IMG/VR virus record: IMGVR_UViG_3300015373_000010
Coordinates: 1 to 44,652 of that record
Direction: 5' to 3' (one strand)
Length of the DNA stretch: 44,652 bases
Source of the DNA: a virus
Position 1 is the first letter of the stretch. Each line of letters starts with the position of its first letter. A model generated the notes under the pieces. That model made no database searches and was not told the origin of the DNA. It saw only the letters and a list, made by a program, of their open reading frames with translations. Below, one piece after another: positions 1 to 44,652 of the stretch. The position numbers and the translations under genes are program-made.

Positions 1-9
1 CCACACCTA

Positions 10-209
10 GCCCGGCCATGCCCAGCCACGCCATGCGTGCAGTCAGGGATTCCAAGCCTTGCCCAGCCACTCCATTCCACGCTTTGCCGGGCCACGCCTG
101 GCCAGGCTCAGACCAGACCCGCCCCGACAAGCCAAGCTCTGCCACGGCTGCACCTCGCCAAGCCTCGCCGCGCGCAGCCTCGCTCAGCCGGGCCTAGACT
201 CGCCTGGCC
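10..209 (-). repeat. Left GGCNN pentanucleotide array (GGC on the minus strand)
   Basis: On the plus strand GCC recurs every 5 bases. The first block starts at 10, 15, 20, 25 and 30. The main block runs 56, 61, 66 and so on to 146, then continues at 157-207 after a one-base phase slip. The two bases between cores vary freely, and core substitutions are mostly single transitions (GCT, GAC, TCC). Bases 38-55 break the pattern. The array begins inside the last codons of the leftward gene 194..709 and continues as its 3' trailer, so the transcribed strand reads GGCNN. Open frames through it give only low-complexity Pro/Ala/Arg sequence. No unit is an exact repeat of its neighbour, so this is not a simple microsatellite. 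Confidence 0.9.
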
Positions 210-709
210 GCGGGTGGGTGGCCATCCTGGCCGGTTTCGAGTTCCTCGACACGCTGCTGGAGTGAGTTGATCAAGTCTTCGTGGCGGGCGAGTGCCACCT
301 CGTGGGTGCTGACGGCCATCAGCAGCAGCGTCATGCCGCGCCGCACCTGAGACCACTGCTCGCGCTCCATAGCGGTGAGTTCGGCCAAGTTCGTAGCATC
401 CACCACGTCGGAGGCGAGTTGGATTTGGCGTTCGGCTCTGTCTTTGTGGTCTTCGGCTTTGCCGACGTGCTGATTGGCGAACAACACTCTGTAACCTTGG
501 CCACGCTCCACGGCGACGTCGCGGTGGTGATGCGAGCGGAGTTCGCGGGTGGCGCGCGGCATGGCGGCATGCACCAGGGCGCGATCGTCGGTCTCCAGCA
601 ACTCCAGAAGCTCGGCATAGCGGACCATCTCTCCGGGGGGTGTGGAGGCGAGTCTGTCGTAGACCACCCGCCAGTAGGCGCGCCCGTCACTGCGCTTGGG
701 CTGGAACAC
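194..709 (-). CDS. Early phage protein: winged-helix-like N-terminus plus coiled coil
   Basis: 171 residues. Residues about 8-75 have a helix-turn-helix/winged-helix look (YWRVVYDRLASTPPGEMVRY, then a helical stretch and a GYRVL strand), as in a family of phage early proteins I recognise but cannot name. The second half is helical, with a C-terminal coiled coil around HEDLINSLQQRVEELE. It starts 3 bases after the stop of the RAMP-like gene, so the two are probably co-transcribed. Its last six codons lie inside the left GGCNN array. A DNA- or RNA-binding partner of the upstream protein is plausible from context; the function is unknown. Confidence 0.75.
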   Translation of the reverse strand: MFQPKRSDGRAYWRVVYDRLASTPPGEMVRYAELLELLETDDRALVHAAMPRATRELRSHHHRDVAVERGQGYRVLFANQHVGKAEDHKDRAERQIQLASDVVDATNLAELTAMEREQWSQVRRGMTLLLMAVSTHEVALARHEDLINSLQQRVEELETGQDGHPPAARRV

Positions 710-712
710 GCC

Positions 713-1297
713 TCACGCCTTCTTGACGTCGGACTTGAAGCGTCCGTAGCCGATCACTCGTCCATCGCCCAGGCCTTCCACGATGCCGGCTTGCTCCACG
801 ATGGCGCGGAAGCGGTCGAAGTCGAGCAGTTCGGTGACCAACTCCAGTTGGCAGTCAACCTGCCAGCGGTGGAAGATCGGGCGCGTGGACTGGACCTTGC
901 CGCGATTGATGCTGACCATCGTCGTCCACACGTACTCGGGCTGCTTGAAGAGTTCGGTGATCTCGCGCGGGCCGTCGTAGACCAGCGGCACCTCGACCTC
1001 CAGCGGGATCACCGCGCGCTCGATGGACTTGCCCTGACGGGTGGCCGTGCCGGCCTGCCGAAAGCAGCGGCGGATGTTGGCCGTGGGCATCACCGGCCCG
1101 GCGTGCCCGTTGTGGCTGACGTACAGGGCGCCGAACCACTGCAAGCGCGCCTTCTCGCGGCGGTCAACCTCCGTCATGTTGCTGGCCTTGGCGTTGATGA
1201 CCGCGATGGCCTTGGCGAAGTCGTTGTCCGGGTCGGCCAGCTGCACGTTGTGGACGACCAGCGGCGTGGTTCCGACCAGCCGCACGTTTACACGCAT
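713..1297 (-). CDS. Cas7/RAMP-like phage protein
   Basis: 194 residues from the ATG at 1297, chosen over the upstream in-frame start at 1327 because GGAGATAGTTCC sits directly before it. The first strand, VNVRLVGTTPLVVHN, resembles the opening strand of RAMP ferredoxin folds. GPVMPTANIRRCFRQAG sits where RAMPs carry a PG..LRG-type segment. The C-terminus GLGDGRVIGYGRF fits the RAMP glycine loop GxGxxxxxGxG exactly. Proteins of this type (TPLLMHN near the start, glycine-rich near the end) are widespread in phage early regions and, to my knowledge, uncharacterised. I infer single-strand nucleic acid binding. No HD or other nuclease motif is visible. The gene has its own candidate promoter and is bracketed by GGCNN arrays. 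Confidence 0.8.
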   Translation of the reverse strand: MRVNVRLVGTTPLVVHNVQLADPDNDFAKAIAVINAKASNMTEVDRREKARLQWFGALYVSHNGHAGPVMPTANIRRCFRQAGTATRQGKSIERAVIPLEVEVPLVYDGPREITELFKQPEYVWTTMVSINRGKVQSTRPIFHRWQVDCQLELVTELLDFDRFRAIVEQAGIVEGLGDGRVIGYGRFKSDVKKA

Positions 1298-1309
1298 GGA
1301 ACTATCTCC
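1295..1309 (-). promoter_or_regulatory. Extended ribosome-binding leader GGAGATAGTTCC-ATG
   Basis: On the minus strand GGAGATAGTTCC runs directly into the ATG at 1297-1295. It is a one-base-shorter version of the GGAGAGTAGTTCC leader found before four genes at the far right of the window (42319, 42607, 43335, 43884). It decides the start of the RAMP-like gene and suggests shared translational control of the two ends of the genome. Confidence 0.75.
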
Positions 1310-1317
1310 ATACGCCT

Positions 1318-1346
1318 TTTCTATCAACCGTCTATCGATAGTTCAA
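1318..1346 (-). promoter_or_regulatory. Candidate leftward promoter with palindromic operator
   Basis: On the minus strand TTGAAC (1346-1341) and TAGAAA (1323-1318) are separated by 17 bases, each matching four of six sigma70-type consensus positions. The spacer region holds the perfect palindrome CTATCGATAG (1332-1341), a natural operator position. The predicted transcript would start about 10-15 bases before the ATG, just before the ribosome-binding leader. The terminator at 1358-1400 lies immediately upstream, so the cassette 194-1297 looks like a separate transcription unit. Confidence 0.45.
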
Positions 1347-1357
1347 GTCGCCGGCAT

Positions 1358-1400
1358 ACAAAGAAAGCCCCCTCGCCGGGGTCTACCCGGTCCGGGGGCT
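1358..1400 (-). terminator. Rho-independent terminator of the early operon trailer
   Basis: On the minus strand AGCCCCC pairs with GGGGGCT (1400-1394 and 1372-1366). Inside, CCGGG/CCCGG pair around a TAGAC loop, with a 3x3 internal loop between the two helices. The hairpin is followed by TTTCTTTGT. It would stop leftward transcription that had read through the middle array, just before the promoter of the RAMP-like gene. Confidence 0.7.
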
Positions 1401-1426
1401 AGGAACTTTAGACTGACGACTGTCAC

Positions 1427-1561
1427 GGCGGGGCTCGGCCAGGCTCAGCGTGGCAAGGCTAGGCTGTTCCCGGCTCAGCGCGGAGCGGCACGGCCAGGCA
1501 TGGCGTAGCAATGCGTAGCGTTGCGCGGCGGGGTTTGGCGAGGCCCGGCAAGGCTTGGAAC
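1427..1561 (+). repeat. Middle GGCNN array, block 1
   Basis: GGC or a one-base variant (AGC, TGC, GGT, GGA) starts at every fifth base from 1427 to 1557, about 27 units in a single unbroken phase. The spacing dinucleotides vary. The block is framed by the near-identical words GGAACTTTAGAC (1402-1413) and GGAACTTCAGAC (1557-1568). It is non-coding and lies downstream of the ATPase gene. Relative to that operon's transcript it reads NNGCC, opposite to the left and right arrays. Confidence 0.9.
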
Positions 1562-1583
1562 TTCAGACACATCGCCAAAGCAA

Positions 1584-1661
1584 GGCGAGGCTAGGACGGG
1601 CCAGGCCTGGCTGGGTTTGGCGAGGCCGGGAAGGGCCGGGCGGGGCGTGGCAAGGCTTGGA
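1584..1661 (+). repeat. Middle GGCNN array, block 2
   Basis: After a 22-base interruption the 5-base period resumes in a new phase: GGC or GGT/GGA starts at 1584, 1589, 1594 and so on to 1659, about 16 units. The orientation is the same as block 1. The 86 bases from here to the end of the ATPase gene hold a large inverted repeat and no gene. Confidence 0.88.
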
Positions 1662-1694
1662 AACCACTATCCGTACCGTATTTCCGAATCAGTA

Positions 1695-1733
1695 GCAGGA
1701 TACCCCCCTTAAAAGGGGGGGGTAGTATCCTGC
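1695..1733. terminator. Strong inverted repeat between early operon and middle array
   Basis: GCAGGATAC (1695-1703) is repeated inverted as GTATCCTGC (1725-1733). Inside it, a run of six C faces a run of eight G across TTAAAA, giving a long stem with a small bulge. A weaker outer pair is CCGAATC (1684-1690) with GATTCGG (1761-1767). No T tract follows on either strand. It may be a factor-dependent or bidirectional stop, an RNA 3'-end stabiliser, or a boundary of the array. Confidence 0.55.
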
Positions 1734-1747
1734 AAGCGATACTCTAT

Positions 1748-3037
1748 TCATTCCGTATCCGATTCGGTTTGTGCGCGAAGCTCCCAGGTGGTGGCTTTGC
1801 CGCGACCACCACCCGCTAGATACGGGAACACGTCGGCCATGCGGTTGCACTCCATCTTGATGACATCCGCCTTGAGGCCGGTGATCTCAGCAATCTGGTT
1901 GGTATCCAACCGACCCGCCCGCGCCAGCACCCGCCGTATCTGAGCCGCGATCGTGAGCGTGCTGCGCTCCAGGCTGGGCATGTCCGAGAGCTTCGCGCTC
2001 CGGAAGTGCGCAGCGTGGTTCACATTGTCGAAATCCATCGTGTACGCCAGCGGTCGCTGCGGCGGTCCGTCGAACTGCTTACGCGGGGTCATGCTGACGC
2101 CAAAGCGCGCCGCCTTGGACTGCTCGCGCTTCATATGCCAGATGGCCCTCGCGCGGTACTCGAAGAGCGTGGAGCCGATGACGCTGATGTCTTCGGTGCT
2201 GCTGTTGCGCGAGCTTTTGTTGGGGTGTGCGCTGACCAGCTTGGCGACGCCTTCGCCCAAGCTGCCCACGGCGGTCATCGTCGGCGCCGCGTACTCGGCG
2301 GAATTCAGGTCGGCGCCAGTGGCGAATGTCAGTGAGTCGATGACCACCAGGGCCGGGTGGATGCGATCGACCATGTAGCGCATGTCGCGAATGCGGTCGA
2401 AGATGCGGCCCCGGGTGCCCATGTTGATGTAGTGCAGGCCGCGCGGCACCTGGGCGCCCAGGCCGCGCGCAATCCACGACAAGCGCTTATTGGCGACCTG
2501 TTCGTCAACCTCCCAATCGAAGTACACGACCGACCCACTGCGGGCTGGCTCGCTGAACACTGTCGGGCTGCCCAGGGCAATGCACGTCGCCAGGTACAGC
2601 ATCAAGTAGCTCTTGGTGCTGCCCTGATCGGCAAGAAACAGCGTGACCTGACCTTCGGGAATCACCGGCGTGATCAGGTACGCCGTCTCAAGCTCGGCCT
2701 CTTCCACGCCGGTCAGTTCCACCGGCTCGGGCACCGCCGTATGCCGCTGGTAGACATCCTGAAAGCAGCGGTCGATGTCCTGCTCCCAGCTGGTGCCATC
2801 CAGTGGCGCCGCCCGATCCAACTTGGCGGTGATGGTCTTCCGATCGTTCGCCACGGTCAGAGATACCTGCGCCCAGAAGATGTGGCCGGCGTGCCCATTG
2901 GCGGTGGATGTCGCGGTCAGCATCGCACGCACCGCGCCCGAGTCTGTCTCGCGTAAGCGGTCGAAGACCAGGGCGACCTGGGCGTCTGCCCAGAAGTACC
3001 GAACCTCGTCGGCAGCCTGGCGAATGGACGGCTTCAC
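1748..3037 (-). CDS. RecA/RepA-like AAA ATPase
   Basis: 429 residues. The core begins near residue 125 (VIPEGQVTLFLADQGSTKSYL), with a Walker A-like GSTKS. A Walker B strand, ALVVIDSLTF, follows near residue 230, and a sensor-like VSAHPNKSS further on. This order matches the RepA/KaiC-type ATPases (AAA_25) common in phage replication and recombination modules. The last 80 residues form a winged-helix-like domain (DTNQIAEITGLKADVIKMECNRM). It probably acts on single-stranded DNA with the RecT and SSB-like proteins of the same operon. Whether it is a helicase loader or a Sak4-like recombinase cannot be settled from the sequence. Confidence 0.85.
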   Translation of the reverse strand: MKPSIRQAADEVRYFWADAQVALVFDRLRETDSGAVRAMLTATSTANGHAGHIFWAQVSLTVANDRKTITAKLDRAAPLDGTSWEQDIDRCFQDVYQRHTAVPEPVELTGVEEAELETAYLITPVIPEGQVTLFLADQGSTKSYLMLYLATCIALGSPTVFSEPARSGSVVYFDWEVDEQVANKRLSWIARGLGAQVPRGLHYINMGTRGRIFDRIRDMRYMVDRIHPALVVIDSLTFATGADLNSAEYAAPTMTAVGSLGEGVAKLVSAHPNKSSRNSSTEDISVIGSTLFEYRARAIWHMKREQSKAARFGVSMTPRKQFDGPPQRPLAYTMDFDNVNHAAHFRSAKLSDMPSLERSTLTIAAQIRRVLARAGRLDTNQIAEITGLKADVIKMECNRMADVFPYLAGGGRGKATTWELRAQTESDTE

Positions 3038-3402
3038 CAGTCTGCCGTGCGCGTGTGACGCCGCTTCGGTTTTGTGGCCTCTGGGACGCGATTCTGTGGC
3101 GGCTGCTGTTGCATGGCTGGCTGCGCCTGCTGGACTGGCGGCGGCGGCTCAGCGGTTTCCCAGAGGTCTCCCCGCGCCAACCGGGCGGCGCGCTCCATGC
3201 GGTTCAGTTCTTCGGTGTCGCGCACTACTCGCGCGTACTCCGTGGGACTGAGCAGGCGACGAGCAAGCGTGCCGACCTCTCCCCAACTCGGGGGTAGGTC
3301 GGCGCCCATTGGCGCGGGAATCTCGGGCGGGCCGTGCTTGGCCTGGAGTTCTTCGAGGCGGTTGCTCAAAAACAGCAGACGCTGACGGCTGGCCTCGCTC
3401 AT
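3034..3402 (-). CDS. Hypothetical early protein with Pro/Gln-rich tail
   Basis: 122 residues. The N-terminal half is helical and charged (RQRLLFLSNRLEELQAKHG, SPTEYARVVRDTEELNRMERAARLARGD). The tail is rich in Pro and Gln and ends in a basic patch, KPKRRHTR. Its stop overlaps the ATPase start as ATGA, which suggests translational coupling and possibly partnership with the ATPase. No family recognised. Confidence 0.75.
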   Translation of the reverse strand: MSEASRQRLLFLSNRLEELQAKHGPPEIPAPMGADLPPSWGEVGTLARRLLSPTEYARVVRDTEELNRMERAARLARGDLWETAEPPPPVQQAQPAMQQQPPQNRVPEATKPKRRHTRTADW

Positions 3403-3608
3403 TCGATGCCCCAGACCCGCCCCACCGGGCGGCGATCATGGAAGACATACACGTACTTGGCCGGGCGTATGCCGCGACCTCGGTCATGCCAAAATTGTCT
3501 GTAATCTCGGCCTAGGCGGCGCATCGCCTCGCGCGCTGCGGCGCACTCCATGTCGCATAGCAGCCGCTCGTGCAGATGCACGGGGCACACGTATTCGGGG
3601 TAGCGCAT
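3399..3608 (-). CDS. Small Cys/His-containing early protein
   Basis: 69 residues. CPVHLHERLLCDMEC near the start offers three Cys and two His for metal binding. The remainder is basic (MRRLGRDYRQFWHDRGRG). It overlaps the next gene by 4 bases. No family recognised. Confidence 0.65.
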   Translation of the reverse strand: MRYPEYVCPVHLHERLLCDMECAAAREAMRRLGRDYRQFWHDRGRGIRPAKYVYVFHDRRPVGRVWGIE

Positions 3609-3617
3609 GCCAGCGCC

Positions 3618-3824
3618 CTAGTCGTCGTCTGGTGGGGCTTCGGGCGGGATATCGCTGGCCATCAGCACGCCCAGCAGGCAGCTGTTGCCAGTCTCGCGGG
3701 CCAGGCGGTCCACATCCGGACCGACATGCACCGCAAAGGTCGCGCGCGCCATCTGGCCGCGCCGCTCGACTTCCATCAGCCGCGCTTGCAGGCGCAGCAC
3801 TACATCGGTGTCATCGGTGGTCAT
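3618..3824 (-). CDS. Small acidic-tailed early protein
   Basis: 68 residues, helical, ending in the acidic stretch IPPEAPPDDD. Its start overlaps the stop of the RecT gene (ATGA), and a 9-base gap separates it from the next gene. Function unknown. Confidence 0.65.
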   Translation of the reverse strand: MTTDDTDVVLRLQARLMEVERRGQMARATFAVHVGPDVDRLARETGNSCLLGVLMASDIPPEAPPDDD

Positions 3825-4540
3825 GACTGCGCCTCCTGGGCGCTCTCAGCCTCTGGCTCGGGCTGCTGCGGTTCGGGCAGATCGTAGGCGTGGTCGTAGA
3901 TCGCGGCGTGCTTGGCGGCTAGCTCGGCCTGGCTGCGCCTGGGCGGCGCCTGCTCGGCAACCTCCAGGCTCGGCTCATCATCCTCCAGGGTGAGCGCGCC
4001 AAGCTGGGCCGGGAAGGCTCGCCGCAGCGCCTGGGCTTCGGCGACCTTGCCAAGCATGTGTTTCGGCATGCGCGCCCACATGTGGGATTCCTTGTCGGTG
4101 GCCGGACAGAACTCGGTCCAGTACGCCTCACCCGTAAAGGGTGATTTGTGGCCGCCGACGATCTTCCAGATCACCGCCCGCGCAAGCTCCGGCACGATGA
4201 TCTTCTGGTCCTTGTAGGTCCACTCCAGCCGGCCGCGATACTCGATCGGCTCGGCGCCGGCGTAGACACCGGACGAATCCGCGATCGCGCGGAAGCCGTC
4301 GATGCCGACTTGCAAAGCCCCTTTGGGCGGATTGCCGCGCCGAATCCAGTAGGCCTGCCGCAACAAGGGGTCCAAATGCAGTTGGCGGCAGGAGTGCAGG
4401 AACACGGCAAGCTCCTGCAGCGGCGCGCCGACGGCCACCGTGCGCGCCACCAGGGCGATGTCTGGCACCGAGAAGCCAGTCATTTCCGAGACCATGCTCA
4501 GTGTCAGCCCGGACTTCTCGGCCTTGGCCATGTCGGTCAT
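3821..4540 (-). CDS. recT: RecT/Bet-family single-strand annealing protein
   Basis: 239 residues. The features are those of RecT/Bet annealing proteins: an N-terminal region with TGFSVPDIALVARTVAVGAPLQELAVFL, then CRQLHLDPLLRQAYWI, then QVGIDGFRAIADSSGVYAG. The family hallmark MPKHMLGKVAEAQALRRAFP comes near residue 160. The last 50 residues are disordered and acidic, typical of a variable tail that contacts partner proteins. It anneals complementary single strands during phage recombination. The start at 4540 overlaps the upstream stop as ATGA. Confidence 0.93.
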   Translation of the reverse strand: MTDMAKAEKSGLTLSMVSEMTGFSVPDIALVARTVAVGAPLQELAVFLHSCRQLHLDPLLRQAYWIRRGNPPKGALQVGIDGFRAIADSSGVYAGAEPIEYRGRLEWTYKDQKIIVPELARAVIWKIVGGHKSPFTGEAYWTEFCPATDKESHMWARMPKHMLGKVAEAQALRRAFPAQLGALTLEDDEPSLEVAEQAPPRRSQAELAAKHAAIYDHAYDLPEPQQPEPEAESAQEAQS

Positions 4541-4851
4541 AGCAGTGCCCCTTGTTCAACACGCGGTGAGCGGCGCTGTAGGCGATAGCCAAACAGCCCG
4601 CCCACGATCCGCCGACGCTGGATGACCCAGGCGCCGAAGCGTGGTTTGCGGAGGTCGCGCAAGCGCGCCGAGACGGACGCCTCGCTGCCGCCAGTGGCCT
4701 CCGCAAGCTCGGCCAGGGTGTGCTCGCGCTCGTCGGTCATCGTCACAAACACCCGCCATAGCTGCGTGCGCAGCCGCGACTCGTCCTTGGGCGGCTCGTA
4801 GGTGAACCCGTCGAAGTAGATCGGGTAGTCAGCGCGTGGTGACCCGCCCAT
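4537..4851 (-). CDS. Helix-turn-helix early protein
   Basis: 104 residues from the ATG at 4851, chosen because it overlaps the upstream stop as TGATG. The longer open frame above it is a shadow. REHTLAELAEATGGSEASVSARLRDLRK is a clear winged-helix DNA-binding segment, followed by a basic wing (WVIQRRRIVGGLFGYRL). It resembles phage replication-module HTH proteins. It may regulate the operon or bind the origin. Confidence 0.8.
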   Translation of the reverse strand: MGGSPRADYPIYFDGFTYEPPKDESRLRTQLWRVFVTMTDEREHTLAELAEATGGSEASVSARLRDLRKPRFGAWVIQRRRIVGGLFGYRLQRRSPRVEQGALL

Positions 4852-5027
4852 CACGACGCCTTCTTGTAGCTGGGCGCGTACTGCTCGCGGCGGTACGCCT
4901 GGGGATTGGCCTCGCGCTCCTCGGGAGACGGGTTGTGGATGTAGCAGCGCTCGCCGCCGACCATCTGCAGGCAGCACACCGGGCACTCCCAGGTCGGCGC
5001 GGCGACCGCCTTCTTGCGCCGCTTCAT
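4851..5027 (-). CDS. Small zinc-finger-like protein
   Basis: 58 residues, starting MKRRKKAVAAP. CPVCC and a later CYIHNP give a Cys/His cluster that could bind zinc. TGATG overlap with the following gene and ATGA overlap with the preceding one support this reading frame over the longer one around it. Confidence 0.65.
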   Translation of the reverse strand: MKRRKKAVAAPTWECPVCCLQMVGGERCYIHNPSPEEREANPQAYRREQYAPSYKKAS

Positions 5028-5395
5028 CGCAGGCCGAGCCTCCGACTGCAGGACGGCCACGCCCGCCAGCCCTGGGCAACCAGACCGCGCTCGGCTACGG
5101 CGATCTGGGCAGCGCGCGAGGCCAGGTCGGGCCTGGTCGCAAACGCCTGGCCTCCGTAGTTGCGCCAGAAGGTCATGTCCATCTGCAGGCCGCCGTAGTA
5201 GCCATTGCGGGTGTTCGCAGACCAATTGGATGTACTTTCACATGCTGCCAATCGGTCCCAGACGGTATAGATTGGCTCTGGTGGGTTCTCGTGGGCTTCC
5301 TCAGCCACTTCATCGGGAGGCGGCGCGGGCGGTTCTTCGGTGACTCCACCGTCGATTGCGTACAGGATGAGGGCCACTCCGAGCAGTGCTGCCAT
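5024..5395 (-). CDS. Rpf-like transglycosylase with N-terminal membrane anchor
   Basis: 123 residues. A short hydrophobic N-terminus (MAALLGVALILYAI) is followed by a Pro/Glu-rich linker to about residue 42. The rest matches the resuscitation-promoting-factor transglycosylase fold. WDRLAACESTSNW carries the catalytic Glu, then come GYYGGLQMDMTFWRNYGG and AAQIAVAERGLVAQGWRAWPSC. The two Cys (ACES and WPSC) are placed like the family disulfide. It would cleave peptidoglycan outside the membrane. Its place in the replication operon, away from the lysis group, is unusual. This domain is most typical of Actinobacteria. Confidence 0.8.
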   Translation of the reverse strand: MAALLGVALILYAIDGGVTEEPPAPPPDEVAEEAHENPPEPIYTVWDRLAACESTSNWSANTRNGYYGGLQMDMTFWRNYGGQAFATRPDLASRAAQIAVAERGLVAQGWRAWPSCSRRLGLR

Positions 5396-5688
5396 CAGAA
5401 GGGGCTCTCATCGTCGGCTGGGACCGTTGCAGCGGTCCTGGCCGGCGCAGTCGTACGCAACGCGGTGGCCTTGCGCACCGCGATGCTCTCAGAGTTGTGC
5501 AGTTGGGCGAGAACCACCTCGTGCGCGTTGCGCAGCATCTCGCCAGCCACCTCTAGGTCGAAGTGGCTGTCGTCGGCGCCGTCCACATGCCACTCCAGCG
5601 ACACCTCGGCGGCCTCGGTGCCGTAGTTGCCATCACTCACTTGACGGCGGTAATTGACCGCGACTCGGCGCGGTGGGTACTCGGGCAT
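5395..5688 (-). CDS. Putative SSB-like protein with acidic C-terminal tip
   Basis: 97 residues from the ATG at 5688 (TGATG overlap with the upstream gene). A beta-rich start (RRVAVNYRRQVSDGNYG, EVSLEWHVDG) is followed by a helix and a flexible tail. The last residues, ADDESPF, resemble the D-rich, PF-ending tip by which bacterial SSB recruits partners. It sits between RecT and HTH genes, which fits a DNA-binding role. The assignment rests on the tip and the context. Confidence 0.6.
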   Translation of the reverse strand: MPEYPPRRVAVNYRRQVSDGNYGTEAAEVSLEWHVDGADDSHFDLEVAGEMLRNAHEVVLAQLHNSESIAVRKATALRTTAPARTAATVPADDESPF

Positions 5689-5882
5689 CAGCCCTCCTTC
5701 TTGGGGTAGTAGCGATAGAGCACGCGCGCCTGGCCGCCCGACAGCGAGAAGCCGCCGAGCGACTTGCGCGCCTTGATCACGGCCCGCTGGGCGCTGTCGG
5801 CGCAGGCGTCGCTGCAGTACTTGCGGCGATGCTCCTCGGGCGGGATCGGCTTCGTGCAGCGGACGCACATGCGCTCGGTCAT
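5688..5882 (-). CDS. Small zinc-ribbon protein
   Basis: 64 residues from the ATG at 5882. CVRC and YCSDAC form a four-Cys zinc site at residues about 6-33. The remainder is basic (KARKSLGGFS) and ends YYPKKEG. Overlapping ends with both neighbours support the frame. Probably a nucleic-acid-binding accessory factor. Confidence 0.7.
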   Translation of the reverse strand: MTERMCVRCTKPIPPEEHRRKYCSDACADSAQRAVIKARKSLGGFSLSGGQARVLYRYYPKKEG

Positions 5883-6097
5883 GCGCCCACCGGCCTGGGC
5901 AGCGGCAGCTGGCGGCTGCGCTCTTTGATCCAGTGCGGGTCGTCGGCCGGCAGCTTCTCGAAGTACTCGGTCAGCTTCGAGCGCGCCATGCCGTGGAAAG
6001 CGCCCAGGCAGCGGCAATTGCAGCGCTTGGCGTGCGCGTTCTCACACATGCGCGCCAGGCGAGCCGTCAGCGGTGCGGGTGGCGGCGGGTTGATCAC
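5879..6097 (-). CDS. Cys-cluster phage early protein
   Basis: 72 residues. The motif CENAHAKRCNCRCLGAFHG resembles a C-x-C-x-C, G, HG pattern I have seen in small phage early proteins. A helix and a Pro-rich tail follow. It probably binds metal. It overlaps its neighbours by 4 bases. Confidence 0.65.
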   Translation of the reverse strand: MINPPPPAPLTARLARMCENAHAKRCNCRCLGAFHGMARSKLTEYFEKLPADDPHWIKERSRQLPLPRPVGA

Positions 6098-6342
6098 GCC
6101 TGACCCGTCAGCCGCCGCTCGACCTCGCGGCCGACGCGAATGAACTCGTCCATCGCGGCGTCGCCCGCACTGGTGATCGGGCTGCCTGCATACGCCTTAG
6201 TAGTGATGTCCACACCTCTGGTCGAGGTCTTGACTTCCACCGACGAGGTGCGCTCGCCGCTGCTGCCCAGCTTGGCTTCGACCGAGCGCAGCAGGCTCAG
6301 CATCTCGTCCAGTCGATCAACGATGGCTTGCGTACTACTCAC
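6094..6342 (-). CDS. Conserved-looking early protein, GTG start
   Basis: 82 residues. The GTG at 6342 overlaps the upstream stop as GTGA and is preferred over the long GC-rich shadow frame. A short coiled coil (IVDRLDEMLSLLRSVEAKL) precedes a beta-rich core, VEVKTSTRGVDITTKAYAG, and a closing helix. The core resembles a small family seen in phage early operons. Function unknown. Confidence 0.7.
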   Translation of the reverse strand: MSSTQAIVDRLDEMLSLLRSVEAKLGSSGERTSSVEVKTSTRGVDITTKAYAGSPITSAGDAAMDEFIRVGREVERRLTGQA

Positions 6343-6581
6343 GCGGCACTGCCCTCCTCTTTGCGTCCCTGGTTGGCGCGCTTGATCAGCCACTGATCCA
6401 GCAGCCTGGCGTGGATGCGGAAGGCATGCGGCTGAGCAATCACCGGAAAGTCCGGCTCGTAGGTCCAGCGGTAAATCTGGTCGGTGGACACCTGACACAC
6501 GGCGGCGGCTTGCTGGACTGTCAGCAGCAGCACGGGCAGGGTTGCGGTCTCTTCCGCGTCGGCGGCGCCATTCCGCTTCAT
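6339..6581 (-). CDS. MerR/excisionase-type HTH protein
   Basis: 80 residues. LLTVQQAAAVCQVSTDQIYRW is a helix-turn-helix of the MerR-like/excisionase type (HTH_17), followed by a strand with RIHARLLDQWL. It could be an excisionase (the integrase is nearby) or a regulator of the divergent control region 260 bases upstream. Confidence 0.8.
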   Translation of the reverse strand: MKRNGAADAEETATLPVLLLTVQQAAAVCQVSTDQIYRWTYEPDFPVIAQPHAFRIHARLLDQWLIKRANQGRKEEGSAA

Positions 6582-6583
6582 GG

Positions 6584-6784
6584 CTAGGCGACCTCCTGAT
6601 AGCTCTCCGTCTCCCCTTGCAGCGAACGCTCAAGCTCCTGGGCCGCACGCCAGCGGTCCACGGCCTGGGCAATCAGATGCGCGGCCTGAGCGTGCGTTTC
6701 GCGCCGTTCAAACTTGGCCATGCGAACAAGGTCGGAGAACTCTTCAGCCGTGAGCGGTACGTAGATCGGTCTGTCTCTGGCCAC
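6584..6784 (-). CDS. Ribbon-helix-helix-like regulator, first gene of the early operon
   Basis: 66 residues from a GTG at 6784. IYVPLTAEEFSDLVRMAKFERRETHAQAAHLIAQAV has the strand, helix, turn, helix pattern of Arc/CopG-like proteins. The start is uncertain: GGAGG with 7-base spacing favours a CTG at about 6802, while the GTG lacks a good ribosome site. As the first gene beside the divergent control region it is a good candidate for the operon's own repressor. Confidence 0.6.
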   Translation of the reverse strand: MARDRPIYVPLTAEEFSDLVRMAKFERRETHAQAAHLIAQAVDRWRAAQELERSLQGETESYQEVA

Positions 6785-6841
6785 GGCTAGAAAGGCTGCG
6801 CCAGGCAGTCGCCAACCTCCAAGAGAGCCGAGTTTCGCGGC

Positions 6842-6861
6842 CCGGTTCAGGAATGAACCGG
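6842..6861. promoter_or_regulatory. Perfect inverted repeat, candidate operator
   Basis: CCGGTTCA (6842-6849) and TGAACCGG (6854-6861) form a perfect 8-base inverted repeat with a GGAA spacer in the divergent region. Its symmetry and 12-base centre-to-centre arm spacing suit a dimeric HTH repressor. Confidence 0.65.
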
Positions 6862-6883
6862 CACGCAAGACAGTTCCGGCGAT

Positions 6884-6939
6884 TGTGGATAACCTGGGGA
6901 TAACGTGGGGGTTATCAATCGCGAACGGGTCACGATAAC
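6884..6939. promoter_or_regulatory. DnaA box and GATAAC repeat cluster
   Basis: TGTGGATAA at 6884-6892 is a perfect consensus DnaA box in reverse (TTATCCACA). It belongs to a cluster of GATAAC words at 6888-6893, 6899-6904, inverted at 6911-6916, and at 6934-6939. The cluster lies in the divergent region between the replication operon and the integrase side. It could be a replication origin, a host-DnaA-responsive switch, or repressor sites. Confidence 0.5.
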
Positions 6940-6948
6940 GTTGCCGTC

Positions 6949-6977
6949 TTGCAAAGGATGAATCAGGGCGGTATGAG
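6949..6977 (+). promoter_or_regulatory. Candidate rightward promoter
   Basis: TTGCAA (6949-6954) and TATGAG (6972-6977) are separated by 17 bases and each match four of six consensus positions. The transcript would start near 6984 and lead into the GTG at 7045. It overlaps the edge of the GATAAC cluster, so binding there could repress it. Confidence 0.4.
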
Positions 6978-7044
6978 TTTTTAGGTGCGCCTGCGTTGGA
7001 CCGACGGCGCACAGACTTGAGGTGTTTCGGGGGGCAGATGTCCC

Positions 7045-7401
7045 GTGGCGACAGCGGTCTTTGAGGCGAAGCGGCAGTACGCCGAGATCGAGCCAGAACT
7101 CTGGGTCGATCAAGAAGCCCTGTGGTGCAAGCTGAGCGCGGCGCTGGTGGAGTACGCCAGCAACCTGCGCGATGCCACCCGCCCAGCCAAGCGCAAAGGG
7201 GGTCCGGGCCGCAAGCCCGGCTGGGGTGTGCAGCCCCAGGAAGTGCTGGCCCTGGTCGAGGAGCTGCGCGCCGCGCGGGCCAGGGGCGAAGACGTGCCAG
7301 CGGTCATCACCCGTCCGATGCTGGCCAAGGCCGTGGGCTGCTCGCTGTCTGCGGTCAAGCGCGCCTGCCGCAAGGCTGGGCTGCACGGCCACATCTCGTG
7401 A
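7045..7401 (+). CDS. HTH protein upstream of integrase
   Basis: 118 residues from a GTG at 7045. The middle is basic and Gly/Pro-rich (AKRKGGPGRKPGWG). The C-terminus, ITRPMLAKAVGCSLSAVKRACRKAGL, is a helix-turn-helix. It is the first gene of the rightward unit and lies opposite the early operon, so a lysogeny-control role is plausible. A perfect inverted repeat starts 6 bases after its stop. Confidence 0.7.
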   Translation: MATAVFEAKRQYAEIEPELWVDQEALWCKLSAALVEYASNLRDATRPAKRKGGPGRKPGWGVQPQEVLALVEELRAARARGEDVPAVITRPMLAKAVGCSLSAVKRACRKAGLHGHIS

Positions 7402-7406
7402 CCAAG

Positions 7407-7439
7407 CTCGGTATCAAGTCACCATTTGTTGATACCGAG
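7407..7439. repeat. 11-base perfect inverted repeat; possible attP arm or terminator
   Basis: CTCGGTATCAA (7407-7417) and TTGATACCGAG (7429-7439) flank an 11-base spacer in the gap between the HTH gene and the integrase. No T tract follows. A second small hairpin, GCCAGG/CCTGGC (7470-7486), lies downstream. The geometry (11-base arms, 11-base centre) would suit a tyrosine recombinase core or an operator. The attachment site is probably in 7402-7574, but no host half-site is available to confirm it. Confidence 0.45.
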
Positions 7440-7513
7440 TTGGGATTGCCGTACTCTCACGGCCCCGTTGCCAGGCGGTTCCTGGCCCTAAACACAGAGG
7501 GGATGCTGCAAAA

Positions 7514-7542
7514 GCCCCGGCGCCGTTCTAGCGGCCCGGGGC
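7514..7542. promoter_or_regulatory. Bulged hairpin in the integrase leader
   Basis: GCCCCGG, a bulged C, then GCC pair with GGC and CCGGGGC around GTTCTAGC. On the minus strand the hairpin is followed by TTTTGC, so it can also end leftward transcription. It lies 33 bases before the integrase ATG. The same architecture, including the bulged C, recurs before the HNH gene at 11189-11219. Confidence 0.6.
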
Positions 7543-7574
7543 AGGGCACCGTCCTCACGAGGAGTAGTCTCGCG

Positions 7575-8975
7575 ATGACCGTACAGGTCCGTTCTACCAC
7601 GCGCCGAAAGCGCCTATCGAAGACAGAGGCGAGCAGCCTCTACATCAAGCACCTGAAGTCCGGTCCGAACGCCGGCAAGTACCTCGTCTCCGCGCCGCAG
7701 TGCGAGAAGAACGAGCAGGGCCGCACCGTCTACAAGAACTACGGCCCGTACGTCCTGTTCGAGGATGCCGTCGCCAAGCGCGACGCGCACATGGCCGCCC
7801 AGAAGGAAGACGGCGCCAAGCCGGTCAAGCTCGGCCGCGAGGCCACGCCGATGACCCTGGACGACTGGGCCAGGACGCACTGGCTGGAGGTGCTGGTGCG
7901 GCCGAAGCTGTCGGCGACCACGTACGACCAGTACAAGGCGGCGATGGTCAACAACGTGCTGCCGGCCGTGGGCGACCTCGAACCAATGGGCAAGGTTGCC
8001 CTGCGCTCACTGACCAAGACGCGCATCGAGAAGTGGCTCACGGTGCTGACCGAGAGGTCCACCGTGTCGGTCGCCACGTACGCGCTGAAGCGCCTCAAGA
8101 CGTGCCTCCAGGCGGCGAGCGAAGACCCGGAAACGACCGGCCTCAAGGTCAACCCGGCGCGCTACGTCAGCCTGCCAGAGAGCGACGACGACACCGCTAA
8201 GGAGTACGAGGGCAGCCCGCTGGACGCGGGCAAGCTCATCGCGGCGGCCGGTGACAGCCACCTGGCGCTGCTGCCACGCATCGCCACCGACGGCGGGTTC
8301 CGCCGATCGGAACTCCTGGGGCTGCACTGGGAGGATGTGGACTGGGACAACAACCAGATCATCCTGCGCTGGCACCTCGTGGCCAGCGGCAGCGCGGCAG
8401 CTGCCGACCACATCACCGCCTTCCGCCCTGGCACCAAAGCCAAGCAGGGCAAAGGCAAGCGCAAGACCAGCCTCGACTTCGAGCGCGTCAACATGCCGCG
8501 CCGCTCGATGGAGGCGCTGCGCGAGCATCGTGCGCGGCTGATCGAGTACAAGCTCGGCTGCCGCGAGTGGGCGGCCAACGTCGGCAAGCCGGACGCGGTC
8601 TTCTACGCCAAGAACAAGCGCGACCGGACAGGCGCGTCGTACGTGGTGCCGGACCGCCCGGGCGACCCGAAGGCGCTGGTCTTTCCGTCGGCAGACGGCA
8701 CGCCGATGGTGCCGAACAGCCTCACCTCGTGGTTCGCGGGCGTGGCCAAGAAGGCTGGCCTCAACAAGACGCTGCACGACATGCGGCACGACTGCGGCAG
8801 CTTCATGCTGCGCGAGAACGTGCCGCTGACGGTGGTCAGCGCACATCTGCGGCACGCCAACACGGCGATCACCGCCGAGATTTACTCGCACATGCTGCCG
8901 GAGGATGCGCGCATGGGCGCCGACGCGCTCGACCGACTGTATGACCGCCTCGATGCCGAAGCGGTCGCGGTCTAA
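7575..8975 (+). CDS. int: Tyrosine-type integrase
   Basis: 466 residues from the ATG at 7575, set by GGAGTAG at 7561; the much longer open frame upstream is a shadow. There is a basic arm-binding N-terminus, a core-binding SAM-like domain around MTLDDWARTHWLEVLV to LKRLKTCLQAA, and a catalytic domain. The catalytic Arg lies in GGFRRSELLGLHWEDVDW, the HxxR in LHDMRHDCGSFML, the second His region in HLRHANTAITAEIY, and the nucleophilic Tyr in EIYSHM. It integrates and excises the phage at attP/attB and marks it as temperate. Confidence 0.95.
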   Translation: MTVQVRSTTRRKRLSKTEASSLYIKHLKSGPNAGKYLVSAPQCEKNEQGRTVYKNYGPYVLFEDAVAKRDAHMAAQKEDGAKPVKLGREATPMTLDDWARTHWLEVLVRPKLSATTYDQYKAAMVNNVLPAVGDLEPMGKVALRSLTKTRIEKWLTVLTERSTVSVATYALKRLKTCLQAASEDPETTGLKVNPARYVSLPESDDDTAKEYEGSPLDAGKLIAAAGDSHLALLPRIATDGGFRRSELLGLHWEDVDWDNNQIILRWHLVASGSAAAADHITAFRPGTKAKQGKGKRKTSLDFERVNMPRRSMEALREHRARLIEYKLGCREWAANVGKPDAVFYAKNKRDRTGASYVVPDRPGDPKALVFPSADGTPMVPNSLTSWFAGVAKKAGLNKTLHDMRHDCGSFMLRENVPLTVVSAHLRHANTAITAEIYSHMLPEDARMGADALDRLYDRLDAEAVAV

Positions 8976-8992
8976 GCAGAAAGGAGTAGTGC

Positions 8993-10198
8993 ATGGCTCC
9001 GCATATCGAGCCAGGTTCACGGTGGATTCTGCGGCGTGGCGACCACGCCGGCACCGTCATTGAGGTAGAGGGCCAGAGCTTCGGCGGCAACATCCGCTAC
9101 CACGTCGTCAAAAAAGGCGACAACACCGGCTCCAGCTCCGAAGACGACTTCGCTCGCACGCACTCCAAGCAGCGGGGGGAGTTCCTCACGCTGTACCAGC
9201 GTGACTACAAGGCCAAGAGCGGCGCGACACACGCCGCTTTTCGCCAGAACAACGCCCTGAGGAAGGCGCAGCAGATGGTCCTCGAACCCGCGCAGGAGGT
9301 GGTCGAGTTAGTGGCCCCTACGAAGATCGAACGCAACGGCACCAGCACCGACCTGGCCGCCAAGTACGGCATCAGCCTGGCCATCGAGACGATCACGCCA
9401 GTGATGGCCCAGGCGTGGCTGGACAGGGGCGGCACCAACCGCAAGCCCAGCGAGCGCGCCATCCAGAAGCTCATGTGGGCCATCCAGCTTGGCGAGTGGG
9501 ACATGACCGGCGAGACGATCAAGCTGGATAAAGACGGCAAGGTCAGGGATGGCCAGCACCGATTACACGCCGTCATCCGCGCCGGCATCCCCGTTGACAA
9601 CATCGTGGTGCGCGGTATCTCCGAGTCGGCCTTCGACAAGATCGACACGGGCAAGAGCCGCAGCATGGCCGACGTGCTGAGCATCCACGGCCACAACCAG
9701 ACCGTCGCCAAGGCCACGGCAGCGCGCGGCCTGATGCTCATCGAGCAGATCGGGCGAATCACCACCGGCGGCTCGCGCCTGGGCACAATCCCCATGCCAT
9801 CCAACGCGGCTGGCCTGGCGTACATCGAGTCCCACCCGGAGGTCAATGAAGGCATCCGCCTGGCCGACAAGGTCCGCGTCGTCGGCGGCTTTGTCGGCGG
9901 CACCGGCTTGTGGGCGATCCCGCTGGCCATGTTCTGGCGCCTCAGCCCCGAGCAGACGGAGGTGTTTGTCGAGAGCCTCGTGGTGGGCGAGATGCTCGAA
10001 CGCGGCAGTCCCATCCTGCGCCTGCGGAACTCCTACCAGGGCAGGAGCCGAGACTGGCACGCGCACGGCGAGGCCCGCGAGCGCCTCGTCGCCATCGTCA
10101 TCAAGGCGTGGAACTTCTGGCGCCGCGACGAGACGGTGCAGCAAATCTCCTGGCACAACACGGGACGCGGGGCCGAGAAGTTCCCGGTACCCGAATGA
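8993..10198 (+). CDS. ParB/DGQHR-type phage protein
   Basis: 401 residues; GGAGTAG lies 3 bases before the ATG. The first 60 residues look like a small beta domain (SRWILRRGDHAGTVIEVEG). The centre, NRKPSERAIQKLMWAIQLGEWDMTGETIKLDKDGKVRDGQHRLHAV, is the DGQHR motif of ParB/Srx-fold proteins frequent in actinobacterial phages. A helical C-terminal half follows. Related proteins are suspected nucleases or DNA-modification partners; which applies here is unknown. It follows the integrase by 17 bases. Confidence 0.8.
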   Translation: MAPHIEPGSRWILRRGDHAGTVIEVEGQSFGGNIRYHVVKKGDNTGSSSEDDFARTHSKQRGEFLTLYQRDYKAKSGATHAAFRQNNALRKAQQMVLEPAQEVVELVAPTKIERNGTSTDLAAKYGISLAIETITPVMAQAWLDRGGTNRKPSERAIQKLMWAIQLGEWDMTGETIKLDKDGKVRDGQHRLHAVIRAGIPVDNIVVRGISESAFDKIDTGKSRSMADVLSIHGHNQTVAKATAARGLMLIEQIGRITTGGSRLGTIPMPSNAAGLAYIESHPEVNEGIRLADKVRVVGGFVGGTGLWAIPLAMFWRLSPEQTEVFVESLVVGEMLERGSPILRLRNSYQGRSRDWHAHGEARERLVAIVIKAWNFWRRDETVQQISWHNTGRGAEKFPVPE

Positions 10199-10422
10199 GC
10201 GTGACCGACAAGGAGACGCTTGGCCAGGAGTTTCGCCGCATCCGCAAGTTCCTGGGCATGACCCAGGACGAGGCAGCTGAATACTGCGAGGTATCAAAGG
10301 TCACCATCAGCCACTGGGAAAACGGCCATCGCCAGTTCAACAGCAGGGAGCAGAGCGCGCTTATCCGCCAGGCGCTGAACAGGCTCAAGCGCAAGCAGAA
10401 GTGGCGGGACCGCAAGCTATGA
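10195..10422 (+). CDS. Xre-family HTH regulator
   Basis: 75 residues from the ATG overlapping the upstream stop (ATGA). FRRIRKFLGMTQDEAAEYCEVSKVTISHWENG is a textbook Cro/C1-type helix-turn-helix, followed by a short basic tail. It is probably an immunity or Cro-like repressor of the integration region. The longer open frame that contains it starts inside the upstream gene. Confidence 0.88.
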   Translation: MSVTDKETLGQEFRRIRKFLGMTQDEAAEYCEVSKVTISHWENGHRQFNSREQSALIRQALNRLKRKQKWRDRKL

Positions 10423-10577
10423 AGTGGCTAGAGTGGTTAACTCCAGCCGTGCTGTTTGTTACCACCACGTTCGGCTACTTGGACGGCCAGTACGGCATGG
10501 CCATTGTGTGCGCGGCGTGCGCCGGGTTCTGCCTGGGCCTGGCGTGCGCGAGGTACGTCATACGGCACTACTCCTGA
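10419..10577 (+). CDS. Small membrane protein
   Basis: 52 residues. The start overlaps the Xre stop (ATGA). Two hydrophobic stretches (LTPAVLFVTTTFGYL and GMAIVCAACAGFCLGLACA) can each cross the membrane. The end is basic. Function unknown; a holin-like or superinfection role cannot be told apart. Confidence 0.65.
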   Translation: MKWLEWLTPAVLFVTTTFGYLDGQYGMAIVCAACAGFCLGLACARYVIRHYS

Positions 10578-10663
10578 TCATCGGCCTGGGCTGGCTGGGC
10601 CTGTCGGTGCTGACCGTCTGGCTGCTCGGGCGCTGGTTCAAGTGGCTGCGAGGCGACTCATGA
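10544..10663 (+). CDS. Possible small single-span membrane protein
   Basis: 39 residues from a GTG inside the preceding gene. It is almost entirely one hydrophobic helix (ALLLIIGLGWLGLSVLTVWLLG) followed by RWFKWLRGDS. The end overlaps the convergent zinc-finger gene by a few bases. The start is weakly supported. Confidence 0.4.
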   Translation: MREVRHTALLLIIGLGWLGLSVLTVWLLGRWFKWLRGDS

Positions 10664-10859
10664 ACCAGGCAGCTTGCGCCGCCCGCGCTTGGTAATCAGT
10701 CGGTCGAGTGCCATGTGGCACTCCTGGCAGATCGTCCAGTGCCTGCGGTACTCGTAGTTGGGCAAGGTCATGTCCAGCACGAGCCACATCTTCGGCGGGC
10801 GGCCTAGCCCTACGATCGTGCGCTGACACCACTCACAGTGGGCCTCGGCGGTGCTTCAT
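10658..10859 (-). pseudogene. Zinc-finger protein with a +1 frame disruption near its start
   Basis: The minus strand encodes HCEWCQRTIVGLGRPPKMWL, then a stretch with YEYRRHW, and ends with CQECHMALDRLITKRGRR: two CxxC pairs in a compact zinc-ribbon layout. This frame has no usable start. An ATG at 10859 (MKHRRG) is in another frame and would join it if one of the three G at 10840-10842 were absent. It is either a decayed gene, a sequencing indel, or a frameshifted product. Confidence 0.5.
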
Positions 10860-10965
10860 GTGCCAGTCATCCCTTGCTCCCTCTAGCCGCCGCCCCGTCA
10901 TCTGCATTGAACCATCTTCGTCGGCTCTCGTGGGCTGAGGTAGCTTAACGATTGAATAAGTACTC

Positions 10966-11078
10966 AATCTCAGTATCTGAGGGGTCTCTGATAGGGTGTG
11001 CTGATCTCAGATGGGCGTTGTGTGGGTATTCCTCCAGAATAGCCCCACTCTCGTTTGGCCTGAGCCTTCCAATCTCAG
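10966..11078. promoter_or_regulatory. Repeated AATCTCAG words in the pre-HNH gap
   Basis: The 330-base gap 10860-11188 has no convincing gene. It is less GC-rich than its surroundings and holds AATCTCAG at 10966 and 11071 and GATCTCAG at 11003. The first is part of the inverted repeat CTCAG-TAT-CTGAG (10969-10981). These may be operator sites for the rightward HNH unit. Confidence 0.4.
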
Positions 11079-11188
11079 ACTGACCTGTTTTGGGGATGTT
11101 TGATGGGTACTGGTTAGCATCGATTACGAAGGTGTTTGGTATGCAGTGTTCGTACTAAAACCCGAGTTCGCTGCCGTCGTAGAATGAA

Positions 11189-11219
11189 GACCCCGGCGCT
11201 GTAAGAGCAGCCCGGGGTC
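11189..11219. promoter_or_regulatory. Bulged hairpin in the HNH leader
   Basis: GACCCCGG, a bulged C, then GCTG pair with CAGC and CCGGGGTC around TAAGAG, 23 bases before the ATG. The architecture is the same as the integrase leader at 7514-7542, with compensating changes in the outer pair and the inner helix. Both leaders end in a similar word (GTAG, one to three bases, CGCGATG). Confidence 0.6.
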
Positions 11220-11241
11220 AGACACCACGGGGGTAGCCGCG

Positions 11242-11625
11242 ATGCCCATCTATCGTAACTCGTCACTTGAAGACCGCTTCTGGGCCAGGGTAGACCGCGA
11301 CCCTGATGGTTGTTGGGAATGGACTGGCGCCCGCTGGGTCGAGGGGTACGGACGACTCAGCCTTGGTCCCGGCGTTGGCCCAAAGAAGGCACATCGCCTC
11401 TCCTGGGAACTTCACTACGGCGCCATCCCTGACGGCCTCGACGTGTTGCACCGCTGCGATAACCCGCCCTGTGTCCGTCCCGACCACCTGTTCGTCGGTA
11501 CTCAAGCCGACAATATGCGCGATGCCCGGGCGAAACATCGCTGGGACAAGGCGCTTCGCAGGCAGAAGATAGCCCGGTACGAGCATGCCCTCGCGGCACT
11601 CCGTCGAAACATGGGCTATCCATGA
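11242..11625 (+). CDS. HNH endonuclease
   Basis: 127 residues. The zinc/HNH core is VLHRCDNPPCVRPDHLFVGTQADNM, with His and paired Cys as in the HNH_3 group. GCWEWTGARWVEGYGRLSL precedes it, as is usual. The C-terminus is basic. It is not next to the terminase, so it is more likely a homing or free-standing nuclease than a packaging factor. It has its own hairpin leader. Confidence 0.9.
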   Translation: MPIYRNSSLEDRFWARVDRDPDGCWEWTGARWVEGYGRLSLGPGVGPKKAHRLSWELHYGAIPDGLDVLHRCDNPPCVRPDHLFVGTQADNMRDARAKHRWDKALRRQKIARYEHALAALRRNMGYP

Positions 11626-11858
11626 CGCAGACTGACCAGTACGTGACCCGCGACGAACTCGCCGCTCGCATGGCCGAACAGGAGCTACGCATGGCCGCAC
11701 GCTTCGCCCAGCTAGAGCTACGCATCGCTGAGTCGGAGAATCGCCTGGCCCAGCGTATGAACGACCTGGCCCTGACGCAGTTGAGGTACATCCAAGGGCT
11801 GTACGCAGCGGTCATCGTCGGCGTGGCGATCCTCGTCGCGGCCAAGGTGTTCGGTTGA
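11622..11858 (+). CDS. Coiled-coil protein with C-terminal membrane helix
   Basis: 78 residues. A long helix with heptad-like repeats (ELAARMAEQELRMAARFAQLELRIAESENRL) is followed by one membrane span near the C-terminus (GLYAAVIVGVAILVAAKVFG). The layout resembles XhlA-like phage membrane proteins linked to lysis. It overlaps the HNH stop by 4 bases. Confidence 0.7.
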   Translation: MTQTDQYVTRDELAARMAEQELRMAARFAQLELRIAESENRLAQRMNDLALTQLRYIQGLYAAVIVGVAILVAAKVFG

Positions 11859-11869
11859 TAGAGATAGAG

Positions 11870-12136
11870 ATGGTTAGCTCTACCAAGTACACACCTAACC
11901 CGGTGACAGCAGCGCTGTTCAATATGCACCCGCCGGGCTTCCAGATCGAGGCTCGTCACTCCGACAACCAGGGGTGGACTGACTACCGGTTCACTCGCCT
12001 GAGCGACGGCGTATGGTGCCAGTATCTCCTTGAGGACCAGATTGCCTATTCTGCCCGCAGCCCGCACGCGGTGGCTGCAATGGTTCTAAAGGTCGCGCTC
12101 GCGAAGTTTGATAGCGATAAGTGCCGTTATGGCTGA
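11870..12136 (+). CDS. Hypothetical protein
   Basis: 88 residues from the ATG at 11870; a TTG at 11855 overlapping the upstream stop would add five. It holds a beta-rich segment (GFQIEARHSDNQGWTDYRFTRL, WCQYLLEDQ) and a closing helix (SPHAVAAMVLKVALAKF). No family recognised. Confidence 0.65.
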   Translation: MVSSTKYTPNPVTAALFNMHPPGFQIEARHSDNQGWTDYRFTRLSDGVWCQYLLEDQIAYSARSPHAVAAMVLKVALAKFDSDKCRYG

Positions 12137-12320
12137 CAAGATTGCCCCCGGCGAACTAATGAACGAGGTCAATGCGCTGACCCGCGAGCGCGACGAACTC
12201 CGCGCCGAGAACAAGCAGTGGCGCGCCGACTGGCTCAACATAGAGGCCGAGAACGAGCGGCTGCGGGCCGAACTGCAGGAATGCCAGGAAACTCTCGGCA
12301 TTGCCGAAGAACTCTTGTAG
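12129..12320 (+). CDS. Short coiled-coil protein
   Basis: 63 residues starting MADKIAPGEL. It is almost all coiled coil (VNALTRERDELRAENKQW and LNIEAENERLRAELQEC). It overlaps the previous gene by 8 bases and ends 2 bases before the convergent leftward unit. Confidence 0.65.
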   Translation: MADKIAPGELMNEVNALTRERDELRAENKQWRADWLNIEAENERLRAELQECQETLGIAEELL

Positions 12321-12322
12321 CT

Positions 12323-12451
12323 TCAGTGAGCGGTGACAACTCGCGCCAGGGCGCTGAACCAGGGTTCGAGCGCGGAGCCGAACCAGAAGATGCCGAGCAG
12401 GATGACGATGGCGACGGCGGCCAGGATGATGCCGTACTCGACGGTAGCCAC
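12323..12451 (-). CDS. Flp-pilin-like micro-protein
   Basis: 42 residues from a GTG at 12451. VATVEYGIILAAVAIVILLG resembles the start of mature Flp/Fap-type pilins (T-x-E-Y followed by a long hydrophobic helix). A short amphipathic end follows. No prepilin leader is present, so it cannot be processed as a normal pilin. It could simply be a holin-like membrane peptide with chance similarity. It is the last gene of the late operon. Confidence 0.55.
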   Translation of the reverse strand: MATVEYGIILAAVAIVILLGIFWFGSALEPWFSALARVVTAH

Positions 12452-12453
12452 CT

Positions 12454-12642
12454 CTAGGGGTGATCGCGCGGGATCATCGCCATACCTCGGAACAGGTCGC
12501 GCTCGGCCGTCACGTCTCGAAGCTCGTACTCAAGCGTCCGTATCTGATCGTTCTTGCTGGCGATCAGCAACCTGAGCAGGAACACGGCGACGCCGATCAG
12601 CCCGCCGAGCAGGCTGGCGATGGTGACGACGTCAATGGTCAC
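12454..12642 (-). CDS. Holin-like membrane protein
   Basis: 62 residues, GTG start overlapping the upstream stop (GTGA). One N-terminal membrane helix (TIASLLGGLIGVAVFLLRLLIA) is followed by a charged coiled coil (KNDQIRTLEYELRDVTAERDLF). The location next to the cysteine-peptidase gene supports a lysis role. Confidence 0.65.
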   Translation of the reverse strand: MTIDVVTIASLLGGLIGVAVFLLRLLIASKNDQIRTLEYELRDVTAERDLFRGMAMIPRDHP

Positions 12643-12956
12643 GAGCCATCGGGCCTGGTGTTGGGCACAAACGGCGAGACGGCCGGCTCCCTGGCCGGAG
12701 CGGGGTCGGGGATAGGCAGGAAGGTTGGCGTAGGAGCGCGTGTCGGGACGGGGAACGGCTCCGTGGCCGGCGATGAGACGGGAAGAACGACAGCGGCGGG
12801 TGCGATGACCAGCGTCGGCGTCGCCTCGGCAAGAGCCTGCTCAGCAACCTGGGCAGATGGCGGGTTCAGCCCAAGACCGACGAGCGCACCGAGCACCCCG
12901 CCGGTCGCGATGTACACGGCGCACTGCACGTACAGGCTGCGCCACCAGATCGCCAA
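12639..12956 (-). CDS. Membrane protein with long Pro-rich tail
   Basis: 105 residues, TTG start directly after the upstream stop. One membrane helix (YVQCAVYIATGGVLGALVGLGL) is followed by an extended Pro/Ala/Thr-rich tail likely to span the cell wall. The topology is spanin-like, but these exist mainly for Gram-negative hosts, so the role is open. Confidence 0.6.
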   Translation of the reverse strand: MAIWWRSLYVQCAVYIATGGVLGALVGLGLNPPSAQVAEQALAEATPTLVIAPAAVVLPVSSPATEPFPVPTRAPTPTFLPIPDPAPAREPAVSPFVPNTRPDGS

Positions 12957-13115
12957 TCAGAGCAGCCTGGCGATTGCCAATCCCGCGATCAGCCCGAAGA
13001 CCACGGTGTTCGACTCAGGCAGCACGCCGACCAGGCCCAGGATGGCGAGCAGCAGCACGATCACCGCGATGACCGCGCCAACTGTTGCCCACGCGGGGGC
13101 GCCTTGAATGACCAT
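12957..13115 (-). CDS. Small two-helix membrane protein, holin candidate
   Basis: 52 residues. The strong site GGAGG stands 5 bases before the ATG at 13115. Two hydrophobic helices (TVGAVIAVIVLLLAILGLVG and VVFGLIAGLAIARLL) are joined by a short polar turn. It lies directly after the peptidase gene, so it is the best holin candidate of the group. Confidence 0.7.
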   Translation of the reverse strand: MVIQGAPAWATVGAVIAVIVLLLAILGLVGVLPESNTVVFGLIAGLAIARLL

Positions 13116-13124
13116 GTGTTCCTC

Positions 13125-13794
13125 CTACGTCAACCACACAACTGAGAAGCCGCCCAGACGAGTGAAGTCGTCGCGGTACATCGTGTCCCAGATGCCCTTA
13201 TAGCCAGGCGCCGAATTTGCCAGCCACAAGCTGGACCCTTGCACGCCTCGGACCGCCACCCAGTGATACCAGGCGGCCCCCGACATCAGCGCCGGCGTAC
13301 CTGCCGCAGCCAGCTCGTAGACGGCGTCGTAGTCGGGGTAGCCCTGGTCGCTGTCGAAACCAGTCTGCTCCTTGATGACGCGCTGAAGCTGCGCGCCTGA
13401 GCCATCGGTTAGCCCAACGTTGCCGTTGATGTTGTTGGGGTAGCCGATGGCGTACACCACCGCTTCACGGTTGCCATAGACGTCGGCGCCGCGGGCGTAG
13501 CCCACGGCCCGCTCAATGAACTCTGTAGAGCAGGCAGAACAGGTCCAGTCATAAAGCTGGCCGGGCATGCTCGCCCACTGGTCGTACTCGATGCCTGGCT
13601 CTGATTCCTCACCGAAAGGGTGCCCGGTTGACCCGGTTGTCCTCCTGATACCAGTAGTACGTGGCGTCCCGCGCAAAGGTGAGGGAGACCTTGTGGCCCT
13701 CATCCAGGATGATGAACCGCTCATCGCTGCGAGCTTCGTCGCCGTTATCGGCAATCGCCTGGGCTACGCCAGGTCCGACGTTCCACTCGCTCAT
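13125..13794 (-). CDS. C39-like cysteine peptidase/endolysin split by a +1 frame change
   Basis: Frame one (13794 to 13609, 61 residues) starts MSEWNVGPGVAQAIADNGDE and ends with a stop at 13609. The coding signal continues in the +1 frame to 13125. That part carries DWTCSACSTEFIERA (candidate catalytic Cys), GAAWYHWVAVRG (His) and LANSAPG (Asn), the order of papain/C39-like amidases. The join lies at CCC TTT C (13620-13614). The joined product would be 222 residues. Explanations are programmed +1 slippage, an assembly indel, or a second start at the ATG of MPGQLYDWTC. It is placed with holin-like genes, so a cell-wall role is likely. Confidence 0.65.
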
Positions 13795-14093
13795 TTGGCT
13801 ACGAACCTCACATCGCCCGTAGCCCAGTCGATCTGCACGTCATGCTCGCCTGGCGGGATAGTGATGCCACAGTCTTCGCAGGCTGCCTCAAACGCCTGCT
13901 GGTAGGCCATGCGGCGGGTGTTGTGCGTGTTGATCGCGGCCTGGGCGACCTCAGTGGCACCCGCCAGGCTCTCAGCCAGGAGCCTCAGGCGCCGCAGCGC
14001 GCCACTCGGCAGGACCGGCAGCGCCTCGTACGGCTTGAAGTCAGGCAGCGGCTCCTCGACGTGGCCGTTTTCGATGATCTCTGTTTCGTGCAT
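13791..14093 (-). CDS. Hypothetical late protein
   Basis: 100 residues. A helical middle (LRRLRLLAESLAGATEVAQA, then a further helix ending QQAFEAACEDCG) is followed by a beta hairpin (VQIDWATGDVRFV). It overlaps the peptidase start as ATGA. Possibly a small virion or assembly protein. Confidence 0.65.
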   Translation of the reverse strand: MHETEIIENGHVEEPLPDFKPYEALPVLPSGALRRLRLLAESLAGATEVAQAAINTHNTRRMAYQQAFEAACEDCGITIPPGEHDVQIDWATGDVRFVAK

Positions 14094-14096
14094 GAC

Positions 14097-14543
14097 TTAC
14101 CTCCTGTAGGTGGGGGTGGGGGTATAGGTAATGACCAGTGTGCCGCCGCCGACAGAGAAGAACGGGCTTTGCCAGGATCGCATCTGCACGTTGAACGCAG
14201 TGCCCGCGTTCACCACGCCGTACCAGATCACCCCAGCCTGGCCCTTGTTCCCAAAATTTCCCACCTCCACCGTGCCGCCGGTGTCGGCAATCACGCCGCC
14301 GTTGGAGAGCAACTGCATGACCACCTGGGAGTTGTCATTGACCGACGGTGTGTTCATCAGCACGAACACCGTGTAGTAGCCGGTCGTAGGACACACCAGC
14401 GTGACGCCTGACCCCCAGTTGGACGAGGCGAGCGATGGCCCCCACGAGAAGTTCTGGAAACTGCTGTTCAGGCTGAGCGAGGCCGCGCCGGCGATGTACT
14501 GGAGGGGCGACGCGCCCGAGCCAGCGATCTGGATAAAGGTCAA
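14097..14543 (-). CDS. Beta-sandwich virion protein, fibre-tip-like
   Basis: 148 residues; the TTG at 14543 overlaps the upstream fibre stop (TTGA). The sequence is beta-rich with a jelly-roll look (FQNFSWGPSL, GVTLVCPTTGYYTVFVLMNT, AGVIWYGVVNAGTAFNVQM, GGGTLVITY), resembling C1q/TNF-like heads found on fibre tips. It probably binds the host receptor. Confidence 0.65.
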   Translation of the reverse strand: MTFIQIAGSGASPLQYIAGAASLSLNSSFQNFSWGPSLASSNWGSGVTLVCPTTGYYTVFVLMNTPSVNDNSQVVMQLLSNGGVIADTGGTVEVGNFGNKGQAGVIWYGVVNAGTAFNVQMRSWQSPFFSVGGGTLVITYTPTPTYRR

Positions 14544-15535
14544 AGCACCCACCAGTTGGCGCCGTCGCACCACATCGTCACCGAGTCACCGGCCTGGATG
14601 ACGAACGAGCCGACAGGACCAGTCCCGCCAGGTCCGATCATCGCCACCCCGCAGGTAATCGTGCTGGGGCCACCTGGGTAGGACTTGATGGCGCGGAACA
14701 CTCCGATCCACGCGGCTGATGGGTTCGGCAGGGTGAACGTCCCGTTGCCGTAGTTGAACATGAAGCTGGTCGCGTCACCGCTATTGGCGCCAAGGAAGCC
14801 GGCGGCAGCCTGGTTACGCGGATTGGTAAGCATCTTGTTGGTGAGCGTCTGACTCATCGTGGCGCCGACGATGCGATCGCTGCTCGGGTACATGTACGCG
14901 CCGTTGGTGTCGAAGGCGATGCCCTGATTCGCCGGCGTATTGAAGATGCCGGTACCAGTGGTGCTGTTGCGGAACCAGTCGGTCGTGTTCGGACCGGAGT
15001 TGAAGGTGGCGCTGCCGCTGATCGTGCCAGTGATCGATCCACCACTGTGCGTAACGTTGGTCAGCGTGCCGCCGCCGTTCGCATTCAATGCACCGCCGAC
15101 CGTGAACGCACCGGTGACCACCCCGTTGCGCCCGACGTTCAGGTCGCGGGTGACGGCCAGGTCGGTGCCGACCGACGCATTCGCGCTGCACACCAGTTGG
15201 GCGCTCAGCGTGGTGACGCCAGTGACATTCAGCGTGCTGCCCATCGTGACCGCGCCGTCCAGCGTGGTCAGGCCAATCACATGCACGTTGCTCTGGGCCA
15301 GCAGCGGCCCTTGCAGCGTGGTCTGACCGACCACCGTCAGGTCTTCGCCGACGGTCAGGTCCAGAAACTCCAGCGCGCCGCCCTGGTGTGAGCCGTTGTG
15401 GGCGTGGCCGGTGCTCGAATTGAACAGACCGTCGAGGACCGTCAGCGAGTCGGACAGGTTGATGGTCAGGTAGTCGGCGGTGTCGTCGTCATCGAGCGCC
15501 AGGTTGAGGTTCAGTTCGGGGGTCAGGTCGGGCAT
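14540..15535 (-). CDS. Tail fibre/adhesin with beta-helical repeats
   Basis: 331 residues from the ATG at 15535. The first 75 residues anchor the protein and end GHAHNGSHQGGAL, a typical fibre head join. Repeating strands follow (LTVVGQTTLQGPLLAQ, VHVIGLTTLDGAVTMG, LNVTGVTTLSAQLV, LAVTRDLNVGRNGVV) that should fold as a triple beta-helix. The C-terminal part is a beta domain ending WCDGANWWVL. It is probably a host-recognition fibre. Confidence 0.8.
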   Translation of the reverse strand: MPDLTPELNLNLALDDDDTADYLTINLSDSLTVLDGLFNSSTGHAHNGSHQGGALEFLDLTVGEDLTVVGQTTLQGPLLAQSNVHVIGLTTLDGAVTMGSTLNVTGVTTLSAQLVCSANASVGTDLAVTRDLNVGRNGVVTGAFTVGGALNANGGGTLTNVTHSGGSITGTISGSATFNSGPNTTDWFRNSTTGTGIFNTPANQGIAFDTNGAYMYPSSDRIVGATMSQTLTNKMLTNPRNQAAAGFLGANSGDATSFMFNYGNGTFTLPNPSAAWIGVFRAIKSYPGGPSTITCGVAMIGPGGTGPVGSFVIQAGDSVTMWCDGANWWVL

Positions 15536-15543
15536 ACGCTCTC

Positions 15544-17586
15544 CTACAGGGCTTTCAGCGCGCTGATCTTGTAGCCGCGCAAGTCGCCGATGCGCGTGCC
15601 TCTGAGGCGGCGGATGATGCCGTACACGGTCAGGATGCGGAACTGGGTCGCCTGGATATCCACGCCCCACGAGCGACCTCCGCCGGCTTGCATCGGCAGC
15701 AAGCGCTCGGCGTACCCGAACAGAGCGACCTCATTGACCGTCTCGTCAGGTAGCTCGATCGCCAGGCTGCCGGGTGCAGCGGCAAAGTTGAGCAACTGCT
15801 TGTGCATCTGGTCGCTGTCGAAGCGCAGCGCCGCGCCGTCCATTCTGGTCTGGAAGCCGCGCGCGTCGATCGTCATTTGCAGGTCGCGCTTGAAGGCGGG
15901 CACCACGCGCTCGTGGTAGGCAATGATTTCGAGCACCGGGGTGTCCAACTGGTTGGTGTTGAACAACTGGGCCTTGAGCGACAGGGCGTTGCCGACCATG
16001 TTCGCGGGGGTGTCGATGCGCTGGCCGTTGTGGATGAACTCGCCCAGGTATAGCCAATCACCAGTCGAGTCCGCTGGCGGCGCGCCAGCGCTGGCCATGA
16101 TCCTGTAGTAGAGCTGCACCTCGTCGCCTGGACGCATCACCGGACCGAAGACCGAGAACCCCAACCAGTGCTTGAGATCGGCTTGGAACATCGCATGATG
16201 GAGTGGGAAAACAATCTCGCTCGGGCCGACGATGAACTCGGCGCCCGAGTCGGCGGCCAGCGGACTGCGCACCAGCTTGATCCAGTCCCAACGGCCGTCA
16301 TCGAAGCCGATGTACAGCCGGTCCTGGCCGCTCGCGCCGCTGACAGCCATTGCGGTGGCTTTGCGGTTCGGCCAGTGTGCGAGCGCGCCGTCGAACTGAT
16401 CATCGAAGGCGAAGGTAGTGCCCTCCTCGCTCTCGTGCGGCTCCCAGTTGCCATAGGTCAGCAGGTAGCTGGTGCTGGTTATCGGGTTCCAGACTGTGAG
16501 GTACGCACGGTAGCCGCCCCAGCCGACAAACGCCTGCACATCACCCCGAACGGGTGATGCGTTATCCAGCATGCGTCCGGGGCCGGCGGGCGTGAGCTGG
16601 TTGCTCGGCACGTCCAGGCGATAGAAGCTTGGGCCGGCCCTGAACCAGATCGCTCCCAGCCAGGCTGCAGCTCGCATGCCGTTGTCGGGATTAATCGGTA
16701 CGCGCAGGCCAGGAAAGAGGTCGTTGGTGCTGCCGTCGCTATTGAGCGTGAACAGCGAGCCGTTCTCTTTGAAGATCGTTAGCTGGTTGCCGCTCTGACG
16801 CAGCGCGCTGATCTTGACGCTGGGCGAGCCGACGAAGATCGGACCCGACCAGTTGGCTGCCACCTTGGGATCGGAGGTGACCTTGCGGACCACCGAGTTG
16901 GCGCTGTCGGCCGCCCATAACTCGACACCAACCACCTCCAGGCGATTCACCAGGAAGCCGCTAGGCAGCGCGCACGCCGTCCAGGTGCCGGCCGCCGTCC
17001 GCTCCCACATTGTTCCATTGACAAAGGCGAGATACAGACTTGGCGTGGCGCCAGCGAAGCCACCCTGGAACACCACGCCGTCCGTGATCTGTATGCCGGG
17101 GAAGTTCCTGTCCACGACCTGGCCCAGATCGGTGTCGTCAGTGCGACGGTAAGCGTTGGCGCCCGACAGGATGAACTGCTGCATGACGCCGCTGGCATTC
17201 GGCGCGTCGAGGAACTTCACCGTGTAGCCAGCCGACGCGACTGATGGCGTCACCGGATGCACCAGCGGTCCCTTGCCGAACAGGCCGCCGTCTACCTGAA
17301 TGTCGCTGCCCCAGTAGTAGCGCTTGTCGCCGTAGCTGGACTGCACCCGTTCGCCGTAGCCGCCCGTGGGACGCAGCGGAAACGTCCTCTCTCTATAGAC
17401 GGGCGCCGAGCCATATTCTTGCACCGACGGCACGACGCTATCGAGCATCTGCTGCTTGCGGGCGACCATCAGCCCCTGGTCGTTGGGCACCAGCATGTAG
17501 CCGGTGCGCTCCTGCGACGAGCCAAGAATGGAGCCTATGCGCGCGTGGAACGGCCAGGGGCGGCGGCGACTGCTGAGCAGGCTCAC
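15544..17586 (-). CDS. Large beta-rich tail/virion protein
   Basis: 680 residues from a GTG at 17586, which overlaps the upstream stop by one base. It opens WPFHARIGSILGSSQERTGY. The centre contains repeated strand-rich units (LEVVGVELWAADSANSVVRK, KISALRQSGNQLTIFKENGS, GMRAAAWLGAIWFRAG, YRAYLTVWNPITSTSYLL, DRLYIGFDDGRWDW) suggesting a beta-propeller. The C-terminus holds further beta domains. No family name can be given. In a short-tailed phage it could be the tail nozzle or a tail-tube-like protein. Confidence 0.7.
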   Translation of the reverse strand: MSLLSSRRRPWPFHARIGSILGSSQERTGYMLVPNDQGLMVARKQQMLDSVVPSVQEYGSAPVYRERTFPLRPTGGYGERVQSSYGDKRYYWGSDIQVDGGLFGKGPLVHPVTPSVASAGYTVKFLDAPNASGVMQQFILSGANAYRRTDDTDLGQVVDRNFPGIQITDGVVFQGGFAGATPSLYLAFVNGTMWERTAAGTWTACALPSGFLVNRLEVVGVELWAADSANSVVRKVTSDPKVAANWSGPIFVGSPSVKISALRQSGNQLTIFKENGSLFTLNSDGSTNDLFPGLRVPINPDNGMRAAAWLGAIWFRAGPSFYRLDVPSNQLTPAGPGRMLDNASPVRGDVQAFVGWGGYRAYLTVWNPITSTSYLLTYGNWEPHESEEGTTFAFDDQFDGALAHWPNRKATAMAVSGASGQDRLYIGFDDGRWDWIKLVRSPLAADSGAEFIVGPSEIVFPLHHAMFQADLKHWLGFSVFGPVMRPGDEVQLYYRIMASAGAPPADSTGDWLYLGEFIHNGQRIDTPANMVGNALSLKAQLFNTNQLDTPVLEIIAYHERVVPAFKRDLQMTIDARGFQTRMDGAALRFDSDQMHKQLLNFAAAPGSLAIELPDETVNEVALFGYAERLLPMQAGGGRSWGVDIQATQFRILTVYGIIRRLRGTRIGDLRGYKISALKAL

Positions 17587-17870
17587 TAGATGCCGATGAT
17601 CCTTGAGATGAACGTCATGTCCACGGCGTCCAGAGCCACGTCCAGATCTGCGATCGCAGATTTCAGGGTCGCTTCTTGCTCGTCGCTGAAGTAATACGGC
17701 GCGGCTTTCAAATCGGTCACCCCCAACCACGCATGGTCCTGATTGATGGTCACCTTGTTGGCGGCGAAGCCTCTCAGGTGCGTGCCGAGCAGACCGTTGA
17801 CCTCGTCGGCGTTCCTGGGCTGCGTACCGATCGTTGTGGGCGGAGGCGGGGGTTCTTGCGGAATGGTCAT
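17586..17870 (-). CDS. Small virion-associated protein
   Basis: 94 residues. A Pro-rich start (PQEPPPPPTTIG) and a folded part (ADEVNGLLGTHLRGFAANKV, KSAIADLDVALDAVDMTFIS). It lies between two tail genes. Possibly a fibre adaptor or chaperone. Confidence 0.65.
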   Translation of the reverse strand: MTIPQEPPPPPTTIGTQPRNADEVNGLLGTHLRGFAANKVTINQDHAWLGVTDLKAAPYYFSDEQEATLKSAIADLDVALDAVDMTFISRIIGI

Positions 17871-17879
17871 GCTGGCTCC

Positions 17880-19199
17880 TTAGACCGGGTAGTAGGGAAT
17901 CTTGAAGGCGCTGCCATCGAGCGTGACGGTCATGTAGCCGGCCGGGGTGGCTGGCAATGCCTGGGCGCCACCGGCGCCTCCCACATTGGTGACGAAGATG
18001 CCTGGCACTCCGATCTGGATTTGCAAACGACCCGTACTGTCGAAGCATAGCCACGAGTCGCCATTGTTCTGAGGATTGCGCCAGCCGACTTGATAGCCAT
18101 TCGGCAGGCGAATCAGCCCGGTGCCGGAAGCTGCGCCCGTCGCCATCGTCAGCACGCCGGTCATATACAAACCGCCGGACCCGCCAGCCCCAGCGTCGAT
18201 GATCACCGGCTGGCTACTGCTTGAGCGCAGGTACAGACCACCGTTCACGGTCTGCACAATCCCGTAGGCAGGTCCGAACTTCAGCCGCGCACTCGCCGTG
18301 TCGCTGTCGAAGGCTGCCGTCATTGGGCCAGCGCTGGCATTAACCGCGAACGCCGTTGCGCCCCACGAGATCGGGTTAGCCCCGGCAGCGGTGTAAACGA
18401 CAGTGACTTGGCCACCGGCTGCACCGAGCAGAACTGCTGGCTGTGCCACATCGAAGCGCATCCAGTTGGTACCGTCGTAGTACGCATTGCCGCCCATGTT
18501 GGTGCCTAATTTGCCGCTCAAGAAGGCATAGCCGTCACTGCTCTCGACGCTCAGGCTGGCAGCCAGATTGACCGGATTGCGGATGCGCTCGTTGGCTGAG
18601 CCGATAGCCAGGGCGATGTTGTTGCCGCTCGCGCCGGACTGGTTGGCGATGAACAGTCCATAGGCGTTAGCCACCCCAGCCGCGCCCTGATTGCCGATGT
18701 TGATGCCGTAGCTGGTGGTAATAGATGTCCCTGCGCCCAGGGACGGTCCATTGATCTGTACTACCGCACAAGTGGCCATCGTGTAGGTCGCGGCCTGACT
18801 GGCCAACTGCAACCAGAGCACGTTCACGCCGGACGTTGCGGCTGAGGAAAACGTCGGAGCCGTCACGATCCCGTACTGAGTCGTGCCCGTCAGCGTGCCT
18901 GCAAGGGGGGTGACCTGTACGGCACGGTCAGCCATCGGCGCTGCGCCAATGCCCACGTTGCCGCTCACGGTCAGGTTGCGGCCCAGGAACAGGTCGCGCG
19001 GCCTGGTCGCACCGCTGGCACCGATGTCGTAAGTGTTGTCGGGGCTGAACGTCAGGTTCTGGCTGAGCGGAATCGTCAGCCCGCCCACCGCTTGCCAGGT
19101 GACGTTGTAGTCGGTGTTGTTGACCTTACCCAGCACCTGGCCGGTGGTGCCACCGGTGGGCACGCCACCGAAGTTGGTGAGAACAACCTGCCTGCTCAC
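17880..19199 (-). CDS. Tail fibre protein
   Basis: 439 residues, GTG start overlapping the upstream stop (GTGA). It opens with GGVPTGGTTGQVLGKVNNTD and contains YDIGASGATRPRDLFLGRNL and VSGNVGIGAAP, strand repeats common in phage fibre stalks. Beta-rich Gly/Ala/Thr-rich sequence with AYYDGTNWMRFD continues to the end. It is one of at least three parallel fibre genes in the late operon. Confidence 0.8.
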   Translation of the reverse strand: MSRQVVLTNFGGVPTGGTTGQVLGKVNNTDYNVTWQAVGGLTIPLSQNLTFSPDNTYDIGASGATRPRDLFLGRNLTVSGNVGIGAAPMADRAVQVTPLAGTLTGTTQYGIVTAPTFSSAATSGVNVLWLQLASQAATYTMATCAVVQINGPSLGAGTSITTSYGINIGNQGAAGVANAYGLFIANQSGASGNNIALAIGSANERIRNPVNLAASLSVESSDGYAFLSGKLGTNMGGNAYYDGTNWMRFDVAQPAVLLGAAGGQVTVVYTAAGANPISWGATAFAVNASAGPMTAAFDSDTASARLKFGPAYGIVQTVNGGLYLRSSSSQPVIIDAGAGGSGGLYMTGVLTMATGAASGTGLIRLPNGYQVGWRNPQNNGDSWLCFDSTGRLQIQIGVPGIFVTNVGGAGGAQALPATPAGYMTVTLDGSAFKIPYYPV

Positions 19200-19390
19200 G
19201 GTGGTGTCGCCTGGATGTGGCCGTCTGTCGTCACGTACGCCGGGTCTGTCCGCAGCAGCTTCTCGTACTCCTCGATGGCGATGACTTCGACGCCGTGCTG
19301 GTTGCCGACTCCACCCTTGGGGTGCTCACCAACCACCAAGCGATCACTGCGGCGGTACACGATGGGGCGTTGCGGCGGTCCTTCTGCCAT
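19196..19390 (-). CDS. Small hypothetical virion protein
   Basis: 64 residues from the ATG at 19390; the longer frame upstream is a shadow of the neighbour. It has a polar start (QRPIVYRRSDRLVVGEHPKG) and a helix, VEVIAIEEYEKLLRTD. It overlaps the fibre start by 4 bases. Confidence 0.6.
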   Translation of the reverse strand: MAEGPPQRPIVYRRSDRLVVGEHPKGGVGNQHGVEVIAIEEYEKLLRTDPAYVTTDGHIQATPP

Positions 19391-19392
19391 AC

Positions 19393-19761
19393 CTATTGCT
19401 CCACCCAGCGGCCGGGGCCATCCATGCGGCTGCAGTTCAGCCTGACGTGCGACTCGGGCACCGCGTTGGTGCCGGCCGCTACATTGCCGCACGCGCAGCC
19501 CTCGCGCTGCGTCTTTTCGACGAACATCTGCTGGCCCATCGTGGCGTCAGCCCCGCCACCCACCGGCCAGGTTGAGGTGGCGCCGCAGCCATCGGGGCAG
19601 TTCAGCACGATGAAGTTGTGATTGTGGCTGCCGTCCAAAGGGCCGCCTAGGATGACGGTCCACTTAACTTCGGCGGCGGGGATGGTGCCGCTGTGGCCCT
19701 GCTCGTCAAAGACCACATCGATGGAGCCGTCTGCGTTGAACACTACGGGTCTGATGCTCAT
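19393..19761 (-). CDS. Cys-rich virion-associated protein
   Basis: 122 residues. Cys residues occur in [18 protein letters not shown] and LNCSRMDG, enough for a metal site. The first part is beta-rich ([20 protein letters not shown]). It sits 2 bases before the 19196-19390 gene. Role unknown; possibly a fibre-associated cap. Confidence 0.6.
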
Positions 19762-21320
19762 GGATTCGCCTCAAAATTGACGGAGGCTGTGTTTCCTGCA
19801 CTCGCAACCAGGGAGGATGCGTTGCCGGCTACTAGCCCACTGGCTACGGCGGCACCAGCACTCCATGCTCGATTGCTCACTGCACCGGCCGAAAACCCGG
19901 TGCAGACAATCGGCGATCCACCCGCGTTCAGCAGGGCGAAACTGGCGGCTGGGGTGGAAGTGACAGTTGGCGCCACGGCTTTCGGCAGGAACGCCAGGGG
20001 GATATACGCCAGAGTGCCGCTCACGACCTGACCCGCAGCAAAGATGTTGCCCGCGGCCGCGCTGAATGTTTCGTAGTACCTGAGGCACCGCGCCAGGTCG
20101 TCGGACGGGTGCAGCGGCGCGTAGTCGGCTGACACGCTGCCGACCACCAGCATGGCGTTGTCGATGTAGGCCGTAGCGTTGCTGGTGTTGAACGACACGC
20201 CAACATTGAAACCTGACGGCAACGCCACTGTCGTTGCAGTGACGGATAATGTCTGATAAGTCCCATCGCCGGAGTGATAGGAGCCATAGACAAACGTGCC
20301 GTTATTGTAGATATAGGCACGCGCGACATTGGCCACCGACGTCCTGACACGAATGCTGAGCGTGAGCGTACTTGCGCGGATGCCCCACATATCCGTGTTC
20401 GGCTGGAGTTGCTGATAGAGCGCGGAGCCGCCGGTGCCGTTCCCGTGCGTGTATGTCACGACAGCACAGTTGCCTGAGCGAATGTCCTGATTGCTCGGAT
20501 CCCTGGAAACAGACATAGTGTCCGTGCCATCAAGACCGATCGCCCAACGGTCCGCACTGAAGGCAGCAATCGTGAACGGCCCGTTGCCCCGCTGCCATAT
20601 CTCGAAGCCACCATTGACCAGCAGGTTGGCACGAGCCGTGTCGCTGGCGAGCTTGGCATTGGTGATCGTCGCGTTGGCGATGTCGGCAGCGACGATCGTG
20701 CCGTCCTGAATCTTGGCGGAGGTGATCGAGTTGTCGTTGATGCCTGAACCGTCGATCGGCGGGGTCGGCGTGTAGCCCGTCGAGGCGTAGTCCACGATCA
20801 CCCGCTCGGAGCCGTTGAAGGCGTCCGTGAAGGTGATCACGCTGCCGCTCAGCGAATAGTTGCCGGCGGCCGATGACTGCACCACGCCCGCGCGGGCGAG
20901 CACCAGAATCCACTGCGGCGTCTGCGACAGGGTGACCGTGGTCGCCGCGTTGGCCGGCAGGAACTCCTCGTGGACGCTGGAAGAGGGACCAACCGGCCCG
21001 GCTGTACCAGTTGCTCCAGTCGGACCCTGAACACCCTGCGGTCCCTGGATGCCTTGCGGACCGGCCGGACCGGGCACCGTCGAGTCCGCACCTTGTGGAC
21101 CTACCGGGCCTTGCGGACCGGGCGGGCCTTGCGTGCCCTGCATACCCTGCGGGCCAGGCGGGCCGGGCACGGTGGAGTCGGCGCCGGCTGGTCCCTGGAT
21201 GCCTTGCGGGCCAGGCGGGCCTTGCTCGCCCGGTGGACCCTGCGGACCGACGCTCCACGTTGGCGGCAGCGGCTCGCCACCGACCGGGTTCCAGTTGACC
21301 CGCTCGCTCGTGCGCGTCAC
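19758..21320 (-). CDS. Collagen-like tail fibre
   Basis: 520 residues, GTG start. Residues about 25-112 are collagen Gly-X-Y repeats ([20 protein letters not shown] and similar, with two copies of GADSTVPGP). Beta-rich sequence follows, with a tail-fibre-like [20 protein letters not shown] segment, then a carbohydrate-binding-like domain starting [15 protein letters not shown] and ending [18 protein letters not shown]. It is probably a long trimeric receptor-binding fibre. Confidence 0.88.
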
Positions 21321-22222
21321 AACCTGACGCTCATCAACGGACCACCGACCACCTCAGAGAAGGCGACGCGGCGGGTGGGCGCTGGCCCCCAGATCAGCGA
21401 CTGGCGGGTGAACTCGCGCGCGGCCATCTCCTGGGTGGCCTGCAGATTGCCAGCAGCTGCGGCGAACATGTGGCTGGGGTACAGGTGCCAGGCCTCGATG
21501 TGGCCGGCTGCCGTGGCGTAGTCGAGGTCTACGCTGAGTTCGTCGCTATCGACCAGCACATGGTCGGGGGTTACGTCCACACCATTGACCAGCGACCAGG
21601 CTGGCCGCAGCGCGGTGACCCACACGTTGGCTGGCGCGTACGACCCGCTGGTGTTGCGCAGCAAGACGTGGCCCTGCTGCAGGGTGGCCTCGAAGGGCGC
21701 CTCGCCAACGGGCTTGTACCAGCCGTACTGCACTCGCGCGACCTGGCTGGGGTTGGTCAGCCACGGCTTCTGGTAGGTCAGGTCGATGTCGCCGTAGGCG
21801 CTCGTCAGCTCGGCGGCAAACAGTTCTTCCATGAAGCACCGCCGCAGGCCAGCCAGCACGCTGGTGCGCAGCTCCTGATCGGGGTGTAGGTGGGTGAACT
21901 CGGCTAGCTCGCTGGGCTGCATCGGGTAGCGCCAGTTGCGATCCACGACCACACGCCCAGCGCCTGGGTCGAAGGTCTGCACCATCCGAATGCGATCGCG
22001 GGGATCGGCCACCGCTGGCGGCAGTGGCGTGCCCGTATCGGTGATGCCGCGTCGCAGCAGCCACAAGTTCTCGGGGCCGCCCAGCAGCGCACTGGTCTTG
22101 AGCGTGGGCATGTACGCCGCGATCGTGGTGCTGCTGGTCGGTGAGCCCGAGTCCTGGGCCGCCTGGAAGAAGGGGCCGGTGCGCCTGGCCACCTCCTGCT
22201 CCAGGCGGGCGTAGGTCGTCAT
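21317..22222 (-). CDS. Head-tail adaptor-like virion protein
   Basis: 301 residues, mostly helical ([40 protein letters not shown]) with a beta-rich second half and a closing helix ([15 protein letters not shown]). It stands between the capsid block and the fibres, where adaptor or neck proteins are usual. No specific family recognised. Confidence 0.6.
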
Positions 22223-22632
22223 GCCGTGGTGAAGGTCCGGTCAGGCGTCAGCGTGGTGTACGTCCCGACGGTGACAGAGATGCGGTAGTGGTACAGCGTG
22301 GCGGTCGTCAGACCCGTCAGGTTGGCCACGATCGCGCCGCTGCCGGAGGCGGGCGTGGCGGCTTGATTCGAGCCGTAGCTGGTGCTGGTGCCGTAGTTGA
22401 CCACCATGCCCGTACACGGCTGATCCACCACCCAGTTGACCGTCGCCGTGGTGGCGGCGATCGGCGTCACGGAGATGCTGCGGATCGCCGCACCCATCAG
22501 CGCCGCCTTGCCGGAGGCGACCAGACTGGCGACAAAGGCCTCGTCGGCGATGTCGGCCTGGTGGCCCTTGCCGTAGTACGTGGTCGCGGTGACCGAGTCC
22601 TGCGACGGCGCGTTGAAGACCACCCTGGACAC
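22219..22632 (-). CDS. Fibronectin type III-domain virion protein
   Basis: 137 residues. The C-terminal 85 residues are an Fn3 fold (VTPIAATTATVNWVVDQP, GMVVNYGTSTSYGSNQA, VANLTGLTTATLYHYRISVT). The short N-terminal part may anchor it. Fn3 domains on phage particles often decorate capsid or tail surfaces and bind cell-surface sugars. Confidence 0.8.
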   Translation of the reverse strand: MSRVVFNAPSQDSVTATTYYGKGHQADIADEAFVASLVASGKAALMGAAIRSISVTPIAATTATVNWVVDQPCTGMVVNYGTSTSYGSNQAATPASGSGAIVANLTGLTTATLYHYRISVTVGTYTTLTPDRTFTTA

Positions 22633-22827
22633 TTACTTCTCCTCGGGCGCCGCGAACAGCGCCTCGGGCGGCCCATCGAGCAGCTCGGCCTTGCCGTCGA
22701 GGATCAGCGACTTGATGTAGTCGTAGTCCTCCGTCACGTAGTCGGTTTCGTGGCCTGGGCCGTACGTGGTGCCCGGATGGTCGGGGCGCGGGTCGGTGGA
22801 GACGGCCAGGAAGCGCATGCGCGGCAT
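22633..22827 (-). CDS. Small virion-region protein
   Basis: 64 residues. It contains DYVTEDYDYIKSLILDGKAE, similar in layout to the D-G-K segment of the next protein upstream, so the two may share a small fold. It shares one base with the 22827 stop. Function unknown. Confidence 0.65.
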   Translation of the reverse strand: MPRMRFLAVSTDPRPDHPGTTYGPGHETDYVTEDYDYIKSLILDGKAELLDGPPEALFAAPEEK

Positions 22828-23078
22828 TACTTCTTCTCCCTGGGCGCCTTGGCATCCTCAGCCTTGGCCTCGCCCGCGTCCGTGCGCGTGGTCCTGGCTG
22901 AGTAGTTGCCTTCCTTGGCGGCCTCAGCCGCCTTCTTCTCCTCATCGATAGACGAGACCTTGCCGTCCGCGCGCCAGTCGCGGAAGACCTCCTCGTCCAC
23001 ATCTACCTCGGTGCCAGCCGCGAACACCTCGCCGGTTTTCGGATGGGTGAGCGGCACCAGTGCGCGGACCTTGGGCAT
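22827..23078 (-). CDS. Small virion-region protein with charged tail
   Basis: 83 residues. A beta-rich start (VRALVPLTHPKTGEVFAAGT) and VFRDWRADGKVSSIDE precede a Lys/Glu/Ala-rich disordered tail. The head region resembles small proteins coded after capsid genes. Function unknown. Confidence 0.65.
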   Translation of the reverse strand: MPKVRALVPLTHPKTGEVFAAGTEVDVDEEVFRDWRADGKVSSIDEEKKAAEAAKEGNYSARTTRTDAGEAKAEDAKAPREKK

Positions 23079-23246
23079 TTACTTCTTGCCTTTCTTGCGC
23101 TCGGGCAGCTTGCTTTCCTTGACGCCCTTGAGCTTCTTCTGCGCCTCGTCGGCGGAAAAGCCGGGCACGTTGCCTCCAGCCGCAGCACCAAAGAAACGCG
23201 CCTGGGCCTTCGACACGGGCTTCTTGTAGGGGCGCCCGCCGGGCAT
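23079..23246 (-). CDS. Small basic protein, DUF3008-like
   Basis: 55 residues. YKKPVSKAQARFFGAAAGGN followed by FSADEAQKKLKGVK and a Lys-rich end matches the SKAQQRFFG pattern of small DUF3008-type proteins. Basic throughout; possibly DNA-binding or packaged. Confidence 0.7.
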   Translation of the reverse strand: MPGGRPYKKPVSKAQARFFGAAAGGNVPGFSADEAQKKLKGVKESKLPERKKGKK

Positions 23247-23359
23247 CAGGCGCCTGGGGCTGGAGCCGGTGTCGGCTGCGGTTCAGGATGCGGTGCTTCG
23301 GGCTGGTCGTCGTCGTCGGGTTCAGCCGGCGGGTCTGGTGGTCTGGGGTCTTCCCGCAT
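23246..23359 (-). CDS. Very short Pro/Asp-rich protein
   Basis: 37 residues from the ATG at 23359, four bases after the capsid stop. Composed mainly of Pro, Asp, Glu and Ala (REDPRPPDPPAEPDDDDQPE). It overlaps the next gene by one base. It may be disordered; supported only by position and coupling. Confidence 0.45.
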   Translation of the reverse strand: MREDPRPPDPPAEPDDDDQPEAPHPEPQPTPAPAPGA

Positions 23360-23363
23360 GGCT

Positions 23364-24371
23364 CTAACCCTCGCCGCCGGTGCTGGCCTTTTGCTGCACG
23401 ACCGCGAAGGGAAAGCGGCTGGCCTTGGTCGATTGCTGACGGTTGATCGGATTGGGGATGGCCCAGGCAAAACGAGCGGTCACGCGCAGCGCGACCATGT
23501 CCTGCTGCATCAGGTTGTACTGAATGACTGGCGGGGTGCCGTTGTCGGTGATCACGCCGGTGTCAAACATCTCCATGCTGATGTCATCTCTGACGGCGAG
23601 CATCGACTGGTCCCATTCGCCCATGATCATCGAGTAGTTCGCCGCACCTGTCGCGAAGCCGCTCAGGCCCGCGTTGGAGAACACGATCTTTTCGCCGTAC
23701 AAGGTGCCGACGTTGGCCTCGGCCGACGGGGGCGAATCGGGGTAGTAGAGCAAGCCCTTGGTCGTGTCCCGAAGGCCGCGCAGCTTGGCCTTGACCTGGC
23801 GCCTGGCCCAGAAACCGGTCACATCGAAGCCATCCGCCTCGACGGTGGCCATCGCATTGTTGACATCATCGAGGTAGTCCACGGTGGACGCGCCCGCGAG
23901 GACGAGGTTGCCTGCTGCGTTGGCGCCGGCGACGATGCTGGACGGGAAGGTGGTCGGCGCATTGACGCCAAAGAAGATTGCCTCGTCCAGGGCGACGCCG
24001 AAGGCCTCGGTGACTTTGGGGCGTACCTGCTCCCAGAAGTCGTAGTCCATGTCATCGAGCAGGTTCTTGGCGATCGGCACGATGACGGCCATCTCTTCAG
24101 CGTTGAGGTAGACGTTGTCCCACTGCAGGCTGGTGGTCTGCTTCATGCCGATATCGCGGGCATCCAGGCTGGCGCCGGCGACCCAGTAGGCGATCGGCAG
24201 CTGGCTCATGACCGGGATGCGCTGCTGGGCACGCTTCATCCTGACGTGCGGCATCAACTGCAGCGCAGCCGATTTGACTTCGATCGACTGGACGATTTCC
24301 CGCTGGACTTCCTCGGGAATGAGCGGCCCCGAACCGGGGGTCGCACGGGTGGCGATGCTGTTGTACGGAAT
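23364..24371 (-). CDS. Major capsid protein (HK97-fold type), apparent ATT start
   Basis: 335 residues if it starts at the ATT at 24371. The N-terminal segment GSGPLIPEEVQREIVQSI followed by EVKSAALQLMPHVRM is characteristic of HK97-type capsids, as are the E-loop/spine region with SLQWDNVYLNAEEMAVIVPI, LDEAIFFGVN and the C-terminal FAWAIPNPINRQQ. This segment lies upstream of the first conventional start (24257). A stop is met 12 bases before the ATT, and no ATG, GTG or TTG lies between. AGAGGG stands 8 bases before the ATT. It is either a rare ATT start or an indel. Confidence 0.85.
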   Translation of the reverse strand: MPYNSIATRATPGSGPLIPEEVQREIVQSIEVKSAALQLMPHVRMKRAQQRIPVMSQLPIAYWVAGASLDARDIGMKQTTSLQWDNVYLNAEEMAVIVPIAKNLLDDMDYDFWEQVRPKVTEAFGVALDEAIFFGVNAPTTFPSSIVAGANAAGNLVLAGASTVDYLDDVNNAMATVEADGFDVTGFWARRQVKAKLRGLRDTTKGLLYYPDSPPSAEANVGTLYGEKIVFSNAGLSGFATGAANYSMIMGEWDQSMLAVRDDISMEMFDTGVITDNGTPPVIQYNLMQQDMVALRVTARFAWAIPNPINRQQSTKASRFPFAVVQQKASTGGEG

Positions 24372-24405
24372 CGGAGTGGCCCTCTATGGCGGGCCACCCA
24401 ACAGG

Positions 24406-25167
24406 TCAGCCCGCGTTGTTGTGTCGCGAGGGATTCGGGAGACCGTAGTAGTCCTTCAGAATCTCCGTGACTTTTCGGTCGGCAGCGGAAGTTCCAATCG
24501 CGGGCAGAAGCTCTGGCTCTACGGCCATCCCGCGTGACTCGGCGAGAACCTGCTTGCGGAACGCGGAGTTGCGTCGCAGCTTGCTTTCGGCCTCGCGCTC
24601 GCCCTGGCTCTTCCAGTGTTTCTCAAGCGACTTGAGCGCTTCCTGAACCACCAATTTCCGACCGGCTAGCCCCCTGCCTGCACCTTCGAGATTCATGATC
24701 CGCTGGCGTTCTGCGACGGGCAGAACCTCCATGAGGGGATCGATGGAGTGCCGATCGTGCTCCAGGCCTACCTGCGAAAAGAAGGTCGTGAGCTGGGTGT
24801 CCTGCTCAACGGTTTTCTCGGCCTGGCGCTCCTGCTCGGCGAACGCCCACGGGTCTTCGTCGCGCAGCTTGCGCCTCTCGGCGGCTCGCTGCTCGGCGGC
24901 GCGCTTGGCTTCTCGGCGGTCAGTCTCGGACTGAATCCGACGGTCTAACTCCTCCTGGGTCAGCGTCAGGGGCTTCGACGCGCCTGCGTTGGATTCTGTC
25001 TCCCCGCCGTCGGACTCGGTCTCCTGGGCCGCGCGGCGATTGAAGAGTCGCTGCCACCAGCCTGGTGAAGACCCTTCCTTTGGCTCGTCGGAAGTCGGCT
25101 CCGCTGCGGCTGCATCGGGCGGCTGGGCGTCCACTGAAGGGGTGTTTGGTTGTTCGGGCTGCATCAT
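24406..25167 (-). CDS. Scaffolding protein
   Basis: 253 residues: an acidic disordered start, then a long charged helix with coiled-coil character (EELDRRIQSETDRREAKRAA, QRAAERRKLRDEDPWAF), then a basic helical end. Position immediately before the capsid gene and composition are those of phage scaffolds. Confidence 0.75.
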   Translation of the reverse strand: MMQPEQPNTPSVDAQPPDAAAAEPTSDEPKEGSSPGWWQRLFNRRAAQETESDGGETESNAGASKPLTLTQEELDRRIQSETDRREAKRAAEQRAAERRKLRDEDPWAFAEQERQAEKTVEQDTQLTTFFSQVGLEHDRHSIDPLMEVLPVAERQRIMNLEGAGRGLAGRKLVVQEALKSLEKHWKSQGEREAESKLRRNSAFRKQVLAESRGMAVEPELLPAIGTSAADRKVTEILKDYYGLPNPSRHNNAG

Positions 25168-25176
25168 AACCCTCCG

Positions 25177-27444
25177 TTACCTGTAGGTGTAGTTGGGCAG
25201 CATCGCCTGACGCTGCCTGAGCCACTGCTGGAAGGGTTGCTCCAGCGGGGCCGGCGGCAAGTAGGCCTCGCTCGCGGCGGGGGCTGGTGCGGCTGGCGCA
25301 ATCGCGCTGGCGTACGGATCGAGCTGCCCCGAGAGGCGCGGGTCGGAGCCCGCCCAGCCTGGTTTAAAGTCCGCGCCGGCCGCCGCCGGGACTGGCATGC
25401 CAGCGGCAACAGGCGCGGGTTCAGGCGCGGGTGCGGGTGGCGCTTGAGGCAGCGGCGGCTGCACGCCTGGCGCCAGGTAGTTCTGGGCGCCGAGCTTGCC
25501 GGCCCAATCGACGGCTTGTGGGTTGGGTGGCGGGGCGCCAGTGGCCGCCGCAGCCGTCGGATCGATGTACTTGAGGGCATTCATGGTGCCCTGCCGCGCG
25601 GCCTCCATCGGGTCGGGCGCCTCGTACATGATGCCGCTCAGGTCTGACGGCACGTTGCCCTGCGAGAGGCTGCCGACCACGCTCGCGAACGCCGCCGGGT
25701 CTTTGACCGGGTGCATCGCCGCGTAGTCCTTGATGGCCGTCAGTTGCTGGCTGCCGGCCGCGTTCGCCGCCGTGTAGGCGTTCGTGCGCGCCGCCATCTG
25801 GTCCTGGGCGGCCTTGCGCGCGGCCTCGTCCTGGGCGGCCTGCAGCTGGCCCATGTTGGGCTGAATCTTCTGCTCCCACCAGGCCATGAACTCCTTGCCA
25901 GCGTCGTCGGCGGTGTACGTGCTGCCGTTGACCTTGCCGAAGACCTCGTCCTTTTTGGCACGCGCCAGGGAATCGAGCTGACCAGCTCGCGCGGCAACGT
26001 CGGCCATCGTCTTGGGCTGGAAGTTGCGGTTGTCCTGCCAGGTGATCTCGCCCGTGTTCGGGTCGGTCTTGGCGACAAACTGATTGCCAGCCCCCAGCGT
26101 GGTCGCCTGGGTGGTGGGCGCGTTGCCCTGCCTGATCTCCTGCAGGACTTTCTGGACCGTGGCATCGGAAGCCCCCGCCGCAGCCAGCGCCTGCTTAGTG
26201 CGCGCCTCCAGCTCAGCGATCTCGGCCGGCGCCTTGGCCTGAGCGATGCCGGTCGCCGTCTGAATCTGCTGCGTCTCGGCGCCGGTCCTGGCCGTGGTCG
26301 CCGTCGTGCCGGCCAGCGTTGCCCCCTGCTGCGCCAGCTTGCCAGGCAGCTCGGCCTGGGCGATCGCCATGTCCTGCTGGACTTTCTGGGCGTTGGCGGT
26401 CGAGAGGCCGGCCTGCGCCAGAATCTGCTGGATTTCAGGGCCGGTCTTGCGCGACAGCGCGTCGATCTGCGCGCTCGTGTAGCCGATATCTGAGAGGGTT
26501 TTTTGTGTGTTGGCCCTGGCTTGCGCCTGAGCAGTCTCGTCAAGCGCACGCGGGATGAACGGTCCGTTGGGGTTGTTCGGGTCGGGCGTGTAGATCGTGC
26601 CCCCGACGAGCAACTGCATCGTCTTGGTCGGGTCGTTCGGCTCGTCCTTGGGCGGCTCCACCACGTCGAAGTCGCCGGCGGTCGTGGCTGACGGATGCAC
26701 GGTGATCGTGCTGTTGCGCCCGCCCGGCCCAGAGATGGCCCACACCACGTTGCCGGTTGGCGTCAGCTGGTTGGTGGCCACGCCATCCCTGTTGAGCACG
26801 CTCTGGTTCTTCATCTCGTCGGAGCGGCCGGTAACCGTCCAGCCGCTGCGTCCAAGCGAACCCAGGATGCGTTTTTCGACGGCGTTCGAGTCGGGTGCGG
26901 TCTGGCCAGGTGTGGACGGCCCGACCGCGTTGGGCAGCGGCGTGGTTTGCTGGATCGGCTGGGCGGGACTGGTGCCCATCCCTGGAATGCCGCTTGTCAC
27001 TTGCTGCGACCCGCTTGGCGCGGTGTTCGGTGCTGGAGCGAGGGGCCGCAGTTGCTGCGCGCCCTCAATGGGCGAGCCGTCGGGGTTGACCTCGTTGCCC
27101 TGCGCATCCACCCAGCCAAGCGAGCCGTCGGGCTTGATGCCTACACCACGCGCCGTAGACCTACTGCTCGGCGCCGCAGCCTGGTCAACGCCGGGCGCCA
27201 CGTAATCGCCGAAGCCACCAAGGCCGCCGCCGCTGCCGGCGCTCGGATTGCGCGGCGTCGCCGTCCTGCCCTGGGCCGCATCGCTCAGCGCCTGACTCAT
27301 CGCCTGGCGCATCTCGGCGGTGTTCCAGCCAGGGTTGGCCTGGCTCATCAGCACCGGCCCCTGCTGCGACATGCGATACAGCTGGTTGGTGTCGCTATCT
27401 ACGAGGTAGGTCTCGCCGTTGTAGCGGAACTGGGCTTGGGGCAT
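25177..27444 (-). CDS. Large internal virion protein
   Basis: 755 residues. A Pro/Ala-rich, repeat-like N-terminal half precedes a long helical region (SDIGYTSAQIDALSRKTGPE, TANAQKVQQDMAIAQAELPG, EIAELEARTKQALAAAGASD) with coiled-coil character, then another Pro-rich tail. Such long helical proteins coded next to a giant lysozyme-bearing protein are often ejected with the DNA in podoviruses. Role inferred from position. Confidence 0.6.
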   Translation of the reverse strand: MPQAQFRYNGETYLVDSDTNQLYRMSQQGPVLMSQANPGWNTAEMRQAMSQALSDAAQGRTATPRNPSAGSGGGLGGFGDYVAPGVDQAAAPSSRSTARGVGIKPDGSLGWVDAQGNEVNPDGSPIEGAQQLRPLAPAPNTAPSGSQQVTSGIPGMGTSPAQPIQQTTPLPNAVGPSTPGQTAPDSNAVEKRILGSLGRSGWTVTGRSDEMKNQSVLNRDGVATNQLTPTGNVVWAISGPGGRNSTITVHPSATTAGDFDVVEPPKDEPNDPTKTMQLLVGGTIYTPDPNNPNGPFIPRALDETAQAQARANTQKTLSDIGYTSAQIDALSRKTGPEIQQILAQAGLSTANAQKVQQDMAIAQAELPGKLAQQGATLAGTTATTARTGAETQQIQTATGIAQAKAPAEIAELEARTKQALAAAGASDATVQKVLQEIRQGNAPTTQATTLGAGNQFVAKTDPNTGEITWQDNRNFQPKTMADVAARAGQLDSLARAKKDEVFGKVNGSTYTADDAGKEFMAWWEQKIQPNMGQLQAAQDEAARKAAQDQMAARTNAYTAANAAGSQQLTAIKDYAAMHPVKDPAAFASVVGSLSQGNVPSDLSGIMYEAPDPMEAARQGTMNALKYIDPTAAAATGAPPPNPQAVDWAGKLGAQNYLAPGVQPPLPQAPPAPAPEPAPVAAGMPVPAAAGADFKPGWAGSDPRLSGQLDPYASAIAPAAPAPAASEAYLPPAPLEQPFQQWLRQRQAMLPNYTYR

Positions 27445-27451
27445 GGCTTGC

Positions 27452-30400
27452 TTAGCGCCCGCTGACAGGCACTATCTCCTTTCTGGCGCGTGACTGCTCG
27501 CGGCGGGCCTGGAGGTCCGCGTCGCTCAGCGAGTTGATCCAGCGATTCTCGGTCTGGGTCCGTGCGGCGGTCACGATCTGCTCCAGGCGCTTGGCTTTGC
27601 CCACGTCGCTCAGGTTGCGGTAGGCGGCATCGTTCAGGGCGTCGCCGGCGCGCTGCGCGATGAGCTGACCCGCCTGCTCGTAAATCTGGCGCTGCTCGTC
27701 GGGTGTGAGTTCATACGTGAACCCGGTGCGCGTGAGCGTCTTTGGCGGCGCTGGGGGCGCGTAGCCCACACGATCGAACTCGCTCAACACCGGATCGTTG
27801 CGCTCGGTGCTGACCCGCCCTGGGAAGAGCGCCATCGCCCCGGCGGCCTGGTTGGGCAGCGGGCGGCCGAGCACGTCCTGGGAGACCGGCACCTCGCTGC
27901 GACCACCGATCAGCGGCGTGCCGGACGGCAGCCGCGACTGGATGGCGTCCAGCACGTTGAAACGGTCCGGGCGCCTGGCGGTGGGGTCGAAGGCCTGGGC
28001 AACGGTGTTGATCGTGCTGCCGTACGGGATCAGGCTGGTGATCGTGTCGTTGAGGAACTGTGAGCCATACTGCGTCGGATCGGTGATGCCCTTCCAGGCG
28101 GCGCCGATGGCTTGCAGGTAGGTCATCTCCTGCGCGATCTGAGCGGTGCGGCGTGTGCCGTCGAGCACCAGATCGAGCGTCTCGGCGCCAGGCTTGGCGT
28201 ACCGTTGCGACTCGGCTGCCGCCGCCGCCATCGCGAACGGGATCGAGGCTGGCCCCCAGTTGGAGTAGCTCACCCACTTGTCGCCGACGCGCACGCTGTA
28301 CGGCTGCCAGCCCTTGGACTGCAGCAGCTGGCGGTCCTGGGCGTTGTCTGGGCCAGCGCCCGAGATGTTGTTGCCCTGCGCTTGCATGTACAGCGCGCCG
28401 AAGATCGCCGAGCCCATCAGGTTGTCGCCCAGGCGCTCACCGAGCGGCGCCACGCCCCTGGGTCGCGGCCCTTCGCCAGCTAGCGCGGCGCCCAGGTCGC
28501 GGCCGTACGCGCCCCGCGCCACGTCGATGCCCGTACCCACCAGCCCGAGCGGACTGCGATCGATGCCGCGCGCGGTGATGTGATAGGTGGTGCGCAAAAA
28601 CGGCATGATCAGGTTGCCGAGCAGCCCCGACTTCTGGGTGAAGGCCTGCATGCCCTGGCCGATGTTGCCCATCTCGCCCTTGAAGGTCATGCGCTCGGCC
28701 ATCTGGCCGGCCTGCTTGAGCAGCTCGGGCGAGGTCTCGGGGCTGCTCAGGATGTCGGCCGTGCGCCGCGCCCAGGCATCCCCACGCAAACCTTCCTTGG
28801 ACGCCTGCACGGCTGCCAGGCGACCCATCGACATACCCTGGTCGATCGCCCGAAACCACTCGTCAGCGCCTTGCAGCAAGCGCGACGGATACTCCAGTCC
28901 CTTGGCTGCCACCTTGGCAACGGGGTTGCTGACGCGGGTGGTGAGCGTGCGCGGCATTTCGCCTGCCGCCGCCTGCTCGCGGGTCACGCCGTCGGCCAGC
29001 ACGTCCATGAAGGCGTGGTAGCCCTTGGCCAGACCGGCGTACGCGCCGCTCAGCTCGACACCCACCTCGCCAGGCCGCCCGCGCAGCGTGCTCGCGGTCA
29101 CGTCTCGTGTCAGCCGCCACGGAATCTCCAGCCAGTTTGAGATGCCGTTGACCTCAAAGGTGCGTGGCCCGGAGAGCATCGAGTTGTAGCGCACCAGCTT
29201 GACCCACTCGGCCCAGTCCTGCGGGCGAGACCACTTCAGAGGTGGGTTTTTGACGCCCGACCAGAAGCGCGCCATCTTGGTTGGGCCAGCGCCGGTTTCG
29301 GCCAACTGGTGGTAGTCGCGGACTGCCGTGAGCAGCCGCTCGCGGTCGCCACCGATGGCCTTGGTAATCTCGGCCACGGCCTGGCCGGGCTCCATGTTGA
29401 CCAGGCGCACCGGGTCTTGCCAGGCGCGCATGCCGCGCCCTGATTCAGCCCGCGCGCCCTCGGCCACGCGCAGCAGCTGCTCCAGGCGGTTGGCCTCCAC
29501 GCCAAAGTTCTGGAGCGCCTGGCTGGAGTCGTCGCCGCCCTGCACGATCTTTTGCGCGGCGTCCCGCAGGGTGGCCGCCTGGGCGCCCGTGGCATTCCGA
29601 ATGGCCCGAATCTGCTCGGCGTTGTACGCCTGGCCGGCCCTGCCCTCGGCGATCGTGCGCGACAGGTCGCTGTCTTTGGCGTAGCGCTCGGCCATCGCCC
29701 GCGAGGCCTCGTCGGAGATCACCCCGCGCCGCTGCAGGCGCGCCCAGTCGATGCCCTGCGCGTGGTCGGCGATCACGTCGCGGATTTCCTCGGGGTAGTC
29801 CTCCAGGCGCAGGCGGGCGCGCTCCGCTTCCGTCGAGGCGGTGATCGGCTCCGCACCCTTGGGCAGGCTGGTCGGCTCTGGCCCGCGCTGCAGCAGGCGC
29901 TGGTACGCCTCGCTCTGCGGGATGTCGCTCATGTTCAGCCGCTCGCGTGCGGCGCGCACCACTTCGGCGGCGGCCTCGCCTGGTCGGCGTTGTTCCAACG
30001 CGGCGCGCGATTGCTCGCTCCAGGGGATGTCGCTGAGTGCCTGACGAACGGGCGCCGTGGCGCTCTCGACGGCCGCACCCACGTCCTGCACAGCCGCACC
30101 CACGTCCTGCACAGCCGCACCCACATCCTGGGCGACACCGTTGGCCTTGGTACGCAGCGCGTCGATGACCTGATTGGGCTGCATGTCCGGGGTTACCGCG
30201 ACGCCGTTGTCGTCGGCGATGCGCCGCAGGTTGTTGGAGATGAAGCCCGGCACACCGCCCGCATCGGCGGTATCGATGACCGCCTGCGCCTCGGGCGTGA
30301 CCGCCGTAGCCGCAGGAGCCTCGGGCGCCGCGGCCTGGATGCGCTGCTGCAGGGCTTGCATTTCGGCAAAAACCGCCTCGCGCGCCTGGCCGCTGGTCGT

Positions 30401-32848
30401 GCCCAGCCGCTGGCCCAGGAAGTCCATCTGATCCTGCAGCGCTTTGACACCCGGGCGCAGCACGCCCTGCGCCTCCTTGCCGAGCCCCTCGGGATTTTCG
30501 ATGCCGCCAATGGCCATGCGCGCCTGCTCGTAGGCGCTGCGATCCTCGGGCGTCATGACCGTCGGATCGACGCTCAGCGTCAGCGGTGCCTGGCCGCGCA
30601 TCGGGATGGTCTGCGACCCCGGCGTACCCGCGTACTTCTCGTTCAGGTCGCTGATGGTTTTGGCCGAATCCACGGCGCTCGGTCCCGAGATCAGCCCACC
30701 AACCAGGCCGCCCGCAGCATTCGCCAGGCCGCTGAAAGCCTGCGTCGCGGCGCTGTTGGGGTCCAACCCGTAGGCCAGGTAGAGATCGGTCGGCGTCGTC
30801 TCGGTGATGTTCTTTGCCAGGTTGGCTCGCGACTCGGGCGAGACCGCATCGGCGGCGCCCTGCACCACGCCGGCTGCGCCGCGCACCAGATCAGTCACGC
30901 CCTGGTTGACGGCGCGGCTCGGCGCGGTGATGTCCTGCACGGCCTGGCCGCTTTCCACGTAATCGCGCGCGTTGGCGATGCCCTGGCCGGCGTCCTCAAG
31001 GACACCCATCGTGAGTGGCGAGCGGCGCGTCTCGGGCTGCGCGGCGGCCTGCACTGCCTGGTCGAGCTGCTGCACGCTGGTGTCCGGTTGGGGCTTCTGG
31101 GCCAGGCCCATCGTCGCCAGGATGCCCTGGCCCGTCGAACCCAGGTCGCTCAGGCCCGAGACCAGCGCATCGCGCCGCTGGGCCAGCCAATCCGCCGGGT
31201 TGGTGGTCGGGCTGGGGGAGCTGGGCGAGGCTGCCGTGGAGGCCGCCGGCACTTGCGGGTTGTCGGCCAGCAGGCCGCCCTGCACGGCGCCCATGCGGGC
31301 TTCCATCTGGGCCGCCGTCATCCACTCGCTGCCACCCTTCAGGTCGGTGCCGCTGCGTCCGACGTGAAACGCACCCGTGGACGGGTCGTACCCGTCGGCG
31401 AAGAAGTAGTGGCCGGGCGTCGAGATGGTCACCGGGTTGCCGCTCTGGGCTTCTCGGGCGAAGGTGTCCCACTGCGCGCCGCCGACCATCTTGGTGGGCA
31501 CGCCGAGCTTGTCCATGAGCGACTTCTCGGAAGAAAGGCCGGCCATGCCCGAGCCTGAGGTCCAGCCCACGCTTGCGGCCAGGTCGGTCGCCTCGCGCAA
31601 GCTGGGGTTGCGCCCGTACATGCTCGCGAAGCGCACCGCTGCCGCCGGGCCGCACGCCGCGTACGCCTCGTCGGAACTCAGCTGCTGGTCGCCGAACTGG
31701 CTGATCTGGTTGGCTGCGCCACGCGCGGCGGTGCCGGCCGCCGAGAACGCGCCGCCGATCGCCTCACCGGCCGCGCCGAGTGCGCCACCGATGTCGTTGT
31801 AGGCGCTGGCGTAGTTGCGCCGCGCGGACGACTGCGGATTGTCGTACTGGTACGGGCGCTCAGCCTGGGCCGCCACCCACGACGCTTTCTCGGCGCCGCT
31901 CAGGCCGGGCGGCGCGTTCTGGTAGGCCTTGGCGTACAGCGGCACGATCTGGCTGGCTTGCAGCTGCGCGCCGCTTTCGCCGAGCAGCACCTGCTCGTTG
32001 GCGGCGTACGGCTTACCCATGCCGCCCAGGTCGAACTGGAACAGCCCACGCCCGCCGCCGCCCCGCTGCACCGCGTTGGGGTTCCAGCCGCTCTCGGCCT
32101 TGGCGCCAGCGGCCACGGTGCGGATGAACTCGGGGTCATTGGCCAAATCTCCAGGCGCGTTGGCCGCGATCAGGTCGCTCAGCCAGCCCGGTACGCTGCC
32201 CACGCTCGCGCCGGCCGGACGCGGGCCACCAGCGGTAAGGTCGGGCGCGGTCGGGACGGGGGCGGGCGGCAGGTTGGCGGCAAACTGCTGGAGGTCGGCA
32301 CCCGCACGACTCGCGGCACCTAGCGCACTGCCGACCAGATTGCCGGCACCGGGATCGAACGACGAGGCGAAGGCCTGCACGTCACCACCCGCGCGCGAGA
32401 CCGCGCCGAGTGCGCTGGCGATCCAGTCGGTGTTCGAGCTTGTGGCCGGTGCGGCCGCGATGGGTGCCGCTACGGGCGTGGGGGTTGGCGCCGGCGGGGG
32501 TGGAGCCGGCGGCTGGATGTCTGCGGGCGTCGGCTGCGGCATGGGTGCCGGGCCAGGGCTGCTCTCGGGCTGGAACGTCGGGGCAGGCGGGGGCGGTGGC
32601 GGTTCGGGAGCAGGCGGTGGCTCGGGAGGCGGCGGTGGAGGCGGCGGTGGAGTCGGTGGCGGCGGAGGTGGCTCTGGGGCGGGCGGCGGCGGTGGGGGCT
32701 GCTGGACGAGGCTCTGCAGGCCGCTGATCTTGTCGCCGATGGCCGCGCCCAGGCCGATGCCCGAAATCTTGCTGTCGATCTCGCGCCCGATGCGCTCGCG
32801 CGAAAAGATGTCCCAGTCTTGCTCGTCAATGTCCGGCAGCATCGTCAC
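27452..32848 (-). CDS. 1798-residue ejection-type virion protein with transglycosylase and C39-like regions
   Basis: GTG start overlapping the upstream micro-gene (GTGA). Residues about 50-135 are almost pure Pro with Glu/Ala. Residues about 215-350 look like a lytic transglycosylase (VAAGAKAESGWNPNAVQRGG with a candidate catalytic Glu, then GLFQFDLGGM). Residues about 385-530 look like a C39/papain-type peptidase (AYAACGPAAAVRFASMYGRN with candidate Cys, ISTPGHYFFADGYD with His). The remaining 1200 residues are helical and uncharacterised, with three tandem copies of VQDVGAA near residue 915. The protein probably enters the cell envelope at infection, opens peptidoglycan and guides DNA. Confidence 0.8.
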   Translation of the reverse strand: MTMLPDIDEQDWDIFSRERIGREIDSKISGIGLGAAIGDKISGLQSLVQQPPPPPPAPEPPPPPPTPPPPPPPPPEPPPAPEPPPPPPAPTFQPESSPGPAPMPQPTPADIQPPAPPPPAPTPTPVAAPIAAAPATSSNTDWIASALGAVSRAGGDVQAFASSFDPGAGNLVGSALGAASRAGADLQQFAANLPPAPVPTAPDLTAGGPRPAGASVGSVPGWLSDLIAANAPGDLANDPEFIRTVAAGAKAESGWNPNAVQRGGGGRGLFQFDLGGMGKPYAANEQVLLGESGAQLQASQIVPLYAKAYQNAPPGLSGAEKASWVAAQAERPYQYDNPQSSARRNYASAYNDIGGALGAAGEAIGGAFSAAGTAARGAANQISQFGDQQLSSDEAYAACGPAAAVRFASMYGRNPSLREATDLAASVGWTSGSGMAGLSSEKSLMDKLGVPTKMVGGAQWDTFAREAQSGNPVTISTPGHYFFADGYDPSTGAFHVGRSGTDLKGGSEWMTAAQMEARMGAVQGGLLADNPQVPAASTAASPSSPSPTTNPADWLAQRRDALVSGLSDLGSTGQGILATMGLAQKPQPDTSVQQLDQAVQAAAQPETRRSPLTMGVLEDAGQGIANARDYVESGQAVQDITAPSRAVNQGVTDLVRGAAGVVQGAADAVSPESRANLAKNITETTPTDLYLAYGLDPNSAATQAFSGLANAAGGLVGGLISGPSAVDSAKTISDLNEKYAGTPGSQTIPMRGQAPLTLSVDPTVMTPEDRSAYEQARMAIGGIENPEGLGKEAQGVLRPGVKALQDQMDFLGQRLGTTSGQAREAVFAEMQALQQRIQAAAPEAPAATAVTPEAQAVIDTADAGGVPGFISNNLRRIADDNGVAVTPDMQPNQVIDALRTKANGVAQDVGAAVQDVGAAVQDVGAAVESATAPVRQALSDIPWSEQSRAALEQRRPGEAAAEVVRAARERLNMSDIPQSEAYQRLLQRGPEPTSLPKGAEPITASTEAERARLRLEDYPEEIRDVIADHAQGIDWARLQRRGVISDEASRAMAERYAKDSDLSRTIAEGRAGQAYNAEQIRAIRNATGAQAATLRDAAQKIVQGGDDSSQALQNFGVEANRLEQLLRVAEGARAESGRGMRAWQDPVRLVNMEPGQAVAEITKAIGGDRERLLTAVRDYHQLAETGAGPTKMARFWSGVKNPPLKWSRPQDWAEWVKLVRYNSMLSGPRTFEVNGISNWLEIPWRLTRDVTASTLRGRPGEVGVELSGAYAGLAKGYHAFMDVLADGVTREQAAAGEMPRTLTTRVSNPVAKVAAKGLEYPSRLLQGADEWFRAIDQGMSMGRLAAVQASKEGLRGDAWARRTADILSSPETSPELLKQAGQMAERMTFKGEMGNIGQGMQAFTQKSGLLGNLIMPFLRTTYHITARGIDRSPLGLVGTGIDVARGAYGRDLGAALAGEGPRPRGVAPLGERLGDNLMGSAIFGALYMQAQGNNISGAGPDNAQDRQLLQSKGWQPYSVRVGDKWVSYSNWGPASIPFAMAAAAAESQRYAKPGAETLDLVLDGTRRTAQIAQEMTYLQAIGAAWKGITDPTQYGSQFLNDTITSLIPYGSTINTVAQAFDPTARRPDRFNVLDAIQSRLPSGTPLIGGRSEVPVSQDVLGRPLPNQAAGAMALFPGRVSTERNDPVLSEFDRVGYAPPAPPKTLTRTGFTYELTPDEQRQIYEQAGQLIAQRAGDALNDAAYRNLSDVGKAKRLEQIVTAARTQTENRWINSLSDADLQARREQSRARKEIVPVSGR

Positions 32849-32952
32849 GGCAGGCGTCTCCAGGGGAAGTGACTAAAGTGCCGGCAGCCGCACCAGCCAG
32901 TGCCCACCCAGACTAAATATTGGGCAAAGGTGTAGCGGCGCCCGCGTCTCAT
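32845..32952 (-). CDS. 35-residue micro-protein
   Basis: Starts at an ATG overlapping the upstream stop (ATGA) and ends overlapping the next GTG (GTGA), which supports translation. The peptide is basic and aromatic with a CGC and several Trp (WVGTGWCGCRHFSHFPWRR). It may be a real small virion protein or only a coupling peptide that carries ribosomes into the giant gene. Confidence 0.5.
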   Translation of the reverse strand: MRRGRRYTFAQYLVWVGTGWCGCRHFSHFPWRRLP

Positions 32953-34001
32953 TGCAGTCGCCAGGTGCCGGCCGTGGCGTTGTTGCTGCCGTACTTGGGC
33001 AGCCCCTGGTTGTAGAGCGCCATCACGTCGTTCTTGTCGTAGCCGGCCGCCTCGTAGTTGCCGAGCATGAGCTGCTGCTGGCTGGGCGTGAAGTTGTTCC
33101 AGCTCTGGGGCGCGATCTGGTTGGGCGCGGGCAGGTTGTACTGCTGTTGCTGGCCGCCGTACATATTCGTGCCGTTGCCGGTGGCCTGCACGGCCTGGTC
33201 GGGGCTCGCGCCCTGCTGCCCGACGCCGATGCCGCTGCCCCACGCCGGGCCGCCCGCGATTTGCTGCTGCATGGTGTTCAGATCGGCCGCCTGGGGCTGC
33301 ATGCCAGTCGTCGCGCCGCCGCCGGGCGTGTACTGGCCCATCGCCGCCGCGTACAGGTCGCGCATACCGCCGGGGGTCGAGCCGAGTACCTGCTGGTATT
33401 TGGCCCAGTCGGCCGGGCCGCGCAGGCTGCTGAGCAACTGCAGGTACTGTTGGGCGTTCTGCTGCGCGAGCTGCGCCTGCTGCGCCTGGAACTGCTGCTG
33501 CGAAAAGCCCTGCTGCCAGGCCTGCTGCTGCGCGGACTGGGTCTGGGTGCCGGCGCCGGGCGCCTGGCCGGGGGCGTAGTAGCTGCCGTAAATCTGGGCC
33601 AACTGGTTGGCGTTCTGGAGCTGCGCCTGCTGCGCCTCGAAGGTCTGCTGGCCCTGCGTCGGCGCGGTGCCGGGCGCCAGGTACTGGCCAAACATGCCGC
33701 TCCACGCCTGGGCGTTCTGCTGCGCCTGCTCCTCGGCGGTGAGTGTCTTCTGGCCGACCTGGGGCGCGCCGCCGGCGCCAAACCACTGCCCGAACTGGCC
33801 GGTGAACCACTGCTCCTGGGGGTTGTTCCACTGGCCGTTCCACATGCCTGTCTGGGTGGCTTCATCGAGCTTCTTCTGCCACTCGAACATCGCCTGCTGG
33901 AGCGCCTGGTTGGCGCCCTGGTTGTTGGCCAGCGCCTTGTAGTACGCGCTCTGTGCGGCCGTATTGGCCAAATCCGTCGGCGACGACATGGAGTAGGGCA
34001 T
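32949..34001 (-). CDS. Gln-rich virion protein
   Basis: 350 residues, extremely rich in Gln, Ala and Gly (QNAQQYLQLLSSL, FQAQQAQLAQQ). Repeated units with YLAPGTAPTQGQQTFEAQQ and YYAPGQAPGAGTQTQ occur. It is probably an extended internal or ejection protein. It lies between the portal group and the giant protein. Confidence 0.65.
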   Translation of the reverse strand: MPYSMSSPTDLANTAAQSAYYKALANNQGANQALQQAMFEWQKKLDEATQTGMWNGQWNNPQEQWFTGQFGQWFGAGGAPQVGQKTLTAEEQAQQNAQAWSGMFGQYLAPGTAPTQGQQTFEAQQAQLQNANQLAQIYGSYYAPGQAPGAGTQTQSAQQQAWQQGFSQQQFQAQQAQLAQQNAQQYLQLLSSLRGPADWAKYQQVLGSTPGGMRDLYAAAMGQYTPGGGATTGMQPQAADLNTMQQQIAGGPAWGSGIGVGQQGASPDQAVQATGNGTNMYGGQQQQYNLPAPNQIAPQSWNNFTPSQQQLMLGNYEAAGYDKNDVMALYNQGLPKYGSNNATAGTWRLQ

Positions 34002-34004
34002 GGC

Positions 34005-34481
34005 TTAGCTCCTTGGCGGGGGTGGCATCATGGGTGGCGGTGGAGCGGCGCCCTGCGGACGCGGCAACGGTGGTCCTGGGGCGCCTGGCCCTGGCGGTAA
34101 CCCGCCTGGAAGACCTGGCGGCGCGCCTGGAGCGCCTGGAGGACCGAGTTGCAGCGGAGCTGGCCACTGCTCGGGCACCTCAATCGGCGGCGGGGCCGGC
34201 ACGCGCAGCTCCGGATAGCGCGCAATCAGCGCCCGATACACCTGGGTGAAGCCGCTGATGCCCAGCCGCTGCAGCTCGGCCTCGCGTCCGACCGGATTGG
34301 GCGAGCCGTCCGGGTTGAACAGCCTGGCCTTGTAGTACTCCAGCTTCTGGTCCTCGGTGACGTTGGCCGAAAACGGCGCGCGGCCGGGCGCGAAGGCCAG
34401 GGCGATCTCGGTCGAGGTCTGATCCAGCCAGATGGCCAGGTCGTTAGCGATCTCGTCCAGCGGATGCGTGCGACCGGGCAT
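34005..34481 (-). CDS. Portal-adjacent protein with Pro/Gly tail
   Basis: 158 residues. The first 95 are folded (PLDEIANDLAIWLDQTSTEI, DQKLEYYKARLFNPDG). The rest is Pro/Gly-rich, like the portal's own tail. It follows the portal directly. Possibly a head-completion protein. Confidence 0.65.
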   Translation of the reverse strand: MPGRTHPLDEIANDLAIWLDQTSTEIALAFAPGRAPFSANVTEDQKLEYYKARLFNPDGSPNPVGREAELQRLGISGFTQVYRALIARYPELRVPAPPPIEVPEQWPAPLQLGPPGAPGAPPGLPGGLPPGPGAPGPPLPRPQGAAPPPPMMPPPPRS

Positions 34482-36626
34482 TTAGCCTCCCGGCATGGGC
34501 ATCGCGCCACGCGGTGGGCCGGGCACCACCGGCGTACCTGGCACGCCACCCGGCGGCATACCCCCCGGACCGGCTCCGCCGGGAGGGGGTGGAGCGATCG
34601 GCAAACCCTGGCCTGGCGACGGGACGGGGTTTGGAGGCATGCCACCGGGGCCGGGCATGGGTGGGGCGCCTGGCGTGCCCCCAGGCAGACCCGCGCTACC
34701 CATGCCGGGCATGCCCGGTGGCGGCACGCCGGCCTGCTGCATCCTGCTCGCCTCCAGGGTGCCGATCTTCTGCAAGATGCTCTCCTTTAACTTGGCCTGG
34801 ATTTCCTGGCTACTCTTCAGATCGTGCAGCAGCCAGCTCTTCTCGACCTCGTCGGGATTGGCACCACTGCGCTCGACGGCGTCCTCGTAGGTGATCAGCT
34901 TGAGCTGCATCTTCTCGCCGATCGCGCGCGTCTCGATGATTTCGTTCGAGGGTGTGGAGGGTGCCAGCTTCGTCTCATACCTGTGTACGCCCTTGAGGTC
35001 GTCTGGCCCGACGCCCAGCCAGGTCGCCTTGCTGGTGCCGCTGATCGTTTTTTTGCCCTTCTTGGCCTCGATCTCGCCCCAGGCATAGACCTTCTCGCCG
35101 ATCCGGTTTTCGACCAGCCAACTCTCGAAGCCGGTGCGTTCGCCGAGCGCCACCTCGGCATTGCTGACGATGGGATCCCAGCCGAGTCGGGCCAGGTACG
35201 CCGCCTGGTTGAGCGCGTAGCCGCTCTGGTCTGAGGCGACCATGCCCTGCACTACGCTGGGCAGCGCCCACTCCAGCATCTTCTGGATGTTTTCGATGAG
35301 CTTGTCGCTGTCGATGCCGCTCCTGGGCTGGTCGATGGGCGCCACGTCGAACGGAAACAGCTTGCCGGGCTCGATCGTCTGCGCCTTCGAGTTGGCCTCG
35401 CGCGCGTCGGTGCCGTAGGGCATCGCCGGCAGGCCCGGCAGCACGCCCGGCGGGGTGGTCTTCTTGAAGGCCGGGTAGCCGGTCATGTACGCCGCGTTGC
35501 CCTGCATCGTGAGCAGTGCATCTAAGAGAGGAAAGAGCCTCAAAAACCCGAACAAGATGCTCAGCCCGGCGTGCTCGGGCAAGCGGCTGGCGGTGGTGAT
35601 GCCCAGCGCGTGGAAGTACGGGCCTTTGAGGGTGCGCAGCAGCGGGTCGCCGTAGCTATGCCGCAGCACGCGGCACAGGGTGCCCTCGCCGAGCGAGCCG
35701 GTGGGACCCTTGCGGCGCTGGTTGGGGCCGCTGAGCATGATCACCTGGGTCTGGTAGTCCCAGGCCTCGATGCAGCGGATGGTCTGCTCGCTCTTGCCAC
35801 TGCCCATGACGTGGCTCCACTCGGCCCTGGCCAGCTCGGCGGCCCTCGGGTCCAGGCCGCTCCACGACTTGGGCGAGACCACGTTGCCCGAGCTATCCAG
35901 GCCGGCGCCGAAGCGCTCCAAGGCCTCGACGTAGGGCAGCTCCTTGATCTCGACCACGCTGGTGAAGCCGTTTTCGTTCTTGGTGTAGTAGAAGGTCTCG
36001 GGCGGCACGTCGGTGGTCGCGATCGGGTACGGCAAGCTCAGCTTGTAGTTCTCGGTCTCGTGGTCGTACAGCCGATCCTTGGCGTCCTGATCGTATTCCT
36101 TGACTTGGTCAAGCTCTTTCTGCAGGTTGCTGCTCTTGTCCGAGTACTCGCCCCACGCCGTGCGCGTGCGCTCCAGGGTCTTCAGGACACCCTCGCCCTT
36201 GACCGCCAGGCTCCACATGAACAGCCGCAGCAACTGGCGCCTGGCCTCGGCCTCCTGGCGCTTCCATGACGCCTCGAAGAAGTTCTCCCTGAGCGTGCTG
36301 TTTTGCTGGTAGATGTCGCCGAAGCCGATGGGCTTGAAGACGGTCGTCACCGGGTTGACCGACAGGGCGGCGGTGACCGTCGTGGCGATGTGCAGCGCGA
36401 TGGGCGAGCGCACCTCGATGGCGGTTTTCCGATACGCCTCGGGAATCTCTATTGGTAATTCCCCAAAGAGCACCGCGTCGATGTCGGCGTACAGCTCGTC
36501 GCGGTCGCGGAACTGGCGCTTGAGGTCGCCGGCCAGCTCCATCACCGCGCGCTCGGCGGCCTCCTCGTCGGCGCTCTTGCCGCTGCCCTTGAACCAGTTG
36601 GCGGGCGGCGAGGCGTACATCGTCAT
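34482..36626 (-). CDS. Portal protein
   Basis: 714 residues. Placement two genes after the large terminase, length, and an alternating helix/strand core fit a podovirus-type portal. Segments include RSPIALHIATTVTAALSVNP, WKRQEAEARRQLLRLFMWSL, TTDVPPETFYYTKNENGF and LGITTASRLPEHAGLSILFG. The last 90 residues are Pro/Gly/Met-rich and probably line or extend from the channel. It forms the DNA gate at the capsid vertex. Confidence 0.8.
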   Translation of the reverse strand: MTMYASPPANWFKGSGKSADEEAAERAVMELAGDLKRQFRDRDELYADIDAVLFGELPIEIPEAYRKTAIEVRSPIALHIATTVTAALSVNPVTTVFKPIGFGDIYQQNSTLRENFFEASWKRQEAEARRQLLRLFMWSLAVKGEGVLKTLERTRTAWGEYSDKSSNLQKELDQVKEYDQDAKDRLYDHETENYKLSLPYPIATTDVPPETFYYTKNENGFTSVVEIKELPYVEALERFGAGLDSSGNVVSPKSWSGLDPRAAELARAEWSHVMGSGKSEQTIRCIEAWDYQTQVIMLSGPNQRRKGPTGSLGEGTLCRVLRHSYGDPLLRTLKGPYFHALGITTASRLPEHAGLSILFGFLRLFPLLDALLTMQGNAAYMTGYPAFKKTTPPGVLPGLPAMPYGTDAREANSKAQTIEPGKLFPFDVAPIDQPRSGIDSDKLIENIQKMLEWALPSVVQGMVASDQSGYALNQAAYLARLGWDPIVSNAEVALGERTGFESWLVENRIGEKVYAWGEIEAKKGKKTISGTSKATWLGVGPDDLKGVHRYETKLAPSTPSNEIIETRAIGEKMQLKLITYEDAVERSGANPDEVEKSWLLHDLKSSQEIQAKLKESILQKIGTLEASRMQQAGVPPPGMPGMGSAGLPGGTPGAPPMPGPGGMPPNPVPSPGQGLPIAPPPPGGAGPGGMPPGGVPGTPVVPGPPRGAMPMPGG

Positions 36627-36709
36627 GGGCAGTCACTCTTGTTTTCGGGATAGGGCACGGACGGCGGAATCTTCTTGATCGGCAGCGTGCCGGCCGGGCG
36701 TGTAGGCAT
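36623..36709 (-). CDS. 28-residue micro-protein before the portal
   Basis: ATG at 36709 overlaps the upstream stop (TGATG), and its stop overlaps the portal ATG (ATGA). The peptide is basic then polar (RPAGTLPIKKIPPSVPYPEN). Double overlap suggests it is at least translated and couples the portal to the gene upstream. Confidence 0.5.
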   Translation of the reverse strand: MPTRPAGTLPIKKIPPSVPYPENKSDCP

Positions 36710-37410
36710 CAGGCGCGCTGCTCCGTGACGTGGAAGTTGACTGGCGAGCCGTTCCAGATTGTGGCCACACCTGTATTGACGTACATGAACATCGCAACTC
36801 TGCGGACGCCAGCAGGCAGCGTCCCGTAGGTGACGAAGCTCAGGGCCAGCTGATAACTGACCGCTGGTTCGGCGGCTGCCGTACCAAGTTGCTGCAGGGT
36901 GCCGTCATATCCCCAACCGATGTAGACGTTGGCACTCAGCGTGTTGCAGTACACCGAAGCGGAGGCCTCGATGCGCACCTCCACACCAGTACTGGTGAAC
37001 GAACCGCCGACTGGCGTCTCGTACCACGTAGCGGCAGCAGGCGTCGCCCAGGAAAGTCCGTTCACGTAGCTGACGACGTGTGACTGCGCCGCGCCCGCCG
37101 GCAGGCTGACCTTGCCACCACCGTTGGCACTCAGGGTGATGTTCTTGGCGTTAATGGCGAGGTCGGTCCACTGAGCGGTGTCGCGGTTGTAGCTCTGGAT
37201 GTAGCCTGCCTTCGAGGTCTGGTCGTAGGCCAACTCCAGCCCGGCGCCACTCTGTGGGTAGAGCCAGCCTTGCACTCGGAGTGAGTTGGCGTCAATGATG
37301 CCGCGATGCGTGACCAGACCACTGCCGAGCTGCTGGCGCCCGTTGGCGCTCTGCCCCTGGCCGGTGGCCAGCACCGGCGGCAGGAAGCTGGGCGGATTGG
37401 AGAACGTCAT
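36709..37410 (-). CDS. Fibre/head-decoration-like protein between terminase and portal
   Basis: 233 residues from the ATG at 37410, overlapping the terminase stop (ATGA). Beta-rich: GSGLVTHRGIIDANSLRVQG, KNITLSANGGGKVSLPAGAA, and a jelly-roll-like C-terminal half (VGGSFTSTGVEVRIEASASV, VYIGWGYDGTLQQLG). It resembles a fibre-tip or decoration protein, and a position between terminase and portal is unusual for one. It may have been inserted. Confidence 0.65.
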   Translation of the reverse strand: MTFSNPPSFLPPVLATGQGQSANGRQQLGSGLVTHRGIIDANSLRVQGWLYPQSGAGLELAYDQTSKAGYIQSYNRDTAQWTDLAINAKNITLSANGGGKVSLPAGAAQSHVVSYVNGLSWATPAAATWYETPVGGSFTSTGVEVRIEASASVYCNTLSANVYIGWGYDGTLQQLGTAAAEPAVSYQLALSFVTYGTLPAGVRRVAMFMYVNTGVATIWNGSPVNFHVTEQRA

Positions 37411-38786
37411 CCCCAGCTGATGCCCACCACGTTCTGCTCCGGCTCCGGTGCCGCTTCGATCGACAGCCCGTACCTCAAGGCGTCCGGGGCGTGGTCCTCG
37501 GTCTTGGTGCCGTGCAGCTTGTCGGCGACGTCCTCGGGATCGAGCGGGTCGTGCACCATCGCCGGCAGGGTGCGCACGAGGTTCGGGCAGCGGTCCTTGA
37601 AGATGCGCAGGCGCGGCGCCTGCTCCGGCGTCCAGGCCATCGTGCGGCGGCACACCGCCCAGCCAGTCCTGCGGTTGTTGTGCCCCGGAATCACCGGCCA
37701 CCCCCCGGCGTCGGCGTACACCTGGGCGATCGACGGCCGCCCCGACTCGGTCCTGGCGTTAAACATCGACGGATCGAGCACCCTGGCGACGATGCGCTCG
37801 TCCTCGGAGGCGTCCACGATGACCTTGGCCTGCTCCTCGTCCCTGAGCCCGGCGCCATACCTTTCTCTATACACGTAGATCGGCCGCTCGCCCTCGGGGT
37901 CACGCGCGAACCAGAGTGCGCAGAACGGCGCCGCGTAGCCGTAGTCCACGCTGAGCCAGCGAGGCCAGTGCTCGGGTATCTCGAATGGCTCCACGACGTG
38001 CACCTCGGGATTCCAATCCTCGAAGAACATCCCGTCAGGGGCGACCCACAGACCCAACCTGAGCCGCTGATACAGATACCCGGTCAGGGTGTCCAGGGTC
38101 TTCAGGTACTGCTCGCCGAACTCGGTCCACTCGGAGGTGGCGTGGTCATACAGAAGGGGGTTGTCTTCATGCCGTGTATCGAGCAGAAGACACTCACCAC
38201 GGTCGCAGCGCTGCTTGAGCCAGTGATAGGGGTCTGCCGGGTTACAGTCGGCGATGAGTTGCTGGTAGCTGAGCACGCCGTTGCGCAATCGGGACACCAG
38301 AAGCTCCCAGTCCAGTTGGTCAAGCTCGGTCGCCTCCTGCACGTAGATCAGATCGAACTCGGTGCTTTTGACCTTCTCGGGATCGTCCAGCCCGGCCAGG
38401 GCGATGATCGCCCCGTTCGGGTAGCGGTACTCCTGATCCTCGGTCCAGAAGCGCACGCCTGACGGCTCGGGCAGCACCTTCTTCTCGTAGGTCACCAGCG
38501 CCGCCTGGGTGAGCGACTTCCTGACCTTCCTGACGATCGCGGCACGGATGGGCGCGTGGTAGGCGATGAACGACAGCTTCTCCAAGGCCGCCCGGCTTTT
38601 GCCCGTGCCCGCCGGTCCGGCGAGCACGACTTCCCGTCCGCGATAGCGCATCAGGTCCGAAGCGGCCCCAAACGGCCTATACGCAGACTGCTGCGGCCGG
38701 ACACTCACAATCTCGGGTGAGAGCCCCGAAATGTGATCTTGGTGTGATGTCCCAGCGTGCCGCCTCGGGCGCAGGCTCGTGGTCAC
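37407..38786 (-). CDS. terL: Terminase large subunit
   Basis: 459 residues from a GTG at 38786; a GTG at 38708 (VSVRPQQSAYRPFG) is an alternative. ATPase: Walker A GPAGTGKSRAALEK near residue 60, Walker B FDLIYVQEATE, and motif III-like LLVSRLRNG followed by LIADCNPADPYHW. The nuclease domain shows acidic residues in RWLSVDYGYAAPFCALWFAR, ARVLDPSMF and EDHAPDALRYG. It pumps and cuts DNA during packaging. It starts the long leftward late operon. Confidence 0.93.
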   Translation of the reverse strand: MTTSLRPRRHAGTSHQDHISGLSPEIVSVRPQQSAYRPFGAASDLMRYRGREVVLAGPAGTGKSRAALEKLSFIAYHAPIRAAIVRKVRKSLTQAALVTYEKKVLPEPSGVRFWTEDQEYRYPNGAIIALAGLDDPEKVKSTEFDLIYVQEATELDQLDWELLVSRLRNGVLSYQQLIADCNPADPYHWLKQRCDRGECLLLDTRHEDNPLLYDHATSEWTEFGEQYLKTLDTLTGYLYQRLRLGLWVAPDGMFFEDWNPEVHVVEPFEIPEHWPRWLSVDYGYAAPFCALWFARDPEGERPIYVYRERYGAGLRDEEQAKVIVDASEDERIVARVLDPSMFNARTESGRPSIAQVYADAGGWPVIPGHNNRRTGWAVCRRTMAWTPEQAPRLRIFKDRCPNLVRTLPAMVHDPLDPEDVADKLHGTKTEDHAPDALRYGLSIEAAPEPEQNVVGISWG

Positions 38787-38825
38787 CTTGGGACGGGAGT
38801 GTAGCGCGCCGTTACAAATGGTTGC

Positions 38826-39047
38826 CTAGTCGAAGGGCAAGCTCCCGTTGAGGGGCTGGATAGTGGCCTGCTGGCGACGAGAGTAGTCGGCCTGGTTGGG
38901 CCAGCGCTTGGACACGCAGCGGCGCAGGACTTCGTGGTTGAGTGAGGTGCCACGCCGCTCGGCATCGTCAGCGAGGTCGGCGTAGAGCGCCTCCGGCATG
39001 CGCACGGTGACCCGCCTGGAGCCACGCAAAGACACACGGGGTGACAT
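38826..39047 (-). CDS. Ribbon-helix-helix repressor
   Basis: 73 residues. RRVTVRMPEALYADLADDAERRGTSLNHEVLRRCV is a clear Arc/MetJ-type ribbon-helix-helix, with RVTVRMP as the DNA-reading strand. Four GACGTCA-type sites begin 7 bases upstream of its ATG, so it very probably represses itself. It lies between the small and large terminase genes and so may time the late operon. Confidence 0.88.
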   Translation of the reverse strand: MSPRVSLRGSRRVTVRMPEALYADLADDAERRGTSLNHEVLRRCVSKRWPNQADYSRRQQATIQPLNGSLPFD

Positions 39048-39053
39048 ACGTTT

Positions 39054-39093
39054 GACGTCATTTTAGACGTCACTCGGCGTCAAAACGACGTCA
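39054..39093. promoter_or_regulatory. Four-fold GACGTCA operator
   Basis: GACGTCA at 39054, 39066 and 39087 and GGCGTCA at 39076, all in the same direction. The CGTCA cores are 12, 10 and 11 bases apart, so all face one side of the helix. This is the expected array for cooperative ribbon-helix-helix dimers directly before their own gene. Confidence 0.8.
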
Positions 39094-39208
39094 CTTTGAA
39101 CTCGATTTCCCTCGCGCGCGCGCGTATTAAGAGCAAAACTTTCGAGCCGCGCGCTTTTTGGCAGGAAAAAACGTACCATCGAGGAGTCGGTAGTCAACTC
39201 CCTCCGAC

Positions 39209-39281
39209 CCTGTCTAGGCCGGACTTACCTCCGGCCGACAGGCAGGCACGCCCCTGGTGCGTTGCATACCGCCAGGGGCGT
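39209..39281. other. Two adjacent strong hairpins in the terL-terS spacer
   Basis: Hairpin one: CCTGTC, bulge TA, GGCCGGA, loop CTTACC, TCCGGCC, GACAGG (39209-39242). Hairpin two: ACGCCCCTGG and CCAGGGGCGT around a 14-base loop (39248-39281). No T tract follows on the minus strand; the plus strand continues CTTGC. They could be RNA stops, a structured RNA, or DNA structure recognised for packaging. Confidence 0.5.
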
Positions 39282-39529
39282 CTTGCTAGCCTGGAGCTGA
39301 GGGGTGGACTTCCGACCAGCCAAGCGGGCGCCGGTGGTGACACACCGTCCCGCCCCCTCTACCCCGAATAGAGAAAATTTTCAGAGGTAGGGCTGGTAGT
39401 ACGTGGGGGCCGGGAAGCGTGCCCCGATGGTGGTACCCGTACCCGCCGCCCTCACGCGCACGATCCTTAGGGCGCACGGGGCGAGTCGCGAGGCTACCCT
39501 CCCCCCAGTGTTTACTTGGCAGGTATCCC

Positions 39530-39573
39530 CTAGTCGAGAGTGACTAGTAGGCTCGCCAATCTCAAGCGAGCCT
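39530..39573. terminator. Tandem hairpins downstream of the small terminase
   Basis: CTAGTC/GACTAG around GAGAGT (39530-39547) is followed at once by AGGCTCGC/GCGAGCCT around CAATCTCAA (39549-39573). They begin 23 bases after the terS stop, in the direction of its transcription. No T tract is present, so an RNA processing or packaging-related role is as likely as termination. Confidence 0.45.
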
Positions 39574-39595
39574 GGCGCGTACTGAGGCTACGTAC

Positions 39596-40066
39596 TTACA
39601 GGACGTCAGCCGGGGTGAATCCGCTGACCACCTTGACAATTGGCGTCACGCTAACCTCGCTACGATCCCGGTACTTCTCTGGCCTCATAGCCTTGAGCAT
39701 CAAGGTGAGTAGCTGGTCACTGTATTGAGTGATGTAGCCAGCTAGCAGGCCACCCTGATAGACAGGCTGCCGGACTCCACGGAACGCCCGGCGGATGGCC
39801 TCAGCCTCTAGCCTGTCAGCTAGCTGGTCTCGGGCGTACTGCTCACGTACGAGAAAGCTGCCATCCTGCTCACGCCATCTTGCCAATTGCGAGGCACTTG
39901 CCCCGGCAGCCGTGAGCGCAGCCGTGACCGTGAAGTACTTAGGCAAGCCGGCCAGATACCTGTCCTGTACCTGCTCTTCCGAGATACGCCGTTTCGACTT
40001 AGGTGGCGGAGCCGCGACCACAGTCCCGGCCAGTTCAGCCACAAACCTAGACTGCCCACGCGGCAT
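39596..40066 (-). CDS. terS: Terminase small subunit
   Basis: 156 residues. A basic start (KSKRRISEEQVQDRYLAGLP) leads into a DNA-binding HTH region (TAALTAAGASASQLARWREQ). The oligomerisation segment GVRQPVYQGGLLAGYITQYS, followed by DQLLTLMLKAMRPEKYRDR, is typical of the small-terminase family. It recognises the packaging site and recruits the large subunit. It is separated from terL by a repressor gene and a long spacer, which is unusual. Confidence 0.88.
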   Translation of the reverse strand: MPRGQSRFVAELAGTVVAAPPPKSKRRISEEQVQDRYLAGLPKYFTVTAALTAAGASASQLARWREQDGSFLVREQYARDQLADRLEAEAIRRAFRGVRQPVYQGGLLAGYITQYSDQLLTLMLKAMRPEKYRDRSEVSVTPIVKVVSGFTPADVL

Positions 40067-40576
40067 AGGGTGAGGATAGTCTCCCCCATCAAGGCGCCTG
40101 CCACGTTAATAATCATTTAACAATAGCTTAGACGTTATTTAGGGATATCACCTAAATTATTCCGCATAGTGCTGTTGTCGCAAGTCGAGAGGCTCAAGCG
40201 GCACACAAGACCAGGGTCGGGCTAGCAGGCATCACGAGTGTCTCGCCCCTATCCCCTGGCACAACAGTAGACGCTGAGCGCCTTCGGGAGTCCCGATAAG
40301 CAGCCATAGCGTGAATACGGAAGTAGGACGTGACCACGACGGTTAGTCGGGCTAGCACCCCGGCACCTAGTTGCGGATTGAACCCTGGCACCGAGTCATT
40401 CAACGGACTGTATTGCTACAGACGTTCCGACTGTGTCTAGTTGCGGGAAGTGCGGCGAAGCTTAAACGCCGGGACTCGCGAGGATGGCAGGCTCCGGACG
40501 TCGCGTCACGAGTGTAGACAGACACTCAATGCAATTGATCAAGCGTGACTCAAACGACCACCGGCGCTCTCCGGTG
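40067..40576. other. Non-coding control region between terS and the right operon
   Basis: An AT-rich patch lies at about 40103-40160, unlike the rest of the window, and probably holds divergent promoters. It includes TTAGACGT (40128-40135), also present in the repressor operator (39063-39070). GTCGGGCTAGCA is repeated at 40216 and 40346. Hairpins GAGTGT/ACACTC (40510-40527) and CCACCGG/CCGGTGG (40558-40577) precede the first RNA element. I see no gene in it. Confidence 0.5.
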
Positions 40577-40616
40577 GATATCTATCCCTCACCGGGCGCA
40601 AGCCCGGCTGACAGGG
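40577..40616 (+). repeat. 40-base leader repeat, copy 1
   Basis: Begins GATATCTA and ends GCTGACAGGG; it matches copy 2 (41565-41604) at 37 of 40 positions. The core folds as CCGGGC-GCAA-GCCCGG with a GNRA loop. An outer stem pairs ATCCC with GGGAT just beyond the end. It lies 14 bases before the first hammerhead-like element. Confidence 0.75.
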
Positions 40617-40630
40617 GATGACTTTCACAA

Positions 40631-40773
40631 GTCGATAACACGAGCAGGTAAGTAAGCATGGCAGTGACCTACGTGGCATGGCGGAGCAACCGGGCAACCG
40701 GGACCGCGAACACTGTACCTACCCTGCTCGTGTCTGCCGGGATTGGTCGCCCGGTACTGATGAGACAGACCAA
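40631..40773 (+). ncRNA. Type II hammerhead-like RNA, variant with long stem III
   Basis: Stem III is an 11-base perfect helix (ACACGAGCAGG 40638-40648 with CCTGCTCGTGT 40723-40733) closing a 74-base insert. C 40734 would be the cleavage nucleotide. Stem I is TGCCGGG/CCCGGTA with loop ATTGGTCG, then CTGATGA (40757-40763) and GAC pairing with GTC (40631-40633). Loop bases TTGGTC pair with GACCAA (40768-40773). It departs from the consensus in GATAA instead of GAAA and in its short stem II, so it may be slow or inactive. Confidence 0.6.
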
Positions 40774-40794
40774 ACAAACATTGGGAGTAGAACA

Positions 40795-41112
40795 ATGTCG
40801 AAGTTCCATTATCACGTCGGACACAACATGGCCGGTTATATGCCGGAGTCCGACACGTACACCTACGCCACGTTGCGCGAAGCTATGAGCGCTTCGCTTT
40901 CCGACGTGAAGTTTGATCTAGATTCCGCGTGGGATGGCTATCTCGGACTCACACCGGCCGAACGCAAGCAGTACGGCATCGCGAAGCCGCGCAAGTCCGG
41001 CTCACAGGGTGACTATTGGGTCAACTTCGATGGTCGCGCGGACTACCACTATTGGGTCTCGCAACGCTGCGACTGCGATGAGGGTAGCCAGGAATTGGAG
41101 GCGCAGTCATGA
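40795..41112 (+). CDS. Hypothetical protein, first gene of the right operon
   Basis: 105 residues; GGAGTAG at 40784 sets the start. It is polar and aromatic (FHYHVGHNMAGYMPESDTYT, GDYWVNFDGRADYHYWVSQR) and ends with CDCDEGSQELE. Several His, Cys and Trp suggest a small folded domain. No family recognised. Confidence 0.7.
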   Translation: MSKFHYHVGHNMAGYMPESDTYTYATLREAMSASLSDVKFDLDSAWDGYLGLTPAERKQYGIAKPRKSGSQGDYWVNFDGRADYHYWVSQRCDCDEGSQELEAQS

Positions 41113-41402
41113 GCCATATTCACACTTTCCCCGGCTTTCGTATCTCGTCTCCAGCCATCGCGAGTGTTCAGCCGGTCAACATCGGCCCGGATGGCAAGCT
41201 GCCAGCCTACGCATGGCCGGGTGGCTATCCCCTGTACTACGTGACAGACCAGGGCACCGTGCTTTGTCCGGAGCACGCCAGCGTGGAGCGCGAGTACAAC
41301 GATGAGGTCATCACCGGCGTTGACGTCAATTGGGAAGATGACTCTCTGTACTGCGAGCACGGCGAGCGTATCGAGAGTGCCTATGCGGAGCCGGAGTCAT
41401 GA
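41109..41402 (+). CDS. Small Cys-containing phage protein
   Basis: 97 residues. YPLYYVTDQGTVLCPEHA and VNWEDDSLYCEHGERIESAY form a two-part zinc-knuckle layout that I recognise from small phage proteins of unknown role. It overlaps both neighbours by 4 bases. Confidence 0.75.
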   Translation: MSHIHTFPGFRISSPAIASVQPVNIGPDGKLPAYAWPGGYPLYYVTDQGTVLCPEHASVEREYNDEVITGVDVNWEDDSLYCEHGERIESAYAEPES

Positions 41403-41566
41403 CCCGGCAGTCCGCTAGCGAGTACTGGCGCGAACGTCGCGAACGGGAGGCGCGCCGGCCTCGCCCGGTCGAACGGCCGATCACTGAGCGCTACTGCTTT
41501 TGCCCGAATACACCACTCTGGGCGAATCGTTGCGAGACGTGCGGCAAGGCACCGTACACGGATTGA
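41399..41566 (+). CDS. Small Arg-rich zinc-ribbon protein
   Basis: 55 residues starting MTRQSASEYWRERRERE, with a very basic middle. The C-terminal half, RYCFCPN followed by NRCETCGKAP, gives a CxC/CxxC zinc site. Its stop overlaps the start of leader repeat copy 2. Probably nucleic-acid binding. Confidence 0.7.
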   Translation: MTRQSASEYWRERREREARRPRPVERPITERYCFCPNTPLWANRCETCGKAPYTD

Positions 41567-41604
41567 TATCTACCCGTCACCAGGCGCAAGCCCGGCTGAC
41601 AGGG
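41565..41604 (+). repeat. 40-base leader repeat, copy 2
   Basis: Begins GATATCTA, ends GCTGACAGGG. The hairpin with the GCAA loop is kept, apart from one A-C mismatch. The outer stem changes to ACCC with GGGT (41602-41605), so pairing is maintained with different bases. It runs directly into the hammerhead at 41605. Confidence 0.75.
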
Positions 41605-41669
41605 TGTCGAAACGCGCCAGTAGCGCGTCTGTGAGGATTGACCGCCTCACACTGATGATGACAGGTCAA
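41605..41669 (+). ncRNA. Type II hammerhead ribozyme candidate 1
   Basis: In order: TGTC (stem II, 41605-41608); GAAA; CGCGC/GCGCG (stem III, loop CAGTA); T then cleavage nucleotide C 41629; stem I TGTGAGG/CCTCACA with loop ATTGACCG; CTGATGA (41652-41658); an extra T; GACA completing stem II. Loop TTGACC (41638-41643) pairs with GGTCAA (41664-41669) as a pseudoknot, as described for bacterial type II hammerheads. Predicted cleavage is between 41629 and 41630, 61 bases before the next ATG. The extra T after CTGATGA is a departure from consensus. Confidence 0.82.
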
Positions 41670-41690
41670 AACCATAGTGGAGTAGTCACA

Positions 41691-41903
41691 ATGGCACGTA
41701 AAAACGAGATTCTCGCCTATCGCACGCAAGCTGCAGCTGAGCGCGCTATGCGCCGCGTGATGCGCAAGTACGAACTGCAGCACGGCCGTCCGGTCGCTTG
41801 CAAAGTTGACGTAGTTCCTAGCACGCACTGGGCATACCCGTTCCAGTACCTCATCCGCCTCACCGGCAGCGATGGCAGCATCGCCTATTGGAGCCGCGCG
41901 TGA
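41691..41903 (+). CDS. Small basic protein downstream of hammerhead 1
   Basis: 70 residues; GGAGTAG at 41679 sets the start. A basic helix (QAAAERAMRRVMRKYELQHG) and a beta hairpin (FQYLIRLTGSDGSIAYW). It is the first gene after the predicted ribozyme cut. Function unknown. Confidence 0.7.
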   Translation: MARKNEILAYRTQAAAERAMRRVMRKYELQHGRPVACKVDVVPSTHWAYPFQYLIRLTGSDGSIAYWSRA

Positions 41904-42127
41904 GTAACACGCAATCACCAGCACATGCCGTCGGCGTCGCCATCGCGGCGCTCAGAACGTACGGCGCCACCGCCGACGGGCAGAATCTCTACCAACAGGA
42001 AATTACCGTGCTCAACGCGCTGCGGCTGGTCGCGCGCAGCTACCACCACGCGGACGATCTATCGGAAGTCGTCTGCACTGTGCCGGACTGCCTGGGCTGC
42101 GACACGTACGCCGGAGTCCTGGCATGA
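41900..42127 (+). CDS. Hypothetical small protein, GTG start
   Basis: 75 residues; GTG overlaps the upstream stop (GTGA). Helical (AHAVGVAIAALRTYGATADG, EITVLNALRLVARSYHHADD) with CTVPDCLGC near the end as a possible metal site. Confidence 0.65.
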   Translation: MSNTQSPAHAVGVAIAALRTYGATADGQNLYQQEITVLNALRLVARSYHHADDLSEVVCTVPDCLGCDTYAGVLA

Positions 42128-42327
42128 CCTACATCCCCGGCCGGGCTCGCGTTGGCGAGCCCACACCACAAAGCGACCCGGACCTCTTCTCGGACGCCGA
42201 GATACTCGCGGAGGTCAAGTACCTCATCCGCACCAACAAGCGCTTTGGATCGCATCCGCTGCGCACGATTGCCTACACCCGCTTGCTGCACATCCTTGAG
42301 CAGCGCAAAACCACACACGGAGAGTAG
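42124..42327 (+). CDS. Hypothetical small helical protein
   Basis: 67 residues. FSDAEILAEVKYLIRTNKRF and a second helix, TIAYTRLLHILEQRK, with no clear motif. It overlaps the previous gene (ATGA), and its end runs into the GGAGAGTAGTTCC leader of the next. Confidence 0.65.
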   Translation: MTYIPGRARVGEPTPQSDPDLFSDAEILAEVKYLIRTNKRFGSHPLRTIAYTRLLHILEQRKTTHGE

Positions 42328-42332
42328 TTCCA

Positions 42333-42539
42333 GTGAGTACATTTACCTTCCTCGTAACCGTCGAAACCGACACATACGAGCACGCCATGAGCATCGTTGC
42401 GGCTCGCATCGAATTCGAGGAGCGTTACTGGGTCACACCCGAAGACGAACTCATCGGGCGCGACGACTCACAAGCTGAGGATGTTGAGCTTGAGTACGAC
42501 ATCGGTTGGGACGACGCGCCACCCAGCCGCACCGCGTAA
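42333..42539 (+). CDS. Hypothetical small acidic protein, GTG start
   Basis: 68 residues; the leader GGAGAGTAGTTCCA places the GTG at 42333. A strand-helix-strand start (FTFLVTVETDTYEHAMSIVA) then an acidic end (DVELEYDIGWDDAPP). The stop is one base before hammerhead 2. Confidence 0.65.
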   Translation: MSTFTFLVTVETDTYEHAMSIVAARIEFEERYWVTPEDELIGRDDSQAEDVELEYDIGWDDAPPSRTA

Positions 42540-42540
42540 C

Positions 42541-42604
42541 TGTCGAAACGCGCTACGGCGCGTCACGTCCGGGTTGACCGCCGGCGTCTGAAGATGACAG
42601 GTCA
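42541..42604 (+). ncRNA. Type II hammerhead ribozyme candidate 2
   Basis: TGTC (42541-42544), GAAA, stem III CGCGC/GCGCG (loop TACG), T, cleavage nucleotide C 42564, stem I ACG-(T)-CCGG with CCGGCGT around GTTGACCG, CTGAAGA (42588-42594; position 7 is free in hammerheads), an extra T, then GACA. TGACC in loop I pairs with GGTCA (42600-42604). Stem I differs in nearly every pair from copy 1 yet still pairs. The GGAGAGTAGTTCC leader of the next gene starts 3 bases later. Confidence 0.82.
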
Positions 42605-42619
42605 CTGGAGAGTAGTTCC

Positions 42620-42940
42620 ATGTTCACTGACAATCGCCAGGGTATCGATACCCGCACGCTTCCCGAGGCGCGCTACCGTGCCATCCGCACCCACTACGTG
42701 GGTCCAACCAACACGCGCGGCGGGCGCATCGTGGCCGACGCCGGAGACCGCGCCTCGCGCGTGGTGTTCGAGTACGACCATAGCCTCAATAGCGAGCAGA
42801 ACCACGCATACGCGGCGCTGCTTGTCACGCGCAAAATGGGCTGGACGCCGGAGCCTGATAACCACTTCACACCATTGGTGGGTGGTGGCTATGGGTATGA
42901 GTACTTCTGGGTGTTCAGCACGCCGGCGGTCGCGTCATGA
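42620..42940 (+). CDS. Hypothetical protein downstream of hammerhead 2
   Basis: 106 residues; the leader at 42607 abuts the ATG. Segments LPEARYRAIRTHYVGPTNTR, GGRIVADAGDRASRVVFEYD and NHFTPLVGGGYGYEYFWVFS suggest a small alpha/beta fold. No family recognised. Confidence 0.7.
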   Translation: MFTDNRQGIDTRTLPEARYRAIRTHYVGPTNTRGGRIVADAGDRASRVVFEYDHSLNSEQNHAYAALLVTRKMGWTPEPDNHFTPLVGGGYGYEYFWVFSTPAVAS

Positions 42941-43335
42941 CCGCCGAGTTGAACCCGCTTGACGATCTAAACCCGCATCGCCTCCACCCACCTACCAAGT
43001 GGCTCAGCGAGCAGACCGTGTACGACACGGACGCCGGCGTCTACTACGAGCCGTTCGTCTATGACGGTCGCGTCGGCTATCGCGTCGCCAGCACCGATGG
43101 CCAGCGCCAGACGTACGTCTACTTCAACCCGTCCACCGGCTCCAATGACTTGGATCACAAGCCCAACGTGTTCGTCTACCAGGGCGAAGACAACGATCCG
43201 AACTCCGACGAACCGGAGTGCTTCATCAACATCAATGGCGTGACCGGGCCATGCGGACACTACGACGTGCGCCGCCCACTGCCGGCCGACAACACGTACC
43301 GCTGCAACGCTTGCGGCGCCAGCTTGAACCAATAG
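42937..43335 (+). CDS. Hypothetical protein with C-terminal zinc knuckle
   Basis: 132 residues. A beta-rich middle (AGVYYEPFVYDGRVGYRVAS, RQTYVYFNPSTGSNDLD) and a Cys-rich end (VTGPCGHYDVRRP, YRCNACGASLNQ). The end resembles a zinc ribbon. It overlaps the preceding gene by 4 bases. Confidence 0.7.
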   Translation: MTAELNPLDDLNPHRLHPPTKWLSEQTVYDTDAGVYYEPFVYDGRVGYRVASTDGQRQTYVYFNPSTGSNDLDHKPNVFVYQGEDNDPNSDEPECFININGVTGPCGHYDVRRPLPADNTYRCNACGASLNQ

Positions 43336-43347
43336 GAGAGTAGTTCC

Positions 43348-43707
43348 TTGAAAGACACACGTACCACGGCCGAAAAGCGCGCCGCGCATGCGCACGATGC
43401 CATCGTGCTTTCTACCCGCCTCACGAGCCTCTGCCCGCACGGCAAGCTCTCGAATACCTGCTGCGGCTACCCGGAGTGGCTACAGGTCGTGCACGCCATC
43501 AACAAAACGCACGCCGGCTCGTTTGGCGAGCCGCAAGCCATGTACGACTGGTGGGCCGGCGGCTGGTGTGAAGAGTACCCGGAGTTCCGCATCATCTTGC
43601 GCGACGACGGCACCAACACCACCAACGTGCAAGCCAAGACCGACGAAGCTGCCGTAGCACTGCGCGCGGCCGTGCTGAGCGTCACCGGCCGGGACGTGCT
43701 GCGATGA
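43348..43707 (+). CDS. Hypothetical protein, TTG start
   Basis: 119 residues; the GGAGAGTAGTTCC leader sets the TTG at 43348. CPHGKLSNTCCGYPEW is a Cys/His cluster near residue 33. A helix-strand region follows (WWAGGWCEEYPEFRIILRDD). Function unknown. Confidence 0.7.
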   Translation: MKDTRTTAEKRAAHAHDAIVLSTRLTSLCPHGKLSNTCCGYPEWLQVVHAINKTHAGSFGEPQAMYDWWAGGWCEEYPEFRIILRDDGTNTTNVQAKTDEAAVALRAAVLSVTGRDVLR

Positions 43708-43892
43708 TCGAATACACGCGCATCGATAACGTCCGCATCGGCATCGTTGTCAACGGCCACGAGGTCGGCGAGTACATGTGGTATCCCGAAACCCGCGACT
43801 TCGTGGTGTGCATCGATGACGGGTACACCAGCGAAGTATTCACCAGCGAAACGGACTTGCGCCGCTGGGTAACCAAACGGTTAGGAGAGTAG
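43704..43892 (+). CDS. Small beta-rich hypothetical protein
   Basis: 62 residues: VRIGIVVNGHEVGEYMWYPE, RDFVVCIDDGYTSEVF, then a helix. It overlaps the preceding gene (ATGA). No family recognised. Confidence 0.65.
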   Translation: MIEYTRIDNVRIGIVVNGHEVGEYMWYPETRDFVVCIDDGYTSEVFTSETDLRRWVTKRLGE

Positions 43893-43896
43893 TTCC

Positions 43897-44181
43897 ATGA
43901 AAGGCCGTGAACTCAAGAAGTGGCGGGCTGAGCAGTTCCTCAGCCAGTCCGAACTGGCCATGATCCTGGGCTGCACGCTGCACACCGTCGCCAATTGGGA
44001 GCGCGGTCGCTCGCGCATGCCCGGCTCAGCCGACCTCGCCCTGGAGACCATCTCGCAGCAACGTGCCACGCTCGTGCGCAAGCTGCGCGCGGCCAAGGAA
44101 AACCGCAACCATCAACGGCGCCTGAAGATGATCGAGCAGGGCTTGCTCGATCCGCGCCACTTCGAGCCTGAGCCGGCATGA
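43897..44181 (+). CDS. Xre-family HTH regulator
   Basis: 94 residues; the leader at 43884 abuts the ATG. GRELKKWRAEQFLSQSELAMILGCTLHTVANWERG is a Cro/C1-type HTH. The C-terminal half is a basic helix (RATLVRKLRAAKENRNHQRR). It may control this operon. Confidence 0.85.
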   Translation: MKGRELKKWRAEQFLSQSELAMILGCTLHTVANWERGRSRMPGSADLALETISQQRATLVRKLRAAKENRNHQRRLKMIEQGLLDPRHFEPEPA

Positions 44182-44456
44182 GCCAGGCTGAAGTCATCGC
44201 CTTCGTGGTCATCGTCTTCGGCGGGCTGCTGCTGTTTCAGCGCTGGGTCGATGCGCGCAAGAAGACCGAGACCACGCGCCTGGCACACGACATCGCCGGC
44301 CAAAGCTCAGAGGAGCATCTGCGCGACATGCGCCGCATGCGCGAGAGCGCCGCGTCTGATCGGCGGCATCGCACCCGCAACATGCTGGTCGGGCTCGCGA
44401 TCAATGTCGCCATCGTCGGCGCCATCGTCGTCGTCGTCTCCCAGCACTGGTACTGA
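44178..44456 (+). CDS. Two-span membrane protein, last gene before the right array
   Basis: 92 residues. Two membrane helices (VIAFVVIVFGGLLLF near the start, MLVGLAINVAIVGAIVVVVS near the end) flank a charged helix rich in Arg, Met and His. Its 3' end is followed by two competing hairpins and the right GGCNN array. Function unknown. Confidence 0.7.
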   Translation: MSQAEVIAFVVIVFGGLLLFQRWVDARKKTETTRLAHDIAGQSSEEHLRDMRRMRESAASDRRHRTRNMLVGLAINVAIVGAIVVVVSQHWY

Positions 44457-44464
44457 GCTAGCAT

Positions 44465-44490
44465 GCACACTGAGTGTGCGGGCCACACTC
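44465..44490 (+). terminator. Two mutually exclusive hairpins before the right array
   Basis: GCACAC-TGA-GTGTGC (44465-44479) and GAGTGTG-CGGGC-CACACTC (44472-44490) share the same bases and cannot form together. They lie 8 bases after the last stop of the right operon. Without a T tract they may act as a switch or an RNA-protein site rather than a simple terminator. Confidence 0.45.
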
Positions 44491-44500
44491 GACAGAGCTT

Positions 44501-44652
44501 GGAGTGGCATGGCGCGGACTGGCGCAGCCTAGCGCAGCATGGCTAGGCGGGGCTGGGCAAAGCGGGGCATGGCCAGGTATGGCCGGGCTGGGTTCGGCGG
44601 GGCGTGGCGGGGCTTGGCTGGGCTCAGCTGGGCAAGGCCCGTCGTGCTACGG
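44501..44652 (+). repeat. Right GGCNN pentanucleotide array (GGC on the plus strand)
   Basis: From 44501 the cores GGA/GGC/AGC/GGT start every 5 bases (44506, 44511, 44516 and so on to 44636) and continue as GTC and GCT to the end of the window, about 30 units in one phase. Spacing dinucleotides vary freely and no gene is present. The array is 3' of the rightward operon, so its transcript reads GGCNN. The window ends inside it. Confidence 0.9.

Follow-up and report, generated by a model that had tools for sequence, protein, structure and literature searches.

A probable VIPR system with outward-facing arrays in the genome of a tailed phage

The genome analyzed here (the window) is a complete virus record of IMG/VR, IMGVR_UViG_3300015373_000010, of 44,652 bases. 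It carries a gene for a small RAMP-like protein between arrays of GGYNN units, which raises the question of whether the protein and the arrays form one system and on what such a system would act.

An arrangement of this kind, VIPR (Viral Interference Programmable Repeat), was presented in a preprint of April/June 2026 (PMC13142463). VIPR loci comprise a RAMP-related protein, Vipr, and vrRNAs of alternating GGY and NN, typically with vipr and vap side by side, and are mostly phage-borne (PMC13142463). Vipr coats the guide RNA, the NN pairs recognize double-stranded DNA, leaving a one-base skip between them, and the outcome is transcriptional repression of targets in rival phages and satellites, with Vap1 enhancing the protection (PMC13142463). 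Further hallmarks of VIPR are a thumb domain through which Vipr touches its guide and a constant 3' tail behind the repeats. The window holds the Vipr protein with its glycine loop, the arrays, an adjacent vap and a phage location, and the locus very probably represents a VIPR system of a temperate tailed phage, which would repress target genes that most likely belong to competitors. Systems of this kind have been known since April 2026, and the window locus adds one from a divergent phage lineage whose arrays are laid out differently. As a form of RNA-guided DNA recognition, VIPR has come to light only very recently and may predate CRISPR; few systems have been tested, and the arrays of the 91 relatives gathered below are ready for comparison.

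The Vipr protein, the Vap accessory protein and their phage

The vipr frame is intact, with an ATG at 1297, a stop codon at 713-715 and a Shine-Dalgarno-like GGAG immediately 5' of the ATG (Table 1). Residues 3-191 of the product matched PDB 36pp_D, the 'SUSP1 Vipr protein' (E 2.1e-17). The product also matched phrog_4652 (E 1.2e-32), which has no assigned function and includes the Felixounavirus homolog; no Pfam family was matched, and the best informatively named viral model was a 'Cas system-associated RAMP superfamily protein'. Relatives were found in 126 phage records, mostly Felixounavirus-type coliphages and Salmonella phages, with Gordonia and Mycobacterium phages in addition. The protein ends in ...GLGDGRVIGYGRFKSDVKKA, and the C-terminal RAMP glycine loop noticed in the preliminary description proved real: the loop, GLGDGRVIGYGRF, is conserved in 50 aligned relatives, R180 being invariant and G175, D178, G185, R186 and F187 nearly so.

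An AlphaFold model built on the alignment of these 50 relatives (mean pLDDT 95, pTM 0.88) has an RRM/ferredoxin-like core with its first strand at residues 2-9, in agreement with the ferredoxin strand expected at the start of the protein. A Foldseek comparison of the model with the PDB as of April 2026 gave CRISPR RAMPs for all of the best 50 matches, mostly Csm3/Cas7 and otherwise type VII Cas7, Cmr, Cas6 and type III-D proteins (E 1e-5 to 2.5e-4, TM about 0.3-0.55). Class 1 Cas7 (Csm3) shares with Vipr the RRM core, the glycine loop and the fold, whereas VIPR comes without CRISPR repeats or a Cas operon and its two-base guide words are split by GGY. Of the earlier Cas7/RAMP-like assignment, the RAMP part stands and Cas7 proper does not: judged by its sequence match and predicted fold, the product is a Vipr, a RAMP with one RRM that does not belong to CRISPR.

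The downstream frame, vap, aligned with the vipr neighbors of actinophages and of Felixounavirus. Its product matched phrog_5926 (E 2.7e-4), whose core is the Felixounavirus protein VpaE1_086, likewise a vipr neighbor (E 7e-76). Homologs of vap were present in 54 of 97 loci, mostly immediately downstream of vipr. In the predicted structure (pLDDT 94) a winged helix is followed by long helices, and the weak Foldseek matches (E 0.05-0.1) included OmpR-type winged-helix DNA-binding domains; Vap is probably a DNA-binding protein.

An integrase gene (Table 1) and tailed-phage genes including those for the terminase and the major capsid protein place the locus in a phage or provirus. Since the terminase is nearest to those of Thermobifida and Streptomyces phages and the capsid protein to those of Arthrobacter phages, the host of this probably temperate, tailed phage was probably an actinobacterium. 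A RecT gene and an AAA_25 gene are neighbors of the locus.

Table 1. Positions of features in the window and, where a locus is named, in related loci
Feature	Position	Strand	Remarks
vipr	713-1297	-	194-aa single-RRM RAMP protein with C-terminal glycine loop
vap	194-709	-	GTG start at 709; predicted winged-helix domain and long helix; directly downstream of vipr
Array A1	1427-1556	+ (opposite vipr)	26 GGYNN units, ending GGCAAGGCTT then GGAA; run score 13
A1-A2 tail/spacer	1557-1583	+	GGAACTTCAGACACATCGCCAAAGCAA, by direct reading
Array A2	1584-1658	+ (opposite vipr)	15 GGYNN units, ending GGCAAGGCTT then GGAA; run score 12
Array A4/A5	54-209	- (vipr strand)	12 + 18 units around one 6-base unit, ending GGCAAGGCTT then GGAA; runs 209-150 (score 7.5) and 143-54 (score 6)
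Further array start	3-32	-	6/6 GGY units; severed by contig end
Array A3	44506-44640	+ (opposite vipr)	27 units; other contig end; run score 18, best of the window
GC-rich hairpin	1366-1400	+	between vipr and A1; fold z-score -3.3
Hairpin after A2	1695-1733	+	GCAGGATACCCCCC TTAAAA GGGGGG...GTATCCTGC; strong, by centroid structure
Integrase gene	7122-8975		
Hammerhead-like element	40704-40774	+	type II, 32.8 bits
Hammerhead-like element	41605-41670	+	type II, 43.4 bits
Hammerhead-like element	42541-42606	+	type II, 34.4 bits
First array, L007	4593-4682		
First array, L008	4593-4677		
Compact arrays, L015	5006-5628; 3249-3738		
GTTTTAGAGCTATG...CGTAGCTCTA, L014	about 330-400		near array loci
Minihelix elements, L004	3729-3910; 5190-5400		
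Minihelix elements, L002	5694-5750		
Minihelix elements, L005	2954-3020		
Minihelix elements, L003	3853-3910		
Minihelix elements, L018, L032, L040, L045, L047, L051, L055, L057			
Minihelices, L098	839-3301		

Arrays of GGYNN units in the window and around related genes

A scan for phased GGY with a period of 5 gave runs scoring 12-18 on the plus strand and 6-7.5 on the minus strand; no run exceeded 5 in any of 20 surrogates generated from the whole window by a second-order Markov model. The arrays that flank the vipr-vap pair face outwards, with the minus-strand ones at the left and the plus-strand ones at the right, so the gene does lie between inverted arrays, as first noticed. The start of A4/A5 overlaps the vap stop codon. 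The NN positions are nearly uniform in composition, i.e., hypervariable; among the coding frames, codon positions 1-2 of both strands fitted them best, and a uniform composition fitted better still, which is weak evidence.

The three array ends beside vipr that lie wholly within the contig have GGCAAGGCTTGGAA in common. No secondary structure common to these three ends was shown, and the tail motif had no other exact match in IMG/VR. The spacer between A1 and A2, GGAACTTCAGACACATCGCCAAAGCAA, resembles GGAACTTTAGAC, which stands immediately 5' of A1. The predicted hairpin after A2 is a candidate transcript end; it is without a T-run and hence no textbook terminator. A promoter and terminator scan around the window arrays found nothing.

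Three type II hammerhead ribozyme sequences were noted farther along the window, each directly 5' of a small phage ORF on the plus strand and in the orientation of A3. Only the one at 41605-41670 exceeds the Rfam cut-off of 37 bits. Hammerhead-interspersed arrays were reported in other VIPR systems (PMC13142463). The window elements lie 2-4 kb from A3 and not between arrays, and we do not claim them as array processors.

A protein-only scan of IMG/VR returned no Vipr relatives, whereas an alignment-guided scan gave a set of 91 (80 viral and 11 genomic). The neighborhood survey proposed at the outset had a clear outcome: GGYNN arrays occurred within 2 kb of vipr in 73 of these 91, compared with 0/91 surrogates and one of 51 unrelated phage contigs. 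In all, 232 arrays lay at this distance and only 2 farther away (density ratio 86). The near arrays were on the vipr strand in 218 cases and on the opposite one in 14, the latter only in L015-L017; a placement like that of A1, A2 and A3 is rare among the relatives.

The window Vipr groups with those of the IMG/VR contigs L007 and L008 (support 100/99) in a clade apart from Felixounavirus. These contigs are its closest relatives (Vipr 68% and Vap 62% identical) but differ from the window in carrying an array block between vipr and vap, on the same strand and with a GGGTTTT... tail, at a different place in the genome (terminase-portal). Their first array is common to both contigs and near-identical (TT AA AT CT GG TC AG AT AC TG TA). 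Its conservation hints at a target that is conserved as well, but it had no target match in IMG/VR.

Escherichia phage SUSP1 (Felixounavirus-like; PDB 36pp) resembles the window in full-length Vipr homology, in the phrog_5926 accessory gene directly downstream and in the several GGY/NN arrays flanking the pair. The published Vipr phylogeny has seven types, SUSP1 belonging to type II (PMC13142463). The window vap family agrees with SUSP1 (type II), whereas the window Vipr belongs to another clade, being about 31% identical to the Felixounavirus homolog and distant in the tree. The arrays differ as well: the window units are GGC, those of SUSP1 mostly GGT, and the window arrays are imperfect, reach 26-27 units and lie partly on the opposite strand. 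The short GGAA-type tail of the window contrasts with the long structured tail of SUSP1, and no pseudoknot like that of SUSP1 was found in it. The arrays of SUSP1 and P. fulva have 9-16 repeats (PMC13142463). The window arrays, being imperfect and mostly longer than this, may include decayed units.

The actinophage loci (Gordonia Trine and MakoManhole, Mycobacterium LittleE and the M. abscessus prophage BWHA-1) are similar to the window in their Vipr (32-38% identical), an adjoining vap homolog and GGC-rich arrays. Their arrays, however, lie on the vipr strand and are followed by a tRNA-minihelix, and neither trait was seen at the right-hand arrays of the window.

Proposed action of the locus and competing explanations

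Beyond the protein family, fold, arrays, accessory gene and co-occurrence in relatives observed here, RNA binding, the one-base-skip code, repression and phage control have been shown for homologs (PMC13142463), and by analogy we infer expression, RNA binding and targeting by the window copy, as well as the identity of its target. The outward-facing arrays would be transcribed into vrRNAs, each covered by several Vipr subunits whose glycine loop/thumb region would grip the GGY triplets. The NN dinucleotides, which vary, would jointly pair with double-stranded DNA in the form NNxNNx..., and the complex, once bound, would repress a gene there, most likely one of a competing phage, prophage or satellite, with the winged-helix Vap strengthening the repression. 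Of the two activities first suggested for the protein, the coating and reading of array transcripts finds its counterpart in the experiments on the SUSP1 and P. fulva Vipr (PMC13142463), while the coating of exposed array DNA is unsupported; instead, the ribonucleoprotein would read target double-stranded DNA elsewhere through NN with a one-base skip.

Targets were sought in two ways. When 253 arrays were compared locally and without gaps with 0.8 Mb of loci, no alignment with skip 1 exceeded 15 matched bases, and skips 0 and 2 yielded 1-3 chance hits. In IMG/VR, 8-dinucleotide seeds from A1, A2, A3 and A5 gave chance-like matches only, and counts of 7-13 per array, with the array common to L007 and L008 included, contained none that extended. 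The missing natural target is weak negative evidence, because seeds must match exactly in the IMG/VR scans and that database may lack the phages with which this one competes in its environment.

This outcome is nevertheless one of the observations that would fit a decayed VIPR-derived locus, in which vipr was kept while the arrays are degenerating relics with no current targets and Vipr perhaps binds RNA or DNA in general as part of the neighboring replication module (RecT, AAA helicase). The many non-GGY units (AGC, TGC, GTC, GGA), the one 6-base unit and the AAA_25 and RecT neighbors point the same way. We nevertheless regard decay as unlikely: the common GGCAAGGCTTGGAA ends have been retained, A2, the most regular array, holds its phase across 15 units with 13 perfect GGY, the vipr frame has kept its conserved residues, and similar long imperfect arrays occur in related clades (L012, L019, L025, L042). 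The opposite-strand arrays, the long imperfect arrays and the short tail could reflect either a sub-lineage trait or partial decay.

The arrays might alternatively be standalone DNA or RNA elements (packaging, replication or recombination sites, or a G-rich structural repeat) with Vipr as a mere neighbor, a reading suggested by their position at both contig ends and beside replication genes. It is made very improbable by the near-uniformity of NN and by arrays that stay within 2 kb of vipr even though the genome context of the two varies, from between terminase and portal in L007 to the tail region in LittleE. Hardly any weight can be given to a fragment of class 1 CRISPR-Cas, i.e., a phage-carried Cas7/Csm3 subunit beside an unrelated high-GC repeat. 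The Csm3 fold matches (E 1e-5, TM about 0.5) would agree with it, but no other Cas gene and no CRISPR array were found among the window genes and repeats examined, the full-length sequence match is to Vipr and to no Cas model, and the arrays track the vipr family across many phages.

Guide formats and tRNA-like elements in relatives

A VIPR system remains the preferred reading, and within it we tentatively propose that the window phage, together with L007-L009, L011, L014, L015, L017 and L018, may form a sub-lineage outside the experimentally studied clade with a guide format of its own, in which long GGC-type arrays, sometimes on both strands, would close with a fixed GGCAAGGC(A/T)(G/T)GGR-like sequence and have hardly any tail. 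In actinophage relatives, a tRNA-minihelix made up of an acceptor stem, a conserved GG and a T-arm would instead stand between the guides, maybe to be processed by host RNase P/Z. If this is true, RNA processing would have been recruited by VIPRs in several independent ways.

A very compact multi-guide layout was seen in L015 and L017, where vipr is surrounded on both strands by up to 15 pristine GGCNN arrays, the gaps of exactly 6 bases between them falling within a recurring GGCTACCTCA(R) junction. The sequence GTTTTAGAGCTATG...CGTAGCTCTA in L014 (Table 1) resembles the repeat/anti-repeat of Cas9 guide RNAs, which may be a coincidence.

The motif GTTCGANYC followed 26 of 259 arrays within 110 bases against 2.3 expected, mostly in relatives of the actinophage type, where the elements stand directly 3' of the guide arrays and their T-arm has a TTCGANT loop. 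A complete 5-bp T-stem is present in 17 elements, and every one of these also forms an acceptor-like stem of 5 bp at near-fixed spacing, with a conserved GG between the two. Among nine different elements all pairs form, 9 of 10 pairs show compensatory changes, and none of 500 shuffles reached the covariation score. The main text of the VIPR preprint makes no mention of tRNA (PMC13142463). The minihelices possibly serve in RNase P/Z processing or capping of guides, and the tRNA-like tails of actinophages raise a testable question about guide excision and capping. They are not exclusive to VIPR, because six such minihelices, about 300-600 bases apart, occur in L098 where arrays are absent; these would belong to a wider family of intergenic tRNA-like phage elements.
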